The position numbers and the translations under genes were made by a program. This document shows, piece after piece, positions 1 to 64,000 of a stretch of 64,000 nt of DNA. Source of the stretch: Bacillota bacterium (GTDB taxonomy: Bacteria; Bacillota; Sulfobacillia; Sulfobacillales; Sulfobacillaceae); NCBI GenBank assembly GCA_021820965.1, contig JAKACZ010000005.1, forward strand, positions 80,400 through 144,399, read 5' to 3'. Position 1 is the first letter of the stretch. Each line of letters begins with the position of its first letter. The notes beneath the pieces are model-generated. The model worked only from the letters and a program-made list of their open reading frames with translations. It had not been told where the DNA came from and made no database searches.

Positions 1-74
1 AAATGATGCGCCAGGTGGAGGATGGGCGCCAGCAGAGCCAGGACGCCGATGAAGGCGAATGGGAGCCGGAATAA
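1..74 (+). CDS. C-terminal tail of an unidentified protein (cut by window edge)
   Basis: An open frame runs from the window edge to TAA at 72-74 and ends in a very acidic, Gln-rich tail (residues DADEGEWEPE before the stop). It lies 11 nt upstream of the serine-recombinase start at 86. Small proteins of this kind are sometimes found next to large serine recombinases, but too little is visible to assign a family. Confidence 0.3.
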   Translation, partial: MMRQVEDGRQQSQDADEGEWEPE

Positions 75-85
75 GGAGGGGAGCT

Positions 86-127
86 ATGCGCATTGCGCTC
101 TATGCCCGCGTCAGAACCCTTCTGTGA
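86..127 (+). pseudogene. Serine recombinase (resolvase) N-terminal stub
   Basis: An ATG preceded by the strong ribosome site AAGGAGGGGAG opens a frame reading MRIALYARVRTLL before TGA. MRIALYARVS is the classic start of serine recombinases, where the catalytic Ser directly follows the Val. Here the frame diverges exactly at that Ser, so only the first nine residues remain. This is a deletion scar of a lost resolvase or large serine recombinase. The identification rests on a short but characteristic motif. Confidence 0.55.
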
Positions 128-260
128 TCACAAAAAGAGAGCACGAACAGGACTCGCAGGCCCATGCCAGGTGACCGGGATCGCGTTCACCCCAGCAGGA
201 CTTTTCTCACCCCACCGCGAACCCTTCTCATGGTGATGAAAACCCTATGCCAAATCGTGT

Positions 261-1302
261 GTGAAAGACCCCTACGCCGTTGAGCCGCGCAAACTTCCAT
301 CCGGCCGCTGGAAAGGCCGGGTGGTCCGCTACGACCCCGACACCGGCAAGCGGCACGAACTGACCCAGACCTTCGATACCAAGAAGGAAGCGAAGAATTG
401 GGCCGAAACGGAAGCCGCGACCTACCGTGACGACCCCAACCGCAAGCCGCCGAGCGAGGAAACGTTGGGTGTTTATTTGGACCGATGGTTGAAGATTAAA
501 AGCACTTTGAACCTGACGGACAAAACCCTGACCAGTTACCGAGAGATGGCGGCGCACAGCATCCGGGAATTGGGCGGCACCGCACTCAAAAGTCTTATGC
601 CATTAGAGATCCAGCAATTCTATGCCAGCATGGCCCAAAGCCGACACCTCAGCCCCCGCACGATCCGGTACGTTCACACGGTGCTGAAGATGGCACTGAA
701 TGACGCCGTCGAATGGGGTCTGATCCCAACCAATCCGGCGGGTAAAGTCAAAGTCACGGCGAGTACCCGGACCAAAGCGCTCCGAATCCCGACACCCGAG
801 GAAATGGCGCAGTTGATCCGCGCTAACCAGGCGACACGATGATATCCTCTGTGGGAGTGGTTCGCAGCCTCGGGGGGTCGACTGGGAGAGGCGTTGGCTC
901 TGCGATGGAGTGATATCGACTGGGCGCGGAGCTCAGTGACGATTCAACAAGCCATCAGCGGTGACGCAGCCAAGCGTATCGTAAAGACACCGAAAACGGT
1001 CAGTGGTAGTCGTACGCTGGCGTTGGGACCCCGTTTGGTGGCCGTTCTGAAGGCGCATGAGGCTAATCGACCGCGCCTTCAAAGCCGCACTCAAACGGGC
1101 CGAGTTGCTGGACAGTATTCGTGTGCATGACTTGCGTCACGGTGTCGCCACGCAGTGGCTATCCGCGGGAATTAACCCCGTCGTCGTCAGCAAGCGGCTA
1201 GGACATTCCAATGTCGCCTTTACGCTCCAAGTGTACGGCCAAGTGCTGCCTAACGACGAGGCGCAAATGGCCGAGGCAATGGAAGGGAATATGCCCCGTT
1301 GA
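261..1302 (+). pseudogene. Tyrosine integrase (phage/ICE type), broken
   Basis: This is a degraded phage-type integrase. The N-terminal part (arm-binding region followed by a SAM-like core-binding domain around SYREMAAHSIRELGG) reads from a GTG at 261. An in-frame TGA at 840-842 interrupts it, and the same frame then resumes with the first catalytic arginine (SGGRLGEALALRWSD). Near 1057 the reading switches frame, apparently through a deletion, because KAHEANRP is followed almost at once by IDRAFKAALKRAEL. The shifted frame carries HDLRHG, GHSNVAFTLQVY and the likely tyrosine nucleophile, ending at 1302. A GTGTGTG run at 256-262 may be a slippage that separated an earlier ATG at 247. It cannot yield active recombinase and marks an old integrated element. 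Confidence 0.85.
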
Positions 1303-1318
1303 CTATCACGACGAGCTT

Positions 1319-1666
1319 ATGGAGGTATTGCGCACTCCTCGCCAAGCCGTGTGGGACGAGATTTTGCGACCGTTTCTCGATAACTTGGATTACCGCAGAG
1401 ACCGCGTATCGGCTTGGTGGCCTCAAGGGCGGCAAGATGGCATTCGGATCGACCCGGAGTGGGGCTACGGTCAACCGGTCATCGCCCGGCGCGGAGTGCG
1501 CGTAGATATTCTGAGCGAACGTTGGGAGGCAGGAGATAGCATCGTCGACATCGCGGCCCATTATGAAGTCGCACCAGAAGATGTGAGACCGAGAAAAGTC
1601 GCGCCGGCGCCGGATGAGGCGGCGGTAATCGGAGCTGCGGTAAATCGAGTTCCGTGGCGCACGTAA
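1319..1666 (+). pseudogene. DUF433-family protein, C-terminal half
   Basis: The frame contains IDPEWGYGQPVIARRGVRV followed by LSERWEAGDSIVDIAAHYEV, the signature of the DUF433 domain (VapB-like antitoxin/HTH family, normally GxPVixGTRIpv...l..l..G.s.eeia..y). The preceding residues (MEVLRTPRQAVWDEILRPFL) resemble the linker seen in two-domain DUF433 proteins. The last ~25 residues are Ala/Pro/Arg-rich and do not look like the normal family ending. The N-terminal helix-turn-helix half expected for this protein is missing here but appears on the opposite strand at 1561-1770. No convincing ribosome site precedes the ATG. Confidence 0.6.
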
Positions 1667-1770
1667 GAATACCCCAGTAGCCAGCGCCTGGCGGTCCCCC
1701 GCGACACCATCGCTAGGCGATCGACATCGTTGAACGTGTACAAGATCCGATCCTGCGCTAACGGGGCCAT
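1561..1770 (-). pseudogene. DUF433-family protein, N-terminal HTH half
   Basis: The ATG at 1770 has an excellent ribosome site (GGAGGT, 7 nt spacing). The reading includes ILYTFNDVDRLAMVSRGTARR and WLLGYSYV, which matches the MerR-like N-terminal helix-turn-helix found in long DUF433 proteins (YSxxDxARLxGVSRGTxRRWxxGY). After about 50 residues the sequence stops resembling the family. It faces the C-terminal DUF433 half on the other strand, so the two pieces are probably one gene broken by an inversion. Function as a DNA-binding antitoxin is family knowledge, not demonstrated here. Confidence 0.55.
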
Positions 1771-1902
1771 TGTTTTCACCTCCGTGATCCTTAAGATAGC
1801 ACAACTTGCCTCGTGCGTAGCGGCGCTGATCGAGCGAGGTTAGAGGCTACGGCTGGTTCAAAAACTGAACTACCCGCGCTACTTCGGCCCCCCATCAGCA
1901 GG

Positions 1903-2154
1903 TCACTCCGCCCGGCCGTCCGCATCCCACTGCGGGCTACCTGCCTTCTGCCGCTGCACCTTCGCTAATGCCAGCGCCGACGCCCGCACATAGGAGCTCA
2001 TTGGCAACCCGGCCGCTTTGGCCGCCGCTGTCAGAAACGTATACTCGTCCGGGCTGACCCACACGTTGATTTTCCGACCATTGAGGCTAGGCGCGGGTTT
2101 CGACCCCCTCTTGTTTTGTGCTGTCCAGCGATAATAGAACTCAGCTTCCGCGCC
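1903..2154 (-). pseudogene. Ribbon-helix-helix protein fragment (mobilization-like)
   Basis: The minus-strand frame reads LNGRKINVWVSPDEYTFLTA, then AAKAAGLPMSSYVRASALAL and a short polar tail before TGA at 1903-1905. The pattern (beta strand KINVWVSPDEY, then two helices with AGLPMSSYVR) is that of ribbon-helix-helix accessory proteins of plasmid mobilization (MobC-like) and related toxin-antitoxin repressors. The frame is open only back to a stop at 2155-2157 and has no start codon, so its 5' end has been lost. It belongs to the mobile-element debris at this end of the window. Confidence 0.5.
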
Positions 2155-2178
2155 TCACTTTGTGGCAGTACCGGGATT

Positions 2179-2790
2179 TTATGGGCCAGTGGTCGAAGTG
2201 GTTAGCCTGAGGGATCCCACACGAATTTCCGGATCACGGGGACCCCGAGTGCGTCCAAAATGCGGCGGACCGGGGCCGGAACGGCCCCCCAGCGGTACCA
2301 GACAGACTCCGGTCTCGTCGTCCTCGCGAATGATCCACAGCGGCCGTAGCGCGTCCAAAATTACCTCATCGGAGGGGTTCTTGACCGTGCGATGGGGAAA
2401 TGCGAGGGGCGGCTCGTCCTTCAACGCCTCCCGTACCATCGCCCGCATAAAGCGCACAAACTGCAACGCGAGAAGCAACAGATAGCCGACGCCCGCGATG
2501 CGGGCGGGCTTATGTACAAAAAACGCATCCAAGTGGATCGGATCCTTGGTCCATCGGAATCCGTGTATTGTATTCCTGGAGCGCAGTGCGGGCACTCAGG
2601 GTGAGCTGGCTCGATACCAGCACAAAGGTCGACCGTCGTTCGCGTTCCTGTTGGATCGCGGCGGCGGAGGGCGGCGTGACGGTCCATCCCGCCCGGTAGT
2701 GCACCATCGTGGCGGGCACTGCTTCCTTTTTGGGGCGACCCCGGCGCCGCACCGGCGTGGTGATCGCGCTGATGACGGGCGTCACCGCGT
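2179..2790 (-). pseudogene. IS1634-like transposase, C-terminal fragment, frameshifted
   Basis: Two overlapping minus-strand frames together give the C-terminal third of an IS1634-type DDE transposase. First come RRRGRPKKEAVPATM and AAAIQQERERRSTFVLVSSQ, then after a frameshift near 2570 NTIHGFRWTKDPIHLDAFFV, HKPARIAGVGYLLLLALQFV and the C-terminal tail. The GFRWxKDP block and the following hydrophobic helix are typical of that family. The N-terminal two thirds are absent and replaced upstream by group II intron reverse-transcriptase sequence, which produces a chimeric open frame of about 240 codons (2510-3229). No terminal inverted repeats were recognised. Confidence 0.7.
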
Positions 2791-3080
2791 GCCACTGCGG
2801 CTTGACTCGGCGGAGGACCGCCGCCACCAGGGCATTAAAGATCCATTTACTCACGCCCGCGGCAAAATATTGACCCCAACCGCGGAGGTATGCGTTGAGC
2901 GCCCAAAACAGGGGATGCAGGTCGTAGCCCCTGCGCGCGAAAAGACGGCGGACATTGTCGCGAAAGCGACGAATGGACCGGCGGGAGGGACGCAGAATGA
3001 CTTTGCAGCGCCCGTCCCGTTTGCCGTGTATCGCGCGGATGCTGTACCCCAGAAAATCAAAGCCTTGGGTGCCAACTTGC
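2791..3080 (-). pseudogene. Group II intron reverse transcriptase/maturase, C-terminal fragment
   Basis: The sequence reads GFDFLGYSIRAIHGKRDGRC, KVILRPSRRSIRRFRDNVRR, LNAYLRGWGQYFAAGVSKW and ALVAAVLRRVK. This is the end of the reverse transcriptase domain (FDFLGY) and the maturase X domain (LRGWxxYF) of intron-encoded proteins. The catalytic palm domain and the DNA-binding/endonuclease part are missing. It joins directly in frame to IS1634-like transposase sequence at about 2790. Confidence 0.75.
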
Positions 3081-3230
3081 CCACCAAACCGGCTTCGATT
3101 TGGACTGGTCTCCCAGCAATGCCGATGGGGTGGCCCGGGATCGACTCTATCGGGCTCGGGACGGCCGTGATTCGCCGGGCTGTTGACGCTAATGCTAATT
3201 GTGATCACTTCGACTAACATGCCTGTCACA

Positions 3231-3880
3231 GGATCTGCCGAGTATTGGCGGTTCAGAGGGGGCCTGGGAATGTAGAAGAATCAGCCCAATGGGCTAGGAT
3301 TCGCATTTGGCTGCCGAGTGAAGCCCACGACCTGCGCCAAACGTGAATGCTATGGGGGGAGGCGCATGCGTTCGATTCGAGGGTCATCCCCAGAATCTTA
3401 ACATAGCGAGTACTCACAACGGAAACCATGATGACAACCGAATGAGTCAAACCCATGACAAAATAAGTTAGCCTCAACACGGGCGTTCCCCGGTCTCAAT
3501 GAATGAAGAGCGGGCGATGGCTACGGATGACCGGATGGAATACGAAACCTATTGGGTGCTCCAAAAGTTGCAAAAAGTCCCTTCCTTAGCAGTCCTGATT
3601 CGGGAATATACAACACGTCGCCGTTCTCCTCAACAATTACGCCCAACGGAACGGGAAGATCAGGAGGAAGAATAAGAGCTTGAGTAATGATGGTCCGTTC
3701 CAACACGGTTCATACCCATTGAGGCGTCCCGATTTGATTCGCCGTACGGCCGCAGAACTCGCTGACCCATGTAGGCTGAGAGAGACCCGAGCGGGCCAGC
3801 GCGTGGCGCCAGAGGGGGTCGCCACGGTGAACGTGCTGGGAGATCGGCAAGCCAATACGGGAGCGCTGCCGACTCCCGAG
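3231..3880. other. About 650 bp without a recognisable gene
   Basis: Several short open frames occur on both strands, but none has both a convincing ribosome site and a familiar sequence. The minus-strand frame at 3521-3706 (ILPPDLPVPLGVIVEENGDV) looks faintly protein-like and could be a remnant. I see no RNA gene or terminator. Confidence 0.4.
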
Positions 3881-4612
3881 TTAATTACTGCCTTCTTGGC
3901 TGTTTGAGAGGCTTCGCAGAATTTCCCGCTCCACCCCAGCCAGATGCTCCAGCATTCGGCTCTGGGCTTCCTCGATGTTGCCGTCTACAATTGCCCGTGC
4001 GATGATTTCATGTTCCAACACCGAGCGCCACGCCCTCCCCGCGATGGAAAGACTCTGCTTGCGTGCCGTGCCGAGGACATCTAGAAGATTTAGCATGATC
4101 CGGCTTGCTACCGGATTGTGACTCGCCTTTAGAACCGCATGGTGGAACTCCTCGTCGGCCACAGCAATCACGTCCAGCTCCCCATCGCCGGCTTCCATCA
4201 TTGCGTCCCGTATGGAGATCACAATGCGCATGAGATCATGTCGTTCTTGTTCCGTAGCGCGGGTTGCCGCCCACCCGGCCGCCGCTGTCTCGAGGCTCTT
4301 TCGGACATCGAACAGGTTGGAGATGGTATGCTCGCCTTCAATCAGCGGGCTCCACAGCGCCTGTCCCAGCGCCACTCCATTGCCGCTACGGATAAAGATC
4401 CCACGCCCGTGCTCGATACTGACGACGCCCAACGCGGCCAACGTTCTTAACGCATCGCGAATAGTGGTCCGGCTGACGTTAAATTGCGTGGCCATCTCTC
4501 GCTCGGGCGGCAGTCGTTGGCCCCGAGACAAATCGCCGCTGCTGATTTTCTGCAATATGTCCTGTACAACCCGATCTCTCAAGTTCACACTGGAGGTTAC
4601 CGGCTCAAACAT
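3881..4612 (-). CDS. GntR-family regulator, FadR/FCD subfamily
   Basis: This 243-residue transcription factor has an N-terminal winged helix (about residues 8-75; RGQRLPPEREMATQFNVSRT then TIRDALRTLAALG) and a C-terminal all-helical FCD ligand-binding domain (about 95-230) with the metal-site pattern EFHHAVLKASHN and later HEIIARAIVDGN. FCD regulators bind a carboxylate ligand, often metal-assisted, and are usually repressors. The ATG at 4612 follows an AAGGGGA site. It lies just downstream of, and on the same strand as, the catabolic gene group ending at 4631. Two identical palindromes fitting the family operator TNGTNNNACNA occur at 10897-10910 and 15132-15145. A partial match (TGGTAATAGAT) lies upstream of this gene around 4633-4643 and may mediate autoregulation. 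Confidence 0.93.
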   Translation of the reverse strand: MFEPVTSSVNLRDRVVQDILQKISSGDLSRGQRLPPEREMATQFNVSRTTIRDALRTLAALGVVSIEHGRGIFIRSGNGVALGQALWSPLIEGEHTISNLFDVRKSLETAAAGWAATRATEQERHDLMRIVISIRDAMMEAGDGELDVIAVADEEFHHAVLKASHNPVASRIMLNLLDVLGTARKQSLSIAGRAWRSVLEHEIIARAIVDGNIEEAQSRMLEHLAGVEREILRSLSNSQEGSN

Positions 4613-4630
4613 TGAGAATCCCCTTTCACC

Positions 4631-5727
4631 CTATCTATTACCATAAACATCCGCCTTTAGATAATGCAAACGCGGCCCCCACTGAAGAGGGGTTTCCACA
4701 CCCCACCTAATCCCTTCCAGGTTCTTAGGTACTGCACTGGCCAGTTGCCACAGGGATTCCAAGCAATAGGGGTCGCGGAGCAGCGCCCGACCCGCGATAG
4801 CCACGTCGCCCGTTCCTTCGCCCAATACCTGCTGCGCTTCCGTGGCGCTGCCAATGTGTCCCACCACTCCAGTGGCGATCCGGCCCGGCTACGACCTTCG
4901 CGCGCAGAAGGACCGTGATAGATTGGCTCTTCCACGGGCTTGACTCCTCGTGTACCCTGCCCGACGAGCAGTCAATCAGGTCTACCCCACTCTCCTTTAG
5001 ACTATAGCCCGCAGCCATCGCATTCTCCAGTGTCCATCCACCCTCGGCCCAATCGCTCATGGGCCGCCTCACGCAGAGCAGCCGCTCATCTGGAAGAGCT
5101 CGGCTGGTGGCTCCCGCCACTTTTCGCAGAAACCGAACCCGATTGGTAAATGATCCGCCGTATTCGTCACCCCTGACGTTACAAGCGATGAGAGAAACTG
5201 ACGAATCAAGTACTCGTGGGCCAATCCGGCCGTGGCCGCCCACGCGGCGGATTGAGCGAAATTCTCAATAATCCCCGCGATTTCCGTCTGATCGATCTCT
5301 TGAGGAGTCGGTGTACCAGCGCGGTAGGGAAGCGGCGATGGGGCTGAAATGGGCACCCTCCCTCGTCAACGGCAAGGTATCCTCCACCGCGCCAGGGCAC
5401 GTCCGTGCTCACCTTCCGCCCTGCGTGGGAGCGCTGAAGGCCCACCTTGCTTCCCAATGCAAGCGGTCCTTGCACCAAGTCGTGATATGCGGATTCTTGG
5501 GCGTCGTTCCATAAACCCGAGTCTCCGGGAGTGATCCGACCCTCGGGCGACATGCCGGTAGACTCGAGTATGATCAAACCGACCCCTCCAACGGCGCGAT
5601 GCGCCCAATGCCCCAGGCTTGGCACACCATCCACAGCCAGATACATGCACATCGGAGACATTACCAGCCGGTTTGCCAGTGTTATTCCGCGCTGAGTGAA
5701 TGGTTCAAACAGTGATGTTGGGGACAT
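4631..5727 (-). pseudogene. Old Yellow Enzyme family (NADH:flavin oxidoreductase), frameshifted
   Basis: Pieces of an OYE/YqjM-type FMN oxidoreductase lie in order on the minus strand but in different frames. The start is MSPTSLFEPFTQRGITLANR (5727 onward), followed by MSPMCMY, GHAGRK-like VSTDVPW, EIDQTEIAGIIENFAQSAAW, EYLIRQFLSS, RGDEYGGSFTNRVRFL and finally TEAQQVLGEGTGDVAIAGRA with LLRDPY. At least three frameshifts or small deletions (around 5410, 5230 and 4870) separate them, so no full-length protein can be made. Intact relatives reduce enone or enoate substrates with NAD(P)H. The gene sits between the regulator and the deacetylase of the same module and appears to have decayed while its neighbours stayed intact. 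Confidence 0.85.
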
Positions 5728-5745
5728 TAGCTCCTCCCACCGTGT

Positions 5746-6642
5746 TCAATGTGAATCATCGTAATGAGGATCGGGGGTAGTGGGCATGAGCTCAATCGTC
5801 GGTACGTCCGGCCTCGATTGAACATGCTCCGCCATCGCGCCCGGAGTGGTGACCCATATCCCAGGGACACTTTTGACGTACTCGATCAATTGGCGCACTG
5901 CCGCCAACATTCCGGGACGCCCACTGACGTGGGGGTGCAGTGTTAGTACAAATGATCCGCCTTCGGCTATCACGCCGTCGAGTTCTGCCTTCCATATCTC
6001 GTAGGCGTTGGATGGCGGGGAGATGGTGTGGTTACGAGTGACTTGGGTGTGCCCCCAATACTCCACGTCATCCCAGTACCAATGAATGGGTATCTCGATC
6101 AACCGTTTGTCCTCACCTACCGCCACCCCGTAGGGTGCAATGTCGCCCATTAAACTTGAGTCATAGAGAATGCCGGCGTCGTGTAATACTTCTGCGGTCC
6201 AGTGGTTGAAGTGCCATGAGGGCGTTCGGTACCCCCTCACCCTCCCGTCGGTAAGCTCCTGCAACTCATCCAATGACCGATGGACAATGCCCTCTTCACG
6301 AAGGCGATCCAATCCCCCGACGGGCTCATGCAAGAACCCATGCCCGCCAATCTCGTAGTCAGCGGCATTCAGGTCGCGAACCACGTCGGGCCATTGACGG
6401 GCTATATAGGCGGGAATATAGAAGGTCGAAGGTATCCCCGTGTCCTGGAGCATTTTCACAATAAGCGGAAGGCCGCGGCGCATGCCGTATCGCCGCTGTT
6501 CCACTTCGCTGGCCTCTTTTTTCTCACCCGCTCGCGAGTAAAACGGCGCTTCATCGTCGACGTCCCACGTGATGGAAACAGCCGCTCGATAGTTTTCGGG
6601 CCATGAGGAAAATCCTTGATACGGCCATCGTATAGCTGCCAT
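5746..6642 (-). CDS. Polysaccharide deacetylase family (NodB/PuuE-like) hydrolase
   Basis: The 298-residue protein has the NodB-homology fold. An early aspartate-rich motif AVSITWDVDDE supplies the first metal-binding Asp, GGHGFLHEPVGG supplies the His-x3/4-His type ligands, RGYRTPSWHFN is the Arg/Pro/Trp motif and FVLTLHPHVSG is the C-terminal His motif. Subfamily features (no signal peptide, GFSSWPENYRAAVS N-terminus) resemble cytoplasmic PuuE/allantoinase-type enzymes that hydrolyse C-N bonds in small amides rather than cell-wall chitin. It starts 2 nt after the stop of the upstream SDR gene, so the two are co-translated. The substrate is unknown. An amide or N-acyl compound would fit the neighbouring importer and acylase. 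Confidence 0.85.
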   Translation of the reverse strand: MAAIRWPYQGFSSWPENYRAAVSITWDVDDEAPFYSRAGEKKEASEVEQRRYGMRRGLPLIVKMLQDTGIPSTFYIPAYIARQWPDVVRDLNAADYEIGGHGFLHEPVGGLDRLREEGIVHRSLDELQELTDGRVRGYRTPSWHFNHWTAEVLHDAGILYDSSLMGDIAPYGVAVGEDKRLIEIPIHWYWDDVEYWGHTQVTRNHTISPPSNAYEIWKAELDGVIAEGGSFVLTLHPHVSGRPGMLAAVRQLIEYVKSVPGIWVTTPGAMAEHVQSRPDVPTIELMPTTPDPHYDDSH

Positions 6643-6644
6643 CC

Positions 6645-7451
6645 CTATACCCCCGATCCCCCAAACTCTGCCTTAAGGTGCTCTCTATCCGAGGAATTAA
6701 AAGTCCCTGCGGTGCGGCCGCCATCCACCGTAATGGTCGCGCCGGTAATGAAATCCGCATGTGCAGAGCACAAGAACAAAACCGCCGCCGGTGCGTCAAA
6801 CTCGCCTGACAGGCGCCCCAAGGGAATGCCAGCCGCCATCTTGGCCACATAATCATCAGGAAGAAAACTCTCAGAACTTCCTGGGGAAAATCCCGGCGCG
6901 ACCGCGTTCACCCGGATGTGAAAAGGCGCCAATTCGAGGGCAAACGACTTGGTCAGCATCTCGATGCCGGCCTTGGATGTGGAGTAGTGGCCGTGTCCCA
7001 CCTTGGTCCTCAAAGCAGCGCCCGAGGAGATGTTGACGATGGACCCCTGAATACCATGCTGCACCATGACCCTTGCGACGTCACGGCTCAGGATGAAAGG
7101 AGTGCGCAAATTGACAGCCATCACTCGATCCCAATCGGGAGTCGACATGCTGAGCAGCGGCTGAAGAGGATACAGGCCGGCATTGTTCACTAGCACATCC
7201 GGCGCGCCCCACTCGCTCTTCACCGCCTCGATAATAGCCGTTGACGCCTTCTCGTCGGTTAAGTCCACGGAGAGGTAGTGGGCCGACAGCGCGCCATGCT
7301 CCTGAACTTCCTTAACCAGCGATGTATTCGCCTCGCGGGCAGCCAAGAGAAGCTCCGACCCCTCCCGCGCAAACGCCAGGGCAATTCGGCGACCCACAAT
7401 GCCGGTGGCCCCCGTAATAATCACTTTTTTTGCCTCAAGCGAGATATTCAT
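6645..7451 (-). CDS. SDR-family NAD(P)-dependent oxidoreductase
   Basis: This is a classical short-chain dehydrogenase/reductase. The Rossmann glycine motif TGATGIVGRRIA, the NNAG motif (VLVNNAG), catalytic Ser in NISSGAAL, the Tyr-x3-Lys dyad in HYSTSKAG and the proline after APGFSPG are all present. About 268 residues is normal for the family. I place the start at the ATG at 7451 because AAGGAG lies 8 nt upstream. A GTG two codons earlier would crowd that site. It probably reduces or oxidises a hydroxy/keto group in the same pathway as the adjacent deacetylase, with which it is translationally coupled. The substrate cannot be told from sequence. Confidence 0.9.
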   Translation of the reverse strand: MNISLEAKKVIITGATGIVGRRIALAFAREGSELLLAAREANTSLVKEVQEHGALSAHYLSVDLTDEKASTAIIEAVKSEWGAPDVLVNNAGLYPLQPLLSMSTPDWDRVMAVNLRTPFILSRDVARVMVQHGIQGSIVNISSGAALRTKVGHGHYSTSKAGIEMLTKSFALELAPFHIRVNAVAPGFSPGSSESFLPDDYVAKMAAGIPLGRLSGEFDAPAAVLFLCSAHADFITGATITVDGGRTAGTFNSSDREHLKAEFGGSGV

Positions 7452-7471
7452 TATCACGACTCCTTCTTGTG

Positions 7472-8365
7472 CTAGTTCACACGACGCACCCTAAGACGCG
7501 GATCAAGTTGCTCCTGCACGTAGTCGCCCACCCGGTTAAAGGAGAGTACCACCAAGAATACGGCCAAGCCCGGAAAGAGCATCATCCACCACGCCTGGGT
7601 GATGTAATTCTGCGCTTCGGAGAGCATATTACCCCAACTGGGCGTGGGCGGTTGTATACCCAGACCAAGGAAGGACAACGCAGCTTCATACATAATCATG
7701 GTGCCGACTTCCAAGGTGGCCATCACCACGACCGGCGACAAAATGTTGGGCACAATGTGGCGAAGCATAATGTGAACGTTGGACGCGCCCAGAGACCGCG
7801 CGGCACTGATAAACTCCCCCTCGCGAACTTGGAGGGTTGCACCGTAGGCCACTCGGGTGTAGATGGGCCAGCGCACCGCTCCTAGCACCAAGACGGTGGA
7901 CAGGAGCCCTGGTCCAATCACAGTGATGACCAAAATCGCTAGCAGCAAAAACGGGATAGAGAGTATGATGTCGGCGATGCGCATAAACACCACCGCAACA
8001 ACGCCTCCCAAGTACCCCGCCAGCACCCCAAGAGTCGTTCCGATGAATCCTGCGATCGCTACCGCTGCTAGCGCGACAATGAAAGAGATGCGTGCCCCGA
8101 AGATGAGTCGACTCAAGGTGTCGCGTCCTAAATCGTCTGTACCCAAGACATAAGTGTGCCCCGCCAAATGTGTTCCGGGAGGCTGAAGCCGCGTCAGCAG
8201 GTTTCCTGCAGATGGCGCATAGGGTGCCAGTATGTGCGGAATGGCGGCGCACAACAGGAACAACAACAAGATCACTGCGTAGCCTGTGAGTCTCCAGGGT
8301 AGGTGGCGCCTGCGCCGGGCCGTAATGGTCTCGTCAGCCTCAAGGCGTTCCATCATTTCAGTCAT
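7472..8365 (-). CDS. Peptide/nickel-type ABC transporter permease (DppC-like)
   Basis: This inner-membrane permease belongs to the Dpp/Opp family. It has an N-terminal membrane helix (YAVILLLFLLCAAIPHILA), the family motif PPGTHLAGHTYVLGTDDLGR, several further helices, and the coupling loop EAALSFLGLGIQPPTPSWGN near the C-terminus. The ATG at 8365 is preferred (AGAGGTG, 6 nt spacing). It overlaps the end of the DppB-like gene, as usual for these pairs. No DppD/DppF ATPases follow within the operon, so energy must come from ATPases encoded elsewhere. Substrates of this family are di- and oligopeptides and related small molecules. Confidence 0.93.
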   Translation of the reverse strand: MTEMMERLEADETITARRRRHLPWRLTGYAVILLLFLLCAAIPHILAPYAPSAGNLLTRLQPPGTHLAGHTYVLGTDDLGRDTLSRLIFGARISFIVALAAVAIAGFIGTTLGVLAGYLGGVVAVVFMRIADIILSIPFLLLAILVITVIGPGLLSTVLVLGAVRWPIYTRVAYGATLQVREGEFISAARSLGASNVHIMLRHIVPNILSPVVVMATLEVGTMIMYEAALSFLGLGIQPPTPSWGNMLSEAQNYITQAWWMMLFPGLAVFLVVLSFNRVGDYVQEQLDPRLRVRRVN

Positions 8366-9290
8366 TCCCGGCACCTCTTGTCAGGCGAATCCGCGGATCC
8401 AACATGGAAAAGGCGACATCAGCCAAAAAATTGGCCGTGATGTAAACGGTTGCCCCCAAAATCACGATGGTCTCGACCACGGGAAAGTCGAGAGCCTGAA
8501 CCGATTGCATGGTGAGCTGGCCAAGCCCCGGCCAGGCAAAGATTGTTTCGGTGATCACGGATCCTCCTAGAAGGTTCGCCAGTTGCAGTGTAATGACCGT
8601 CACGATGGGAACCGCAGAGTTGCGCAGCACATGCTTAAACATAATAGTGATGTTAGCGGTCCCCTTCGCTTTGGCGGTTCGCACGTAATCCTTCTGCATT
8701 TCAGCGATAACTGTGGACCGGGTCATGCGGGCGACCGCCGCAATTGAGAGGCCAGCCAGGGTAATCGCTGGCAAAATCACCGAAGCTAAACCTGCGGCAC
8801 CCGAGGAAGGAAACCAGTGGAGCCGCACGCTGAAGAAATAGATAAGCAACAAACCAGACCAAAAAGCTGGCATGCTTTGCCCCGCAACCACTGCCGGCAT
8901 CAGCAGCCGGTCAAAAAACCTGTCGCGATTCGCTGCCATTACCACGCCTACCGGAACGCCCACCAGCACCGTTAGCACAAAAGCCGCCAGGGCCAGAGCA
9001 GCCGTATAGGGAATACGGCTGCCCACGACCAGGCCAGCCGGTTCATTTTGCGCGTACGAAAACCCGAAGTTCCCGTGTAAGAGGTTTCCGAGATAGATTC
9101 CGTACTGCGTCAACAGCGGCTTGTTCAAGCCGAGGTGTATCTCAATCAGCTTAATTTGGGCGACGGTGGCGTTCGGAGGCGCCATCAACAGAGCTGGATT
9201 GCCCGCCAAGTGCAATACGAAGAATACTATCGTTATGACGCCCCACAGCGAAATGATGGCCTGAATGAACCGACCTCCCGCAAACCGCAC
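8358..9290 (-). CDS. Peptide/nickel-type ABC transporter permease (DppB-like)
   Basis: The 310-residue DppB-like permease has an N-terminal helix, the periplasmic segment with LGLNKPLLTQYGIYLGNLLH and GNFGFSY, five further helices and the EAA-type loop (YVRTAKAKGTANITIMFKHV with LRN). The GTG start at 9290 has AAGGGG 7 nt upstream. It overlaps the DppC-like gene by about 8 nt and sits just after the solute-binding protein gene, so binding protein, DppB and DppC form one transcription unit. Acts in the cytoplasmic membrane as a heterodimer with its neighbour. Confidence 0.93.
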   Translation of the reverse strand: MRFAGGRFIQAIISLWGVITIVFFVLHLAGNPALLMAPPNATVAQIKLIEIHLGLNKPLLTQYGIYLGNLLHGNFGFSYAQNEPAGLVVGSRIPYTAALALAAFVLTVLVGVPVGVVMAANRDRFFDRLLMPAVVAGQSMPAFWSGLLLIYFFSVRLHWFPSSGAAGLASVILPAITLAGLSIAAVARMTRSTVIAEMQKDYVRTAKAKGTANITIMFKHVLRNSAVPIVTVITLQLANLLGGSVITETIFAWPGLGQLTMQSVQALDFPVVETIVILGATVYITANFLADVAFSMLDPRIRLTRGAGND

Positions 9291-9318
9291 CCCATCACCC
9301 CTTTGACGTTAAATCGAG

Positions 9319-10857
9319 TTAATTCGCCCAGTGCATCTGGTAGATGAAGAAGTTCTCGAGCGGATTGGGCTTCCAGGTAACGGACTTGTTCACGCCGTAA
9401 ATGTCCACTTCCTGCCAGAGACCCATAGCTGGGGCTTGTCCATGCATGATTGTCAGGGCTTGGTCCAGGTACTTTGTCCGAAGCGCGGTATGCAATGTGC
9501 TTTGGGCTGCCGTTACATCTCGGTTAAAGGCAGCATTGGACCAGCTGGACCAAATGCTCTTGGAGTAGAACATCGGATAGAGGTATGTCGATGCGTCGGG
9601 CCACGTTCCCTGCCATGCACCCATGCGAATGTTGCCCCACTGGTGTTTCGGACTTTGCACCTTCTCCAAATAGGTTGCCTGGGTGGTGCTGTCAATGGAA
9701 ACCCTAATGCCCACCGCCTCTAATTGCTGCTGCACCGCCTGGACTACCGGCTGCGGATAAGCCGGCGAGGTCGCAAACACCAGCGGCTGCCCATGGTAGT
9801 GCGCCTTCTTCAACAGGCTCTTGACTAGGCTTGGATCGTACTTAAAAAATGGGATCTTTTGGTCGTAGCCAAAGCCAATCGGTGTCAGCGTGCTATTGAC
9901 CTGTTTGCCGTACCCGTCCTCGAGCGTTTTAATCATCAGCGGTACATTCAGCGCGTGAACAATGGCCTCGCGCATATAAACCGACCGCGTCACGCCCATA
10001 TCGGTGTTGAAGGCGAGATAGGCGACGCGGTCAACCGGCATCGTTTCCACTTTTAGCCGGCCGGCCGATTTCAACACCGACACTTGGTCCGGCAGAATCG
10101 GATAGGCAATGTCGGCCACCCCTGACTGCAGATCGGAAACCATCGTGGATTCGCTCGGGACTGCGCGAAACTCTACTGACTGGATGGCGGGCTTGCCTCG
10201 CCAGTAGTGGTTGTTGGCCACCATGGTCACTGTCGATCCCTGAACCCATTGCTTCAGTTTATACGGCCCGGACCCGACCGGATGCAGGTTAAAGTAGGCA
10301 TTGCCATGGGCAAGAATGTACGCCTTAGGGACGATGCTTAGCGTCGTTAATTCGCCAAGCAGTACCGGATCGGGGGATGTCGTGGTGATAATGACGTTAT
10401 CACCCTGCACTCGAACGCGTTTCACTTGCGAGAAGTTTGCGCTTTGTGGGCTGTTAAAAGCGGGGTTTAGAATCCTCTGCAAGCTATATTGGACATCCAC
10501 AGGCGTCAGGGGTTGCCCATTGGAGAACTTAATCCCCTTTCGGATGGTGAACTCCCATTCCGTCGGCGACAATGATTTCCACTTTGTCGCCACGTCCGGT
10601 TGAATTTTTTGCGTGTAGGGATTGTCGGTCAGCAATTGGTCAAAGAGATTGCGATAGACGAAGTAGCTTTCTGAGTTATACTGCAATCCCGGATCCAAAT
10701 TGGACGGAGCCGCGTCTAAGTCAACAACGAGTTGCTTTGGATTCGCGACTGCCGCTGGCTTCGCCGAGTGAGCCGACGCGAAGCCGCATCCCGCGAGTAA
10801 GCTGCTGAGGCTCATCAACGCAATGACACCAGCCGATTTGCGCCACAATCGGGCCAT
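9319..10857 (-). CDS. Extracellular solute-binding lipoprotein, family 5 (peptide/oligopeptide type)
   Basis: The 512-residue lipoprotein carries the peptide-binding family 5 fold. The signal peptide ends in lipobox LLAGC (Cys about residue 24). Family motifs include LDAAPSNLDPGLQY, EWEFTIRKGIKFSNGQPLTP with DVQYSLQRI, and GSGPYKLKQW. It captures the substrate outside the membrane for the DppB/C pair encoded downstream. The start has a good AAGGAAGG site. The upstream region has TTGCCC-18 nt-TATATT on this strand, followed 13 nt later by the palindrome at 10897-10910, a position where bound repressor would block transcription. It is divergent from the acylase gene and probably co-regulated with it. 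Confidence 0.93.
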   Translation of the reverse strand: MARLWRKSAGVIALMSLSSLLAGCGFASAHSAKPAAVANPKQLVVDLDAAPSNLDPGLQYNSESYFVYRNLFDQLLTDNPYTQKIQPDVATKWKSLSPTEWEFTIRKGIKFSNGQPLTPVDVQYSLQRILNPAFNSPQSANFSQVKRVRVQGDNVIITTTSPDPVLLGELTTLSIVPKAYILAHGNAYFNLHPVGSGPYKLKQWVQGSTVTMVANNHYWRGKPAIQSVEFRAVPSESTMVSDLQSGVADIAYPILPDQVSVLKSAGRLKVETMPVDRVAYLAFNTDMGVTRSVYMREAIVHALNVPLMIKTLEDGYGKQVNSTLTPIGFGYDQKIPFFKYDPSLVKSLLKKAHYHGQPLVFATSPAYPQPVVQAVQQQLEAVGIRVSIDSTTQATYLEKVQSPKHQWGNIRMGAWQGTWPDASTYLYPMFYSKSIWSSWSNAAFNRDVTAAQSTLHTALRTKYLDQALTIMHGQAPAMGLWQEVDIYGVNKSVTWKPNPLENFFIYQMHWAN

Positions 10858-10896
10858 CGGAATACCTTCCTTTCATACTATCTGCGACTCATCAAC

Positions 10897-10910
10897 ATTG
10901 GTAATACCAC
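10897..10910. promoter_or_regulatory. Candidate GntR-FCD operator between importer and acylase
   Basis: The sequence ATTGGTAATACCAC contains the palindrome TGGTA-A-TACCA. It fits the FadR/FCD operator pattern TNGTNNNACNA exactly. The same 14 bases occur inverted at 15132-15145. It lies just downstream of a plausible minus-strand promoter for the binding-protein gene and about 110 nt before the acylase start. The inferred ligand is the GntR protein encoded at 3881-4612. Confidence 0.7.
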
Positions 10911-11016
10911 CTACCTATCGCCAAATATAGCACCTGATGCTATTATGGGGCAAGCAGAAAATTATCTAATTTTCAGTGCGCGGGTGGCCGATTCATCCCC
11001 ACGAGGAGGATACCTC

Positions 11017-13284
11017 ATGCCAATTGATGTTCAAGACATTTTCGCTCGTGCCAAGCCGTCGTATGACGGTCACTACCGTTTGTCCGGGCTGGAAAGCCAG
11101 GTGGATATTTACCGAGACGCTAGCGCTGCTCCCCATATCTGGGCCCGGAGCGCAAAAGACGGATTTTTCGCCCAGGGATGGGTCCACGCGCAGGACCGCT
11201 TTTGGCAAATGGAAGCTGACCGCCTGAAAGCATACGGTCGCTGGGCGGAGGTGGTGGGCCCTCAGGGCCTGGACCAGGATATCTTTTGGCGGCGGCTCCG
11301 CTTGAAGTTCAACGCTAAGAACGATTTTTCGGCAGCTCATAGTGATGCAAAAATGATGCTGACCGCCTATGCCGCTGGCGTGAACGCCTTCCTACACACG
11401 AACCCTTGTATTCCGGAGTGTGAGCTTTTGGCCCATCGGCCTGAACCATGGGATCCATGGGACTCCATCGCGGTATTTAAATCACGACACATAAACATGA
11501 ACCGCTGGGAACATAAAATTTGGCGCATGAACATTGCCCGCCAGTTTGGCCCAACCGCGCTTGAACTCTTGTTCCCGCCCACGCCGCAGTACCGTTTTCT
11601 GGTTGAGTCCGACCCGCCACCATTCAATATGGACGCGCTCTTTACCCCCACCTTTCTGACCGAAGAGGATGAAGGGGGCAGCAATAACTGGGTTGTGTCG
11701 GGCTCCCGAACCGAATCTGGCTTTCCCATTCTAGCGGGAGACCCGCACCGTGCCGTCGATGTTCCCAACGTCTACTATCAAAACCACATGGTCTGCGACC
11801 TTTTTGACGTGGCGGGATTCTCCTTTGCGGGAGTTCCCGGATTTCCTCACTTTGCCCACAATGCGCGAGTTGCTTGGAGCATTACGCACGCTGCTGCCGA
11901 TACCCAGGACATCTATCTCGAAGTCTTAAGCCCCGACCACCGCTCCTACCGACGGCGGGGAGACTGGGTGCCTGTGGACCGAGAGGAAGACACTATCCGG
12001 GTTCGCGGCGGCGACACGGTTTCTGTGGAGCTTCTCGTGGCAGGTGAGGGTCCAATCATCCAAATCGAAGGCACGCGTGCATTGGCCTTGAAGGCGGTCG
12101 CCTTGCAGGAGCCCAATAAAACCTGGGACGCGCTCTGGGATATGTTGGGGGCGCGCAATATTGATGATTTAGACACGGCCATGGAAAACTGGGTGGAACC
12201 TGTGAACAATCTCTTGTACGCCGACCAAGACGGAAACATTGGATACCGCATGCGCGGCAAACTGCCCATACGGCCGTTGGCCAACGCTTGGGTTCCCGTT
12301 GACGCGGAGTCGGGTCGCTTTAGCTGGCGCGGTTTTGTCCCCTTTCACCAGATGGCGCGGATAATCAACCCCCCGGACGGATTCCTGGTCACCGCCAACA
12401 ATCAGGTCGTCGACGATCGGTACCCCCATTACGTGGCGCTGGACTTTGCCGCACCGCACCGCCGAAACCGGATTGCCGAACTTATCACCGCCCGCTCCCG
12501 GTGGACATCCGACGCGATGAGGAGCATCCACGCCGACATTCGATCCTTAAGCGCGCTAAATCTGGTGTCCTATATGCTGGAGGCAATACCCGAGACTCAG
12601 GCGGGACGCGCGCTGCAGCAGCGGCTAGCGGGATGGGATGGGTCGCTCTCGCCGGAGAGTCCCCTCCCGACGCTTTACAGTTGGATTCGTCGCCATGTGG
12701 TCGAAATGTTCATGGCGTCCGCGACCAGCCTCGAGTTTCTGCGCCAGTCGGCCGGAACTCCGCCGCTCACATGGCAGGCGGGCAGGCTTAACGGCCACCT
12801 TTCTCTATTACTTCAAGACAGTACGTCACCGGTGGCGCGAGCTATAACGAGACAGAATCTCTGGGCACGGGCGTTGGACGCTGCGGGTCGAGAGTTCCCC
12901 GATCCCGAAGCCATACCCCTGTGGCAATCTGTCCACATCCTTCGACCTACGCATCCGCTGGCGAGCACCATTCCTGAGGCGGCGGCATTGCTGAACCCCC
13001 GTCCCATTTCCATAGGCGGGGATGGAGACACGGTCCAGGCCGCCTCCTTTGGCGGTTCCGGGTTCCAAATTACCGGAACTTCTGTTGCCCGTTACGTATT
13101 TGACCTCGCAGAGTGGGATCGCTCGGGATGGATTGTGCCGCTTGGGGTAAGTGGGGTAGGCGGCAGTGCGCACTTTGAAGATCAAAAGACGTCCTGGGCC
13201 CACCATGAGCTGCAGCCGATGCACTTCAGTGCCTCAGCCGTGACCGTCGCCGCGGTTCATCACACCGTTCTGGAGGTTGGGTAA
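11017..13284 (+). CDS. Penicillin acylase family N-terminal-nucleophile hydrolase
   Basis: This roughly 755-residue enzyme belongs to the penicillin G acylase/acyl-homoserine-lactone acylase family, which hydrolyses amides after self-cleavage. The alpha part has GFFAQGWVHAQDRFWQMEAD, typical of the family. The cleavage junction is EDEGGSNNWVVSG, which makes Ser222 the nucleophile of the beta chain. Downstream motifs include LAGDPHRAV, NVYYQNHM, GFPHFAHNARVAWSIT and VTANNQVVDD. The ATG at 11017 is chosen for its GAGGAGGA site. No signal peptide is visible, so the enzyme appears cytoplasmic, unlike many secreted family members. It is divergent from a peptide-type importer and shares its candidate operator, which fits cleavage of an imported N-acyl compound. 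Confidence 0.93.
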   Translation: MPIDVQDIFARAKPSYDGHYRLSGLESQVDIYRDASAAPHIWARSAKDGFFAQGWVHAQDRFWQMEADRLKAYGRWAEVVGPQGLDQDIFWRRLRLKFNAKNDFSAAHSDAKMMLTAYAAGVNAFLHTNPCIPECELLAHRPEPWDPWDSIAVFKSRHINMNRWEHKIWRMNIARQFGPTALELLFPPTPQYRFLVESDPPPFNMDALFTPTFLTEEDEGGSNNWVVSGSRTESGFPILAGDPHRAVDVPNVYYQNHMVCDLFDVAGFSFAGVPGFPHFAHNARVAWSITHAAADTQDIYLEVLSPDHRSYRRRGDWVPVDREEDTIRVRGGDTVSVELLVAGEGPIIQIEGTRALALKAVALQEPNKTWDALWDMLGARNIDDLDTAMENWVEPVNNLLYADQDGNIGYRMRGKLPIRPLANAWVPVDAESGRFSWRGFVPFHQMARIINPPDGFLVTANNQVVDDRYPHYVALDFAAPHRRNRIAELITARSRWTSDAMRSIHADIRSLSALNLVSYMLEAIPETQAGRALQQRLAGWDGSLSPESPLPTLYSWIRRHVVEMFMASATSLEFLRQSAGTPPLTWQAGRLNGHLSLLLQDSTSPVARAITRQNLWARALDAAGREFPDPEAIPLWQSVHILRPTHPLASTIPEAAALLNPRPISIGGDGDTVQAASFGGSGFQITGTSVARYVFDLAEWDRSGWIVPLGVSGVGGSAHFEDQKTSWAHHELQPMHFSASAVTVAAVHHTVLEVG

Positions 13285-13291
13285 TGGAGCA

Positions 13292-14005
13292 TTAGCTTGT
13301 TGCGAAGGCGATAGCAGCCCGAGCCAGTATGTCTGTGGAATGAAGGATCGGCTTTGGCGCGGAGGTGGTCAACAAAAAGCGCCCAACTACGGGAAGCTCA
13401 GTACACGCCAGCAAAATCGCATCCACGTCGCGTGCCCAGGCACGCCCTAAAATGTCGACCAGCACGTCGGAACGACTGGGCGTGCTGACGCTTCCAGGCT
13501 GGTCCATCATCGACGTCTTTACCGCCCAGATGAGGTCCATAGTATCTTGCTGCGATTTATCATCGGGGTACACAACGGCCACGTCCCGGCTGGCCAGGGT
13601 AGCGTCGTAGAGATGATGCGTGCGGGTTGGGGTGGTGCCCAGAACCCCAAGTCGCTGAATCCCGACTTGATGCACGGTGGCGGCCACTTCTTCGACAATG
13701 GAGAGCATCGGAACGGAAAGTGAAGCGCGGATTTCTGGCAGATAGTAGCTGGTGGTGGACGAAGGCATCACCACAAAATCGGCACCGCACTCTACAAGAC
13801 GTCCGGCCAGCGCGCGGAGAGCAGGAAGAGGAGATGGTCCCTGCCCTGACAAGTGGTTGACGCGGCTTGGGACCTCAGGATCTGAGTCGAGCACCACGGG
13901 GAGATGGTCCTCGTCTCCAGAGGCCGGCGTCAACTCGCATAGGCGCAGGTAAAAGTAGGCGCCCGCCAACGGTCCGAGTCCTCCCAAAATCCCGACAGTT
14001 TTCAT
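13292..14005 (-). CDS. Aspartate/glutamate racemase family protein, atypical active site
   Basis: The 237-residue protein shows the Asp/Glu racemase fold: MKTVGILGGLGPLAGAYFY at the N-terminus, a central FVVMPSSTTSYYL block and a C-terminal ILLACTELPVV block. Active racemases use two cysteines. The second (ACTEL) is present, but the first, normally in a PCNTAH-type motif, is replaced by PSSTTS. The protein may therefore be a one-cysteine variant with different chemistry, an isomerase-like relative such as the maleate isomerase or hydantoin racemase group, or inactive. The ATG has a GGAGAG ribosome site. It is convergent with the acylase (7 nt apart) and downstream of the D-cysteine desulfhydrase homologue on the same strand. 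Confidence 0.85.
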   Translation of the reverse strand: MKTVGILGGLGPLAGAYFYLRLCELTPASGDEDHLPVVLDSDPEVPSRVNHLSGQGPSPLPALRALAGRLVECGADFVVMPSSTTSYYLPEIRASLSVPMLSIVEEVAATVHQVGIQRLGVLGTTPTRTHHLYDATLASRDVAVVYPDDKSQQDTMDLIWAVKTSMMDQPGSVSTPSRSDVLVDILGRAWARDVDAILLACTELPVVGRFLLTTSAPKPILHSTDILARAAIAFATS

Positions 14006-14057
14006 TCCAATACGCTCTCCTTGCCGAAAGAATCGGGATAAAAATCTGGGTCCTCAA

Positions 14058-15101
14058 TCACATGACTTGGGCACGGTGCTCGTAGGCGGTTTCTGTCTCC
14101 CGCCAGTGTTCGTAAAACAGTGGTGTATACGCGTACAGGGCGGGTGAACCCCCCGTGTGCAAGAACAGAACGTTGGCGTTCTTTGGGAAGACGCTTTGGC
14201 GCACAAGGCCCAATAACCCGGCCATCGCTTTGCCGGTGTATACCGGGTCCAGTAAAATCCCTTCAGTCTTAGCCAGCAGATCTACCGCTTCCACCATACT
14301 TTCCGTGGGAAGCGAGTAGCCAGGTCCCACATACTCGTCGTTGCAGCGCACTGTGTCAGCCGGAATTGGCGGCAAGTCCAAAAGATCGCAGGTTTCTTGC
14401 GTGAGCTTATTAATGAGTTCCGTCTGCGTGCTTGCGGGATTCTTTACGTCGATCCCATAGATGGGAATGTCCGCGTGATTCCCATGGAACCCAGCCAAAA
14501 GGCCTGAATGAGTACCGCCGCTACCGCTGGCGCAGACGAGGGCGTCAAAGTGGGTGTTTTGATCGAACGATTGCTCCAAAATCTCCTGGGCGCATGCTGC
14601 GTAGCCTAAGGATCCCAGCGCGTTGGATCCTCCCCCGGGGATGATGTAAGACTTGGAGCCCTGGTGGCGGAGATCCCGCGCCACATCTTCCATGGCAACC
14701 TTCATGTCGGTACCGCCCGGAACGACGGTAATGCCAGACACGCCGAGGAGGTGGAAGAGAAAGTTGTTCCCGCTGGCATGGGGATCGTAGCTGCCTTTCA
14801 CCCGCTCCTCGACAACCAAATGGCATCGCATGCCCTCTTTTACCGCAGCGGACAGCGTTAGCCGACAGTGGTTGGACTGAACGGCACCACATGTAATGAC
14901 GGTGTCCGCTCCTTGCGCAATGGCGTCCGCCATTAAGAATTCAAGCTTGCGGGTTTTGTTGCCTCCGGCAGAAAGACCCATAATATCGTCGCGCTTCACG
15001 TAAATTTGTGGACCACCTAATAACGCGCTTAGCCGGAACAGGTGCTCAATCGGAGTCTTACCGGAGAGATAGCGGCGCCGCTGAAACGGGGAGAGATCCA
15101 T
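14058..15101 (-). CDS. D-cysteine desulfhydrase / ACC deaminase family PLP enzyme
   Basis: The 347-residue protein is a fold-type II PLP enzyme. GGNKTRKLEFLMADA holds the PLP lysine and CGAVQSNHCRLT the cofactor phosphate/substrate region, while GGGSNALGSLGY, ASGSGGTHSGLL and LDPVYTGKAMAG complete the family pattern. Members include D-cysteine desulfhydrase (DcyD), 1-aminocyclopropane-1-carboxylate deaminase and L-cysteate sulfo-lyase (CuyA). Sequence alone does not choose between them. The ATG at 15101 has AGGAGG 8 nt upstream. A promoter (TTGACA, 17 nt, CAGACT) with the GntR-type palindrome immediately after the -10 precedes it. The racemase gene lies 52 nt downstream, so the two probably act together on a D-amino acid or sulfur amino acid. 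Confidence 0.9.
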   Translation of the reverse strand: MDLSPFQRRRYLSGKTPIEHLFRLSALLGGPQIYVKRDDIMGLSAGGNKTRKLEFLMADAIAQGADTVITCGAVQSNHCRLTLSAAVKEGMRCHLVVEERVKGSYDPHASGNNFLFHLLGVSGITVVPGGTDMKVAMEDVARDLRHQGSKSYIIPGGGSNALGSLGYAACAQEILEQSFDQNTHFDALVCASGSGGTHSGLLAGFHGNHADIPIYGIDVKNPASTQTELINKLTQETCDLLDLPPIPADTVRCNDEYVGPGYSLPTESMVEAVDLLAKTEGILLDPVYTGKAMAGLLGLVRQSVFPKNANVLFLHTGGSPALYAYTPLFYEHWRETETAYEHRAQVM

Positions 15102-15131
15102 CAAGATTTCCTCCTGTAAGGTAGTTGGTAT

Positions 15132-15145
15132 GTGGTATTACCAAT
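15132..15145. promoter_or_regulatory. Candidate GntR-FCD operator before the desulfhydrase gene
   Basis: GTGGTATTACCAAT is the exact reverse complement of the site at 10897-10910, with palindromic core TGGTATTACCA. It lies 31 nt upstream of the minus-strand start at 15101 and begins right after the predicted -10 hexamer, where a bound repressor would prevent initiation. Two identical 14-mers 4.2 kb apart in front of functionally related genes are unlikely to be chance. Confidence 0.72.
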
Positions 15146-15146
15146 T

Positions 15147-15175
15147 AGTCTGAACCCCGACCAAGAGCTTGTCAA
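15147..15175 (-). promoter_or_regulatory. Sigma-70-type promoter of the desulfhydrase gene
   Basis: On the minus strand, TTGACA (15170-15175) is followed after 17 nt by CAGACT (15147-15152), a perfect -35 with a weak -10 that keeps the essential A and final T. The operator palindrome follows directly. Confidence 0.55.
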
Positions 15176-15358
15176 CCTTTTCATTTAGGTGGTTTTAGGT
15201 GGGAATGGACCGTCAATCGAGTCATGCAGACGAGTTTAACGGGTGACAACACACAAACCGGTCCGGGTTCCGATGTGTCATCTCTTCTATGGCCTCAAAC
15301 AAAAAACCGAAGCCGACCCCGCGCAGAACGACTCCACCATGCAATGCGAGCCAGGTGT

Positions 15359-15760
15359 CTACAAGCGAACATGACCCAACAAATACCCAAGGATAATGGC
15401 GAGAATAGGAAGGACAACGGCGATCCAAACGCTTACGCGATTGGTCAACCGTCCTTCAAGGCCATCCATCTGTTTGTCGATCCCGTCTATGCGCCTATCC
15501 ATCCCATCCATTCGGCGGCTAAGGTTCGTATTCATATCCTCAATACGCTTGGAGAGGTTGGTGTTCACATCCTCAATACGCTTGGAGAGGTTCGTGTTCA
15601 CGTCGTCAATGCGCTGAGCGAGATTGGAGTTCATGTCGTCAATCCGAGAATTAACGTCGGTGAAGCGATCGCTTAGTTGATTGATCTGGTTACTAATGAG
15701 AACCCATGGCATCCCCAGCACTTGGCCGGATTCCTGGGGCTGTTCCACCTCGTCGCTCAT
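15359..15760 (-). CDS. Coiled-coil repeat protein with C-terminal membrane anchor
   Basis: This protein of about 133 residues starts at ATG 15760 (GGAAGGAGAGG upstream). After an acidic N-terminus, residues about 35-100 consist of 11-residue repeats of the type RIDDVNTNLSK / RIEDVNTNLSK / RIEDMNTNLSR with hydrophobic residues at coiled-coil positions. A single hydrophobic segment follows (VSVWIAVVLPILAIILGYLL), ending GHVRL. The layout predicts a tail-anchored rod that oligomerises in the cytoplasm. Similar short coiled-coil plus membrane-segment proteins of Firmicutes are usually annotated as hypothetical. No function can be assigned. It stands alone, without an operon partner. Confidence 0.75.
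   Translation of the reverse strand: MSDEVEQPQESGQVLGMPWVLISNQINQLSDRFTDVNSRIDDMNSNLAQRIDDVNTNLSKRIEDVNTNLSKRIEDMNTNLSRRMDGMDRRIDGIDKQMDGLEGRLTNRVSVWIAVVLPILAIILGYLLGHVRL
15500..15650. repeat. Imperfect 33-bp tandem repeat inside the coiled-coil gene
   Basis: Units resembling CTCAATACGCTTGGAGAGGT recur with 33-bp periodicity, about four clear copies followed by diverged ones. Each encodes one 11-residue coiled-coil repeat. The two central units are nearly identical at the DNA level, which points to recent duplication. Confidence 0.75.
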
Positions 15761-16573
15761 GGAGTCCTCTCCTTCCGGGATGCGGTGCATAATTACCTTA
15801 TAGTGTAGCACAGAGTGTGGCTGTCCGATTTTTTGCAAAAGTGTTATCACTTCTGCACATCTTTGGTTTGGTCATCAGCAAGTAGCGTGTTGTCAAGGAA
15901 TCTCCCAAGGATGGTTTATTGTACTACGACCTTAGCCGTAGGGTCATGCCTAATTGCCCTGCACCCCTCTCTTAAACTCTCTGTATCAACGTAATGCAGG
16001 CCAATTCGCCCCACACCAACCACTGCATGGGTCGCACTGATTCATGCCTGAGGAGAGCGCTTGTTGCTACTACAGCAGAATACCTCGACATTTTAAGGAA
16101 CCACCCAATGAAGGACTTGCGCTGTAAGAACAACGTTGCGACGGCATTTTCCCGGGATCATGGTTTAGACCTAGCAGTTAGTGAATGGAAAACGTCTGGA
16201 ACCCCGGTAGAATCACGGTCTTGAGCATTTCGCTCGTATTATACAACTCAGGGTCGTTTTTGGCGGCATCGGATGGTCCAGTGAAGATTTGACGAAAGCC
16301 CCAAACGACCGTTTCACGCGGGATTCGGGAATTCCAGCAATAGGTGGCGGGAACTCAAACATAACTAGATAGCATGATGACCAGCCCCGGTTAATCACAA
16401 CGTTCGCGGACTACGCTGAATGGCGGTGGTAACATCTACCATGTCGGTTACCGCATACGATCTGGCCCATCCCCAGTTTTATGGTAATGGTAGTCATAAT
16501 ATTCGAGCAAAGGAATTAGGGGTCCCGATGTCGAAGAGAGGAGTCAATACCACGCTCGTCGAGGAGGACCCCC
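15761..16573. other. About 810 bp with no supported gene
   Basis: Only short open frames without ribosome sites or familiar sequence occur. A weak hairpin (CTACG...CGTAG) lies near 15925-15945. The right part (from about 16400) is probably the left flank of the transposase element, including an RBS (GAGGAGGA) at 16561-16568. Confidence 0.45.
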
Positions 16574-17710
16574 ATGATCAAACTGCAGTCGATCACCGAC
16601 TACTTTACCACGCATGGCCGGTTGCGCTTATCCCAACGCAAGACGCTCGCCGCCCTCGTCTGGGCGCTCATGCGCAAGCCATTGCTCGGGATTGCCGCCA
16701 TCGGCCGCAGTCTGGCGATGGCCAAGACGGCCAAGGCTAAACACGCCATCAAACGCGTGGACCGCTTTGTGGGCAACGCCCGGATCGATCTGGAGGTCGC
16801 CTGCGGCGACCTAATCGAGACCGTCATTGGGTCGGCGCGCCAGGTCTATCTCACCCTGGATTGGACCGATCCGAAGACCAAAGATGGCCAGTTTCAAATC
16901 CTGAGTATTAATGTGCGCGCCCATGGGCGCGCCATCCCAATCGCCTGGATGACGGTCCCCAAGGAGGATCTCAAAGGTCGGATGCGCGAGGTCGAAGAAG
17001 CCTTGTGTGCCCGCGTCGCCCGGCTCCTCCCGGCGGGCTGTCACCCTATTCTGCTGGCCGATCGCGGGTTTGCCACGGTGCGCTTTTTTCGCTTTTTAGA
17101 CGCATTAGGCTGGGACTGGATAATCCGCAGCAAGGGCAGCATCTGGGTCGAATGGGATCGGCAATGGCGTCCCTTAGCCTTGTTGGGGAAGGTGCGTCCG
17201 GTCCAGTTGGACGGGCCGGTGCAGTATGGCAAGAAGGCCCAGGGGGGATCGTATGCGGGCCGCTTGGTCGTCTACGCTGACCGGACCCACCCCGATCCCT
17301 GGTTTCTGCTGGTCTCGGCGGGTCTGGCCGACCAGGCCTGGGGCGCGATTGTCGCCGCCTATGGGCAGCGGTTTACCTGCGAGGAATCGTACAAGGACCA
17401 AAAGAACAAACCCGGGGAGGGCTTTCACCTCGATTGTGTCAAAGTGGGCACGGCCGAGCGCTGGGATCGCCTATGGCTGGTCTTTGCGTGGGCATATTAT
17501 TGGCTCAATGTGGCGGGCTGGGACGTCGAAGTGCGGGGGGACGCCCGCCAATGGCGGGCGAATACGGTCCCAGACCGCACCCATGCGCTCTGGCGCTTGG
17601 GGCATTGGGCGCTGATGAAGGGCGGGCTCTCCTGGCGGATGATCTGCCGACGCCAATCCCACTTTACCCACCACATTCCGTCGGTCGGGTCAGCGCTGGC
17701 TCCGACCTGA
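16574..17710 (+). CDS. IS4-like DDE transposase, apparently intact
   Basis: The 378-residue protein is a DDE transposase of the IS4/IS10 type. The first Asp is in VYLTLDWTDPK, the second in ILLADRGFATVRFF, and the C-terminal Glu with its conserved Tyr/Lys context in FTCEESYKDQKN. The ATG at 16574 has a GAGGAGGA site 6 nt upstream. The frame is uninterrupted, so the element may still be active. Terminal inverted repeats could not be fixed with confidence. A GTGGTAA motif near 16430 and its inverted counterpart near 17919-17925 are possible ends but the match is short. The gene stands alone as expected for a single-ORF insertion sequence. Confidence 0.85.
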   Translation: MIKLQSITDYFTTHGRLRLSQRKTLAALVWALMRKPLLGIAAIGRSLAMAKTAKAKHAIKRVDRFVGNARIDLEVACGDLIETVIGSARQVYLTLDWTDPKTKDGQFQILSINVRAHGRAIPIAWMTVPKEDLKGRMREVEEALCARVARLLPAGCHPILLADRGFATVRFFRFLDALGWDWIIRSKGSIWVEWDRQWRPLALLGKVRPVQLDGPVQYGKKAQGGSYAGRLVVYADRTHPDPWFLLVSAGLADQAWGAIVAAYGQRFTCEESYKDQKNKPGEGFHLDCVKVGTAERWDRLWLVFAWAYYWLNVAGWDVEVRGDARQWRANTVPDRTHALWRLGHWALMKGGLSWRMICRRQSHFTHHIPSVGSALAPT

Positions 17711-18836
17711 CCGCTGTTCTAACCCCCGCATCCCCATCCTGAGCCTCGGCCTCCCCTCGGTCTCGACGGAGGCAGGCGTCGGCCTGCCCTCGTGACCGTT
17801 TGCGCCGTTTGCCACTTGCCGCGGCAGATGGATGGTCCCCCTCTCAGCCGAGCATCCCGTCGCGTGCCACGACCGTGGCGCCCAGTTCGGGGGCGAAAAA
17901 CACGGCACATGACGGGAAATTACCACTAGATTGGTAAAAACTGGGGATCAGTCAGGCATACGATAGTAAAGGAGGCTGGTCCTGAGTATACTCGATTTAT
18001 CGGCCGGGACATCCATGACGAGACATCGTGATCGTCGAGGCCCTGCTGGGTCGAGCTCCGGCCCGAGACTTGGGCACGATTCCGAATACTGAGGAAACTC
18101 CTGCTAGGGCCCAGCCCCGATTCATAGTCAGATCCGCGTGTCAAACCACGTGACTGCCAACTTGGTAAAACGAGGCGGCATACGGGCTTGCTGGATCGCG
18201 GCTTGAGTTCTGTAAGGGAAAGTTCTGGGGCGGAATCCTCTTAGTTTGTTGGCAGCGGTAAAAAATCATCGATTGCCGCCTACGGCATCCTATTCTCGTT
18301 TGCGAGTTCCACGCGCCAGATAAAGGGTTCGCGCGGAAAACACTCTCTCAAAATATTCGGCTGCCTTCCACAGGCCAACCAGCGCCGACGGACGATGCAC
18401 CGCCTCTGGCGAGTCACGCACCAGCCCCCAAGCAGGCATACTTTTGCAAGGTGACCCGCCCCGTCCCGAAAGAAGCACGGTATGGTCGTAGGATGCATGG
18501 ATGCGCGGTGGCAGGTCAGTGCGCTGTGGGGTGATTATAACTACGCCGCTTCCCCCCGACGACATCCCAATCGGGGAAGTCTTCACATCGCAGGGCTGCG
18601 GAACAGCGCAGGCCTGCAGGAGGTCAACTCGACCGATATTATTTTTCCTATTTCTCCCGCATTTCGTACCACTCGCACTTTATAACCTTTTCACTGGGCG
18701 ATATCATTTCGATAGGAATACGAGAAGGCATCATCCTCGGGCACCCGAGACCTTGCAGTCACAATCACCAGTGCCATGGAGCGACTCGGCGAACTGGTGA
18801 CTCTATTGGCGAGTCCCACTGACAGGAGGGAGTAAG
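17711..18836. other. About 1.1 kb with no supported gene
   Basis: The stretch holds a GC-rich hairpin at 17771-17788 (GGCAGG...CCTGCC, no T-run), and a spaced inverted repeat TTACCA-6 nt-TGGTAA at 17920-17937. A 98-codon minus-strand frame at 18290-18586 has no recognisable family. The last 100 bp should contain the lut promoter, but no strong -35/-10 pair stands out. Confidence 0.4.
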
Positions 18837-19682
18837 ATGGATGAGTCGGTCCAGTTTTTTGTGACCTGTATGGCGGACCTGTTTCGTCCCAAGGCGGCGC
18901 AGGCCGCCGTGCGCGTGCTGGAACGCCATAGGTACTCGGTGAATTTTCCGCAAGGACAGACCTGTTGCGGGCAATTTTCTTTTAACGCCGGATATCACCG
19001 AGAGGCGGCCGCCTTAGCACGGCATTTCATTGAGGTGTTTGAACCGGTGGCCGGGCCCATCGTGGGTATTTCCGGATCGTGTGTTGCAATGATTCACGAA
19101 TACCCATCCTTGCTGTATGACGACGCATTGGCCGGCGGGGAGCCCGATGCGACGGCGAACGACTGGAAGCGTCGGGCGCAGGCAGTCGCTGAACGAACCC
19201 GGGAATGGAGTCAATGGCTTATGGAGGAGACCGCACTCGCGGGCGATCCGGCACCGAAGGAACAGCGCATGACGGCGATGCACCACCTGGGTTGCCACAT
19301 GCGGCGATTGCTCGGGGCGACAATCGAGCCAACGCAGCTTTTGGCACGGGTGGGTGTGGATTTGGTAGAGCCGGACGCCGAAGATCAATGTTGCGGGTTT
19401 GGCGGCACGTATAGCATGACCGAGCCAGCCGTGTCGACGGCAATGGCGGACGCAAAATGGCAAACAATTCAGGAGGGGGCGCAGGCCAGCGACGCTGTTG
19501 CTCTAACGGGCGAGGATTTGGGCTGCCTTCTTCACCTCCAAGGTCGGCTGTCCCGTCAGAATGGCTCGTTTCCGGTTCTTCACGTGGCGGAAATCGTGGA
19601 TCTAGCCGAGACCGGGCAATTGACCCGGGCGGTGCTGGAGCGAGAAGGGAGGTTCGTCGATGACGGGACATCTCCCCGCTGA
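18837..19682 (+). CDS. lutA: L-lactate oxidation complex, Fe-S subunit LutA
   Basis: The 281-residue protein has two CCG (cysteine-rich) domains of the LutA/YkgE/GlpC kind. The first has FFVTCMADLFRP and TCCGQFSFNAGY with ISGSCVAMI. The second has HHLGCHMRRLL and CCGFGGTYSM, followed by EDLGCLLHLQGRL. With LutB and LutC it forms the non-flavin iron-sulfur L-lactate dehydrogenase that feeds electrons to the respiratory chain in the cytoplasm. The ATG has an ideal AGGAGGGAG site. The gene overlaps lutB by 23 nt, so the three genes are one operon. No lutR-type GntR regulator is adjacent. Confidence 0.95.
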   Translation: MDESVQFFVTCMADLFRPKAAQAAVRVLERHRYSVNFPQGQTCCGQFSFNAGYHREAAALARHFIEVFEPVAGPIVGISGSCVAMIHEYPSLLYDDALAGGEPDATANDWKRRAQAVAERTREWSQWLMEETALAGDPAPKEQRMTAMHHLGCHMRRLLGATIEPTQLLARVGVDLVEPDAEDQCCGFGGTYSMTEPAVSTAMADAKWQTIQEGAQASDAVALTGEDLGCLLHLQGRLSRQNGSFPVLHVAEIVDLAETGQLTRAVLEREGRFVDDGTSPR

Positions 19683-21099
19683 TTCCCGGCCGTGGCCCGA
19701 GCGTCGGGATCGCGGCCTGGAAAATGTGACAATGCGTCGCACGATTGGCCTGGTCACGCGCCGCTTTCAACTAGGTCAACAACGGGTCTTTGCCGACTAT
19801 CCGGAAGGAGAGGCTGCCCGGGAGCGTGCGGTGTTGGCCAAACGCGCCGCGGTCCAGAATCTCGATGCCCTTTTGGAGGAGTTCCGTGCGGCGGTGGCGG
19901 CTCACGGGGGGAAGACCCACCTGGCCGCGTCGCGCTCTGATGCGGTTCGCATTGTTCGAGAGATTGCCGAGCAATCCGGCGTCCACCGGGTCGTGAAAAG
20001 CAAGTCTATGGTGACGGAGGAGCTTGAACTCAACCGTGGGCTTACTGAGGCAGGACTTCATGTGATTGAAACCGACCTCGGGGAATATATCATCCAACGT
20101 GCCGGCGAGACGCCTTCCCACATTCTGGCACCGGCGGCCCATAAGAATCGCCACGAGATCGAGCAGCTCTTTGACCAAGATGCCGGCGAAGCCCACATCG
20201 CCCCGCCAGACGGCGATGACGCGGACGTCCTTACCCGGTACGCCCGTAGACGCTTGCGCGAGGAATTTCTGTCGGCCGACATGGGGATAACAGGCGGCAA
20301 TTTTTTGGTTGCCGAGACCGGAACAATCGTATTGATTACCAACGAGGGCAACGCGGATTTGGTCATTTCCCTTCCTCGTATCCTGGTCTCGGTCGTTGGC
20401 ATTGAAAAAGTTGTAAAAGATTGGGAATCGCTAATGGATGTGATCCAGCAACCCGCGATGAATGGCATTGGGCAACGGCTCTCCTCCTATACCACATTCA
20501 TCTCCGGCCCGGGCGCTTCCCCAGCGGAGGGTCCGCGGGAATGGCATGTCGTGCTGCTGGATAATGGGCGGTCAGCACTACGTGAGACGCCCTTTGAGGA
20601 CGTCTTGTCGTGTATCCGCTGCGGGGCTTGTTTGAATGTCTGCCCCGTGTTTCGCCAAGTTGGCGGGCACGCCTACGGTAGCGTTTACTCGGGCCCCATC
20701 GGCATTGTCGAGACGCCGTTACTGACCAATCTGACGGTACTCCCCGAGCTACCCACCGTGGCATGCACACTCTGTTATGCATGCCGCGAAGCATGCCCCA
20801 TGGATATTGACTTGCCCGGCCACATTGTTCGTCTGCGGCGTGAAAAGGTCAAGCGCCACCTCGATAGTCAGGCCACTCGTGCTACCTACCGCTGGTGGGG
20901 GCGGTTTTGGTCAACCCCCACTGGGTACCGGCGATCGGTGCGGATGGCCCGCTGGGGTCAACGTCTTTATGTGAATCAGGGGGTGCTTCGATCAGCGCCA
21001 GGCCTTCCCAAGGGGTGGTTTCAGACGCGGAACATGCCGCCCGTGGCGTCTGAAACGTTTCACGAATGGTGGGCGCGCACGCGGAGCGGGCGACAATGA
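19660..21099 (+). CDS. lutB: L-lactate oxidation complex, Fe-S subunit LutB
   Basis: The 479-residue protein has the DUF162/LUD domain (KSKSMVTEELELNRGL, ETDLGEYIIQ, MGITGGNFLVAETGTI) followed by two 4Fe-4S sites, CIRCGACLNVCPVFRQVGGH and CTLCYACREACPMDIDLP. It is the central subunit that passes electrons from lactate. The start at 19660 has GGGAGG and gives a normal length. An internal ATG at 19732 (MRRTIGLVTRRF) is possible. It overlaps lutC by four bases (ATGA). Confidence 0.95.
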   Translation: MTGHLPADSRPWPERRDRGLENVTMRRTIGLVTRRFQLGQQRVFADYPEGEAARERAVLAKRAAVQNLDALLEEFRAAVAAHGGKTHLAASRSDAVRIVREIAEQSGVHRVVKSKSMVTEELELNRGLTEAGLHVIETDLGEYIIQRAGETPSHILAPAAHKNRHEIEQLFDQDAGEAHIAPPDGDDADVLTRYARRRLREEFLSADMGITGGNFLVAETGTIVLITNEGNADLVISLPRILVSVVGIEKVVKDWESLMDVIQQPAMNGIGQRLSSYTTFISGPGASPAEGPREWHVVLLDNGRSALRETPFEDVLSCIRCGACLNVCPVFRQVGGHAYGSVYSGPIGIVETPLLTNLTVLPELPTVACTLCYACREACPMDIDLPGHIVRLRREKVKRHLDSQATRATYRWWGRFWSTPTGYRRSVRMARWGQRLYVNQGVLRSAPGLPKGWFQTRNMPPVASETFHEWWARTRSGRQ

Positions 21100-21665
21100 A
21101 GGAGACGAACGCGTTAATTGAGGAGTTTCGGCGGCGCTGGCAGGCACTCGGCGGCCTCTTCTTTCGTGCAGAAAATATAGCGCAACTTACGGAAAGTATC
21201 CGCCATGCATGGGATGAACTGGTGGTCGCCGATACTGACGGTCTGCAGACCGTCGTCTATTGGGCTGATGCGTCGTGGGACGGGATTAATTGGTCCGCGC
21301 TCATTCCGGCCAATGTCGTTCGATGGGACGGCAGCACCGCGATGCGGTCGGTAACGGAACGTGCGGTGTTAGGCATTACCGGCTGCGCCTGGGCGATTGC
21401 CGCCACCGGGAGCGTGGCACTTTACAGTACCCCTGAGACCGGGCTCTTGCCGAGTGTACTGCCGCCTTCTCATCTTGTACTGGTGCGGGCCGACGATGTG
21501 GTTGAGACGGTCGCCGATGGCCTACGGCGGGTGCCCCGACCGGCCATGCCGCCGTTAATGAAAATTGTAACGGGGCCTAGCATGACAGCCGACATTGAAG
21601 GAACCTTGGTGACGGGCGTGCACGGGCCCGGGCGGGTGGCGGCGATTGTCTATGGGCCGTCATGA
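21096..21665 (+). CDS. lutC: L-lactate oxidation complex subunit LutC
   Basis: The 189-residue LUD-domain protein carries the LutC features WADASWDGINW, GITGCAWAIAATGSVALYST, LPSVLPPSHLVLV and TGPSMTADIEGTLVTGVHGP. I choose ATG 21096 because it overlaps the lutB stop (ATGA), giving translational coupling, and removes a meaningless N-terminal extension. It completes the lutABC operon. The following open frame again overlaps by ATGA. Confidence 0.95.
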   Translation: MKETNALIEEFRRRWQALGGLFFRAENIAQLTESIRHAWDELVVADTDGLQTVVYWADASWDGINWSALIPANVVRWDGSTAMRSVTERAVLGITGCAWAIAATGSVALYSTPETGLLPSVLPPSHLVLVRADDVVETVADGLRRVPRPAMPPLMKIVTGPSMTADIEGTLVTGVHGPGRVAAIVYGPS

Positions 21666-22024
21666 CTCCGGCACATGATAGGCGCGCTGATGGAGAGGAA
21701 TGGGGGAAACGTTTCGGCACCCCATCGTCCCGTGTTGACGAAAATCCGTCTAAAGCGATAGGGAGTTCGTTCGGTACCCAGATGGTCAGCTCTGTTTCAA
21801 CCAGGAAACGACGGTGCCATCTCCATCTCCTCGTGGTCGTGCGCATCTGCTGTGATGGAACGGTTTTTCGGGCGTATCCAACGTCAGGGTGGTATGACTG
21901 GCGGTTGGAAGAATTTAGGGTAGATTGGGCACGCGCGGAAGCTGCATTCTTCGAGCCGAAGGCGACGTGCCGTACAGGGACCGTATTGGCCGATTCGATA
22001 TCCAACTCGTGGGAGGGATGGTAA
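21662..22024 (+). CDS. Unidentified 120-codon frame coupled to lutC and the CoA ligase
   Basis: The frame starts in an ATGA overlap with the lutC stop and ends in a TAATG overlap with the preferred start of the acetoacetyl-CoA synthetase gene, so its position is that of an operon member. The predicted protein (RRCHLHLLVVVRICCDGT in the middle) matches no family I know, is rich in Arg, Ser and Trp, and the antisense frame is open too. It could be a genuine small protein, or chance in a 360-bp spacer with translation merely passing through. Evidence is positional only. Confidence 0.3.
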   Translation: MTPAHDRRADGEEWGKRFGTPSSRVDENPSKAIGSSFGTQMVSSVSTRKRRCHLHLLVVVRICCDGTVFRAYPTSGWYDWRLEEFRVDWARAEAAFFEPKATCRTGTVLADSISNSWEGW

Positions 22025-24009
22025 TGAGCGGACCTGACGATGCTATGGTTTTGTGGGAACCCAGCCAAGCACGGAAGTCTCAAGCGCAGTTGACGCAATT
22101 CATGGATTGGCTTAAGAGTAGTGGTTATGGCACTTTTCCCTCATATCACGACCTGTGGTCATGGTCGGTCACGGAAATTGAGGCCTTTTGGGGTGCGGCG
22201 TGGGAGTATTTTTTCAAGAGCAAGCCTGAGGTGGTGCTGTCCCGGCGAGTCATGCCGGGCGCCCAGTGGTTCCCGGGCACCACTGTCAATTTCGCCGAAG
22301 AGGTGTTCCGACGGGCTCGATCGGATGACCCGCTGATCTATTTCGAAAACGAATTGGGCCGCACCGAAACGCTGACATATGATGAGGTGCAGCGGCAGGT
22401 GTCAGCTTTGGCCGAAGCCTTGCGGGGATGGGGCGTCAGGCCGGGAGATCGCATCGTCGCCTATCTACCCAACATTCCTGAAGCCATGGTAGCATTTTTG
22501 GCGAGCGCCAGCGTCGGGGCCGTGTGGTCGGTCTGTTCCCCCGACTTTGGTGATCCGAGCGTCCTTGACCGATTCCGGCAAATCGAGCCCAAAGTTCTCT
22601 TGGTCGTAGACGGATATACCTATAATGGGGACGCCTTTGACCGCAGGGAGGTGGCCAATCGTCTCCTTCATTCCTTGCCGTCGGTCGAGCAGGTGATATC
22701 GGTCAGGTACTTAAATGCTAAAGACGCCTGGGCCATCAATCATCCCCGCGTCACACCCTGGGAGGACATACAGCAGTCGTCGTCGGCAGGGGGGTTGGCT
22801 TTCGAGCCGCTGCCATTTGACCATCCGCTCTGGATTTTGTATTCGTCCGGCACTACCGGCCTGCCCAAGCCTATCGTGCACGGACATGGCGGAATGCTGC
22901 TGACGCAATTGGTCAACGAGGTATTCCATTTTAATTTAAATAAGGCCGACCAGTTCTTCTGGTTCAGCACCACCGGATGGATGATGTGGAATGTCGTGGT
23001 GTCGGGGCTCTTGGCGGGATGTGGAATCGTCTTGTATGACGGGAGCCCTTCGTACCCGTCGCTCGACCATTTGTGGGCCCTGGCCGAACGCATCCCCATC
23101 ACGGTCTTTGGTACCAGTGCTGCCTTTGTCCATGGCCTTATGAAGGCGGGTTTGTCTCCGCGGGCTTTGCATGATCTGTCCCCGCTCAGGGCCATGGCAA
23201 CGACTGGATCGCCCCTAACTCCGGACGCGTACGACTGGGTATACGCACACGTGAAGTCCGACATGCAATTGGCGCCCGCCAGCGGGGGCACGGACATATG
23301 CTCGCCGTTTGTCGGCGGCTGTCCACTGCTGCCGGTGCGGCGGGGAGAAATGCAATGCCGCATTCTAGGCGCCAAGGTCGAGGCCTACGATGACCAGGGT
23401 CGCCCGCTGCTGGATGAGGTGGGGGAGTTGGTGGTGACGGAGCCGATGCCTTCCATGCCACTCTTTTTATGGGGTGACGACGACCACGCCAGCCGGTATA
23501 AAAAGAGCTATTTTGCGCGTTTTCCCGGCGTGTGGACCCATGGCGACTGGATCCGCATTACCCCCAGCGGTGGGGCAGTCATTTCCGGACGGTCTGATTC
23601 CACCCTGAATCGATACGGTGTCCGTATGGGGACCAGTGAGATCTATCGCGCGGCAGCGCAGGTGCCCGAGGTTGAAGACGCACTGGTTGTTGAATTCTCA
23701 CGCAGAGCGGGGACGTCGTTCATGCCCCTTTTCGTCACGCTGATGCCAGGCGTGGAGTGGTCGGAAGCCTTGGAAGAAAAGATTCGCCAGGCGATTCGCG
23801 CCGTTCTTTCACCGCGCTATCTACCCGACGCGGTGGTGCCGATGCACGACATTCCGAGGACGCTTAGCGGAAAAAAGCTGGAAGTACCGATAAAACGGAT
23901 TTTGCAAGGTGAGCCCCCTGAGCAAGTGCTGAGTGTGGACGCCATGGCCAATCCGGGGAGCTTGGCCGAGTACATCCGGTATGCGGAAAACCTGGCATCC
24001 TCACCGTAA
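22024..24009 (+). CDS. Acetoacetyl-CoA synthetase (acetoacetate-CoA ligase)
   Basis: The 661-residue adenylate-forming enzyme converts acetoacetate, ATP and CoA to acetoacetyl-CoA. Motifs are the phosphate loop LYSSGTTGLPKPIVHGHGG, the A5 region APASGGTDICSPFVGG, the A7 region GDWIRITPSGGAVISGRSDS, TLNRYGVRMGTSEIYR, and the catalytic lysine in RTLSGKKLEVPIKRIL. The N-terminal ACAS domain (SQLTQ-like helix with HDLWSWSVTEIEAFWGAAWE) and FW/ASTTGWMMWN are typical of acetoacetyl-CoA synthetase rather than acetyl-CoA synthetase. ATG 22024 is preferred over 22018 because GGGAGG lies 7 nt upstream. Clustering with lutABC suggests joint use of small organic acids. Confidence 0.92.
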   Translation: MSGPDDAMVLWEPSQARKSQAQLTQFMDWLKSSGYGTFPSYHDLWSWSVTEIEAFWGAAWEYFFKSKPEVVLSRRVMPGAQWFPGTTVNFAEEVFRRARSDDPLIYFENELGRTETLTYDEVQRQVSALAEALRGWGVRPGDRIVAYLPNIPEAMVAFLASASVGAVWSVCSPDFGDPSVLDRFRQIEPKVLLVVDGYTYNGDAFDRREVANRLLHSLPSVEQVISVRYLNAKDAWAINHPRVTPWEDIQQSSSAGGLAFEPLPFDHPLWILYSSGTTGLPKPIVHGHGGMLLTQLVNEVFHFNLNKADQFFWFSTTGWMMWNVVVSGLLAGCGIVLYDGSPSYPSLDHLWALAERIPITVFGTSAAFVHGLMKAGLSPRALHDLSPLRAMATTGSPLTPDAYDWVYAHVKSDMQLAPASGGTDICSPFVGGCPLLPVRRGEMQCRILGAKVEAYDDQGRPLLDEVGELVVTEPMPSMPLFLWGDDDHASRYKKSYFARFPGVWTHGDWIRITPSGGAVISGRSDSTLNRYGVRMGTSEIYRAAAQVPEVEDALVVEFSRRAGTSFMPLFVTLMPGVEWSEALEEKIRQAIRAVLSPRYLPDAVVPMHDIPRTLSGKKLEVPIKRILQGEPPEQVLSVDAMANPGSLAEYIRYAENLASSP

Positions 24010-24284
24010 TGCTGGCCATGTGTGGCGGAACCCTCCAGAACACCTTCGACTGTCGTTACGCTCTGCTAGACCGAAGCGTCTCACCGCCGGTGGAAAATTC
24101 AGGGGCGCCGGGGGACGCCAAGGAGGCGCGTCCACGTCCCAAGTGCTACCTCGGGTGGGGATGTGAGCCAGGGGAAAGCAGAGCGGCTTGAATTTACCTC
24201 AAAGAACGGGGTAAGGTCCATGCTGGCTCTATAGAAGCGCGACTATGCACCCGACCGATTAAGAGTAAAGATGATACCAGAACC

Positions 24285-25133
24285 TTACTCCGGCTCGAGG
24301 GCATCTACAGTACTATCGCGTTGATAGCGTCCTATCAACTGTTGTTCAACTAAAGGGGAATTATCACGGGGGACTTGTACGACTTGTGCACCCGAAGAGC
24401 GCAACATCTTGATTTGCTCTGCCGATGCAAATCCATCAGTGATGACAGACGTCACGCGTGACAAGTCACAAAAACTCACGACCGAGACATTGCCCAACTT
24501 AGTATGGTCGACCAACGCATAAATTTCCCTAACCTTCGCTAACATAAACGCTTTTAGCTCGCCTTCCTCAAAACTAAAATCCGTCAATCCATGCGACACG
24601 TCAATTCCGCGAACAGACACGAACGCTTTGTGTAAGTGTATCTTGTGCAACAATCCTGACCCGAGAAGCCCGGTAATAGCATTGTTATTGCGGAGTGCGC
24701 CACCCACCACGTAAATTCTAAGCTTAGGATTGGCCGATAATACACTAGCGGTTCGAAGGCCGTTGGTCGTTACTGTTAGGTTTAGATTGGTGTGAGCCAG
24801 AAGTTTTGCAAGCTCGTAACACGTGCTACTGGCGTCAAGCAAAATGGAATCGTGATCCTTCACGAGCCGCAGTGCCCAGCGAGCGATGGCCAGCTTTTCC
24901 TCTAGCTGCTCCCGAGAGCGAACCAGGAAATCTGTTTTGTTGTCCAGCGAGGCATGTGACACGGGAACAGCACCTCCGTGTACCCGCGTTAATAGGCCCG
25001 ACTGGGCCAAAATCTCCAAATCGTTGCGGATTGTCGGTTCGGAAACACCCAGGTCAGCCGCGAGGCGAGACACGTGAACCTTCGATTTTCGGCTCAACTC
25101 CTCAAGAATGCGCTCATGCCGTTCGGATTTCAC
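24285..25133 (-). CDS. DeoR-family transcriptional regulator
   Basis: The 282-residue regulator has the DeoR N-terminal helix-turn-helix (SERHERILEELSRKSKVHVS, RLAADLGVSEPTIRNDLEIL) and the C-terminal DeoRC sugar-phosphate sensor with LLDASSTCYELAKLL, TTNGLRTASVL, VVGGALRNNN and a late VSFCDLSRVTSVITDG. The GTG at 25133 is chosen because GGAGGG lies 7 nt upstream. It is divergent from the long polyol operon starting at 25326 and is its likely repressor, relieved by a phosphorylated intermediate. TTCG-containing direct repeats in the intergenic region are candidate operators. Confidence 0.93.
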   Translation of the reverse strand: MKSERHERILEELSRKSKVHVSRLAADLGVSEPTIRNDLEILAQSGLLTRVHGGAVPVSHASLDNKTDFLVRSREQLEEKLAIARWALRLVKDHDSILLDASSTCYELAKLLAHTNLNLTVTTNGLRTASVLSANPKLRIYVVGGALRNNNAITGLLGSGLLHKIHLHKAFVSVRGIDVSHGLTDFSFEEGELKAFMLAKVREIYALVDHTKLGNVSVVSFCDLSRVTSVITDGFASAEQIKMLRSSGAQVVQVPRDNSPLVEQQLIGRYQRDSTVDALEPE

Positions 25134-25197
25134 AAATTTTCCCTCCAAGACCGAAAAGATATGATATCGATCGAAAGTGTATATCAACTTAAATAAC

Positions 25198-25258
25198 TTC
25201 GTTTGGGTATTCGTTTTGATTGACTAATTTTCGGTTGACGCCCTAGAATTACTTTATC
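25198..25258. promoter_or_regulatory. Promoter and candidate DeoR operators of the polyol operon
   Basis: TTCGTTT occurs at 25198-25204 and again at 25210-25217 (12-nt period), and TTTTCGGTT follows at 25228-25236. TTCG-rich direct repeats are usual for GlpR/AgaR-type DeoR proteins. TTGACG (25235-25240) with CAATAT 17 nt later (25258-25263) is a plausible plus-strand promoter. Two consecutive ribosome sites (AGGAGGTC and AGGAGGGAG) precede the first gene. Confidence 0.45.
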
Positions 25259-25325
25259 AATATTACCGAAATTGTTAAACGGGGTCAGAGCAATCTTTTA
25301 GGAGGTCTTTTAGGAGGGAGTAACG

Positions 25326-26774
25326 GTGAATTCAATGAGAGTCAGTGGACGAAAACGTGTCAAGGCCACTGCCATTCTGGCATCGATGGTCGGGGTAAGC
25401 ACGCTTGTCGTTGCGTGCGGCACCCCATCTAGTAGTGGTTCGTCTCTCGGAAATGGTCCATCGCACTTTAGCTGGAAAGCTGCTAAGGGGCAGACCATCA
25501 ATGTTCTTCTGAACGAGCACCCGTATGAGCAGGCTCTCGTGCAGCAAATCCCGCAGTTTGAAAAGCTTACCGGAATTAGGGTTCACTATCAGGTTGTTCC
25601 CGAAAACTCGTACTTTACCAAGTTAAGCTTAGATCTCGCGCCTCGTAATGGGCAAATCGACGTCTTCATGGACGGAACGTATCAAATGTGGGGCTATGCG
25701 ACGGCAGGGTATATCCAAAACCTGTCGACACTCCTTGCCAAAAAAGGGTGGACCAGCCCCAACTACGACATCAAGGATTTCATCACGCCGGTCCTGAATG
25801 CTGACCGGTGGAATCTCAAGATTGGAAGTCCTGCAGGCACTGGACCGGTCTGGCAACTTCCGATGGCGTGGGAAGCATATCCAATAACGTATAACAAGGT
25901 GGCGTTCAAAAAGGCCGGGATTACCAAAGTCCCCACGACGCTGCCGCAGCTGGCGGCGGATGCCCAAAAGCTCGAAGGCTGGAACGGTCCTGGATCTTAT
26001 GGAATTGCCGTTCGTGGTAGTCGGAACTGGGGTACCATTCATCCGGACTACATGTCGTTGCTGGCGGCTTACGGGGGTAGCGATTTCAAGGTCTCCAACG
26101 GCCACCTGGTAAGTACGGTGAATTCGCCTGCCGCAATCCAAATGACAAAAATCTGGATCAACATGGTCAGGAAGGCCGGACCGCCAAATTGGGCTAACCA
26201 GGACTGGTACCAGAACCAAACGGACCTCGCTGACCAGAAGGCCGCCATGATGTACGACGCTGACATAATTGGCTACTGGGATGACGTGAAAGGTGCTGAT
26301 GCGGCGGCAGGAAAGTTGGGGTGGTTTCTTCCTCCGAAGGGACCCAACGGCATGATGAATTCTAACTTATGGGTATGGTCGTTGGCGATGAACAAGTATT
26401 CGTCACACAAACTGGCGAGTTGGCTGTTCCTACAGTGGGCCACCGGCAAGCAGCACGACTTGTGGGGAGCATTGCACAAGGGGGAGCTCGTAAATCCGGC
26501 CCGAAAGTCCGTCTGGGATAACGCCACATTTAAGGCTGCTATGCAGTCGACCCATCCCGGCTACTACTCGGTGTATAAGAACTTAACGCCGTACACTAAG
26601 CTTGACTTCACGCCGGAACCTGACTTTCTCAACATCGGAACCGAATGGGCGGCTCAGCTACAGAATATCGAATCGGGAAAGATTGGTGTGAAGGCGGGGT
26701 TGACTCAGCTCGCCCAGGAGATAGACAGCCAAGTTAAAACGTTAAAGGTTACGGGTTCGGGGATCAACGGATGA
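25326..26774 (+). CDS. Sugar/polyol ABC transporter substrate-binding lipoprotein (family 1)
   Basis: The 482-residue extracytoplasmic binding protein has a lipoprotein signal (KRVKATAILASMVGVSTLVV then the lipobox Cys in VVACG). The mature part carries family 1 features such as QFEKLTGIRVHYQVVP, DVFMDGTYQMWGYATAGYIQ, QLPMAWEAYPITYNKVAFKK and DKAAMMYDADI-like text near residue 310. The GTG at 25326 has AGGAGGG 7 nt upstream, and ATG 25335 is an alternative. First gene of the operon, followed by two permeases and two ATPases. The downstream dehydrogenase suggests a polyol ligand. Confidence 0.93.
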   Translation: MNSMRVSGRKRVKATAILASMVGVSTLVVACGTPSSSGSSLGNGPSHFSWKAAKGQTINVLLNEHPYEQALVQQIPQFEKLTGIRVHYQVVPENSYFTKLSLDLAPRNGQIDVFMDGTYQMWGYATAGYIQNLSTLLAKKGWTSPNYDIKDFITPVLNADRWNLKIGSPAGTGPVWQLPMAWEAYPITYNKVAFKKAGITKVPTTLPQLAADAQKLEGWNGPGSYGIAVRGSRNWGTIHPDYMSLLAAYGGSDFKVSNGHLVSTVNSPAAIQMTKIWINMVRKAGPPNWANQDWYQNQTDLADQKAAMMYDADIIGYWDDVKGADAAAGKLGWFLPPKGPNGMMNSNLWVWSLAMNKYSSHKLASWLFLQWATGKQHDLWGALHKGELVNPARKSVWDNATFKAAMQSTHPGYYSVYKNLTPYTKLDFTPEPDFLNIGTEWAAQLQNIESGKIGVKAGLTQLAQEIDSQVKTLKVTGSGING

Positions 26775-26801
26775 AGTTGCTGGCCAGAAGGGGGGAGCAC
26801 C

Positions 26802-27752
26802 ATGATATCGAAGGATGATACGTCTATAGACGCGCAGTCGGCGCCAACGGTATCGGATTTTGGTCGACCGAAGCACGCGTTGGGACGAACCACATTTGCC
26901 TTGCTCATACTTGCGCCCGCGTTAATCCTTACTATCGGGGTTCTCTACCCCTTCGTTTCCGCAATTTACTATTCGTTGACCAACTTCTCCTTCAATAATA
27001 TTGGAGTTAGTTTTGTCGGGTTTTCAAACTATGTTCAGATGTTCGAATCGTCTTCGTTCTGGCAAAGCGTCTTGGTCACGGTGAAGTACGCCGTTGCCGC
27101 CACCGCTGTCGAGATGGTACTGGGTATGGCTATTGCTCTATTGCTAAACATCAATTCGCGGTTCATGAAGATTGCACGGACACTCGTGATTGTTCCCTTA
27201 ATGATATCGCCGGCCATTGGCACGTTGATGTGGCAGCTCATGACCAATCCGACCTATGGCATTTTGGACCATTACCTCGCGTTGGTTGGGTTGGGCCACT
27301 TTCCTTGGGGAAACAGTCCGAACACAGCCTTGTTCAGCGTCGTGACTATTGATGTTTGGATCTACACACCGTTTGTAATCTTGCTGGCGTTGGCCGGCCT
27401 ACAATCGTTACCGCAAGCACCTTTTGAAGCTGCCCGCATCGACGGCGGCTCAGGGTGGTTTCGGTTTCGCACCTTAACGCTGCCCATGCTCATGCCGGTA
27501 CTAGTGATTACCTTGGTATTTCGTTTAATGTTATCCCTTCAAGAGTTTACTATTATCTATGGTCTCACCGCGGGCGGCCCTGGAAACACATTGATGAATC
27601 TTCCCAACGCATCTTATCAAGAAGGGTTTTTAAATCTCAGCTTTGGTCCATCGTTGGCATACATGTTATTTTTGTGGATCATTATCTATCTGGTCAGCCA
27701 GCTCTTGATCGTGTATTGGGGCAAGGCGCAAGCCCGAGCGGCAGGACTGTAA
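26802..27752 (+). CDS. Sugar/polyol ABC transporter permease (MalF/UgpA-like)
   Basis: The 316-residue six-helix permease begins with helix FALLILAPALILTIGVLYPF and ends with the EAA loop QAPFEAARIDGGSGWFRFRT that docks on the ATPase, followed by two helices. It forms the membrane channel with the following MalG-like permease. A GGGGGAG site precedes the ATG, 27 nt after the binding-protein gene. Confidence 0.93.
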   Translation: MISKDDTSIDAQSAPTVSDFGRPKHALGRTTFALLILAPALILTIGVLYPFVSAIYYSLTNFSFNNIGVSFVGFSNYVQMFESSSFWQSVLVTVKYAVAATAVEMVLGMAIALLLNINSRFMKIARTLVIVPLMISPAIGTLMWQLMTNPTYGILDHYLALVGLGHFPWGNSPNTALFSVVTIDVWIYTPFVILLALAGLQSLPQAPFEAARIDGGSGWFRFRTLTLPMLMPVLVITLVFRLMLSLQEFTIIYGLTAGGPGNTLMNLPNASYQEGFLNLSFGPSLAYMLFLWIIIYLVSQLLIVYWGKAQARAAGL

Positions 27753-27772
27753 TCGTGTGGAGGTGAGAGTGG

Positions 27773-28591
27773 ATGGGTACTGGGCATGTTGGAAAGCTTA
27801 TAGCAATTCTAGGTGTATTGGCGTATCTTGTGTTTGCTCTGTATCCAGTGGGGTGGATGCTATTAATTTCGTTTAAGTCAACTCGGCAACTGTTCGCCAC
27901 CGGGCTGTTTTTCCGCCCCACACTGCAGAACTATAGTGTTGTACTGTTTCATTCACCATTTCTGCAGGCTTTGGGGAACTCGCTCATAGTGAGCGTGGGG
28001 GCGGTAGTTATAGCGCTGATCGTCAGCGTGCCAGCTGCCTATGCGCTTGCCCGGTTTCGGTTCAAGGGTCGAGAATCCTTGGCATTCACTATTTTATCGT
28101 TCCGGTTCGCCCCCGCATTATTGATTGCAATGCCGTTGTTCATTGTGTATCAGAAGCTCGGCTTGATCGATACGCCCTGGGGATTGATTTGGGTGTACCA
28201 GCTTATCGCTGTGCCGTTCATCGTTTGGATTCTGCGGTCATATTTCGCCGATATTTCGGAGGAACTGGAATACGCGGGGTATCTTGACGGCTATTCACGG
28301 GGACAGGTGTTCATCAAAATCTTCTTACCGCTTGTTCGCCCGGGCTTGATGGCGGCGTCGCTTCTATCATTCATCTTTTGTTGGAATGCGTTTACATTTC
28401 CGCTCGTTCTGAGTGGTTCGCAGTTTCCCATTGACACGGTCATTTCCCTAAACTATCTGGCCACCACCTCCGTTCACTACGGGGAGTTGGGCGCTGTGGC
28501 GATGATATCGGCAGTTCCGGAAGTCCTCCTTGCCATCGCTATACGAAAGCATTTGGTTACCGGCTTGAGCTTCGGGGCGGTCAAGGGCTAA
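27773..28591 (+). CDS. Sugar/polyol ABC transporter permease (MalG/UgpE-like)
   Basis: The 272-residue partner permease starts with helix LIAILGVLAYLVFALYPVGW, contains PAAYALARFRFKGRE and has the coupling loop EELEYAGYLDGYSRGQVFIK with FLPLVRPG. GGAGGTGAG precedes the ATG. Same operon and role as its neighbour. Confidence 0.93.
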   Translation: MGTGHVGKLIAILGVLAYLVFALYPVGWMLLISFKSTRQLFATGLFFRPTLQNYSVVLFHSPFLQALGNSLIVSVGAVVIALIVSVPAAYALARFRFKGRESLAFTILSFRFAPALLIAMPLFIVYQKLGLIDTPWGLIWVYQLIAVPFIVWILRSYFADISEELEYAGYLDGYSRGQVFIKIFLPLVRPGLMAASLLSFIFCWNAFTFPLVLSGSQFPIDTVISLNYLATTSVHYGELGAVAMISAVPEVLLAIAIRKHLVTGLSFGAVKG

Positions 28592-28618
28592 GAGAAGCGG
28601 AATATCCGAAAGGAGCGG

Positions 28619-29779
28619 ATGGCGGTGGGACAGTTGGTGTTGCGTAACGTGTCAGTCAACTATGGGTCTGTCCGAGCCCTGCAAAACGTTAACCTTACGG
28701 TCAACGACGGAGATTTTTTAGTGGTGTTCGGCCCATCCGGGGCTGGGAAAACGACTATGCTGAATGTCGTTGCTGGGGTGAAACGACCCCAAGCTGGACA
28801 GGTTCTGATCAACGGTCAAGACGTAATAACATGGGAGCCGTGGCAGCGGGACGTAGCCATGGTGTTTGAGAATTACGCGTTATATCCGCACAAGACAGTC
28901 TTTGACAACATAGCCTCCCCACTGATTAGACGAGGAGTGGGGGGCGGAACGATCAGGGACAAGGTACGCGAAACGGCGGCCATGCTCGGCATCGATCATT
29001 TGCTTGACCGGAGTCCGGCACAAATCAGCAATGGTCAGAAGCAGCGGGTGGCCATAGGCCGGGCAATCGTCCGTGATTCACAGGTATTACTCATGGATGA
29101 ACCCCTAGCGCATCTTGACGCGAAGCTGCGAAACGAAATGAGGACGGAGTTCATCGCAATGAAGCGGCAAATCAAACGTACCGTGGTCTACGTAACCCAC
29201 GATTATCGCGAAGCGATGGCACTGGCAGATCATCTAGTTGTACTGAGAAATGGGATCATCGAGCAAGAGGGACAGCCTGCCATGGTTTATAGCACACCTG
29301 CGTCTGTGGGCGTAGCGCAGCTCTTTGGGAGCCCACCGCGGAGCCTGGTGACTGCGGACATCGAAGCGCTAGGAGAGGACGGCGTGGCGGTCATTCACGT
29401 CAGACCGTGGAACCTCAAATTCAAAGCCTGGCTGGGCCCACGAGAAAACGACGAAGAACAGATCGTTGTTGCCATGCCGAGTGCTAGCGTGACACTGGCG
29501 GGCAATGGCTCCTCTAGCGCGAACAGCGCACGGTTTCGGGCCCCTGTAGCCTTAGTAGAGCAGCAGGGATCATATGCGATAGTCACCGTGGGTGACAGCC
29601 ATGCGGAATTCCAATTTCGTTGCCAGCCTGATGTGGCGGACGGGCTAGTTCTGGGTAAGGACATCGAATTAGTGCTTGACCTCGGTCAAGTGTTATTTTA
29701 TGACGGTTTAGGTCAGTTGCTGGTCGGGCACCCCAAACAGGTCGATTCAACGCGCTGGGAGGGGGCAACAGTTCAATGA
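28619..29779 (+). CDS. ABC transporter ATPase A (MalK/UgpC class, atypical motifs)
   Basis: The 386-residue protein pairs an ATPase domain with a C-terminal regulatory OB (TOBE-like) domain. Walker A is GPSGAGKTT, Walker B VLLMDEPLAHLD and the switch His lies in YVTHDYREAMA. Two motifs are unusual: the Q-loop reads VFENYALYPHKT with Glu replacing the conserved Gln, and the ABC signature reads ISNGQKQRVA instead of LSGGQ. It overlaps the next ATPase gene by four bases. Adjacent unequal ATPases are known from glycerol (GlpS/GlpT) transporters of rhizobia and suggest a heterodimer with one degenerate composite site. This is inference. Confidence 0.9.
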   Translation: MAVGQLVLRNVSVNYGSVRALQNVNLTVNDGDFLVVFGPSGAGKTTMLNVVAGVKRPQAGQVLINGQDVITWEPWQRDVAMVFENYALYPHKTVFDNIASPLIRRGVGGGTIRDKVRETAAMLGIDHLLDRSPAQISNGQKQRVAIGRAIVRDSQVLLMDEPLAHLDAKLRNEMRTEFIAMKRQIKRTVVYVTHDYREAMALADHLVVLRNGIIEQEGQPAMVYSTPASVGVAQLFGSPPRSLVTADIEALGEDGVAVIHVRPWNLKFKAWLGPRENDEEQIVVAMPSASVTLAGNGSSSANSARFRAPVALVEQQGSYAIVTVGDSHAEFQFRCQPDVADGLVLGKDIELVLDLGQVLFYDGLGQLLVGHPKQVDSTRWEGATVQ

Positions 29780-30942
29780 GTTATCTGATCCTTGACGAAC
29801 TGACTAAAATATACGATGCGCGTTCAGGCGAACGGGCCGTGTCGGACTTAAGCTTCGAGGCGAGCAAGGGCGAGTTCGTTGCCCTGTTAGGCCCCTCGGG
29901 ATGCGGGAAGTCTACAACCCTGCGCATGATAGCGGGGCTTGAAGACCTGAGCTCCGGCCGGATTCTGCTTGACGGTACCGAGATTCATACCGTTCCGCCT
30001 GACCGGCGCCACATTGGATTGGCGTTCGAGACCTATTCGCTCTATCCTCCGCTCACAGTGTTTGAGAACATTGCTTACAACCTGAGGGCCAAACGGGTGC
30101 CCACCAAGGAAATCAACCACCGCGTGACCGAAATCGCTCGCATTCTTGGGATCGACGAGATCTTGTATGCGAAGCCGGGCAAGCTTTCCGGTGGTCAAAA
30201 GCAACGTGTGAATCTCGCGCGGGCCATTGTGAGAAATCCGGCCCTCCTATTATTGGATGAGCCGCTATCTCATCTTGATACCGTAGAACGCCGTCAACTG
30301 CGACGGGAGTTGAAGCGAATCCATCATGAGACCCGGCTGACGACCGTTTTGGTGACACATGACCAAAGTGAGGCCATGGCGTTAGCGGATCGGATCGTGG
30401 TTCTGCATGACGGCAAACTTCAGCAGAACGGTCCGGTGATTGATGTTTACCGATTTCCAGCCAATCTCTTTGTCGCGGCATTTATTGGCGAGCCTAGTAT
30501 GAACTTTGTAGATGGCTGGCAGTCGGGGACACGTGTTGACCTAGGCGACAGCATGGCGTTAACCACCAACGTGGCACATAAGGGAGACGTCACCATCGGC
30601 ATACGCCCGGATGATTTGGCGTTTATAAGCCCTGGGCGATCGGCGGGCAGTGATAGAGCCTTGCGCGGCATCGTGAAGTCGATTGAGTATCTTGGCGATG
30701 AGACGCATGTGGTCGTCGAGACCGTAGGGACGACCAGCCCGAGCGTCATCCGAATCGGTGGTGAACCCCAATGGCCTCTAGAAATTGGGGAGACCGTGGT
30801 CATAGAAGTTCGGCGATTTCACGTGTTCGAGCGTGACACCGGAATACGGATTGATACCGTCGAGGACAATCCTTCCCGCGTGTCAGACATGGCAATCGCC
30901 GACAAGAGGAAGGGCAAGATGAGAGAGGGGAGCGATGAATAA
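29776..30942 (+). CDS. ABC transporter ATPase B (MalK/UgpC class)
   Basis: The 388-residue ATPase has Walker A GPSGCGKSTT, signature LSGGQKQRVNLARA, Walker B LLLLDEPLSHLD, and switch VLVTHDQSEAMA, followed by a TOBE-type domain. As in its neighbour, the Q-loop has Glu for Gln (AFETYSLYPPLTVFENI). The signature is canonical here, while ATPase A has a degenerate one, consistent with an asymmetric pair. It starts inside the end of ATPase A (ATGA) and its stop overlaps the dehydrogenase start (TAATG). Confidence 0.92.
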   Translation: MSYLILDELTKIYDARSGERAVSDLSFEASKGEFVALLGPSGCGKSTTLRMIAGLEDLSSGRILLDGTEIHTVPPDRRHIGLAFETYSLYPPLTVFENIAYNLRAKRVPTKEINHRVTEIARILGIDEILYAKPGKLSGGQKQRVNLARAIVRNPALLLLDEPLSHLDTVERRQLRRELKRIHHETRLTTVLVTHDQSEAMALADRIVVLHDGKLQQNGPVIDVYRFPANLFVAAFIGEPSMNFVDGWQSGTRVDLGDSMALTTNVAHKGDVTIGIRPDDLAFISPGRSAGSDRALRGIVKSIEYLGDETHVVVETVGTTSPSVIRIGGEPQWPLEIGETVVIEVRRFHVFERDTGIRIDTVEDNPSRVSDMAIADKRKGKMREGSDE

Positions 30943-32030
30943 TGGCGGCAAATGGTCTGCCTGAAACAATGAAAGCTGTGGTAGTTCACGGACCCCATGA
31001 CTACCGCCTGGAGCAGGTTCCAGTTCCAAAAGCTCATGCGGGTGAACTTGTGCTTAAGGTTGAGGCGTGTGGCATTTGCGCTGGTGACGTCAAGACCTGG
31101 CAGGGTGCGGCGCGGTTCTGGGGCGGAAACGGTCAGCCCAAGTACGTCAAGGAACCGGTTATCCCAGGACACGAATTTTTAGGCCGTGTGGCGGCAGTCG
31201 GTGAGGGAGTAAATGACTTCGCCATTGGTGACCGGCTTATTGCCGAACAGATAGTGCCCTGCGGACATTGTCGGTTTTGCTTTCGCGGGCAATATTGGAT
31301 GTGCGAGCGCCACGACGTCTACGGGTTCCAGGACAATGTTAACGGGGGCATGGCTGAGTACATGCGCATCCCCGCGGAGTCTATGCCCTACGTCCATCGG
31401 GTACCTGACGCGTTGCCATTAGAAACTGCGGTGTTAATTGAACCCTTCTCCTGTTCGATGCATACCGTCATCCGTGCAGACGTTCAAATCGGTGATGTCG
31501 TCGTGCTATCGGGTTGTGGACCATTAGGTTTAGGAATGATTGGCCCGCTACTACAACGGGGACCAAGCGCACTCATTGCGTTGGACCTCAAGGAAAGTCG
31601 TTTAGAGCTAGCACAGAAGTTTGGGGCGACTCATGTATACAACCCGCGGGACGTCGACGTCGTTTCGACGGTTAAGGAAATGACGGAGGGCTACGGGGCT
31701 GACATATACATAGAGGCCACCGGCGCGCCGGCTTCCGTAATTCAAGGACTGGATGTGTTACGGCGGTTGGGGCGATTTGTGGAAATGAGTGTCTTTGGCG
31801 AGCCCACCACGGTGGACTGGAGCATTATCAGTGACACGAAGGAACTGGACGTGTTAGGCGTTCACCTCTCGCCGTACTGTTACCCGCTAGTAATTAATGG
31901 CTTAACCAACGGTACGATCCCGAGTCAGGGTGTGGTTACCCATCAGTTCCCTCTCGACGATTTTCTAGAGGGTTTTGAAACGATGGCAACGGCGAGAGAC
32001 AACGCCATCAAGGTCATCCTGCGGCCCTGA
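30942..32030 (+). CDS. Zinc-dependent polyol dehydrogenase (erythritol/L-threitol dehydrogenase-like)
   Basis: The 362-residue medium-chain dehydrogenase has catalytic-zinc ligands CGICAGDVK and PGHEFLGRV, the structural-zinc lobe CGHCRFCFRGQYWMC, and the nucleotide-binding loop SGCGPLGLGMIGPL. Insert text TWQGAARFWGG before YVKEPVIPGHEF is characteristic, as I recall, of the erythritol/L-threitol dehydrogenase group. Sorbitol or threonine dehydrogenase would be alternatives. It would oxidise the imported polyol to a ketose such as erythrulose. Position after the importer genes, with a 1-nt overlap, and before RpiB- and DhaK-type genes matches known tetritol pathways in mycobacteria. Substrate is inference. 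Confidence 0.85.
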   Translation: MAANGLPETMKAVVVHGPHDYRLEQVPVPKAHAGELVLKVEACGICAGDVKTWQGAARFWGGNGQPKYVKEPVIPGHEFLGRVAAVGEGVNDFAIGDRLIAEQIVPCGHCRFCFRGQYWMCERHDVYGFQDNVNGGMAEYMRIPAESMPYVHRVPDALPLETAVLIEPFSCSMHTVIRADVQIGDVVVLSGCGPLGLGMIGPLLQRGPSALIALDLKESRLELAQKFGATHVYNPRDVDVVSTVKEMTEGYGADIYIEATGAPASVIQGLDVLRRLGRFVEMSVFGEPTTVDWSIISDTKELDVLGVHLSPYCYPLVINGLTNGTIPSQGVVTHQFPLDDFLEGFETMATARDNAIKVILRP

Positions 32031-32073
32031 CGCGAATACGACAGCTGAAGCACTCGTTGAGGGAGGGACTTAG

Positions 32074-32556
32074 ATGCGTCTGGCGATCGGCAGCGACGAT
32101 GCAGGATATCCCATTAAAGTGGTGGTTTTGGAGTATCTGCGGGAAAATGGGCTGGATGTGGAGGACTACGGCACGGAAGAATTTCGGCCGGTGGATTACC
32201 CCGACGTGGCCTTTCCTGTAGCAGAGGCCGTTGCTAACGGTGTGTATGACAGGGCCATTTTGATTTGCGGAACGGGTATTGGCATGTCGATATCCGCCAA
32301 CAAGGTGCCAGGGGTTCGTGCCGCTTTGTGTCATGATGTCTATTCAGCCGAGCGGGCCCGAAAGAGCAATGACGCGCAAATCCTCACTATGGGAGCGAGA
32401 GTCATTGGACCCGAATTGGCCAAGTCGATTGTAGCGGCATGGCTTCGTAGCGAATTCGAGGACGGTAGATCGACCAGAAAGGTCAACAAGATAGTCGAAA
32501 AAGAGAAGCAGATGAGGGGAGACTACGTACAAGGCAATGAAAAAACTTCTTACTGA
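32074..32556 (+). CDS. RpiB/LacAB-family sugar-phosphate isomerase
   Basis: The 160-residue protein has the RpiB fold: MRLAIGSDDAGYPIK with the phosphate site, YGTEEFRPVDYPD, and the catalytic/anion-hole loop LICGTGIGMSISANKVPGVR. In tetritol degradation such proteins interconvert erythrulose 4-phosphate and erythrose 4-phosphate. In other contexts they act on ribose 5-phosphate. The Cys of CGTGIG is the usual general base. The last 20 nt overlap dhaK. AGGGAGGGAC precedes the ATG. Confidence 0.92.
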   Translation: MRLAIGSDDAGYPIKVVVLEYLRENGLDVEDYGTEEFRPVDYPDVAFPVAEAVANGVYDRAILICGTGIGMSISANKVPGVRAALCHDVYSAERARKSNDAQILTMGARVIGPELAKSIVAAWLRSEFEDGRSTRKVNKIVEKEKQMRGDYVQGNEKTSY

Positions 32557-33520
32557 AACCGATAATCTTATCGAGCCGATGGTTAGTGGTGTTCTTGCCG
32601 CATATTCAGGAATGCTGGTACGGGCGGGAACTACGGGTCGTGCACTCGTCCGTTCGACGAAAACGAAGGGCAAGGTGGGCATTGTCATTGGCGGAGGATC
32701 GGGCCATGAACCCGCATTTCTAGGATATGTGGGTCGAGGCCTGGCCGACGGCGTCGCGCTCGGCAATATCTTTGCATCGCCATCGCCCGGTCCGATTGTT
32801 GATGCGGCGCGCGCAGTGGATACGGGGCAGGGCATCTTGCTGATCTACGGCAATTACGCGGGGGATTGCATGAATTTTGAAATGGCTCAAGAGGCCTTGG
32901 AAAGCGAAGGGATTCCAGTAAAGTCCGTGGTGGTTAACGACGACATCGCGTCGTCCACGCAAAGGGACCAACGACGAGGAATTGCCGGCGAGATTCTAAC
33001 CTACAAGGTTGCCGGTTCCATGGCTGAAAGGGGTGGGAACCTCGATGAACTGGCCACGATCACCCAGGAGGCAGTCGATAATACCTATTCCATAGGCGCG
33101 GCGTGGTCTCCTTGTACCCTTCCCCAAACCGGGCTGAAAAGTTTCGAAATTGGCGAGAACGACATGGAAATCGGGCTAGGAGTGCATGGAGAACCCGGTG
33201 CCTATCGAAGACCTATGGCGTCTGCCGGCGAGCTTGCCGAGATTATGGTCGAGCGCCTATTATCGGAGACAACGCTTTCCGGACCTATTGCGGTACTCGT
33301 CAATGGGCTTGGGTCCACCTCCCTTATGGAGTTGTATACGTTCTACGGCGAGCTGCACAAGAGGCTTGCTACAGAGGGCGCACACGAAGTGAAAACAATG
33401 ATCGGCAACTATATCACGTCCCAAGAAATGGCAGGTTGTTCGGTTACGATTATGCATCTAAACGACTTAAGAGCCGAGTTATTGTTGGCGCCATGCCAAG
33501 GGCTGGGATGGTCCCAGTAA
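32537..33520 (+). CDS. Dihydroxyacetone kinase DhaK-type subunit (possible erythrulose kinase)
   Basis: The 327-residue protein matches DhaK: VIGGGSGHEPAFLGYVGRGL, NYAGDCMNFEMA, the covalent substrate-binding His in LGVHGEPGAYR, and GLGSTSLMELY. DhaK binds dihydroxyacetone or similar short ketoses through a hemiaminal to that His and, with DhaL, phosphorylates them. Given the dehydrogenase and RpiB homologues, erythrulose is a likely substrate. It overlaps the RpiB gene and is followed by dhaL. No DhaM is seen, so phosphate may come from ATP rather than the PTS. Confidence 0.9.
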   Translation: MKKLLTETDNLIEPMVSGVLAAYSGMLVRAGTTGRALVRSTKTKGKVGIVIGGGSGHEPAFLGYVGRGLADGVALGNIFASPSPGPIVDAARAVDTGQGILLIYGNYAGDCMNFEMAQEALESEGIPVKSVVVNDDIASSTQRDQRRGIAGEILTYKVAGSMAERGGNLDELATITQEAVDNTYSIGAAWSPCTLPQTGLKSFEIGENDMEIGLGVHGEPGAYRRPMASAGELAEIMVERLLSETTLSGPIAVLVNGLGSTSLMELYTFYGELHKRLATEGAHEVKTMIGNYITSQEMAGCSVTIMHLNDLRAELLLAPCQGLGWSQ

Positions 33521-33554
33521 TTGGCCCAAAGCGTGTCAAGGAGGTCAACGACGT

Positions 33555-34202
33555 ATGACAGCAGATGATGTGATTAAGTTAATCGACTACACTACGGATG
33601 TTTTCCACGACGCGCGAGGACTTTTGAGTTCCCTCGATCGTGACATTGGCGACGGCGATCATGGGGTTGCTATGGATGTTGGATGGGCGGCGGTGCAGTC
33701 AGCCGTTCACCAGTTGGAACAACCCAGATTATCAGATGTCTTTCGCGCAGCGGGGGATGCGTTTCTTGATAAGGTGGGGGCCACGGTGGGGCCACTTTAT
33801 GCGACCATGTTTCTTGCAATCGGCAAACTTGTTAGGGATAAAGACGTGCTAACCGATGGTGACGTGGGGCCGATTTTCCGAATTGCAGTAGAATCGCTCC
33901 AAAAGCGAGGAAAGGCGAACGTCGGCGACAAGACGATGATGGACGTGTGGATCCCGGCGCTCCAAGCATTTCAGGAGAATGAGCGGAAAGGACTCCAAGC
34001 CGCAGCGTTAGCTGCTGCTACTGCCGGGCGGTCAGGAGCGGAAAGGACCAAAGATATGGTTGCGTTAAAGGGCCGCGCAAGCTATCTGGGGCAGCGGAGC
34101 GTTGGCCATGTTGATCCGGGGGCTCAATCGGCATTGATTTTGCTTGAATCGGTCATCGAGTGGATTCGGGCGAAAGAAGGTGAGGCAGATGCCGGCCGAT
34201 AA
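33555..34202 (+). CDS. Dihydroxyacetone kinase DhaL-type subunit
   Basis: The 215-residue nucleotide-binding subunit has the DhaL motif DRDIGDGDHGVAMDVGW, whose aspartates hold the Mg-nucleotide, plus KVGATVGPLYATMFL, GDKTMMDVWIPAL and GRASYLGQRSVGHVDPGA. It starts 34 nt after dhaK, with the site CAAGGAGG upstream, and overlaps the following aldolase gene by 14 nt. It works with DhaK in the cytoplasm. Confidence 0.92.
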   Translation: MTADDVIKLIDYTTDVFHDARGLLSSLDRDIGDGDHGVAMDVGWAAVQSAVHQLEQPRLSDVFRAAGDAFLDKVGATVGPLYATMFLAIGKLVRDKDVLTDGDVGPIFRIAVESLQKRGKANVGDKTMMDVWIPALQAFQENERKGLQAAALAAATAGRSGAERTKDMVALKGRASYLGQRSVGHVDPGAQSALILLESVIEWIRAKEGEADAGR

Positions 34203-34851
34203 GAATTTCGATTCACGGGCAGACATCATTCAAAGCTGCCTGAAAATGAACGCGATGGGGATTAATCAAGGGGTCTCCGGTAATGTCAGCGTCCGCCATG
34301 GGGACGATTCCATGGTGATCACGCCCACGGGCATTCCCTACGAAACACTGGAACCCGACGATCTGGTCGAAATGCGGTTCGACGGAGCCTTCGCCGGACC
34401 GCTGCAACCGTCTAGCGAATGGCGCATTCACCGCGCTATTTATTCTATGCGTTCTGACGTCGATGCGGTGGTTCATGCGCACCCTCTTTTCGCGACGGCG
34501 TTGGCCATTCAAAAACTTACTATTCCGGCCATTCATTACATGGTTGCGGTCGGCGGTGGCGCTACTATTCCTTGCGCCGATTATGCTACCTTTGGCACGG
34601 AACAGCTCGCAGAGAACGTAGTGTCAGCTCTTGAGGGCCACACAGTCTGTCTGATGGAACACCACGGCTTGGTCGCAACCGGGCCTTCACTAGAGGTGGC
34701 CATGCACCGCGCCGCCGAGACAGAAAATCTCGCGCGACAGTACGTTATTACCCGGCTGCTAGGAGAGCCTAAAATTCTCTCGGACAGCGAAATGCACCGA
34801 GTGCTAGCAAAAATGGTGGATTACGGATTACGAAGGAAGTTGAATGAATAG
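34189..34851 (+). CDS. Class II aldolase/adducin family protein (FucA/AraD-like)
   Basis: The 220-residue zinc aldolase/epimerase has GNVSVRHGDDSMVITPTG, the catalytic Glu in PSSEWRIHRAIY, the zinc ligands VVHAHPLFATAL and LMEHHGLVATGP. It could cleave a phosphorylated ketose (fuculose-phosphate type), epimerise ribulose 5-phosphate (AraD type) or isomerise a tetrulose phosphate. I place the start at ATG 34189, where AAGGTGAGG precedes, inside the dhaL end. It overlaps the following kinase gene by a few bases if that starts at 34844. Confidence 0.9.
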   Translation: MPADKNFDSRADIIQSCLKMNAMGINQGVSGNVSVRHGDDSMVITPTGIPYETLEPDDLVEMRFDGAFAGPLQPSSEWRIHRAIYSMRSDVDAVVHAHPLFATALAIQKLTIPAIHYMVAVGGGATIPCADYATFGTEQLAENVVSALEGHTVCLMEHHGLVATGPSLEVAMHRAAETENLARQYVITRLLGEPKILSDSEMHRVLAKMVDYGLRRKLNE

Positions 34852-34861
34852 AGAGAAAGGT

Positions 34862-35806
34862 ATGCCCCAATTTGATGTGACAGTTGCCGGTTTAGTCATC
34901 CTTGACGCCTTGGCAGTGCCGGTAACCGAGATCCCCGACCGTGGAACGGTTGACTTCGTTGATCAGATTCGGTTCACCGTTGCTGGACCTGCGGGAGGGA
35001 CAGCCGTCGATTGTGCAAAACTAGGGCTACGGACCTCCCTGGTTGGGGTGGTTGGGGATGACGACGCGGGTTTCATGATACGGCGTTTGTTAAAGCGGAA
35101 CGGCGTTAACCGCATGTATTTGCGGGTGGCAAAGGGAATGCGTACCTCATCGTCAATCGTGTTCGTCCGTTCTGACGGTGAAAGGCCAGCTGTGCACGCG
35201 CGCGGTTCCTCCGATTATCTGTGGGCGGGCGATTTTTCGACGGACGTATACTCCGCTAAAGTTTTTCACATGGGCGGTACGGGTCTGCTAAAGTCGTTGG
35301 ACGGGGCTCCCACGCAGGCGGTTTTGGCTGCTGCTCAGGAATTCGGGTGTATCACAACATTCGACCTGGTTGGGGCACGAGAAAGGGCCAGAGAAAATGT
35401 CTTAATGTTACTGCCGCACATTGACTACTTTCTGCCTAGCGTCGAAGAAGCCAGGGTGTTGTCAGGGTATACCGATGTCGATGATGTCGCCAGTTTTTTT
35501 CTCGACCAAGGGGTTGGAACGTGCGTCTTCACGCTCGGAAGCGGCGGAGCCATCGTCGCCGCCAAAGGGGTGCGTTTTAAGGTTCCCGCCCACCAAGTAA
35601 ACGTGGTAGATACGACAGGATGCGGAGATGCGTTCTCAGCGGGATTCATTGCCGGATTGGTCAGGGGTTATGACTGGGAGCTATCCGCGAGCTTGGGGAA
35701 TGCCTGTGCGGCGTTGGTGGCAACTGGCCTGGGTTCGGACGCGGGCATTCGCGATTGGGATCAGGTGTGGAGCGTCATGAAGACGTGGCCTTTAAAGGCA
35801 CTGTAA
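34862..35806 (+). CDS. PfkB-family carbohydrate kinase
   Basis: The protein of about 314 residues has PfkB (ribokinase) features. The first signature region reads GPAGGTAVDCAKLGLRTSLVG (GG motif for substrate), and the second, DTTGCGDAFSAGFIAGL, contains the catalytic Asp and anion hole. ATG 34862 follows AGAGAAAGG. ATG 34844, which overlaps the aldolase stop, is an alternative. The substrate is unknown. It may phosphorylate an intermediate of the same polyol route. Confidence 0.9.
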   Translation: MPQFDVTVAGLVILDALAVPVTEIPDRGTVDFVDQIRFTVAGPAGGTAVDCAKLGLRTSLVGVVGDDDAGFMIRRLLKRNGVNRMYLRVAKGMRTSSSIVFVRSDGERPAVHARGSSDYLWAGDFSTDVYSAKVFHMGGTGLLKSLDGAPTQAVLAAAQEFGCITTFDLVGARERARENVLMLLPHIDYFLPSVEEARVLSGYTDVDDVASFFLDQGVGTCVFTLGSGGAIVAAKGVRFKVPAHQVNVVDTTGCGDAFSAGFIAGLVRGYDWELSASLGNACAALVATGLGSDAGIRDWDQVWSVMKTWPLKAL

Positions 35807-35845
35807 TCGTATCGAATTGTTGAGGAGTGAGTGAGGAGGGCGTCT

Positions 35846-37267
35846 GTGGAAGAGTCCGCGATTTATCTGGGAGTCGATGTAGGAACGCAAGGAGTACGTG
35901 GAATCGTTTACGGACGCAATCAAGTGATGGCCCGCGCCCACCATCCACTCCACACGCACACTCCCCAAAGCGGTTGGGCGGTACAAAGTTTGGATGAGAT
36001 CTGGAACGCGTTCGCCACTGTCGTTCGGAAGCTTGCTGCATGGAGTAGCCAGAATGGATATGCCGTGAGAGCCATTGGACTAGATGCCACATCAAGCATC
36101 GTCATCGTTGATGATATGGGGCTTCCGAAGACAGATGTTCTCTTGTGGATGGATATTCGGGCAAGTGCGGAGGCCAGAACTCTGAGCTCTTTGACTGGGA
36201 GAGAGGAGTCGCCCGAGTTGCCGTGGGCCAAAGCCTTGTGGCTGGAAGGCCATTACCCCGACCTATTCAGTAAAGGTCATCGTCTCGTCGAGATTGCCGA
36301 TTGGGTGACTTGGAGGTTAACAGGAGAGTGGTCTCGGACTGAGTCGAGCGCTATCCTCAAATGGCACGGCAAGCCACCAACATTTCTGCCCAATTGGGCC
36401 CGCCGGTTTGATCGTATCATTGACGCACTGCCGGCTCGCGTCGTCGGTGTCGGAAAAGCGGCGGGCATTGTTAGAGCAGCGATGTGCGGTGAACTTGGTC
36501 TGCCGAGCGGCTATGAAATTGACGTCGCTGCTTCGATGATCGATGCATACGCAGGGGCAATTGGAGCCGACGCAGTGTACGAAGGCGATATGGCTCTCAT
36601 ACTTGGGAGTTCGTCTTGTCAGTTATTTCATGGCAGTGGGTTCGTTCCAACAGCGGGATTGTGGGGACCCTTCCGTGATCTGTATCACAATGGTATCGAC
36701 GTGCTTGAAGCAGGCCAGCCGTCAACCGGCTCAGTTGTGCGTTGGGTGGAGAATCTGGCAAATGGAACGCCGTTGGAGACACTCGAGTCCGGTGCGCGAG
36801 CCATCGACCCGGGAAGTGACGGCGTTAAAGTTCATCCGGCATTTCAAGGAATTCGAAGTCCGTGGCCGAATGGAGAGGTTCGTGGCTCAATTAGTGGACT
36901 ATCGCTGCATCACAACATCGTCCATGTTCTTCGCGCTGTCTATGAGGGAACAGCTGTCGATATCCGCCGCGTTATTAGCGAGGTGCACTCCGTTGAGGTC
37001 AAACGCATCATTGCTCTCGGCGGCGGAACCCATAGTCAACTATGGCTTCAGATCATTGCAGACGTTTGTGCAATGGCGCTGGAGGTTGCCGACGCCGATG
37101 CAGTGACGCGAGGGGCAGCCATGTTGGCAGAACGGGCGGTTGGCGTCAGAGACAATGTCGACGGGTTCATTGCGTGGCCGAGCATCAATCCGTCGGACAA
37201 TGTTCATGCATATTCTCGTATTTACGAACAATACCTTGAGGAATTCCCCACCTATCGTCCAAATTGA
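35846..37267 (+). CDS. FGGY-family carbohydrate kinase (pentulose/ribulokinase-like)
   Basis: The protein of about 473 residues has the ASKHA fold: GVDVGTQGVRGIVYG phosphate-1 motif, LDATSSIVIVDDMGLPKTDV with LLWMDIRA typical of the FGGY pentulose-kinase subgroup, ADWVTWRLTGEWSRTESSA, and C-terminal LGGGTHSQLWLQIIADV. It would phosphorylate a ketopentose or a tetritol/tetrulose. GTG 35846 has GAGGAGGG 6 nt upstream, and GTG 35831 is an alternative. It is the last gene of the operon, 25-40 nt after the PfkB kinase. Three kinases (DhaKL, PfkB, FGGY) suggest more than one substrate enters here. Confidence 0.9.
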   Translation: MEESAIYLGVDVGTQGVRGIVYGRNQVMARAHHPLHTHTPQSGWAVQSLDEIWNAFATVVRKLAAWSSQNGYAVRAIGLDATSSIVIVDDMGLPKTDVLLWMDIRASAEARTLSSLTGREESPELPWAKALWLEGHYPDLFSKGHRLVEIADWVTWRLTGEWSRTESSAILKWHGKPPTFLPNWARRFDRIIDALPARVVGVGKAAGIVRAAMCGELGLPSGYEIDVAASMIDAYAGAIGADAVYEGDMALILGSSSCQLFHGSGFVPTAGLWGPFRDLYHNGIDVLEAGQPSTGSVVRWVENLANGTPLETLESGARAIDPGSDGVKVHPAFQGIRSPWPNGEVRGSISGLSLHHNIVHVLRAVYEGTAVDIRRVISEVHSVEVKRIIALGGGTHSQLWLQIIADVCAMALEVADADAVTRGAAMLAERAVGVRDNVDGFIAWPSINPSDNVHAYSRIYEQYLEEFPTYRPN

Positions 37268-37498
37268 TGTGAGCAAGGTGAGCCCAGGGCGCTTGTGGGT
37301 CCAACTAATGTTTGTGAGGCACAAAATCGTAATGACTACCACGCAAACCGGCTTTGGATAGAGCAATGTGAAGAACTCCACTGTGTGACGGGAGATCTCC
37401 AAATCCCCACCGACGCACCGTCGAGGGTGCGACTCGGTCTCTACCCCTTTTGACAACACGAGACCCAAGGGGCATTAAAGCCGGGTATCCGGATTTTA

Positions 37499-37960
37499 GT
37501 GCGCTGCGAAGGCGCATGGCGTGGGAACAAGCCGTCGCCGAACTATGCGAGAGATGCGGGACGGCCCCTTGAAATCGCCTGGCAGGAGGGGATTTCAAAC
37601 CGTCAGCGGGTGGGGCCAAAAGCCCCGGTCGTGAGCGTGACGGGAAAAGGCCCCGCGAGACGGGATCGGGTACGTGTTCGGGAGCTGAACGTCAGTGAGC
37701 CCCTGACGAGGTGTCGAAAGGATAGCGACGTCATCAAAACCGGGGTCTTGGAATTATCCCGCGATGAGTGGGGCGGAAACCTGTTTATTGGCCGCCCCTC
37801 GGTGACCGGCATGCAGGCGCAGGACCCGAACGCAGGCTCACGCAGGGAACGCAGTAACCTTCGCGGCGATGCCAAGGGAAAGGTCGAGTAGCTGAAACGG
37901 GGCGCCGCCTTGCAAGTGGCGGCCTCGCGAGGCGGACAAGTACCCGCCCCAATCATTGAC
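37499..37960 (+). ncRNA. Group II intron 5' part (domain I), truncated
   Basis: A GTGCG 5' splice-type sequence at 37499 opens a highly structured GC-rich stretch with features of group II intron domain I (GAACGTCAGTGAGCC..., GGTGTCGAAAGGATAGCGACG). No intron-encoded protein and no domain V follow, so only a 5' fragment of about 400-460 nt remains. An apparent reading frame through it is incidental. The 230 nt before it carry no gene. Confidence 0.55.
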
Positions 37961-38040
37961 GGAGAGCTATCGGGCAATGTACTGTTTGCTCCTGGTGATC
38001 GGCTTTTCCCCATTCTGGCACCCTAACTGCGTACGACGCC

Positions 38041-38322
38041 ATGATTCTCATAGCCGGATTGCTGTGGTTTGCGTGGGATGACATTTTACCCCTGGTTCCT
38101 CGGACAGCGACCTTCCCGCAACTGTTGGCACGAGCCGCTTTAACAAGAGCCTTGCCATGGCACGGGCGTGGCGAGTTGAGGCATCTACTGCAAAACCTTG
38201 AAACACATAATCGGCCCATCACGTTAGAGATAGGAGAACACCAAATTAGCGGGTGGTCCATCACGCGGCACCCGTGTTTCCGCAAATCGCGAGACCGGAG
38301 CATGAAGGGGTTGGGTTTGTGA
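38041..38322 (+). CDS. Small hypothetical protein with N-terminal membrane segment
   Basis: The 93-codon frame starts MILIAGLLWFAWDDILPLVP, a possible membrane anchor, and overlaps the start of the lipoprotein gene by four bases. There is no clear ribosome site and no recognisable family. It may be real because of the overlap, or an accident of GC-rich DNA. Confidence 0.3.
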   Translation: MILIAGLLWFAWDDILPLVPRTATFPQLLARAALTRALPWHGRGELRHLLQNLETHNRPITLEIGEHQISGWSITRHPCFRKSRDRSMKGLGL

Positions 38323-38783
38323 AAAAAGTCGTGGTCTCCGTTGCTTCCTCCCTAATACTGGCAGGATGCGGCACAGTCGTGACTCAGCACATGACCGTGG
38401 GATCCACGCCGGGGTTGGCTCATGGGACGCTACCCCCGACCGCCGTAATCGTCATGGGCCATCGGTACATCCGGCCTGTCATGAGCGGTTACAGCTGGTC
38501 GAACGGTCACGGTGGTTCCGTGGCAGATGCCGCTTTCGACCCCGTCCAGCATCTTAAGACCTATCAAGCATCGGCTGGCGAGCAGGTCAGGGTGTCCTTC
38601 TCGCAACGTCCCCACAGGGCAGAACTCACGATGTGGGAAAACGGCATACAGGTGTTAACATCACCATCGGCCGGATCATCGATTAAGCTGCCGAGGCATG
38701 CCGGTCACTACATCTGTGAAATCACCGGTTATTGGGGTCACCACCAATACGCCCATTATGATTTTGAAGTTCGAGTGCATTAG
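38319..38783 (+). CDS. Small lipoprotein of unknown function
   Basis: The GTG at 38319 (GAAGGGG upstream) begins MKKVVVSVASSLILAGCGTV, a textbook lipoprotein signal with lipobox LAGC. The mature part of about 135 residues is Ser/Gly/His-rich (HRYIRPVMSGYSWSNGHGGS) and probably beta-rich toward the C-terminus (HAGHYICEITGYWGHHQYAH). It would be anchored outside the membrane. No family recognised. Fold resembles small Ig-like surface proteins only loosely. Confidence 0.7.
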   Translation: MKKVVVSVASSLILAGCGTVVTQHMTVGSTPGLAHGTLPPTAVIVMGHRYIRPVMSGYSWSNGHGGSVADAAFDPVQHLKTYQASAGEQVRVSFSQRPHRAELTMWENGIQVLTSPSAGSSIKLPRHAGHYICEITGYWGHHQYAHYDFEVRVH

Positions 38784-39135
38784 CCGAATCGTCGGAGGAA
38801 TGATTCCACCACAGACCATCCGTAACGCCGGCGCCGAAACGCATTAAGGAACGACCACTTCCGGGGTAATAACCAGGCAACCCAAAAATGGTTCGCACCC
38901 TCTTTACGCCGCTGCGGTGCTGGCCCACTTCTTCAGTATCATGGCTCCTGCCGTCCTCAATCGCTGGAAAAGACGCTATAACCAGTCGCGCCGGTGGACC
39001 GTGGCGATGCCCGCACCGCAGCCGGGCTGGTGCGATGTGGTCACACCAGCGCCGTGGGGGCTTACTGGCCGGGAAGCGGCATACGGGATCGAACGGGGCT
39101 CGATGGCGGATGGTTTTCCCCGTACCCGCGGCCTG
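38784..39135. other. About 350 bp without a supported gene
   Basis: No frame with a ribosome site and familiar content. Both flanking genes end here (lipoprotein on plus, permease on minus), so terminators might be expected, but no hairpin with a T-run is evident. Confidence 0.4.
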
Positions 39136-39963
39136 TTACGACGTCATGGCACCACTCAAGAGTCCGCTAATCAAACGCCGATTAAAACGGAGTACAAGAA
39201 TTGCGGCCGGAACCAGAGCCAGGATGCCTGCCGCAGCTTGCAACCCATAATTCACTGCATCCTTGGTCACAAACTGAGTGATCAAAACCGTGAGCGGCTC
39301 TGCGTGCGATGCGGGAGCAAACGTCAAGGGGATAATAAATTGACTCCACGTCATTAAAAAGACCACGATGGTGGTTGAGGCCATTCCCGGTCCGACGAGG
39401 GGCCACACCACGTGCGTAAGCACGGTCATCAGATTGGCCCCGTCAATCCGGGCAGCTTCCTCAATGGACGGCGGCAGTGACGCGATATAGCTACGCATTA
39501 GCCAGGTGGCGAGCGGCAAAGCGGCCGACATCTCGACGAGGATGACGCCAGTGTACGTTCCAACCAAGTTTAATTGGCTCATCATTTGGAAGAGGGGCAC
39601 TATCACCGCATAAGCGGGTAACGAAATGGTTCCCACTATGACCAGGAAGAGCACGTTCTTGCCCTGAAATTGCATTCGTGCGAAGGCATAACCCGCCAGT
39701 GTGGCGATGATCACGGTGAAAAGCGTGGTGGCCCCAGCTTCAATAATGGAATTCAGCCCGATTCGCAAGAAGTTGCCTGAGGCGGTATTTCCTGAGATTA
39801 GCTGAGCAAAATAGCGAAACGTTATGGGATGTGGAAAGAAAAACGGCTGGGCAGCGTTAACCTGAAGCGGTGTGGAAAAGCTAACAACGAGCGCCCAATA
39901 AATCGGAGCAAGGCACCAAAAAATAATCACGGCCCCTAGAACGATTTGTGTTCCCCGCCTCAT
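39136..39963 (-). CDS. Sugar ABC transporter permease (MalG-like)
   Basis: The 275-residue permease has an N-terminal helix (QIVLGAVIIFWCLAPIYWAL), TLAGYAFARMQFQGKNVLF and the coupling loop PPSIEEAARIDGANLMTVLT with HVVWPLVGPG. The start overlaps the stop of the MalF-like gene by one base (TAATG). It forms the membrane part of an importer with the binding protein at 40938-42284. No ATPase is encoded in this locus. Confidence 0.93.
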   Translation of the reverse strand: MRRGTQIVLGAVIIFWCLAPIYWALVVSFSTPLQVNAAQPFFFPHPITFRYFAQLISGNTASGNFLRIGLNSIIEAGATTLFTVIIATLAGYAFARMQFQGKNVLFLVIVGTISLPAYAVIVPLFQMMSQLNLVGTYTGVILVEMSAALPLATWLMRSYIASLPPSIEEAARIDGANLMTVLTHVVWPLVGPGMASTTIVVFLMTWSQFIIPLTFAPASHAEPLTVLITQFVTKDAVNYGLQAAAGILALVPAAILVLRFNRRLISGLLSGAMTS

Positions 39964-40892
39964 TAATAGGAGACCTCCCGATAAATGAATCGCAAATACA
40001 GATAACCCATTACGCTAATCGCCAGCGTGATCAACAAAGCTGCACTGATACCTTGGCCAAAATTGAGGTTTTGAAACGCATACAAGTACGTTTGAATGAC
40101 GCTGGATTTGGTGCCTGGGTTATATCCGGTCAGGACATAGACCTGGTCGAAAATGCCAATGCTCAATACCGCCGTCTGCACCAGTACTATGGCCAACGCC
40201 GGGCGCAGCAAAGGCAAGGTGATAGACAGCAGGCGCCGCCACGAGGTGCATCCATCCACCGAGGCCGCCTCATAGATTGCCGGAGGAATGCTCTCCATCC
40301 CAGCGAGCAAAATGACCGCAGCCAAAGGGCAAATTTGCCACAAAAGTGCGATGGTAATTAAAATCAAGCTCATGGCGGGATGGTTAAACCATACAATGTT
40401 CTGGGAAATTAAATGCAGGGCTTTCAATGTGCCGTCCAAAATTCCCGATGTCGGGTTATAAATAAATGACCATAAAAGACCGGTGACCACACCCGGTACC
40501 GCCCAGGGCAAAATGACAACGGTAAGAAAAGCCGCTCGCCACTTAGGCTGGATATGGTGAAGCCAGTTAGCAATGGTCATGCCGATAATTAATACGCCAA
40601 CCGATGCCAAAATGAAGTACACCAACGTGTTGCGTGCGGCCAGCTGAAAAGATGGATCGGAGAGAACCTGACTATAATTCTTAAACCCGATAAATGTGTG
40701 GATGCCGGGATACAGCAAGTCATCCACGTGCAGGCTACTGAAAACACTAAACAACAGAGGATAAATGACCAGCCCGACTATGATGGCAATGGCCGGCAGA
40801 ACGAGAAGATATGGGGCTAGACGCCGCCAAACCTGGCGGCGTCCTGGAGTACCAATTCGGTACCTGTTTTCCCACGCGGTCCTAGCTTCCAC
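39963..40892 (-). CDS. Sugar ABC transporter permease (MalF-like)
   Basis: The 309-residue permease begins with a helix (YLLVLPAIAIIVGLVIYPLL), includes the periplasmic loop LYPGIHTFIGFKNYSQVL, and ends with PPAIYEAASVDGCTSWRRLL and two helices. Partner of the MalG-like permease. Follows the binding-protein gene by 45 nt. Confidence 0.93.
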   Translation of the reverse strand: MEARTAWENRYRIGTPGRRQVWRRLAPYLLVLPAIAIIVGLVIYPLLFSVFSSLHVDDLLYPGIHTFIGFKNYSQVLSDPSFQLAARNTLVYFILASVGVLIIGMTIANWLHHIQPKWRAAFLTVVILPWAVPGVVTGLLWSFIYNPTSGILDGTLKALHLISQNIVWFNHPAMSLILITIALLWQICPLAAVILLAGMESIPPAIYEAASVDGCTSWRRLLSITLPLLRPALAIVLVQTAVLSIGIFDQVYVLTGYNPGTKSSVIQTYLYAFQNLNFGQGISAALLITLAISVMGYLYLRFIYREVSY

Positions 40893-40937
40893 AACGGCAC
40901 CTCCAGTGACGAGATGTAGCGCTGATACGGGTCCACC

Positions 40938-42284
40938 TTACGGGGCACTCTGGGCCATTTGGCGCGCTTGGGATGCCAGTGTTTTTACGCCGGCTTTGAC
41001 AGACACGTGCCCTTCCACGACGGATTGAATCATCGTGGCGGCGTCGGTGCTAAACTGCGGGTACCAGACCGGCGTACCTTGCGGGAACAAGGGCTTCACT
41101 GTAGGCAAAATCGACATAATTTCGGGTCCGTCTTGAATCTTGTGGGTCTGGGACAGTTGATGAAGCACATCAATCTGTGGCGGTGGATTGCCCATATTGG
41201 GATCGTTATACGAGACCAGCAATTGCGGCGTCTCCATCCACCAATTAATAAATTCGGCGGAAGCCCCCTTGTGGGTTGACAACTTAGGAATGCCCAGGCC
41301 CTCAGGCAGCCCAAAGGTACCGGTTCGATGACCGTCGTTGCCGGGTAATGGGATAATTTTTAGGTTGTCTCCGGCAACCTTTGACGTGCTGGGGTTCTTG
41401 AACATGCTCATGAAGAGTGGACCCGATGTCAGGGCGATAGCAATTTGACCCGCGGCGAATAGTTGCTGAACCTGAATGTTGTGCAACGAGACCACGCCCG
41501 GCGGCATTAACCCTCCTTGGTATAGCGCTTTTTCAAACGCTAATGCTTGGTAGCCGGGTGACGAGGGTGCCGTGAATTGCGGTACCCACTTCGCGTTGAA
41601 CAATTCGCCGCCGGCCGACTTTATCAGTGCGTACCAGTTAGTGGAATTGCTCTCCCCGATGGATAGCGGAAAACCCACCGGGTATTGGACAACACCTCTT
41701 TTCTTCAGGATTTTAGCATCTTGAAGAATCTGCGCCCATGAGGTCGGAACAGTCGTAATACCGGCTTTCTGAAAATCAGTCCAGTTAATTGTGGTTTCTT
41801 TGAAACCAAAGTTGTATGGCATCGCTAGGAGCTGGTGATGAATGGTGAATACATCGCGGTTGATGGCATTCTTTAAGTAGTTCGGAGCAATGTATTTGTT
41901 CAGGGGGGTATACCAACCAGCCTGCGCAAACTGCCCCACCCACGACCAATCCACTTCGGTCACATCGGCGGGTGAAATGTGGGACGCCTCGGCCGTGACA
42001 ATCTTGTCATGAATGTCAGCCCAGGCAAGGGTCTCCATCTTCACTTTGATGCCCGTTTTCTTCGTAAACTTAGCCAGCTGTGACTGTGGCATGCCCGCAT
42101 AGGGTGGGACCAACACGGTGATGGTTGTTCCGGCATATTGGCGGTTTATCGCCCCAGCTTTGTAACCGGTCGGTTGCGTGGCACTAGTGGGGGACGCGCC
42201 GCAGGCGCTGATTGCCCCCATCATCAATACACTTCCCAATGTTAATGCCATAGGTCTTGTTTTCACTTTCAGCGCACCCCCCAT
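40938..42284 (-). CDS. Sugar ABC transporter substrate-binding lipoprotein (family 1)
   Basis: The binding protein of about 448 residues has signal text VKTRPMALTLGSVLMMGAIS and lipobox Cys in SACGAS. The mature part includes TITVLVPPYAGMPQSQLAKF, WAQILQDAKILKKRGVVQYP and a FAAGQIAIALTSGPLFMSM block typical of family 1. I prefer ATG 42284 (AAGGGGA 8 nt upstream) over an upstream start that would add a non-signal extension. It heads the transporter part of an operon that starts with the isomerase at 45904. Confidence 0.9.
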   Translation of the reverse strand: MGGALKVKTRPMALTLGSVLMMGAISACGASPTSATQPTGYKAGAINRQYAGTTITVLVPPYAGMPQSQLAKFTKKTGIKVKMETLAWADIHDKIVTAEASHISPADVTEVDWSWVGQFAQAGWYTPLNKYIAPNYLKNAINRDVFTIHHQLLAMPYNFGFKETTINWTDFQKAGITTVPTSWAQILQDAKILKKRGVVQYPVGFPLSIGESNSTNWYALIKSAGGELFNAKWVPQFTAPSSPGYQALAFEKALYQGGLMPPGVVSLHNIQVQQLFAAGQIAIALTSGPLFMSMFKNPSTSKVAGDNLKIIPLPGNDGHRTGTFGLPEGLGIPKLSTHKGASAEFINWWMETPQLLVSYNDPNMGNPPPQIDVLHQLSQTHKIQDGPEIMSILPTVKPLFPQGTPVWYPQFSTDAATMIQSVVEGHVSVKAGVKTLASQARQMAQSAP

Positions 42285-42333
42285 TTGAATTTTCCCCTTA
42301 TTCGCCACGAAACGCTCAATATCCTGCAAGTTT

Positions 42334-43182
42334 CTAATGATTTGTAAAACTTTGTGCATCATCGACTACAGGTTTGCTCATTTGGCTTAACGTGTTGGCT
42401 ACGTATCCTCGGAGAGCCGTCCTAGCCCGGTTAAGCGCGACGCGCGGCTTCTCTCCTCTGGCGCGGTCCAAGGCTCCCCACCATATGTTACGCAATTCAG
42501 TCCCCATATTTATTTTGGTGATGCCCGCTGTGACCGCATGCTGTAAAGCGGGTATGGGCACACGGCTGGCTCCGTGCAGAACCAGTGGTACTTCGACCTG
42601 CTCCCTGATCGCCACGATGCGGTCGAACTGTAGATCACTCGCTCCCCGGATATGACCATGACGCGTTCCGACCGCTACGGCCAGCGCACCAATGCCAGTC
42701 ATACGGGAAAATTCCACCGCCTCGGACACGGACGTTAAGCTCTCCGCTACGATTTCGCCATCCCGTCCCACATGCCCGATCTCACCCTCTACAAAGATCT
42801 GGTGTGGCCGCGCGCGGGCTATTATATCGCGTGTCGCTCTCACGTTTTGGGCGAAATCGAGCGTTGACCCGTCAAACATTACCGATGAAAATCCGATGGC
42901 GATTGCCCTCTCAATATCCGCGACATCGGTTGCGTGGTCAAGATGCAACGCAATATCGACACGCGTCTCGCGGATTAATGCCATTACTCCAGCAGCGAAA
43001 GCCTCCCAGCCCCATAACTCCAGCGTTGCTGGCGTCAGTTGTAAGAAGGACGGAACGCCCGCATCCTCAATCCCTTCAATCACCCCCTTTGCCATATCAA
43101 AGGAATCGACGTTAAAACCGCAGATAGCCTGACCTGATCGCCAGGCGTGACCCAAGAACCGGTGCGGGTTACGTAAGCTCAT
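42334..43182 (-). CDS. Class II fructose/tagatose-bisphosphate aldolase family (GatY/KbaY-like)
   Basis: The 282-residue zinc aldolase has HLDHATDVADIERAIAIGF with the zinc His and catalytic Asp, VMFDGSTLDF, EGEIGHVGRDGE (zinc Glu region), VGTRHGHIRG, LVLHGASRVP and GITKINMGTEL. It would cleave tagatose 1,6-bisphosphate or a relative into triose phosphates, which fits the neighbouring LacC-like kinase and AgaS-like isomerase. ATG 43182 has CAGGAGTG upstream and overlaps the kinase gene by 14 nt. Confidence 0.9.
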   Translation of the reverse strand: MSLRNPHRFLGHAWRSGQAICGFNVDSFDMAKGVIEGIEDAGVPSFLQLTPATLELWGWEAFAAGVMALIRETRVDIALHLDHATDVADIERAIAIGFSSVMFDGSTLDFAQNVRATRDIIARARPHQIFVEGEIGHVGRDGEIVAESLTSVSEAVEFSRMTGIGALAVAVGTRHGHIRGASDLQFDRIVAIREQVEVPLVLHGASRVPIPALQHAVTAGITKINMGTELRNIWWGALDRARGEKPRVALNRARTALRGYVANTLSQMSKPVVDDAQSFTNH

Positions 43183-44065
43183 CGTCTTCACTCCTGACCA
43201 CGTGAACAAGTTCCACCAGTTGTTGAATGAGATCCGGATCAATATCGCCTACCGCCTCCGTCGTCACACTACTGGTCCCTACGGCAACGGCGTAGCGGAT
43301 GGCCTCCATCATGGGGCGCCCTTGACTCAAAGCAAAGACTAGACCGCCAAGAAAACTATCGCCCGCTCCGACGGGATTGCGGACCGTCACCGGGCGCGTC
43401 GAAAGTCGCAGACGCTCACGGGAGGGAGTGATCCAGATGGCTCCCCGGGGCCCCGCCGTGATAATCGTATGCACACCCTTAATAGCCCTGTCGTCTAACT
43501 CCTGGTACTCCGCCTGATTGGGAACAATGGCCGTGGGTTGGGCCTCAACGCCGCGGCGCAGCGGCAAACCGGAGGTGTCGAGCACAATACCGGCCACGCG
43601 GGGTTTGAGAGCCTGGATCCACTCAAAATAGGTATCGTCGGGCCAGTCGGCCGGCAGGCTCCCGGACAACGTCACCCAATCAGCGCGGCTCACGGATTGG
43701 AGTAAGTTTCGCAACAGCGTGGCACCCACTGACAACGGAATCGGGGGTCCGGGTTCGCGAATTTCGGTAACGTCCTCATTTCCCACAATCGTTAAGCACC
43801 GCCGGCTCTCCTCACCCGATTCCTGATACAGAGACGGGACGCCCAGCTTTTGTAGTCGGCCGCGAATATTTGCCCCCGTGAGTCCCCCGTAAATGCCTAC
43901 GGACGTTACCCCATGCCCCAAGCGTGCGACCGCCCGCGCCACATTGTTGCCCTTTCCCCCGGCTCTTTCGAGTGGCTCGGTCCGATAGATACCGCCTGGC
44001 TGGAAGCGTCCAGGAACCCGGTACACGATGTCTAAAGAAGGATTTAGGGTCACGCACCAGATCAT
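43169..44065 (-). CDS. 1-phosphofructokinase/tagatose-6-phosphate kinase family (FruK/LacC-like)
   Basis: The 298-residue PfkB kinase starts MIWCVTLNPSLDIVYRV, the typical FruK/LacC N-terminus, with GGKGNNVARAVARLGH, LSGSLPADWPDD and the catalytic region RNPVGAGDSFLGGLVFAL. The start at 44065 is fixed by an ATGA overlap with the DeoR gene stop. It phosphorylates a hexose monophosphate to the bisphosphate cleaved by the adjacent aldolase. Confidence 0.92.
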   Translation of the reverse strand: MIWCVTLNPSLDIVYRVPGRFQPGGIYRTEPLERAGGKGNNVARAVARLGHGVTSVGIYGGLTGANIRGRLQKLGVPSLYQESGEESRRCLTIVGNEDVTEIREPGPPIPLSVGATLLRNLLQSVSRADWVTLSGSLPADWPDDTYFEWIQALKPRVAGIVLDTSGLPLRRGVEAQPTAIVPNQAEYQELDDRAIKGVHTIITAGPRGAIWITPSRERLRLSTRPVTVRNPVGAGDSFLGGLVFALSQGRPMMEAIRYAVAVGTSSVTTEAVGDIDPDLIQQLVELVHVVRSEDDELT

Positions 44066-44898
44066 CGTTGACCGTCCCCCATGGGCCAATCAGCCGTCAT
44101 CAATCCCTGTCGATTGGCCCACACGCCCGGTTCCACCGCCTTAACTCCCCACTCTTCCATCTCAGCTTCGGCGTCGTGGTCAGAAGCCAGATACTGCATT
44201 TCTTCCCAGGCCAACATGCGAAAGAGCGCCGTTCGTCCCAATTTGCTGGAGTCGGCCGCGACAACCACGCGGTCAGCCTGCACGGCGAAGGCGTGACCGA
44301 CGGCGGCTTCTTGTTCGGTCGTCGCGGTTATCCCGAATTTCTTGTCGACGCCGTTGGCCCCAAGAATGGCCCAGTCGAGATGCAAATTCGCCAGTGACGA
44401 GAGTGCCATGGGGCCGGTGGTTTCATAGTTCTGCGGTCGTAGGGCGCCACCCACAACGACGACCGAGGTGCCACCGTCGCTGAGGATATGGGCGATGTTT
44501 ACCGCGTTGGTCACGACGGTGATTTTCCGCTTGAACTCCATCAACTGTAGCGCGACCGCCGTGGCGGTGGTGCCTCCGTTCAACCCTACGGTCACGCCAT
44601 CCGGAATCCAATGCGCCAGTTGCATCGCAATGGCCTTCTTTTTGTCTGCGTGGGTAGCGTATTTATCTCGAAAAGGCCGCTCCACGACTGTGCCGTCCAA
44701 CGCCACGGCCCCATGAAATCGGCGAATCTCGCCTTGAGCTTCAAGTTCCTGGATATCTCGCCGAATGGTCGCAGCCGAACACTCAAATCGGCTGGCCAAG
44801 TCCGCAACCGATAGGGCACCGTGTAGCCTTAAAAGCGCCACAATTTTTTCATGGCGCTCGGTTATTCCGGCACGAGTTCCTATTAATTCTCTACTCAT
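44062..44898 (-). CDS. DeoR-family transcriptional regulator (AgaR/LacR type)
   Basis: The 278-residue regulator has ITERHEKIVALLRLHGALSV, the HTH LASRFECSAATIRRDIQELE, RRFHGAVAL and the sensor-domain motifs LNGGTTATAVALQL, VVTNAVNIAHIL, VVVGGALRPQNYETTGP. It lies within the operon it probably represses, overlapping the isomerase by 8 nt and the kinase by 4. GatR/AgaR/LacR are close functional parallels. Confidence 0.93.
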   Translation of the reverse strand: MSRELIGTRAGITERHEKIVALLRLHGALSVADLASRFECSAATIRRDIQELEAQGEIRRFHGAVALDGTVVERPFRDKYATHADKKKAIAMQLAHWIPDGVTVGLNGGTTATAVALQLMEFKRKITVVTNAVNIAHILSDGGTSVVVVGGALRPQNYETTGPMALSSLANLHLDWAILGANGVDKKFGITATTEQEAAVGHAFAVQADRVVVAADSSKLGRTALFRMLAWEEMQYLASDHDAEAEMEEWGVKAVEPGVWANRQGLMTADWPMGDGQR

Positions 44899-45904
44899 TT
44901 TTTAGAACCACGACCCGCGTTAAGTTGCGGGGCGCATCTGGATTCTCGCCGTTGACAAGGGCCCACCGCCAAGCCCAAACTTGCAACGGAACGACAGCCA
45001 GCGGCCCACAATCGGAGTCGGCAACGGCATCCGGCAACGCAACTACCGCTCCATGGTGCCCAAATTGGGGATCAAGCCAGGCGTTTGGTGCAATAGGTAT
45101 GACGCGAGGGCCTCGCTGCCTGAGGTCATTTAACAGGGCATGCTCGTACGTGGCACGCCGGCGTTGTCCCAGCAAAAATACGACATCGTCCTCGGTAATC
45201 GAGCCCCACGGACCGTGGCGAAACTCTAGAGGATTAAAAGCTAGCGCCATCGCCCCTGCCATTTCCTGCATTTTTAACACACCCTCATCGGCAATGCCTT
45301 GCCGCACGCCACCGCCTAAAACGTACGCACGGCGTACAGGATGCTGAGTGAGGGTCTCCGTCATCGCTTTAGACTGCTGGAAGACATCGGCAAAAGCTTT
45401 GGTCAAAGCCTGAACCGGGTGTGGTTTCAGACCACCCGTGACACTCACGAGGTTTTGCAGCAGGAGTAGCATCGTTGTAAAGGAGCGAATCATTACAACG
45501 GTGTCGTCTTCGCTTCCCTCGGCGATGAACACCTCATTCGCAATTTGGGGCAAGGGTGAGTCACGATGACTACTTATTGCAATCACCGAGCGTCCGCGGT
45601 CTCGCAACAGCTTTGCAGCGGCGACCGCTTCACTGGTGGCACCCGACCGCGAGATGAATACGAATGTTTTGAAATGCCTGGTCCACACCTCGGGGTCCAT
45701 AAGCAATTCTGATGTCGGCGCCGCCTGTGCCAAAAGGCCGATAGACGTCGCTTTGGCGCTCGCGACTTTTGCTAAATAGTGGGACGTGCCGCTGCCTAAA
45801 AATAGATACGGGCCTGGTGTGGAAAAGCCGGCAGGTATCGTATGTAAACCTTCCCATGCTTGTACTTGGTCACGAATTAATGCGTACACATACTCTCCGG
45901 CCAC
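44891..45904 (-). CDS. SIS-domain sugar-phosphate isomerase/deaminase (AgaS/GlmS-like)
   Basis: The 337-residue protein has two SIS domains: PGPYLFLGSGTSHYLAKVAS and FVFISRSGATSEAVAAAKLL with VIAISSHRDS in the first, and AYVLGGGVRQGIADEGVLKM, EMAGAMALAFNPLEFRHGPW in the second. The LEFRHGP motif is typical of AgaS and GlmS C-terminal domains. AgaS deaminates/isomerises galactosamine 6-phosphate to tagatose 6-phosphate, which would feed the LacC-like kinase and KbaY-like aldolase here. GTG 45904 has GGGGG 6 nt upstream. First gene of the operon. Confidence 0.9.
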   Translation of the reverse strand: MAGEYVYALIRDQVQAWEGLHTIPAGFSTPGPYLFLGSGTSHYLAKVASAKATSIGLLAQAAPTSELLMDPEVWTRHFKTFVFISRSGATSEAVAAAKLLRDRGRSVIAISSHRDSPLPQIANEVFIAEGSEDDTVVMIRSFTTMLLLLQNLVSVTGGLKPHPVQALTKAFADVFQQSKAMTETLTQHPVRRAYVLGGGVRQGIADEGVLKMQEMAGAMALAFNPLEFRHGPWGSITEDDVVFLLGQRRRATYEHALLNDLRQRGPRVIPIAPNAWLDPQFGHHGAVVALPDAVADSDCGPLAVVPLQVWAWRWALVNGENPDAPRNLTRVVVLKNE

Positions 45905-46063
45905 CGAATTCCCCCCTGCGCAGTTTTGTGATTATCATAATACACCAGGTCGCCCGGTGATGAATTTCGCGCAAATATTTTTGGTTCATGCAGGAACTTG
46001 AGTGAAATGCGACGAACATTTTCATATTATTGCATTGGGGGGTGGGTGAACACGAGTGTGGAG
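45905..46063. promoter_or_regulatory. Divergent promoter region of the amino-sugar locus
   Basis: About 150 bp separate the minus-strand isomerase operon from the plus-strand FGGY kinase. It is AT-rich near 45930-45945 (ATTATCATAATAC, possible -10 elements on both strands). On the minus strand AATGTTCGTC (about 46008-46017) resembles the GlpR-type DeoR half-site WATGTTCGWT, a candidate site for the DeoR protein encoded at 44062-44898. Confidence 0.4.
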
Positions 46064-47653
46064 ATGGTTCTGATTGGGCTCGACATTGGCAATACCAGCC
46101 TGAAAGCTCTGGCCTTTACCCCATCAGGCCGGATTGTGGCCAGAGTGAGCCAGCCCACCCAACGCATAAAGACGGCCGAGATGCATATCCACGGCATGCA
46201 TTTGACGGGGTTATTAGAACCGCGATTGCTCTTAGAGGTTGTACAAGACTTATTGTCGCAAATCCAACGCCGTGTCGGCCAAGCCGAAACGCCGTATGAG
46301 ATCCGAGCGGTTGCTGTGACCGGCATGGGCGGCCCCATGGTGGCTCTGGATCAGAACGACAATCCGGTGTATCCAGTGATCGGCCTCTGGCCCATCGACA
46401 TTCACGAGACAGCCCTTGATGGCTCCGACCAAACCTTCTATGAAGTCACGGGCTATCACCTTCACAACAGCCCATTTGTCACCATGGTCTGGCTGGCCCA
46501 ACATGATCCCGCGCGCTTTGCCCGGGTGAAAGGGATTCTTCCCGTCGTTAGTTATGTCACGTTTGCCCTGAGCGGCATGAAAGCGTCCGATCCGTCTATG
46601 GCCAGCGGCACCGGTATTTGGGATCAAGGTTGCGGTAAATGGGCTCGACAGATTATCCAGTCAACGCCGGTTCGATTCGATTGTTTTCCCGTGGTGAGCC
46701 CAGCCGGCACCGCACTGGGGCCCCCTAGCCAACAATTCCAAGAATCCACCGGCCTGCCCTCAGACACCCTGGTTGCCGTCGGGGGCCACGACTATCTCTG
46801 CGCCGCCGGTGCCCTGGGAATTACCAAACCAGGCATGGTCTTGAATATGTTGGGAACCTATGAGATTTTTGCGACACCGCATCACTCCGCATCTGTTGTA
46901 CAACCTTCCGAGCTTGACCTGATTGACGACACCCATGTGTATCCCCACACGCGCAGCCTGATGTTTCAAGTCATTGGCGGCGGACATCTGGAATGGCTAC
47001 GGCGTCTTTTAACCGGAGGACTTGATGAGTCGGCGAGCATGGCACAATGGATCCGGATATTGGACGGAGCGGCACGAATGCGCGATGACGACATGGTCGA
47101 CCTGGTTTTTGCCCCCTTCCTCTTTGGCCGGTTTTTTCCCGAGCGATGCATCCATCCTCATGGGGCCTTGCTAGGACTATCCGACCGCCATGGTCCCGAA
47201 CATGTCAGCCGCGCCATGATTGATGCCTTGAGTTACGTCAGTATGGAAGCTCTCAAGACCCTCACCGCCGTCAGTGGAGAAGAAGTCACGAAAATTGTCG
47301 TCAGCGGCGGGGGCACACAAAACCGCCTGTGGGTGCAACGCAAGGCCGACTTCTTACAAACCGCATTGCAAGTGCCCGACGTGATGGATACCAGTGCCCT
47401 GGGCGCGGCAATTTTGGCCGGACTCGCTGTTGGCGTCTACAGCGACTGGGATCAGGCGGCCGCTGCTTTGGACATTAACTGGGCCGAGATCACTCCCAAG
47501 GACCCTATTGATCCGCGGTATCTGGACCAGTTCATTCGCTGGGACGATGTGAGTCCCAACGCATGTGCTCACACCGTTGATTTAAGCCGACGCATTGCTC
47601 ACGAAATTCTCGTGAGCAACGAGGCGACACGCATCCCGCCGACCGGAGCATAA
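46064..47653 (+). CDS. FGGY-family carbohydrate kinase
   Basis: The protein of about 529 residues has GLDIGNTSLKALAFTPSGRI, the metal/phosphate region AVTGMGGPMVALDQNDNPVY, a substrate Asp region GGHDYLCAAGALGI, and C-terminal KIVVSGGGTQNRLWVQRKAD, ALGAAILAGLAVGVY. It transfers phosphate from ATP to a sugar. A subgroup close to L-xylulose/AI-2 type kinases is possible but not certain. The start is ambiguous: ATG 46064, GTG 46058 and GTG 46046 (GGGGGGTG upstream) all fit. The GH4-like gene follows 18 nt after its stop. Confidence 0.88.
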   Translation: MVLIGLDIGNTSLKALAFTPSGRIVARVSQPTQRIKTAEMHIHGMHLTGLLEPRLLLEVVQDLLSQIQRRVGQAETPYEIRAVAVTGMGGPMVALDQNDNPVYPVIGLWPIDIHETALDGSDQTFYEVTGYHLHNSPFVTMVWLAQHDPARFARVKGILPVVSYVTFALSGMKASDPSMASGTGIWDQGCGKWARQIIQSTPVRFDCFPVVSPAGTALGPPSQQFQESTGLPSDTLVAVGGHDYLCAAGALGITKPGMVLNMLGTYEIFATPHHSASVVQPSELDLIDDTHVYPHTRSLMFQVIGGGHLEWLRRLLTGGLDESASMAQWIRILDGAARMRDDDMVDLVFAPFLFGRFFPERCIHPHGALLGLSDRHGPEHVSRAMIDALSYVSMEALKTLTAVSGEEVTKIVVSGGGTQNRLWVQRKADFLQTALQVPDVMDTSALGAAILAGLAVGVYSDWDQAAAALDINWAEITPKDPIDPRYLDQFIRWDDVSPNACAHTVDLSRRIAHEILVSNEATRIPPTGA

Positions 47654-47671
47654 TACCATCAGGAGGACATC

Positions 47672-48961
47672 ATGACGGCAAAGGAAAAAATTAAGATCGG
47701 CGTAATTGGGGGCGGCAGCGTTTTCACGCCCGAGCTCATCGACTTGCTGGCCAAATCCAATCACGAAATGCCGATTCGCGAGGTTGTATTAATGGATATC
47801 AATAAGCCGCGCGTAGAAATTCTTCGCAGTTTCGCGGAACGTCTGGTGAAACGAGCTCACCAAGATTTTGTTATCCGCACCAGCCTAGACTACCGTGACG
47901 CTATCGAAGACGCGGACTTTGTGTTGATCCAGTTGCGGGCCGGCAGCCAAGCGGGCCGCATTAGCGACGAGAAAATTGGATTGAAGTTCCACATCCCATT
48001 TGTAGAAACCGTATCAGTCTGCGGCTTAGGAACGTTTTTGCGCAGCATCTCAATGTATGAAGAGATTGCCGACCTTATTCGACAATACGCTCCTAATGCG
48101 CGGGTGATGAACTTTGCCAATCCGGCGGGACCTCTTACCGAGTACTTGCTCAGGCTCGGCATAGCCAACGCGGTAGGCGTGTGTAATGTGCCCGTTATTT
48201 TGGCCAAGCACTTAGCTACGCTCTATGACGCGCCGGAAAACGCCTTTTATATGCAAACTCGCGGACTGAATCATTTAACCGTGACCGACGCGGTCTATTT
48301 AGACGGGCACAACATACTGGCCGACGCACTGAACCGATTTGTGCCCGAGACGTTCCCCATCCCTTTTACAGAAAACGTGATTCACGCGTTCCCCGCCATC
48401 TTCAACCCCTATTTTCAATATTATTGGCACGCAGAAAAAATTATGGCCAAACTCCTTGGAGAGCCTAAAACCCGGGGCGAAGAAGTACTGGATATCGAGC
48501 ATGAACTCCTTCAGTTATACGACAACCCGGCCATCACGGAGGTACCAGACTTATTGAAGCACCGGGGCGGATTCGGCTATTCACTGGTTGTCGTGCGTTT
48601 GATGCTCAGCCTTTATCGGAATGACGACACGGTCCATTACATCAACATTCGAAACGGGAATGTGCTGGATGGGTTGCCTGAAGACACAGCCGTAGAAGTG
48701 CCGGTCGTCGTCAAACAAGGCCAACTCCTGCCTATCGATACGGGACCACTGCCCCCCTATGCCTTTCCGCTGATTCGAACTATGGCGGAATTTTACCGCC
48801 TCCTATTGGAGGGTGCCGAACAGCGGAGCGTTCACCCGATTCGTCAAGCGATGTTGCTCCATCCCTTGTTCAACGATGCCGATGTATCAGACCGTGTACT
48901 GAACGACTTGCTGGAACATAATCGGTCGTTTTTGCCCAACGGTTTCCCTGAACATGCCTAA
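47672..48961 (+). CDS. Glycoside hydrolase family 4-like NAD-dependent enzyme
   Basis: The 429-residue protein has the GH4 layout: KIGVIGGGSVFTPELIDLLA (NAD site), VVLMDINKPRVEI, FVLIQLRAGSQAGRISDEKI, VMNFANPAGPLTEYL, GVCNVPVILAK with the metal Cys and RGLNHLTVTD with the metal His. GH4 enzymes open glycosidic bonds of phospho-glucosides or galacturonides by an oxidation-elimination route using NAD and Mn. The usual GQET.G.GG segment after the DE motif is replaced by FHIPFVETVSVCGLG, so substrate handling may differ. AGGAGG precedes the ATG. It shares an operon with the FGGY kinase. Confidence 0.9.
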   Translation: MTAKEKIKIGVIGGGSVFTPELIDLLAKSNHEMPIREVVLMDINKPRVEILRSFAERLVKRAHQDFVIRTSLDYRDAIEDADFVLIQLRAGSQAGRISDEKIGLKFHIPFVETVSVCGLGTFLRSISMYEEIADLIRQYAPNARVMNFANPAGPLTEYLLRLGIANAVGVCNVPVILAKHLATLYDAPENAFYMQTRGLNHLTVTDAVYLDGHNILADALNRFVPETFPIPFTENVIHAFPAIFNPYFQYYWHAEKIMAKLLGEPKTRGEEVLDIEHELLQLYDNPAITEVPDLLKHRGGFGYSLVVVRLMLSLYRNDDTVHYINIRNGNVLDGLPEDTAVEVPVVVKQGQLLPIDTGPLPPYAFPLIRTMAEFYRLLLEGAEQRSVHPIRQAMLLHPLFNDADVSDRVLNDLLEHNRSFLPNGFPEHA

Positions 48962-49376
48962 GTGTTAACAACGGGAAGTTTGTGATGGGTGTATGCTGAA
49001 ACCTAACTAGCGAGTAGATGGTTAATCTGAACAGAGTGATCGACTGACAACCGGTAGCCTCGTGACCCCGGTCATGGAAGCCTCCGCGAAATCCCGGGAC
49101 CGCGGACTTGCTGTCGGTCTCGCCAACGACGCATATAATTTTGGTGAGCGGCCCCTGCCCCCAAATAACCGGGGTGAGGTAATAGACCGCGATCTCAAGT
49201 AATTTTACGTGGGTGGCGGTCGAGTAGTAGAGGACGCCCTGGTGGGTCCACGTTGTTCGCGGCAGTGGTCAAGGGTACGGGCAACCCCGCGGAACTGGGG
49301 CGACTCCATTAGTCGTGGAGTTCTGAGGGATCAACGATGTTTCAGATACGAGGACAGCGGAAGGGGAGGATTGCGC
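48962..49376. other. About 415 bp intergenic, candidate promoter for the nitrilase
   Basis: A perfect TATAAT at 49134-49139 is preceded by TGTCGG at a 16-nt distance, a weak -35. A strong ribosome site (AAGGGGAGGA) lies at 49361-49370. Frames running in from upstream of 49377 show no familiar sequence. Confidence 0.4.
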
Positions 49377-50408
49377 ATGCGAAACCAGGACCGGGTGACG
49401 GTAGCTGTCGTACAAGCAGCGTCCGTCTTGATGGACCAAGAAGGAAGTGTGGCAAAGGCCTACCGGTACATCGAGGAGGCTCGCGACCACGGCGCGGACC
49501 TCATCGTATTTCCCGAAGCCTTTTTGTCAGGGTATCCGCGCGGACTGGCATTTGGCAGTGTCGTGGGCGCGCGCCGACCGGAAGGGCGAAGCGATTGGGG
49601 GCGGTATTGGCGCTCGGCGGTGAGTATTCCCAGTCCGAACATTGACCGCTTAGGAGCCGCCATTGCCCGGGCGAAGGCCTACGCGGTGATGGGTGTGATC
49701 GAACGGGCCGACCACGGCGGCCACGGCACGCTATATGGCACGACGCTATATTTCGGTCCGGATGGGGCGCTTTTGGGCCGGCACCGTAAGTTGAAACCAA
49801 CCGGATCGGAACGGCTGATTTGGGGAGAAGGCGACGGCAGCACCTTGACCGTTATCCCGACACCGTTTGGAGTGGTGGGCGGTCTCATTTGTTGGGAGAA
49901 CTACATGCCGCTGGCGCGTGCGGCAATGTATGACAAAGGTGTCACACTCTATGTGGCCCCCACCGCCGATGCCCGGGACTCCTGGCAAGCGACGCTCCAA
50001 CACATCGCCTGTGAGGGTCGCTGCTTTGTCATCGGGGCCAATCAATATGTGACGAAGCGGGATTATCCGGATGACTTGGCGTGTGCAGCCGATCTGACAG
50101 ACGTGCCCGAAGAATTGTGTCGAGGCGGCAGCGCGATAATTGATCCGTTCGGCCAATATGTTGCCGGGCCGTTGTACCATCAAGAGGGTCTTCTCGTCGC
50201 AGAATTAGACCTGACCCAGATTGAAGAGGCGCGGTTTGACTTTGATGTGACGGGCCATTACGCACGCCCCGACGTCTTCACGTTATGTGTTAACGAACAA
50301 CCCCAGCGGAATGTGGTCCCAAACACCGGCCGACGTAGGGCTGATGCGACGGGCGAGCCCACGGGGGACCCAACCGCGGCTGAAGTGGCTTCGCACATCG
50401 CGGATTAG
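49377..50408 (+). CDS. Nitrilase-family carbon-nitrogen hydrolase
   Basis: The 343-residue enzyme has the catalytic triad of the nitrilase superfamily: Glu in IVFPEAFLSGYPRG, Lys in GRHRKLKPTGSERL and Cys in GGLICWENYMPLA. The CWENYMPLAR context and HYARPDVFTL-type ending mark true nitrilases (branch 1), which hydrolyse nitriles to carboxylic acid and ammonia, rather than amidases. ATG 49377 has AAGGGGAGGA upstream. The downstream acyl-CoA ligase could activate the acid produced, and the FAH-family enzyme and SDR may continue its breakdown. This is inference from order. Confidence 0.93.
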   Translation: MRNQDRVTVAVVQAASVLMDQEGSVAKAYRYIEEARDHGADLIVFPEAFLSGYPRGLAFGSVVGARRPEGRSDWGRYWRSAVSIPSPNIDRLGAAIARAKAYAVMGVIERADHGGHGTLYGTTLYFGPDGALLGRHRKLKPTGSERLIWGEGDGSTLTVIPTPFGVVGGLICWENYMPLARAAMYDKGVTLYVAPTADARDSWQATLQHIACEGRCFVIGANQYVTKRDYPDDLACAADLTDVPEELCRGGSAIIDPFGQYVAGPLYHQEGLLVAELDLTQIEEARFDFDVTGHYARPDVFTLCVNEQPQRNVVPNTGRRRADATGEPTGDPTAAEVASHIAD

Positions 50409-50724
50409 GCAAACCAGGTGGCATGCGGCGGTGGGCTTGCCGCTACCCGGCGGACACCCGTCTCTCCCTGGCGCACCGCCATCTCTCAAGCCGTGCTTTT
50501 GTTCATGTTATGCGCCGTCGCGGCTTTCGGCGCGCTTGCTCACGCTATATCTCCTAATCTTCGGGATACTACCCCAATTCGCATAAAATTAGGTAAGATG
50601 AAGAGGAAGTGGGCCCGTCTAAGCGGTCTCGCCGAGAGATGTTTCCCTCGAATCCTACGGTAAGCATACGGCCGCCCCGAAAAGACCGGGCCGCCGCATT
50701 GCTCGATGGACGGAGTGACGGTTT
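50409..50724. other. About 315 bp between nitrilase and acyl-CoA ligase
   Basis: No supported gene, RNA or clear terminator. Short frames lack ribosome sites. The acyl-CoA ligase may have its own promoter in the AT-richer part near 50540-50600. Confidence 0.4.
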
Positions 50725-52338
50725 ATGGCGGATCAATACGCGACTCAAGCCCGACGATTTCGCTGGGGTATCCCCGAATCATTCAACATGGGCCGTGCAA
50801 TTGTGGCGGGTAAGGCGGATGACGCCATCGCGCTATGGGACGTTGCGGAAGACTTATCTTTCCGCACCTTTACCTTTGGTGCCTTGCGCCGTGAGGCCAA
50901 CCGGCTCGCTAACGGGCTCATGCATCTAGGCGTAGCACCGGGGGATCGCGTCGGCATCTTATTGTCGCAAAGTATAGAATTGGTTGTCAGCCACCTGGCC
51001 ACATATCTTTTGGGGGCTGTTGCCGTTCCGCTTTTTGTTCTGTTCGGAGATGAAGCCATTAGCTACCGTATCAATGATGCGGGCTGCCGACTCCTGATTG
51101 CCGATGCGACGGACTGGCCCCGGCTTTCGCGAATACGTCCGGACTGGACCACCGTCACCCATGTGTTATTGACGCATACGTCGACAGCCATGGGCTCTGA
51201 GGTTCTGGCCTGGGATCGGGTGTGCGGCGAGGCCTCGGCGCACTTTACCCCTCGTCCTTCCAAAGCTGACGATCCGGCGTTGGTTATCTATACTTCCGGT
51301 ACCACGGGCAGTCCCAAGGGAGCGCTGCATGCGCATCGCGTGCTTTTGGGCCATCTTCCCGGCGTGGTCATGCCACACCAGAGATTTCCGTTACCCGGGG
51401 ATGCCATGTGGACGCCTGCCGACTGGGCGTGGATCGGCGGTCTTTTGGATGTTCTCCTGCCGAGTCTCTATTATGGTGTTCCTGTCGTTGCCTACCGTTC
51501 ACGAAAGTTCGATCCGGAACATACGATGGAGTTGTTGAGGCGACTGCCCATCCGCAATGTTTTTTTCCCGCCAACCGCTCTGCGTTTGTTACGGGCCGCA
51601 ATCGACCGTCCCCTTCCCGGCATTGCGCTGCGCACCTTGGCAAGCGGAGGGGAATCGCTGGGGGCCGATTTGACGGAGTGGGTCCGGCGTGTGTTCGACG
51701 TGGTGGCCGCCGAATTTTATGGGCAAACAGAAGCGAATCTCCTGATTAGCAACGCCCCGGATATATTTCCCCCAGTGCCCGGTTCGATTGGCCGAGCCGT
51801 GTACGGTCATGCTATCCATTTAATAACAGACGAAGGGAACGAGGCGCGCCCTGGCGAGGTGGGCGAAATAACCGTTGCGCTGCCGGACCCAGTGGCCTTC
51901 TTGGGTTACTGGAACCGGCCCGACGCCACACAAGCAAAAACCGCGGGACAACGCATCCACACCGGGGATCTGGCCCGACAGGACGAATTGGGCAATGTCT
52001 TCTTTGTAGGGAGGTCTGACGATGTCATTAACTCGGCGGGTTACCGGATGGGCCCGACCGAAATTGAGGCTGTGATTGCGACGCACCCCCAGGTTTCAAT
52101 GGTTGCGGTCATTGGAAAACCGGATCCGGTCAGGGGAGAAATTGTCAAAGCTTTCATTGTGCCCACCTCAGCATCGTTCGATCAGAATCAACTCACGCGT
52201 GAGGTGCAAGCCCTGGTTCGGCAACGGCTGGGTGCGCATGAATACCCGCGGGAAGTGGAATTTCTCGACGCCCTGCCGGTCACCGCGACCGGTAAAGTCG
52301 AGCGCCGCACGTTGCGACTGCGGGAACCAGGGCAATAA
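50725..52338 (+). CDS. AMP-dependent acyl-CoA synthetase (medium-chain/acetyl-CoA synthetase-like)
   Basis: The 537-residue adenylate-forming ligase has the phosphate loop VIYTSGTTGSPKGALHAHRV, TPADWAWIGGLLDVLLPSLY, the A5 motif EFYGQTEANLLISN, the A7/A8 region HTGDLARQDELGNVFFVGRS, DDVINSAGYRMGPTEIE, and the catalytic Lys in ATGKVERRTLR. The motif set is that of AcsM-type medium-chain or short branched acyl-CoA synthetases. It converts a carboxylate to its CoA ester. The substrate may be the acid made by the upstream nitrilase. Confidence 0.93.
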   Translation: MADQYATQARRFRWGIPESFNMGRAIVAGKADDAIALWDVAEDLSFRTFTFGALRREANRLANGLMHLGVAPGDRVGILLSQSIELVVSHLATYLLGAVAVPLFVLFGDEAISYRINDAGCRLLIADATDWPRLSRIRPDWTTVTHVLLTHTSTAMGSEVLAWDRVCGEASAHFTPRPSKADDPALVIYTSGTTGSPKGALHAHRVLLGHLPGVVMPHQRFPLPGDAMWTPADWAWIGGLLDVLLPSLYYGVPVVAYRSRKFDPEHTMELLRRLPIRNVFFPPTALRLLRAAIDRPLPGIALRTLASGGESLGADLTEWVRRVFDVVAAEFYGQTEANLLISNAPDIFPPVPGSIGRAVYGHAIHLITDEGNEARPGEVGEITVALPDPVAFLGYWNRPDATQAKTAGQRIHTGDLARQDELGNVFFVGRSDDVINSAGYRMGPTEIEAVIATHPQVSMVAVIGKPDPVRGEIVKAFIVPTSASFDQNQLTREVQALVRQRLGAHEYPREVEFLDALPVTATGKVERRTLRLREPGQ

Positions 52339-52368
52339 CTAGGCTTTCACGAGCGAGACGGGAAAGTT

Positions 52369-52384
52369 TCGCACCACGGTGCGA
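52369..52384. promoter_or_regulatory. Perfect inverted repeat upstream of the FAH-family gene
   Basis: TCGCACC-AC-GGTGCGA forms a perfect 7-bp inverted repeat just before the ribosome site (GAGGGGGA) of the gene at 52397 and 30 nt after the previous stop. It could be an operator or, as RNA, a small hairpin that limits translation. There is no T-run. Confidence 0.4.
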
Positions 52385-52396
52385 GGGGGAATGTCG

Positions 52397-53251
52397 ATGC
52401 GCTGGGGAACTATTATGCTGGAAGATGGGACAAAGTCCGCCGCACTGATGAAAGACGCAGGCGTGGTCGCCGTTGCCGAGGTCAACAGGCGGTTTAACCG
52501 GGCATTGCCAACCCTGCTTGAAGACATCATTCGCATGGGACTGGCGTCCTTTATCGCGGAGGAAATACAGAAATTAGGCCCTGAGGCCATAACCATGACC
52601 GAGGGCGCGGTGCGTGTGCTTGCGCCCATGCGACAGCCGGAGCGCATTGTGGGCATCGGGCTCAATTATCGGGCTCACGCCAGCGATTTGGACGAACAAG
52701 TGCCTGAAGAGCCGGCAACCTTCTTAAAGCCCACCAGCAGCATCATTGGGCCCGGCGAGGCCATCGTTATCCCTCGGGTGTCGCAGCGTACAACCGCTGA
52801 GGCGGAAGTGGCTTTGGTTTTCGGCAGGACGGCACGGGATGTCCCGCGGGCAGCGTGGCGCGATGTGGTATTCGGGGTGGTGCCGGTGCTGGATATGACC
52901 ACTGAGGACATTCTTAGAAAAAATCCGCGCTTTCTTACCCGATCTAAGGGCTTTGATGGCTTTTTTTCGTTTGGTCCCTGGATTGCCACATTGGACGAAT
53001 TTCCGGAACTCGACCCCCTGTGGGTCAACACTGTTGTCAACGGTGGTGTCAGGGCCCAAAACCAAGTGTCTGGCATGGTCTACAGTTTGGCTGATTTGGT
53101 GGAGTTTATCACTGCGGGGACCACTGTCGGTGCTACGGCCGTGCTGACTACGGGAACCCCCGGCGCCGCGGTGATCGTGCCCGGAGACACGGTCGAGGCG
53201 CGGATTGACGGGATGGGGGCGTTGGTCAACCCGGTTGAAGCATCACGATGA
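52397..53251 (+). CDS. Fumarylacetoacetate hydrolase (FAH) family protein
   Basis: The 284-residue protein has the FAH domain: VGIGLNYRAHASDLDEQVPE, FLKPTSSIIGPGEAIVIP, the metal-binding ETEVALVF-type segment here as AEAEVALVFGR, RSKGFDGFFSFGPWIA, NGGVRAQNQVSGMVYSLADL and VIVPGDTVEARIDGMG. Members hydrolyse or decarboxylate diketo acids, or hydrate 2-oxopent-4-enoate-like compounds. ATG 52397 is chosen for the GAGGGGGA site. The substrate is unknown. Context with a nitrilase, ligase and SDR suggests aromatic or keto-acid breakdown. Confidence 0.92.
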   Translation: MRWGTIMLEDGTKSAALMKDAGVVAVAEVNRRFNRALPTLLEDIIRMGLASFIAEEIQKLGPEAITMTEGAVRVLAPMRQPERIVGIGLNYRAHASDLDEQVPEEPATFLKPTSSIIGPGEAIVIPRVSQRTTAEAEVALVFGRTARDVPRAAWRDVVFGVVPVLDMTTEDILRKNPRFLTRSKGFDGFFSFGPWIATLDEFPELDPLWVNTVVNGGVRAQNQVSGMVYSLADLVEFITAGTTVGATAVLTTGTPGAAVIVPGDTVEARIDGMGALVNPVEASR

Positions 53252-53572
53252 CGCGATTTCGCCTGGATCGCCAGTTTGCGCGGTACAGCATTGCCTGAGC
53301 GCTCGACGTTCGGGATTTGCGGCGGTTGAGTTCTGGTTTCCTGGTGATAATCCGAAGGATCGTGCGGGGGGCGGGGGGTCAAGATGGCCTGAGTGAACGC
53401 TCCGTTGGGAGATTGGGAGGGAGCGAACAGCGGGTGGTCATGAAGGGGGTACGGCCAGGGTGGCAGCGTATGCGGCTGGCCTGGGCTTGCCACATTTACC
53501 GCCTGAGACTTCGATTCGGGGAACCCGGACCCTCCAACAACCGCCAGGACACCGCGCGGCAAATCACTTCTT
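53252..53572. other. About 320 bp between convergent FAH and SDR genes
   Basis: No supported gene. No hairpin followed by T residues was found between the two convergent genes. Confidence 0.4.
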
Positions 53573-54316
53573 TTACAGCGTGACGCCGGCATCGACCGGA
53601 ACGACTTGACCAGTGACGCTGGTACTTTCGATCAATACCATCACTTGCCGTGCAACGTCCGTTAGTGTGGGGACACGATGGAGTGGCGAGCTTTTAAGAA
53701 ATGCGTCAATGGTTTTAGGGTCATGGCCGCGGGTCCACCGGGTATCCAAAAGGCCCGGCGCTACGCTGTTCACAAGGATGTGAGGCGCCAGAGCCCGGGC
53801 GAGCACGCGGGTCAGCTGAATGACGGCGGCCTTTGAGGCGCAATATGGGAGGCTCGAGCCTTGGGCTTTTAGCCCGGCCACGGAAGAAATGGTGACAATT
53901 CGCCCGTCGCCTCGTTCCCTCATCTGTTCGGCTGCGCTTCGTGCGGTAAGCCAGGTTCCCTTTACGTTTACGGCGAATATTCGGTCCCAGTCCTCTTCAC
54001 TGACACCATCCAGGTCGTCAAACGGCCTAAACACCGTGGTGCCGGCATTAGCCACCAAGATGTCCACACCACCGGAGACATCTCTTATCGCTTGAAACAT
54101 CTGCGCCACATCAACTGAACTGCTGACGTCGGCCTTTACGGCGTGGGCAGCGCCTCCCTGGGCGGTCAATTGCGCCACCGTGTCGGCCGCCTCGGACTTC
54201 GACTGGTTGTAGCTAATCCACACGGTCGCGCCGTGATGCATCAGACTCTCGGAGATGACGCGCCCGAGACCCGTGCCGCCCCCCGTGACCAGCGCCACCT
54301 TGTCCGTTATATCCAT
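53573..54316 (-). CDS. SDR-family oxidoreductase (FabG-like)
   Basis: The 247-residue protein has TGGGTGLGRVISESL, LVANAGTT (NAG motif), the catalytic Ser in TISSVAGLK, YCASKAAVI (Tyr-x3-Lys) and VAPGLLDTRW. AAGGAG lies 7 nt before the ATG. The family reduces 3-oxoacyl or other keto groups with NAD(P)H. It stands alone on the minus strand, convergent with the FAH gene. Confidence 0.92.
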   Translation of the reverse strand: MDITDKVALVTGGGTGLGRVISESLMHHGATVWISYNQSKSEAADTVAQLTAQGGAAHAVKADVSSSVDVAQMFQAIRDVSGGVDILVANAGTTVFRPFDDLDGVSEEDWDRIFAVNVKGTWLTARSAAEQMRERGDGRIVTISSVAGLKAQGSSLPYCASKAAVIQLTRVLARALAPHILVNSVAPGLLDTRWTRGHDPKTIDAFLKSSPLHRVPTLTDVARQVMVLIESTSVTGQVVPVDAGVTL

Positions 54317-54754
54317 GGTCCCACTCCTTAATGATTGGGGTTCAGCACGCTAAACCATATGAAGACGGACGGGTCAAGACGCACCACCCGCCGGCTAAGG
54401 CATTTCTCACCTGTAGCGCATTTGCGGATTTGTTGTCCTCACATCATATCATAGAGCAGGGCGGGAACGGAGCCGCGATGGAATAAGTTGGGCACACGGA
54501 TAACACGGCCCGCGGCCAATCTGGAGCGTTGGGGCCAGGTTGGTCTTTCCGCCTCCCTGGGGTGGTAACTCGAGGAAGACCAGATGTTGTTAAGAGCTCC
54601 AACCCAGGTGTCGGGCAAGTGGCGCAACTGCGTACCACACGACCGGCGTCGGTTTGTCCAAAGCCGGCATTGGGCCAGCCCATACAGCCGCGGATGTCAC
54701 TGGTTGCTCGATGTAGAGAGTACGTGATGTCGAACCGAGGAGTTTAGATTCGTA
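54317..54754. other. About 440 bp without a supported gene
   Basis: GC-rich sequence preceding the group II intron remnants. The right half may be a diverged intron segment, but I cannot identify domains. No ribosome-site-supported frame. Confidence 0.4.
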
Positions 54755-54973
54755 TTGGCCGAACGGCCGGAAACCATGGCCTACAAGAACAACCTGTACA
54801 AAATCTGGAACCGGATGTCCTCGGGCAGCTACTTTCCGCCGCCGGTGAAGGGGGTGCGCAAGCACACCGACAACCCGTGGGTGCTCCTGTACATCGAGCG
54901 CTGGCTGGTCGCCCGGCTGCAGCGAGCCGACGGCTCGCAGGAACCGCGTACCCGCGGCACCCCGCAGGGCGGG
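54755..54973 (+). pseudogene. Group II intron reverse transcriptase, N-terminal fragment with internal deletion
   Basis: The frame reads NNLYKIWNRMSSGSYFPPPV (start of the RT domain) and then jumps directly to HTDNPWVLLYIERWLVARLQ and RTRGTPQGG. Normal proteins have about 70 residues between these blocks, so an internal deletion removed RT motifs 1-3. The frame is then broken exactly at the PQG motif by the short element starting at 54974. The right part of the same gene resumes at about 55279. Confidence 0.8.
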
Positions 54974-55278
54974 TAATGTAAAGCTTTACATTATCCGCCT
55001 TGTAAAGTAAATGGTTATGTAGAGAACCCCGGAATCGCGCCTGACACCAGGACCTCCACCAAATTTACTTCGCATAACGCGCCATTCAAATTGAGCCGGA
55101 GGCACCGGGTTTCTAGAAAAACGGACCCGGAATGACCGACGAAACGTGCGCCTTGCGTCCCGTGCAGTCATTTCTCGAACAAAATTCGGGTCGGGGATAT
55201 GCCAAGTAATGCGAGCAGCCAACGCCGCGTGACGCGCGGCCTGGTCACTTACTTACCATTTTCATTTGCTTTACATAA
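54974..55278. mobile_element. Short (about 305 bp) non-autonomous element inside an RT gene
   Basis: The segment separates TPQG from SVVSPVLANLFLHYAFD of one reverse transcriptase gene. Its left end is the perfect palindrome TAATGTAAAGCTTTACATTA (54974-54993), followed by TGTAAAGTAAATGG at 55001-55014. Its right end is CTTTACATAA (55269-55278), the near-inverse of the left. The end motif resembles CTATGCAAAGTAAATGG at the border of the tyrosine-recombinase element at 62353 onward, which interrupts another RT gene at the same motif. No transposase is encoded. It looks like a MITE-like derivative mobilised by that recombinase family. Confidence 0.65.
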
Positions 55279-56061
55279 GGATCGGTGGTCAGTCCCGTGT
55301 TGGCGAATCTGTTTCTCCATTATGCCTTTGATTGGGGTTTGCACGCGTCATCTTGTATTGAGACATGGGTCAACCGAAAGGGAGGAGCCGATGTCCCAAG
55401 CACAGCCGATACGGCTGTTGGATGATGGGAGCCGGATGAGCTGAGAGGTTCACGTCCGGTTCTGGAAGGGCCTGGGGGTGAAATTCCCCCGGGCTACTTA
55501 CTCCGTGGTGCATTGTCGGTCGTATGCCGCAGCCGCGGTGCTCAACGAGGACCTGGCGCAGCGTTTGGCGGAATGGGGATTGGAACTCCATCCGGCGAAG
55601 ACCCGGATTGTGTACTGCCCAGACGATAATCGGCACGACTCATACGTCAAGACGAGTTTTAATTTCTCGGCTATACGTTTCGTCCCCGACGCGCCAAGAA
55701 TCGTCGGGGCGAGTACTTCATTAGCTTCATCCCCGCGGTAAGTAATGCGAACCTGCGAACGATGCGGCACACCGTGCATGGGTGGCGACTTCACCTCCAA
55801 GTGCCGCGCACCCTAATGGACCTCGCCCATCAGTACAATCCTATCGTGCGAGGCTGGATGCAGTACTACGGCCGATTTTATCCCTCGGCCCTATATCCCC
55901 TTCTGCGGCACATCAATCTGGCGTTGGTCCGATGGGCGACGCGGAAATACAAGAAGCTGCAACATCACCCTCGACGAGCCGAACACTGGCTGGGTGGGGT
56001 GGCCCAACGCGAACCACATCTGTTTACACACTGGCCAAGGATGCGGCCTGCGGCGAGGTAG
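55279..56061 (+). pseudogene. Group II intron reverse transcriptase/maturase, C-terminal fragment, disrupted
   Basis: After the short insertion the gene resumes with SPVLANLFLHYAFDWGLHAS. It is interrupted around 55400-55498 by a second copy of an intron 3' end just before the catalytic YADD site, and continues with YSVVHCRSYAAAAVLNEDLA, LAEWGLELHPAKTRIVYCPD. After a frameshift near 55675 comes the maturase region (HQYNPIVRGWMQYYGRF, NLALVRWATRKYKKLQHH). The ending at 56061 is immediately followed by domain V. No functional enzyme is possible. Confidence 0.82.
55429..55498 (+). ncRNA. Group II intron domains V and VI, copy 1
   Basis: The sequence beginning GAGCCGGATGAGCTGAGAGG at 55429 folds into the 34-nt hairpin of domain V (paired with CCGGTTC). 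It is followed by a domain VI-like hairpin (GGGGGTGAAATTCCCCC) ending in CTACT. It sits inside the reverse-transcriptase gene near the catalytic YADD codons, so it is the 3' end of a second intron nested in, or recombined into, the first. Confidence 0.8.
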
Positions 56062-56063
56062 GG

Positions 56064-56134
56064 GAGCCGGATGAGCTGAGAGGTTCACGTCCGGTTCTGG
56101 GAGAGACTCGGGGTGCGAATCCCCGGGTCTACTC
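56064..56134 (+). ncRNA. Group II intron domains V and VI, copy 2
   Basis: The same domain V core (starting GAGCCGGATGAGCTGAGAGG, 37 nt identical to copy 1) follows the reverse-transcriptase stop by 3 nt. A domain VI hairpin (CTCGGGGTGCGAATCCCCGGG) follows, ending in CTACT near 56133. This is the regular 3' end of the main intron. Downstream sequence is transposase-like, the probable insertion target. Confidence 0.85.
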
Positions 56135-56140
56135 GCTGCA

Positions 56141-56349
56141 TGAATCGGAAGATTTTGGTGGGGACGATCAAAACCCGACTCATTAAAGCCGTATTGGAAC
56201 CCGATCCCGGCAAACGGGAGATGGCCTTTCAACGTGTGATCCATCGGGTTCAGCGGGCCTTAATCCCGGTTCGACGGGGCCGTACGGCCCCGCGTCACAA
56301 GGGCAAGAAAGTCAATAAATACTCGCAAAACCGACGCCGATGCTTATGA
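56141..56349 (+). pseudogene. Transposase C-terminal fragment (IS target of the intron)
   Basis: The frame reads RKILVGTIKTRLIKAVLEPD, RVIHRVQRALIPVRRGRTAP and RHKGKKVNKYSQNRRRCL before TGA. Short basic endings of the form RK..R.Y...RR are typical of IS4-family and related transposases. Lying directly after the intron 3' end, it is probably the 3' exon of an insertion sequence invaded by the intron. The family assignment is tentative. Confidence 0.45.
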
Positions 56350-56389
56350 CGCCCTTAACCTGACAGCATGGGGCGGTGCGCCCGCGCAA

Positions 56390-56542
56390 TCAACCAGTGT
56401 GTGTGCCACTTGAAACGGGCGGGTCGCTTATGTCAGCTACCATAACTTGGGCTCGTTGGATATTTCGATGCGACTGCACAGCATTTGTCGTAATGGCAAA
56501 TGCTGAGGTGATCAATATGAGGATCGCTACGTACTTTTTCAT
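56390..56542 (-). CDS. Small exported peptide, candidate pheromone of the XRE-TPR regulator
   Basis: The 50-codon gene starts 22 nt downstream of the regulator stop on the same strand. The product begins MKKYVAILILITSAFAITTN, a positively charged start plus hydrophobic core, followed by a plausible cleavage region (NAVQS) and a short polar C-terminus ending SDPPVSSGTHTG. This layout (TPR regulator, then a small gene for a Sec-exported pro-peptide) is that of Rap-Phr, PlcR-PapR and NprR-NprX pairs, where the C-terminal 5-10 residues are released, re-imported and bound by the TPR domain. GAAGGGAG lies 11 nt upstream of the ATG, with GGTG nearer. The identification is inference. The mature peptide is unknown. 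Confidence 0.6.
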   Translation of the reverse strand: MKKYVAILILITSAFAITTNAVQSHRNIQRAQVMVADISDPPVSSGTHTG

Positions 56543-56564
56543 TAATTCACCGACTCCCTTCGGC

Positions 56565-57815
56565 TCAATCGATGGCAGGGAACAGTGCGGCAAGGGCCTT
56601 CAGCGACTCCGTGGCGCCGCGTGTATTATTATCGTAGAGCATGTTTCGAGCTATCCTAATTCTTATTGCAACCGCTAATTGGCGATCATTCAGTTTAGTC
56701 AGAGCCAGTTCTAGATCTGTTTCTAACGCCTCTCGGGACTCTATCGAAGTCGCCATAGCCAATTCTAAAACACGCGCTGAAAACCATGAACTCACAAGTG
56801 AACTTCCCAGCAACTCCTTGGCTCTACCTATGAGTTGCCGCGCATTGTCTTCGAGGCCAATGGTGCAAGCCCACTCAGCTTGGGTCGCCAAGAATTCACC
56901 TTGTGTTACAGGATCTTCGCACGTACGATTCGCCAGTGCCGAAGCAACGCTAGTGGCACTCTCCCAAAATTTCTGCCGAACCATGCACTTTAACATATTG
57001 TTAAGTATCTTACATATCAGCGTCGGATTGGCGTCAACACTGGTGTAAAGCGAGTAAGCCTTCTCATAGTGCTTTATTGCGTAACCCAGCCGGTCTCGAC
57101 GGTATTCTAGATTACCCATGCCCATGTGTGCATTCGCCAGTCTTATGGGGTTGGTAACGCGCCGAATAGCATGTTGCCATTGGGTCTCAGCGCGGTCGTA
57201 TGCTCCAATTTGCCAGAAAGCAAGCCCCAAATTGCATACGACGCCCTCCCAAACGTCTGAGTGTGTAGTATTGCCTATCGCCTCGCGGAGAGGACCTATG
57301 GCAGCTTGAGGATTTCCTTCTTGTAGATAGCACCTTCCCAAAAGCCCCAGTATTTCAACACGCTGTAGTCCATGATAGGAAGTCTCCCTGGCAAGATGCT
57401 CCGCTATCACGATTGCACGCCGCGTATGACCTGTTTCTCCTAGCACCTTGGCTACTAGGAATTGTGTGTGGCGTTGCTGCTTGGACGATAGGTAGTCCGC
57501 TCGCGCGGCGTGTCGCAGCAAACGCTGAAGTCGAAGCCGTGGTACTTTCCCCGTAAGTATAATGCGGTCAACCAGTTCTGCCCGTTGCCTCATGTTACAC
57601 GAAGATTCAAGACAAGCCACATCCAAGGCTCCGCGCGGTAATCCGAGTCCCTCTGTTATCGCGTCCAATACCGAGACGGATGGGATCATGCGTCCGCGTT
57701 CTATGGCGTGGATCGTAGAAGGTGCTACCACTCGTGAAACCGCCGTGAGTTTTATGCGTTGCTCTTGTCGGGCTGCTCTGAGCGCCCGGCCAATTGGCGT
57801 GCCTTGCTTCTCCAT
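56565..57815 (-). CDS. XRE-HTH/TPR transcriptional regulator (RRNPP-like)
   Basis: The 416-residue protein begins with an XRE-type helix-turn-helix (GRALRAARQEQRIKLTAVSR, VVAPSTIHAIERGRMIPSVS; about residues 8-65) followed by about 340 residues of helical repeats with TPR character (YLQEGNPQAAIGPLREAIGN, AFWQIGAYDRAETQWQHAIR, MGNLEYRRDRLGYAIKHYEK). This is the architecture of PlcR, NprR and Rgg-type peptide-sensing regulators. It is divergent from the radical SAM peptide operon and followed by a small exported-peptide gene. I take ATG 57815 since the HTH starts there. The ribosome site is weak, and a longer N-terminus up to 57956 cannot be excluded. It probably controls the divergent promoter. 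Confidence 0.85.
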   Translation of the reverse strand: MEKQGTPIGRALRAARQEQRIKLTAVSRVVAPSTIHAIERGRMIPSVSVLDAITEGLGLPRGALDVACLESSCNMRQRAELVDRIILTGKVPRLRLQRLLRHAARADYLSSKQQRHTQFLVAKVLGETGHTRRAIVIAEHLARETSYHGLQRVEILGLLGRCYLQEGNPQAAIGPLREAIGNTTHSDVWEGVVCNLGLAFWQIGAYDRAETQWQHAIRRVTNPIRLANAHMGMGNLEYRRDRLGYAIKHYEKAYSLYTSVDANPTLICKILNNMLKCMVRQKFWESATSVASALANRTCEDPVTQGEFLATQAEWACTIGLEDNARQLIGRAKELLGSSLVSSWFSARVLELAMATSIESREALETDLELALTKLNDRQLAVAIRIRIARNMLYDNNTRGATESLKALAALFPAID

Positions 57816-57947
57816 GATGGAAAATTGTCCACAGCCACGGGGAAATCCTCCTAAACGGGGCCCCAAAATTTCTACAATTGAGATCCGCCTGAATCTATGG
57901 ATAGAAATGTTGAGACCGAACACGCGCAGGAAGAAGTCACTACATGT

Positions 57948-57962
57948 TGAACTCATTGTTCA
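57948..57962. promoter_or_regulatory. Inverted repeat in the divergent regulator/RiPP promoter
   Basis: TGAAC-TCATT-GTTCA is a perfect 5-bp inverted repeat with 5-nt centre, 52 nt before the peptide start at 58015. It overlaps a TTGAAC that could serve as -35, with no good -10 behind it, as expected for an activator-dependent promoter. Candidate binding site for the XRE-TPR protein (inference). Confidence 0.45.
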
Positions 57963-58014
57963 GAGAAGGCTGACTTCTCACGCAACCTGGGCCGATTCGG
58001 AAGGGGGTGTTGTC

Positions 58015-58113
58015 GTGACATATTTCAAGCCGATAATCGAACACTTACCGAACTATTGCGCCGCTGAACCGCAATGCGCGTGTGGGTTTGTGTCCGGAAG
58101 CGGCGGTGGGTGA
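58015..58113 (+). CDS. Candidate RiPP precursor peptide (32 residues, Cys/Gly-rich)
   Basis: A GTG at 58015, 7 nt after GGAAGGGGG, opens a 32-codon frame. The N-terminal half (TYFKPIIEHLPNY) looks like a short leader, and the C-terminal half is CAAEPQCACGFVSGSGGG, with three cysteines (C-x5-C-x-C) and a glycine-rich end. TGA is followed at once by in-frame TAG. It precedes the radical SAM/SPASM gene by about 100 nt on the same strand. The layout (tiny Cys-rich peptide, SPASM maturase, PqqD-like protein) is that of radical-SAM RiPPs such as sactipeptides and ranthipeptides, where the maturase installs thioether or C-C links on the core. The precursor role is inference from position and composition. 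Confidence 0.65.
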   Translation: MTYFKPIIEHLPNYCAAEPQCACGFVSGSGGG

Positions 58114-58216
58114 TAGCTGTCTCCTCGCTGCTCTCGTTGAGAGCTTAAAGACGTTGGACCCCTGGGGACCGGGTTGCCACTCGTGTCCCCGGGATCAAGT
58201 TCAGAAGGAGGTAGGT

Positions 58217-59590
58217 ATGGTAAATCGGCTCACGTTTCCAGATGAAGTAGCAGTCTATTGGGAAAACGGCGAGTACATTGTCCACAATGTCAAGGTTAGT
58301 ACTTGGGGACTATTCGACGGGGAAGAATTGTTCATATACCAAACCTTGCGGACTTACGAAACTGTTGGCGAAGCAACCAAACACCTGAACTATGACTCCG
58401 AGACGATAAGCCGGGTAATCGTGCGGGCCCTCTTCAATCGACTTGCGTTTACTACGGCCGAAGCCGCACAAGACTCGATCGAACGTGCGAGGACGGCTTT
58501 AAACCATCAGCCGGACGTTCCGGTTCCAAACGCGGCATACCTGGTCATGACCCTTCGCTGCAACCTAAGCTGCACGTACTGCTACGCGGAGTCAGGTCCA
58601 CACGTGACTATTCAAGACGATTTGACCACTGCGCAGTACAAATCGGTATTGCAGCAGGTTAAACAATTGGGTGTTCGAACGGTTATATTCACTGGAGGAG
58701 AACCCTTCATACGTCCTGACATTGGTGAATTGATTGCCTTCGCCAAATCCTTGGGGCTACGCACTAATGCAATCTCGAACGGACGCGCGATTACCAAGGC
58801 TCTAGTAGTCGGCCAACTGCTCGGCAACTTGGACAAAATCACCATAAGCATCGATTCGATGGAGCCTGAAATTCACGATAGAAACCGGGGACACTTGTCC
58901 CATCATTTCGCGATGCGGGCTTTACAATATTTTTTGGACACACCGATAGTGGTTAACGTGAATTCGACGTTGACCAATATCACCCAAACGGACGATTACC
59001 TTGTCTTAAACGATTTCTTACACGACCGAGGGGTAAAGCACAAAACGTTATTTCTAACCGAAATCGGGCGTGGTGACGTAGATGTCCAGGGAATATCCTC
59101 GTCTCATCGCACAGAGATACAGCGAGGGTTGTTAAAAAACGAGACAGACTTGGTAAACAGAAGTCCCGTGGGCACCGATGCGACCTTGTTACCTCTAGCA
59201 ATACGGAATCATTGCGGAGCCGGCGCAGCTGAGTTCTCAGTAGACCCCAAAGGCAATGTATTTCCATGTAAACTCCTCCACGAATCGGAATTTCTGGCCG
59301 GCAATCTCAAGGATTCCACTTTACAGGAGATCTGGGAATTTTCATCAGCGTTGCGACAACTGCGGCGCACCACCACTGACACGTTACCAAATTGCCTCCC
59401 CTGCTCATTTCGCTTTATTTGTGGGGGAAGTTGCCGCGCCGCTGCTTATGGCAGGACGCGAGACATTCATGCAACATTATTGGAGGAATGCCCTTCTTTA
59501 CGCCGACAACTCCGCCACAGCATTTGGGCTTCGGCCAAAACGGCCCTCGCTCCCAGTCCAATGCCGGTCTCGAGAGAAGATTTGTGCTGA
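58217..59590 (+). CDS. Radical SAM/SPASM peptide maturase
   Basis: The 457-residue protein has the radical SAM core with the SAM-binding cluster motif CNLSCTYC (Cys115, 119, 122), the GGEP-type motif FTGGEPFIRPDIGEL and ISIDSMEPEIHDRNRG. A C-terminal SPASM domain for auxiliary Fe-S clusters has Cys near 333 (NHCGAGAAEFSVDPKGNVFP with C after), then CLPCSFRFICGGSC (about 393-406) and a final EEC. The N-terminal ~85 residues form a small wing-like region (DEVAVYWENGEYIVHNVKV). ATG 58217 is set by AAGGAGGTAGGT. It probably modifies the peptide encoded just upstream, with the PqqD-like and ferredoxin-like neighbours presenting substrate and supplying electrons. Ending EDLC then TGA. Confidence 0.92.
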   Translation: MVNRLTFPDEVAVYWENGEYIVHNVKVSTWGLFDGEELFIYQTLRTYETVGEATKHLNYDSETISRVIVRALFNRLAFTTAEAAQDSIERARTALNHQPDVPVPNAAYLVMTLRCNLSCTYCYAESGPHVTIQDDLTTAQYKSVLQQVKQLGVRTVIFTGGEPFIRPDIGELIAFAKSLGLRTNAISNGRAITKALVVGQLLGNLDKITISIDSMEPEIHDRNRGHLSHHFAMRALQYFLDTPIVVNVNSTLTNITQTDDYLVLNDFLHDRGVKHKTLFLTEIGRGDVDVQGISSSHRTEIQRGLLKNETDLVNRSPVGTDATLLPLAIRNHCGAGAAEFSVDPKGNVFPCKLLHESEFLAGNLKDSTLQEIWEFSSALRQLRRTTTDTLPNCLPCSFRFICGGSCRAAAYGRTRDIHATLLEECPSLRRQLRHSIWASAKTALAPSPMPVSREDLC

Positions 59591-59618
59591 TGGGCCAATG
59601 CGGAGGTGAGGGCTCAGA

Positions 59619-59906
59619 ATGAGACTGCACGATACTGTAATATGGCACGAAGATCAGGGCACCATTCTTATTCTATTCGCGAATGAACCGATGCGGTTAA
59701 AGGGGAGTGCAATCGATATTTGGAAATCACTTGTGTCAAACTCCATAACCGACGTGTCTGATATCGTAAACGAGTTGGTGCAGCGATACCCGACCGAAGA
59801 CGCTGATCGCATCACATTAGACGTCAAAGCTTTTCTATCGGAGCTAGCATCCCTTGGAATATTGATTGATGAAGGGGGAACCATTGGTGGCCCGAGTAGT
59901 GTGTGA
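59619..59906 (+). CDS. PqqD-like RiPP recognition element protein
   Basis: The 95-residue protein matches the PqqD fold: a beta wing (TVIWHEDQGTILILFANEPM), then MRLKGSAIDIWKSLVSN and IVNELVQRYPTEDADRITLD with a last helix VKAFLSELASLGILI. PqqD proteins bind the leader of a precursor peptide and deliver it to the radical SAM enzyme. GCGGAGGTGAGG precedes the ATG. It starts 28 nt after the maturase stop and overlaps the ferredoxin-like gene by 20 nt. A free-standing PqqD argues strongly that the maturase acts on a leader peptide. Confidence 0.82.
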   Translation: MRLHDTVIWHEDQGTILILFANEPMRLKGSAIDIWKSLVSNSITDVSDIVNELVQRYPTEDADRITLDVKAFLSELASLGILIDEGGTIGGPSSV

Positions 59907-60123
59907 TCCTTGCCGCCCAGCAAACTGTGATAGGTGTACCGGTGTGTGTACAACCAACAGCATCAACGTCTTGACATCCCAAGCCGTTGTCAACCCAGCG
60001 TCATGCATTGACTGTGGAGAATGTGAGTTCGCGTGTCCAAAGGGTGCAATATTTCCAGAAGAAGCAGTCCCATTAGCATGGCATCGTTTTAAAGCTATCA
60101 ATAGCGCGTACTTTGGGTTGTGA
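59887..60123 (+). CDS. Ferredoxin-like 4Fe-4S protein
   Basis: The 78-residue protein has two cysteine groups: an atypical CDPCRPANCDRCTGVC and a canonical CIDCGECEFACPKGAIFP. Two cubane clusters are likely, though the first spacing (C-x2-C-x4-C-x2-C-x3-C) departs from ordinary ferredoxins. GTG 59887 is preferred (AAGGGGG, 8 nt spacing). It overlaps the PqqD-like gene, so it is part of the same operon and could pass electrons to the radical SAM clusters. An extra iron-sulfur role in peptide modification is possible. Confidence 0.82.
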   Translation: MARVVCDPCRPANCDRCTGVCTTNSINVLTSQAVVNPASCIDCGECEFACPKGAIFPEEAVPLAWHRFKAINSAYFGL

Positions 60124-60175
60124 TAGAGATGACCATCCCGTGTATAACCGCCCACCCATAGTAATGGACGCCAAC

Positions 60176-60270
60176 GGGAGTTGTTGGTCGACTGGTGTCA
60201 CCCGCAGACTTCAAATCTGCCGGCGGGCAGCACTGTCCGCGATGGGTTCGATTCCCATCAACTCCCGCCA
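60176..60270 (+). tRNA. selC: Selenocysteine tRNA, anticodon TCA
   Basis: The 95-nt gene starts GGGAGTTG, which pairs over 8 bp with CAACTCCC before discriminator G and an encoded CCA. The anticodon arm is GCAGA-CTTCAAA-TCTGC with TCA at 60211-60213. There is a long variable arm (CGGCGGGCAGCACTGTCCGC) and a T arm ATGGG-TTCGATT-CCCAT. The 8-bp acceptor stem plus 5-bp T stem, long extra arm and UCA anticodon are the diagnostic features of bacterial tRNA-Sec. It lies 52 nt after the ferredoxin-like gene and before an IS remnant. No selA, selB or selD is in the window. Confidence 0.95.
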
Positions 60271-60387
60271 ATTCCATGGTCCGTTTGCACTAAGGCGGCG
60301 CGGCAAAATAATTTCCCTCTTTGTAAAGGAAATGGGCTTGCCAGTGTGGAATGTTTTCCCAACGAATCTGTTGGGAGGCATGCCCAG

Positions 60388-60977
60388 GTGTATACCGGCG
60401 ATATCGAAGAGCAATTACATCAGAAGTTTGAGCGGGTGCGTCCGTTTCTTGATGAAAAGGTGCGCCGTCTGACAGCGGCCACGGAAGCGATGGCGTTGGG
60501 CTACGGGGGCATTGCGATGGTGTCGCGGGCCTTCGGCCTGTCGGAACACACGATCCGCGCGGGGATGGCGGAGTTGGCAGAGCCGGACACGGTTCCGTCC
60601 GATCGCATTCGCCGACCCGGCGGGGGACGCAAAACCGTGGTGGACCGGGATCCGACGGTCTTAGCGGACTGAGATCGCCTGATTGCCCCCGCGACGCGGG
60701 GGGATCCGGAATGTCCCCTGCGTTGGACGTCGAAAAGCCTGGTCAAACTGGCCGCGGAGCTACAAGCGATGGGTCACACTATTAGTCCCAACACAGTGGG
60801 GATCCTCTTGCGCCAGCAAGGCTACAGCCTCCAAAGTCCCCGGAAGGTGCAGGAGGGCGCCGAGGATCACCCCGACCGCGATGCCCAATTTCAGTGGATT
60901 CATGACCAGACCGTGGCCTTTCAGGCCGCAGGGCAACCGGTGATTTCGGTGGATACCAAGAAAAAGTTGCGACACGA
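60388..60977 (+). pseudogene. ISAzo13-like transposase, N-terminal part, interrupted
   Basis: The GTG at 60388 (GGGAGG upstream) opens a frame typical of ISAzo13-family transposases: FERVRPFLDEKVRRLTAATE, VSRAFGLSEHTIRAGMAEL, RIRRPGGGRKTV, then ATRGDPECPLRWTSKSLVKL, GHTISPNTVGILLRQQGYSL and QPVISVDTKKK. An in-frame TGA at 60670-60672 breaks it, and at about 60977 the DDE domain is cut by group II intron sequence. The left end of the element lies just downstream of the tRNA-Sec gene. Confidence 0.85.
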
Positions 60978-61605
60978 GGGCCCACGGCTGGAGTGGGTGC
61001 GTAGAATGGAGGCCCGGAGGGTTCGGGTGCGCACCCCAGGTTTGTGCTCAACAACCTGACCTTGCCCTGACGTGCGTTGCCGGTAACGGTGAGGTGCGGA
61101 GCTCAGGGACACTGCCGAAGGGCCCTGGTACCATCCCAGGGCCACGGGCACAAAGGTAGACCGGACGGGTGAACGCAAGTACATCTCCGTTGATGTTCCG
61201 TTATGGCGACCCGCATCGATGGGCATTTCAGGTGGGGGACAGGGACCAGCCGTTGCAAGGCGGCAGACGCTGGCTGGGGATTTTTTGTCAGTCAGACCGA
61301 GCACCGTCGTCCCCGGAGTACAGGAGGCACCCACCCCGGTCGTTTCTCCACCGTGGGTAACGTGGCAATCCCTAGGGGCCCCAGGGCACCATCCCTGGGT
61401 CGGGCCCGCGTAAGCGGAGCCTAATTCCTCCCAGGGGACAAGATGACCCAAGAAGCCAATGCCGGCGGCCGTTAAGGAAGCAGGAATCCCAAAGGAACTC
61501 CGCGACCCTCCGTCGAGGTCTTTGGGCAACTGGCCGGATACGGACCTCGGTCCGACCCGCAAGGGAGCTGACGTGGGACAGGTGAATGCCAAGGAGGATT
61601 TCGGG
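60978..61605 (+). ncRNA. Group II intron 5' region (domains I-III)
   Basis: A GTGCG 5' splice-type sequence occurs at 60997-61001, right after the transposase coding sequence breaks off. The next 600 nt are GC-rich and structured (for example CCCTGG...CCAGGG near 61123-61142) and lead into an intron-encoded reverse transcriptase at 61606, the standard order of a bacterial group II intron. The exact splice site and EBS/IBS pairs were not determined. Confidence 0.6.
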
Positions 61606-62353
61606 ATGATAGATGCTCGCACCAACGGACAAGTTAGACGCTCGGGCCGTCCGGCCCGAGTGAACGGACCTGAGGACGCAGGGCTCGATTGGCGGGCGAT
61701 TGACTGGCCCCGAATGAGCACTGTCGTACAGCGTCTCCGTCAACGAATCTTCACTGCCTCGCAGAAAGGCAACTGGAAACAGGTTCGCAACTTGCAGAAA
61801 CTCATGCTCCGGTCGTATGCCAATGCCGTGCTCAGTGTGCGTCGAGTCACGGAACTCAACGCCGGGAAGAACACGCCGGGCGTCGATGGGCACATCATCG
61901 TCACGCCGGACGGCAAAGCCCGGCTGGCCCACCTCATTCAACACCTTGGCGAGGCGGTCGACGCTCAGCCAGTGCGCCGGGTGTACATTCCGAAGGCCAA
62001 CGGCAAACGCCGGCCGCTCGGCATTCCGGTGATCGTGGATCGAGCGCGGCAAGCCCTCGTCGTCAACGCGCTGGAGCCCGAATGGGAGGCTCAATTTGAA
62101 CCCCGCTCCTATGGGTTTCGACCAGGCCGCAGTGCCCATGATGCCATCGAGGCCATTTTCCATGTGGCCCGCGGGCCTCACGCCCGACGGCTTTGGGTGT
62201 TGGATGCGGACTTAACGGGGGCATTCGACCATATCGCCCAGGCGCCGCTGTTGGCGGCCCTGGGCACGTTTCCCGCGCGTCGCTTGGTGCAAGCGTGGTT
62301 GCAAGCCGGTGTGGTCGAACAAGGCCAGTGGCAGCCCACCGCAGCCGGTGCCC
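61606..62353 (+). pseudogene. Group II intron reverse transcriptase, N-terminal half, cut by insertion
   Basis: ATG 61606 has AAGGAGG 8 nt upstream. The product has the RT N-terminal domain (LRQRIFTASQKGNWKQVRNL, LMLRSYANAVLSVRRVTELN), GKNTPGVDG, YIPKANGKRRPLGIPVIVDR, YGFRPGRSAHDAIEAIF, LDADLTGAFDHI (first catalytic Asp), and breaks off at TAAGAP, just before the PQG motif. Sequence of a tyrosine-recombinase element follows, so the YADD motif and maturase domain are absent. The junction is at the same RT motif as in the other intron at 54974. Confidence 0.88.
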
Positions 62354-62447
62354 CTATGCAAAGCAGAAGACTATGCAAAGTAAATGGGGAAAAGGCGCGG
62401 TGTGGCGACCGTCGCCTCCATAGTACTTTGCATAGCGATTGACAGGA
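62354..62447. repeat. Left end of the recombinase element with repeated CTATGCAAAG sites
   Basis: CTATGCAAAG occurs directly at 62354-62363 and 62371-62380. CTATGCAAAGTA (62371-62382) recurs inverted as TACTTTGCATAG at 62424-62435. These look like recombinase binding sites at the element border. The adjoining sequence AAATGGGGAAAAGG resembles the end of the short element at 54974-55278. Confidence 0.65.
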
Positions 62448-63458
62448 TTACAGAGCAGACAGCCAGGACATCAAGTCGGGATTGTGGCTCCAGTCTGGAA
62501 GATCGGGATCCACCAGGTTAGGATAGGCCTTCTCTAAGGCCTGGCGTTTTAATTCGGTATCGACCCGCGCGTAAATCTCGGTCGTCTTGATGTCGGAATG
62601 GCCCAGAAAGTCACGGATATAGATGAGATTCACGCCCGCCTGGAGCAGATGGACCGCTTTCGAATGCCGCAGCATGTGGCAGTGGACCTTCAGGGGCACG
62701 ACCTTCGAGATGTGATGGGCCTGAGCGGCGTACTTCCCTAGCACGTAGGCCACCCCCTCCTTGGTCAGCTGGTTATGCTGACGGTTGACAAAGAGCGGAA
62801 AGGTCTTCTTGTGTGGTGCATCGAGAGGGTGTTCGGCAATATAGGCAACCAAAAGACTAGCCGTATTCGTCATCAGTGGAACACGCCGTGTCTTGTTGCC
62901 TTTACCTGTCAACACCAGGGTCGCCTCGGACCCGGGGATGAAGTCTCCTACGCGGAGTTCGATCAATTCCTGAACGCGCGCTCCGCTGTCATATAATGTG
63001 CTCAGCATCACCAGATCACGACGTCCCCGAGGTCTGCTCCGGTCGGGCTGTTCGAGTAACACGCGGATGCCCTCAGGTGTCAGATGCTCCACGAGCCGTT
63101 GGGGTCCTTTTTTGACGGGAATCGCCATCACCTGCTGAAAGTGGAGCAGAGATTCCGGGAATTCCGCCTGGGCATAGCGGAAAAAGGAGTGCAGCGCCGT
63201 CCGCCGTAGATTCCGTGTGGCTACGCCACACGCCCGTTCCGTTTCGAGCCAGCCCAAGAAGGCGGTAACGCGTGCTGGCGTCAGCTGGGCCATCGTCATT
63301 TGCTCGGGCGGGATCCCCTCGCGTTCATGGAAATATCGGAGGAGCAGTTTGAAGCGGTCCCGATAGGACCGAATGGTGTGGGGGCTGACATTCTTTTGTC
63401 CCGGGAGGTACTCGGACAGAAACTGCGTGAGGAAGCGGGCAAAGTCAGTCGGTCTCAT
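62448..63458 (-). CDS. Tyrosine recombinase of a RIT-like element
   Basis: The 336-residue protein has an N-terminal SAM-like core-binding domain (NVSPHTIRSYRDRFKLLLRY) and a complete catalytic domain: Arg in YDSGARVQELIEL, Lys in GKGNKTRRVPL, HMLRHSKAVHLL, GHSDIKTTEIYARV with the Tyr nucleophile. ATG 63458 (MRPTDFARF) overlaps the stop of the upstream recombinase fragment (ATGA). Translationally coupled tyrosine recombinases are typical of RIT (recombinase-in-trio) elements, in which three act together. The nearby 62354-62447 repeats are its probable sites. It appears intact. Confidence 0.9.
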   Translation of the reverse strand: MRPTDFARFLTQFLSEYLPGQKNVSPHTIRSYRDRFKLLLRYFHEREGIPPEQMTMAQLTPARVTAFLGWLETERACGVATRNLRRTALHSFFRYAQAEFPESLLHFQQVMAIPVKKGPQRLVEHLTPEGIRVLLEQPDRSRPRGRRDLVMLSTLYDSGARVQELIELRVGDFIPGSEATLVLTGKGNKTRRVPLMTNTASLLVAYIAEHPLDAPHKKTFPLFVNRQHNQLTKEGVAYVLGKYAAQAHHISKVVPLKVHCHMLRHSKAVHLLQAGVNLIYIRDFLGHSDIKTTEIYARVDTELKRQALEKAYPNLVDPDLPDWSHNPDLMSWLSAL

Positions 63459-63690
63459 TGTGTGCGCCTCCCGCTGTAGGAATAATGTCTCCGAAGTTTC
63501 CTTCGAGCTTGAGGCGGATATCGGGGAAGACATCGGCCGTCATGCGTAGGTAGTCCGCGGTCTCACGACAGCTGTCATGGCCCAGGTATGTCTTGAGAAT
63601 CGGGAGCATGGTCAGTAGATCCTTCCCCTGTTCCGCCCAGGATTTCAGGCGATAAGTGGCATAGGTGTGGCTCAGAAAATCCCAACGTTG
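63455..63690 (-). pseudogene. Second tyrosine recombinase, C-terminal fragment
   Basis: Minus-strand reading gives HTYATYRLKSWAEQGKDLLT, LPILKTYLGHDSCRETADYL and RMTADVFPDIRLKLEGNFGD before TGA. This is the last box of a tyrosine recombinase (LGHDS...TADYLRMT with the Tyr). Its stop overlaps the start of the 336-residue recombinase. Everything upstream is missing: the frame meets the palindrome at 63677-63696 and the inverted copy beyond. Confidence 0.8.
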
Positions 63691-63696
63691 GGATTT
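63677..63696. repeat. 20-bp perfect palindrome at the junction of two inverted recombinase arrays
   Basis: AAATCCCAACGTTGGGATTT is its own reverse complement. Minus-strand recombinase sequence lies to its left and plus-strand recombinase sequence to its right, each beginning in the C-terminal box. Confidence 0.85.
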
Positions 63697-63916
63697 CTTT
63701 CGCCACTCCTATGCGGTCCATTGTTTGCAAGACTGGGTTCGCCAGGGCGCGGACCTTACCGTAGCGCTGCCGTATCTCTCGGCGTACCTCGGCCATACCG
63801 GATTACAACAGACCCAATACTACCTCCGCCTCACGGCGGAATGCTATCCCGACCTCGTGACGCAAGTCGAACACGCTTGCGCCGGTATTATCCCTGGGGG
63901 AGGTGCCCGATCATGA
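63697..63916 (+). pseudogene. Tyrosine recombinase, C-terminal fragment (second array)
   Basis: The plus-strand frame reads FRHSYAVHCLQDWVRQGADL, LPYLSAYLGHTGLQQTQYYL and RLTAECYPDLVTQVEHACAG before TGA at 63914-63916. It is homologous to, but diverged from, the fragment at 63455-63690, and has the HxxH-like RHS, LGH and Tyr elements. Its stop overlaps the next ATG, so it is the same gene position in a second RIT-like array. Confidence 0.82.
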
Positions 63917-64000
63917 AACCGACCGACTTCGCCCGGTTGCTCACCCGGTATCTCGGACAGTACCTACCGGGTCAACGCAATCTCAGTCGCGAGACGATCC
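63913..64000 (+). CDS. Tyrosine recombinase, N-terminus (continues beyond window)
   Basis: The ATG at 63913 overlaps the upstream stop (ATGA) and reads MKPTDFARLLTRYLGQYLPG, matching the start MRPTDFARFLTQFLSEYLPG of the recombinase at 62448-63458 with substitutions. It is the third-gene homologue of the second array and is cut by the window edge. Confidence 0.85.
   Translation, partial: MKPTDFARLLTRYLGQYLPGQRNLSRETI

Follow-up and report, generated by a model that had tools for sequence, protein, structure and literature searches.

The locus at 56390..60123 of the window, i.e., the whole stretch of 64,000 nucleotides analysed here, is best read as an operon predicted to make a sactipeptide and distantly related to the StsABC system. 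A divergent RRNPP-like regulator likely activates this operon as its own peptide, for which export and re-import are predicted, accumulates. The probability of this reading is roughly 0.7. A first-pass annotation of the letters had proposed that a quorum-type peptide controls a radical-SAM RiPP at this site, and all six genes that it described are present, in the same arrangement and with refined coordinates. Its proposal is supported by the co-conservation of regulator and peptide, by fold matches that include Rap and NprR besides other TPR proteins, and by a promoter box, from which we infer the control itself. The common DPP motif, the box and the relationship to StsA go beyond what that annotation had read from the sequence.

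In the proposed mechanism, a 50-residue peptide would leave the cell and be cut down to a short signal around SDPPVSSG. This signal would be taken up again, probably via an oligopeptide permease, and would then bind to the TPR domain of the regulator. The loaded regulator would act at the box TTTCTAY-N25-RTAGAAA, thereby regulating its own gene and switching on the operon. Observed here are the box and its conservation, and binding is presumed from them. By homology, a PqqD-like protein would hold the 32-residue precursor by its YxxP leader and hand it to the radical SAM enzyme. In the CACGxxSGSG core, this enzyme would link Cys sulfurs to alpha carbons, and a ferredoxin would supply the electrons.

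The regulator and its promoter box

The regulator (56565..57815, minus strand, 416 aa) combines an XRE-type HTH with TPR repeats, as shown by Pfam (HTH_31, 30.4 bits; TPR_2, 37.1 bits), by its relatives and by an all-helical structure model (pLDDT 80) with HTH and TPR helices. In a fold comparison Rap, NprR and AimR rank high, with LGN tying within 1 Z; LGN and MalT fit the model as well as Rap does, and designed TPR proteins rank first with Foldseek. The PlcR/NprR-like regulator suggested earlier thus has Rap and NprR among other TPR fold matches. As modelled, the protein is an HTH with a long TPR array, an architecture of NprR and AimR rather than of Rgg. A start at 57956 was rejected in favour of the ATG at 57815, because the relative P0042 also begins at this Met and because longer frames would have to start within the promoter box or right at its edge. 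Regulator and 50-residue peptide are members of a paralogous family. A search of a large protein collection, in which the best 7,999 candidates by word sharing were scored, missed the same-genome paralogues and therefore says nothing about the rarity of the family.

The starts of the regulator and precursor genes are divergent and 200 nt apart. The gap between them contains an inverted repeat, TTTCTAC-N25-ATAGAAA (57869..57907), a candidate operator 53 nt from the regulator ATG and 107 nt from the precursor GTG. It is the only site without mismatches in the window. The form TTTCTAY-N25-28-RTAGAAA is common to seven of 14 regulator stretches, 52–55 nt before the regulator start, and the other seven have no box at the regulator. 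These spacings take an inner ATG for L134, L139 and L142, as for one protease gene (L136); with the longest frames, these three become 31, 33 and 37 nt and the L136 protease gene overlaps the box. Two relatives have a second copy, 95 nt upstream of an acid-protease gene. The promoter k-mers came from eight of 12 promoters (L116, L119, L123 and L124 were left out), and of eight promoters examined, those of L120 and L133 have no box. Among 14 box sites found in genomes, six are not at regulators. As the box was discovered in the regulator promoters, its count there is not independent; more independent support comes from the spacing, the protease sites and a reversed control. The regulator would likely bind the box between its own gene and the precursor.

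Within the genus, a radical SAM gene occurs within 5 kb at three of ten regulator loci, against an expectation of 0.26–0.39 (P 0.002–0.006, at a distance chosen after inspection of the data). Besides the locus of the window, two regulator loci have other radical-SAM peptide genes next to them, one of these streptide-like; the latter (L139) has the AKGDGW core of the streptide type. No box was found before the streptide-like precursor of L139, nor at L145. Conceivably, regulator and DPP peptide are a real pair that governs its own promoter only, next to a RiPP operon that arrived with a mobile element and is controlled otherwise. This would fit the G+C content of the operon (0.50, vs 0.56 for window positions 1–56000), the group II intron parts, reverse transcriptase and phage-type integrase near the locus, the distance of 107 nt between box and precursor compared to 95 nt at the protease genes, and the lack of a radical SAM gene in the surrounding 5 kb at seven of ten genus regulator loci. 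It is nevertheless unlikely, as the only perfect box of the window sits in the divergent gap and the association with radical SAM genes, albeit at a distance picked post hoc, exceeds expectation.

Precursor and maturase compared to StsABC

The operon encodes a precursor, a maturase and two accessory proteins. The precursor gene (58015..58113, plus strand) has 32 codons and a GTG start, and encodes a YFKP leader motif and a CACGFVSGSGGG core. A 68-codon form from an upstream ATG is less likely, since the GTG at 58015 comes with a GAAGGGGG ribosome site and since the pSCAT precursor has 36 aa. When the 1,095 window ORFs are scored against a profile built from the C-terminal halves of StsA-type precursors, the frame ranks first, a modest result (E 0.017; next 0.05); with just one Streptomyces precursor as query, it comes only third (E 2.4). 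It misses the curated StsA models: NF045559 gives 14.7 bits (E 0.03; cut-off 75) and NF045558 (cut-off 42) does not list it. The pSCAT precursor misses NF045558 too (24 of 42 bits), and a Streptomyces precursor reaches 133 bits with NF045559, above the cut-off. The YxxP leader and CACGxxSGSG core have the form of StsA-related precursors, [W/Y/L]xxP followed by CxC. Four comparators (L103, L149–L151) have WTAP, WTSP, WSSP and WIKP leaders with CACG or CSCG cores, and the conservation comparison covers such distant StsA-type systems. The first-pass annotation had not recognised the precursor family; an unknown family was rejected upon comparison with StsA-type precursors: profile rank and motifs make the peptide recognisable as StsA-like. 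Of the unusual three-Cys core that it described, CACG turns out to be ordinary, while the extra upstream Cys is indeed unusual.

The maturase (58217..59590, plus strand, 457 aa) has Radical_SAM (72 bits) and SPASM (36.5 bits) domains. StsB is its best family by 65 bits, matching end to end: the StsB model NF045574 gives 202.3 bits over residues 4–440, below the cut-off of 625. The relatives P0002 (the closest, 73%), P0010 and P0011 score 223–261, also below it, compared to 738 for pSCAT and 872–887 for three Streptomyces proteins. In the structure model, residues 11–73 form three strands and three helices and look like a built-in RRE. Wider scans gave further matches: 22–39% over best segments for the best 80 of 234 confirmed IMG/VR matches (79 loci), one match only (22%) among GTDB contigs, and 465 matching plasmid records, from the best 20 of which pSCAT was used. 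In G460 (L023), maturase, PqqD and an ABC-2 permease are present and no precursor was recognised within 4.2 kb.

It is quite unlikely that the maturase is no sactisynthase and instead forms a different crosslink, or turns the tiny peptide into a cofactor as PqqE or MftC do. The missed StsB cut-off and the scores of PqqE-, mycofactocin- and NirJ2-type families (106–133 bits) leave room for this. However, the end-to-end lead of StsB, the CxCG core as found in StsA-type precursors and the sactisynthase entries that are the best fold matches of the maturase model all argue for a sactisynthase.

Downstream, a PqqD-like protein (59619..59906, plus strand, 95 aa) starts 28 nt after the maturase. It scores 40.3 bits against PF05402 (cut-off 23.4), and its length and its position beside precursor and maturase make it a stand-alone RiPP recognition element, the counterpart of StsC, with 27% identity to the Streptomyces protein (L149), 30% to that of pSCAT (L103, aligned piece) and 24% to that of L023. 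A small Fe-S ferredoxin gene (~59887..60123, plus strand; Fer4, 33.5 bits) overlaps it by 20 nt and encodes the likely electron donor to the maturase. No exporter domain occurs in the three ORFs examined downstream of the operon, in line with the earlier observation that no transporter is near.

The StsABC sactipeptide system of Streptomyces sparsogenes was reportedly described by Precord and colleagues in 2023, a study cited as reference 56 of PMC12710340. The window locus shares its order of precursor, radical SAM/SPASM enzyme and stand-alone PqqD-like RRE, its [WY]xxP leader and CxCG core with Gly/Ser-rich tail, and maturase homology from end to end. It differs in its maturase score (202 bits against a cut-off of 625), in the extra upstream Cys, in having a ferredoxin gene instead of a nearby ABC exporter, in its RRNPP-like regulator and in its origin, the Sulfobacillus family rather than Actinomycetota. 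Maturase and PqqD protein appear to be related to StsB and StsC and to belong to a branch that has a ferredoxin and lacks a nearby exporter. This would extend StsA-type systems beyond actinomycetes with a compact operon that has its own ferredoxin, useful in vitro.

The small peptide as a candidate pheromone

The candidate pheromone precursor (56390..56542, minus strand, 50 aa) begins 22 nt after the regulator stop and ends in ISDPPVSSGTHTG. The basis for its predicted export is solely the hydrophobicity of its N-terminal stretch. All ten regulator loci of the genus have a small ORF that starts like a signal peptide and carries a C-terminal [DN]PP[VI] motif; at one locus it is in tandem. Outside the genus but in the same class it occurs at one of nine; no such peptide was found beside three full-length regulators there (L114, L116, L120), of which L114 has the box. 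The ten motif-sharing counterparts beside regulator relatives exceed chance, in a control that used regulator-centred sequence. The first-pass annotation had paired an exported peptide with the regulator and named unconserved small frames as what would speak against it; the exported frame came out conserved. We read regulator and [DN]PP[VI] peptides as an RRNPP-type pheromone family. Alternatively, the peptide could be an effector, a secreted toxin or a RiPP substrate that sits beside the regulator by chance. At L145, a DPPV peptide gene and a radical SAM gene do share a strand, with the peptide gene just upstream, a substrate position. This alternative is very improbable, however. At the other ten loci, the peptide gene comes after that of the regulator, and at eight of these the scan shows no radical SAM gene in the surrounding 5 kb (G018/L141 fell outside that scan). 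Conservation concentrated in a short C-terminal motif, here once in tandem, is also a pattern of pheromone propeptides (PMC11343458).

In streptococci, Rgg/SHP control of RaS-RiPPs (streptide, streptosactin, tryglysin) is known, and the window locus likewise combines a cytoplasmic HTH regulator, a small exported peptide and an adjoining radical-SAM RiPP operon. It differs in its signal, which is [DN]PP[VI] instead of a hydrophobic SHP, in its box and in its bacterial class. What is new compared to the streptococcal control are lineage, signal family, box and maturase branch. NprR/NprX and PlcR/PapR of the Bacillus cereus group also have an HTH-TPR receptor followed by a propeptide gene, and the box before an exported protease gene in two relatives of the window regulator is a further likeness. 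Their signals and boxes presumably differ from those of the window, and no sequence-level relationship to the window pair was found beyond the domains. 

RRNPP_Detector yielded 196 candidate RRNPP-regulated BGCs in which the pair adjoins a biosynthetic cluster, RiPPs being commonest (PMC10075063), which is the same concept as the window locus. The Sulfobacillus family is not among the 11 families of its BGC section, and its main text lacks the words Sulfobacillus and radical SAM. Sulfobacillus and RRNPP were not found together in the literature searched, where a single paper on quorum sensing in such acidophiles came up, on AHL, AI-3 and DSF systems (PMC9040811). To our knowledge, no RRNPP-type signal family with its receptors and DNA box had been set out for the Sulfobacillus family before.

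At about even odds, private [DN]PP[VI] pheromones, HTH-TPR receptors and one box form a lineage-specific language of this family that switches on secreted acid proteases and at least three unrelated radical-SAM chemistries (sactipeptide, streptide-like and C-terminal-Cys type). If so, the coupling of quorum sensing to radical-SAM RiPPs arose, or was kept, well outside streptococci, and the cause of this pairing becomes testable in a second lineage. A short SDPPV-type peptide would be a testable inducer for silent peptide clusters, here of the predicted sactipeptide.

The predicted hairpin after the precursor

A strong hairpin is predicted between precursor and maturase (58111..58220, plus strand; −47.6 kcal/mol, z −3.26, none of 200 shuffles equally stable). 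That the terminal UGA of the precursor (UGA-UAG at 58111–58116) is read as selenocysteine, giving a C-terminal Sec, is highly improbable despite this hairpin and a tRNA-Sec 2 kb downstream (60176–60270), since above-cut-off tRNA-Sec matches occur in all ten family genomes searched, with three matches in the source genome, so that the neighbour is not special, since StsA relatives stop at about the same point and since no SECIS family reaches its gathering threshold. The hairpin, as modelled, is possibly a stabiliser or an attenuator.

Locus anatomy and its precedents

Control of a radical SAM-made RiPP by a pheromone receptor, as predicted here, is of a kind already known; what is joined to it is a divergent StsA-type operon, and new are the lineage, the signal family and the box described below. 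In streptococci, Rgg/SHP pairs control radical SAM RiPP operons (PMC13361665), and RRNPP control of biosynthetic gene clusters in general has been catalogued (PMC10075063). Searches of the main texts of open papers found no literature linking Sulfobacillus with RRNPP regulators. The words of the peptide motif retrieved seven papers, none of them bacterial by title and abstract, and among the matches listed in wider literature searches there was no description of this peptide/regulator family.

With group II intron parts on one side and a tRNA-Sec gene on the other, the locus comprises two divergent units, their start codons separated by 200 nt. The minus-strand unit consists of an HTH-TPR regulator of 416 aa (56565-57815) and, 22 nt past its stop, a 50-codon ORF (56390-56542). 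In the plus-strand unit, a 32-codon precursor gene (58015-58113) precedes a radical SAM/SPASM gene (58217-59590) and a PqqD-like gene (59619-59906), the latter overlapped by a ferredoxin-like gene that ends at 60123. The first-pass annotation had this anatomy right; all six genes were confirmed. Downstream of the operon, up to the window end, which is also the contig end, lie three larger ORFs (one with reverse transcriptase domains, one with phage-integrase domains and one without domains), and none has an exporter domain. The DNA of the neighbouring reverse transcriptase is a 78.5% match to a Sulfobacillus acidophilus plasmid. P0040, a radical SAM protein assigned by NCBI to Sulfobacillus thermotolerans, recurs with 100% identity in G027, a genome from another genus of the host's family. 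These two matches place the host in the Sulfobacillus family of Bacillota.

The tRNA-Sec gene (60176-60270, plus strand) directly follows the operon; in the whole genome (G000, 4.6 Mb), three matches exceed the family cut-off. Elsewhere in the window (7472-10857, minus strand) lies an oligopeptide-permease-like set, made up of two permeases and a solute-binding protein of family 5, that could serve as peptide importer.

Predicted precursor, maturase and recognition modules

Members above the StsB cut-off were found on plasmid pSCAT of Streptantibioticus cattleyicolor and in three of 199 Streptomyces genomes. In this set of four, the three near-identical precursors end in ...WTAPEATKEGFDAAMLCACGLWSGSGQAEN and the other in WIKPDITSAEPQMLPPACSCGCGSGGGGGAGS; the window precursor reads YFKPIIEHLPNYCAAEPQCACGFVSGSGGG. 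Against the precursor profile, its frame, scored at the full 183 codons, was the best of 1,095 ORFs with an E-value of 0.017, a weak score on its own. With the pSCAT peptide as sole query the window precursor reached E 0.0035, and with one Streptomyces peptide it ranked third (E 2.4). The frame does, however, have the expected position among the expected genes.

The top NCBI family of the maturase is StsB, but its 202 bits fall well short of the 625-bit cut-off, so it is not called StsB proper here. Its nearest relative, P0002, is 73% identical, followed by P0003-P0011 at 30-38%. By sequence, the maturase is best placed as a sister branch of StsB, since it, P0002 and two scanned members of P0003-P0011 all score StsB best, below the cut-off. 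StsB, by its NCBI family name, makes sactionine links, and crosslinks are predicted in the window product.

In a model of the maturase (pLDDT 75), the N-terminus has three strands and three helices, which we take to be the RRE arrangement. Among solved structures, the model is closest to 5why and 5wgg, both sactisynthase entries (CteB). Together with the separate PqqD-like protein, such an RRE-like N-terminus would give the system two recognition modules, one built in and one stand-alone. The PqqD-like protein shares 27% identity with its Streptomyces and 30% with its pSCAT counterpart (StsC). StsC requires the WxxP motif of StsA, according to PMC12710340.

A candidate pheromone family and its radical SAM neighbours

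Relatives of the regulator occupy 19 distinct loci (24 match rows), spread over 7 of the 154 genomes of the class; these seven include three of the eight genomes of the genus. Eleven of the 19 adjoin a small ORF whose N-terminus is hydrophobic and whose C-terminal part carries a [DN]PP[VI] motif. They comprise all ten loci of the genus (four in G000, three each in G004 and G006), including all eight full-length regulators, and one of nine elsewhere; of these nine, one (G018, contig C4) is truncated by the contig end on the flank expected to carry the peptide. No such peptide was found beside three full-length regulators outside the genus (L114, L116, L120). The gap from regulator stop to peptide is mostly 4-24 nt, with 304 nt at L111; at L124 the longer start of the peptide overlaps the regulator, and on contig C86, where the regulator is broken, the peptide is found on its opposite side. 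The window, the regulator stretches and 19 other loci, 303,822 bases together, contain 355 small ORFs with N-termini of this kind; 11 carry the motif, and these are the 11 beside regulators. A profile of the 11 peptides retrieved 12 proteins from a large collection at E up to 0.04, each with the motif; six (P0047, P0048, P0050, P0053, P0054, P0055) are new, i.e., not identical to the peptides in hand. P0046 and P0055 differ in their N-termini and are nearly identical in the last 21 residues. At L118 the motif stands in tandem (two copies); for Rap-Phr pheromones, propeptides in tandem have been described (PMC11343458).

Radical SAM genes are scarce in these genomes (G000 12, G004 15, G006 11), and of the ten regulator loci three have one within 5 kb, against 0.26-0.39 expected (P 0.002-0.006), at a distance chosen afterwards and with some contigs short. 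Besides the window, this concerns L139 and L145. L139 (G006, contig C185), from a Sulfobacillus relative, is a streptide-like locus that mirrors the streptococcal Rgg/SHP-streptide arrangement: a regulator from the same family, paired with an NPPI peptide, accompanies on the minus strand a 43-codon frame with AKGDGW, presumably the streptide core (6116-6247), a maturase closest to the KxxxW streptide maturases, at 128 bits of 500 (4767-6071), and an MFS gene (571-1863). L145 (own genome, contig C86) adjoins a broken regulator and is a candidate RiPP locus, with a 27-codon frame ending NCVC behind a strong ribosome site (6575-6658), a CoaBC-like flavoprotein (6630-7238) and a maturase closest to TIGR04463, at 203 bits of 525 (7235-8578), all on the minus strand. 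Its chemistry is possibly C-terminal Cys decarboxylation.

L137 (G006, contig C101) holds another candidate small-molecule cluster (9562-13637, plus strand): an ATP-grasp gene, a MATE gene and an AMP-binding-like gene, the last scoring just below its cut-off, run divergently from a regulator that is paired with a tandem NPPV peptide.

A candidate operator

ATAGAAA occurs in six of eight regulator promoters examined, against at most four in shuffles, and forms the arms of an inverted repeat, TTTCTAY-N25-28-RTAGAAA; the box is absent from the other two, L120 and L133. The box stands at the regulator in seven of 14 stretches scanned (window and L134-L146), in one of them with two mismatches. It lies 53 nt before the regulator start in the window and 52, 53, 52, 55, 54 and 55 nt in L134, L135, L136, L137, L139 and L142, where the spacings of L134, L139 and L142 use an inner ATG aligned with the other regulators (31, 33 and 37 nt with the longest frames). 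The 229,874 bases hold four perfect sites and six with one mismatch, where five block shuffles gave 0.0 and 0.2, an enrichment that is not independent because the pattern was derived from these loci. More independent support comes from the constant spacing, from a second box 95 nt before a Peptidase_A4 gene in two genomes (L135 and L136; in L136 measured from an inner ATG, which a good ribosome site precedes), and from a search of five genomes, in which a slightly wider pattern gave 14 sites, eight at regulator loci, and the reversed pattern three. The perfect box of the window (57869-57907) sits between the two divergent units, 107 nt upstream of the precursor's start codon, and we infer that this candidate operator serves both directions. 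Against this reading, the other six of the 14 genome sites lie away from regulator loci, and scans detected no box before the streptide-like precursor of L139, nor anywhere in the L145 stretch.

The acid protease (Peptidase_A4) genes at L135 (6885-7688) and L136 (7299-8096), both on the minus strand with signal-like starts, score 119 and 126 bits, adjoin the candidate pheromone gene and are likely regulon members. Contig C53 of the own genome (L146) has a perfect box (16043-16084) at 5 kb distance from a broken regulator; downstream of the box lies a small frame, signal-like at its start, that ends in ASTWTTTHNEGF.
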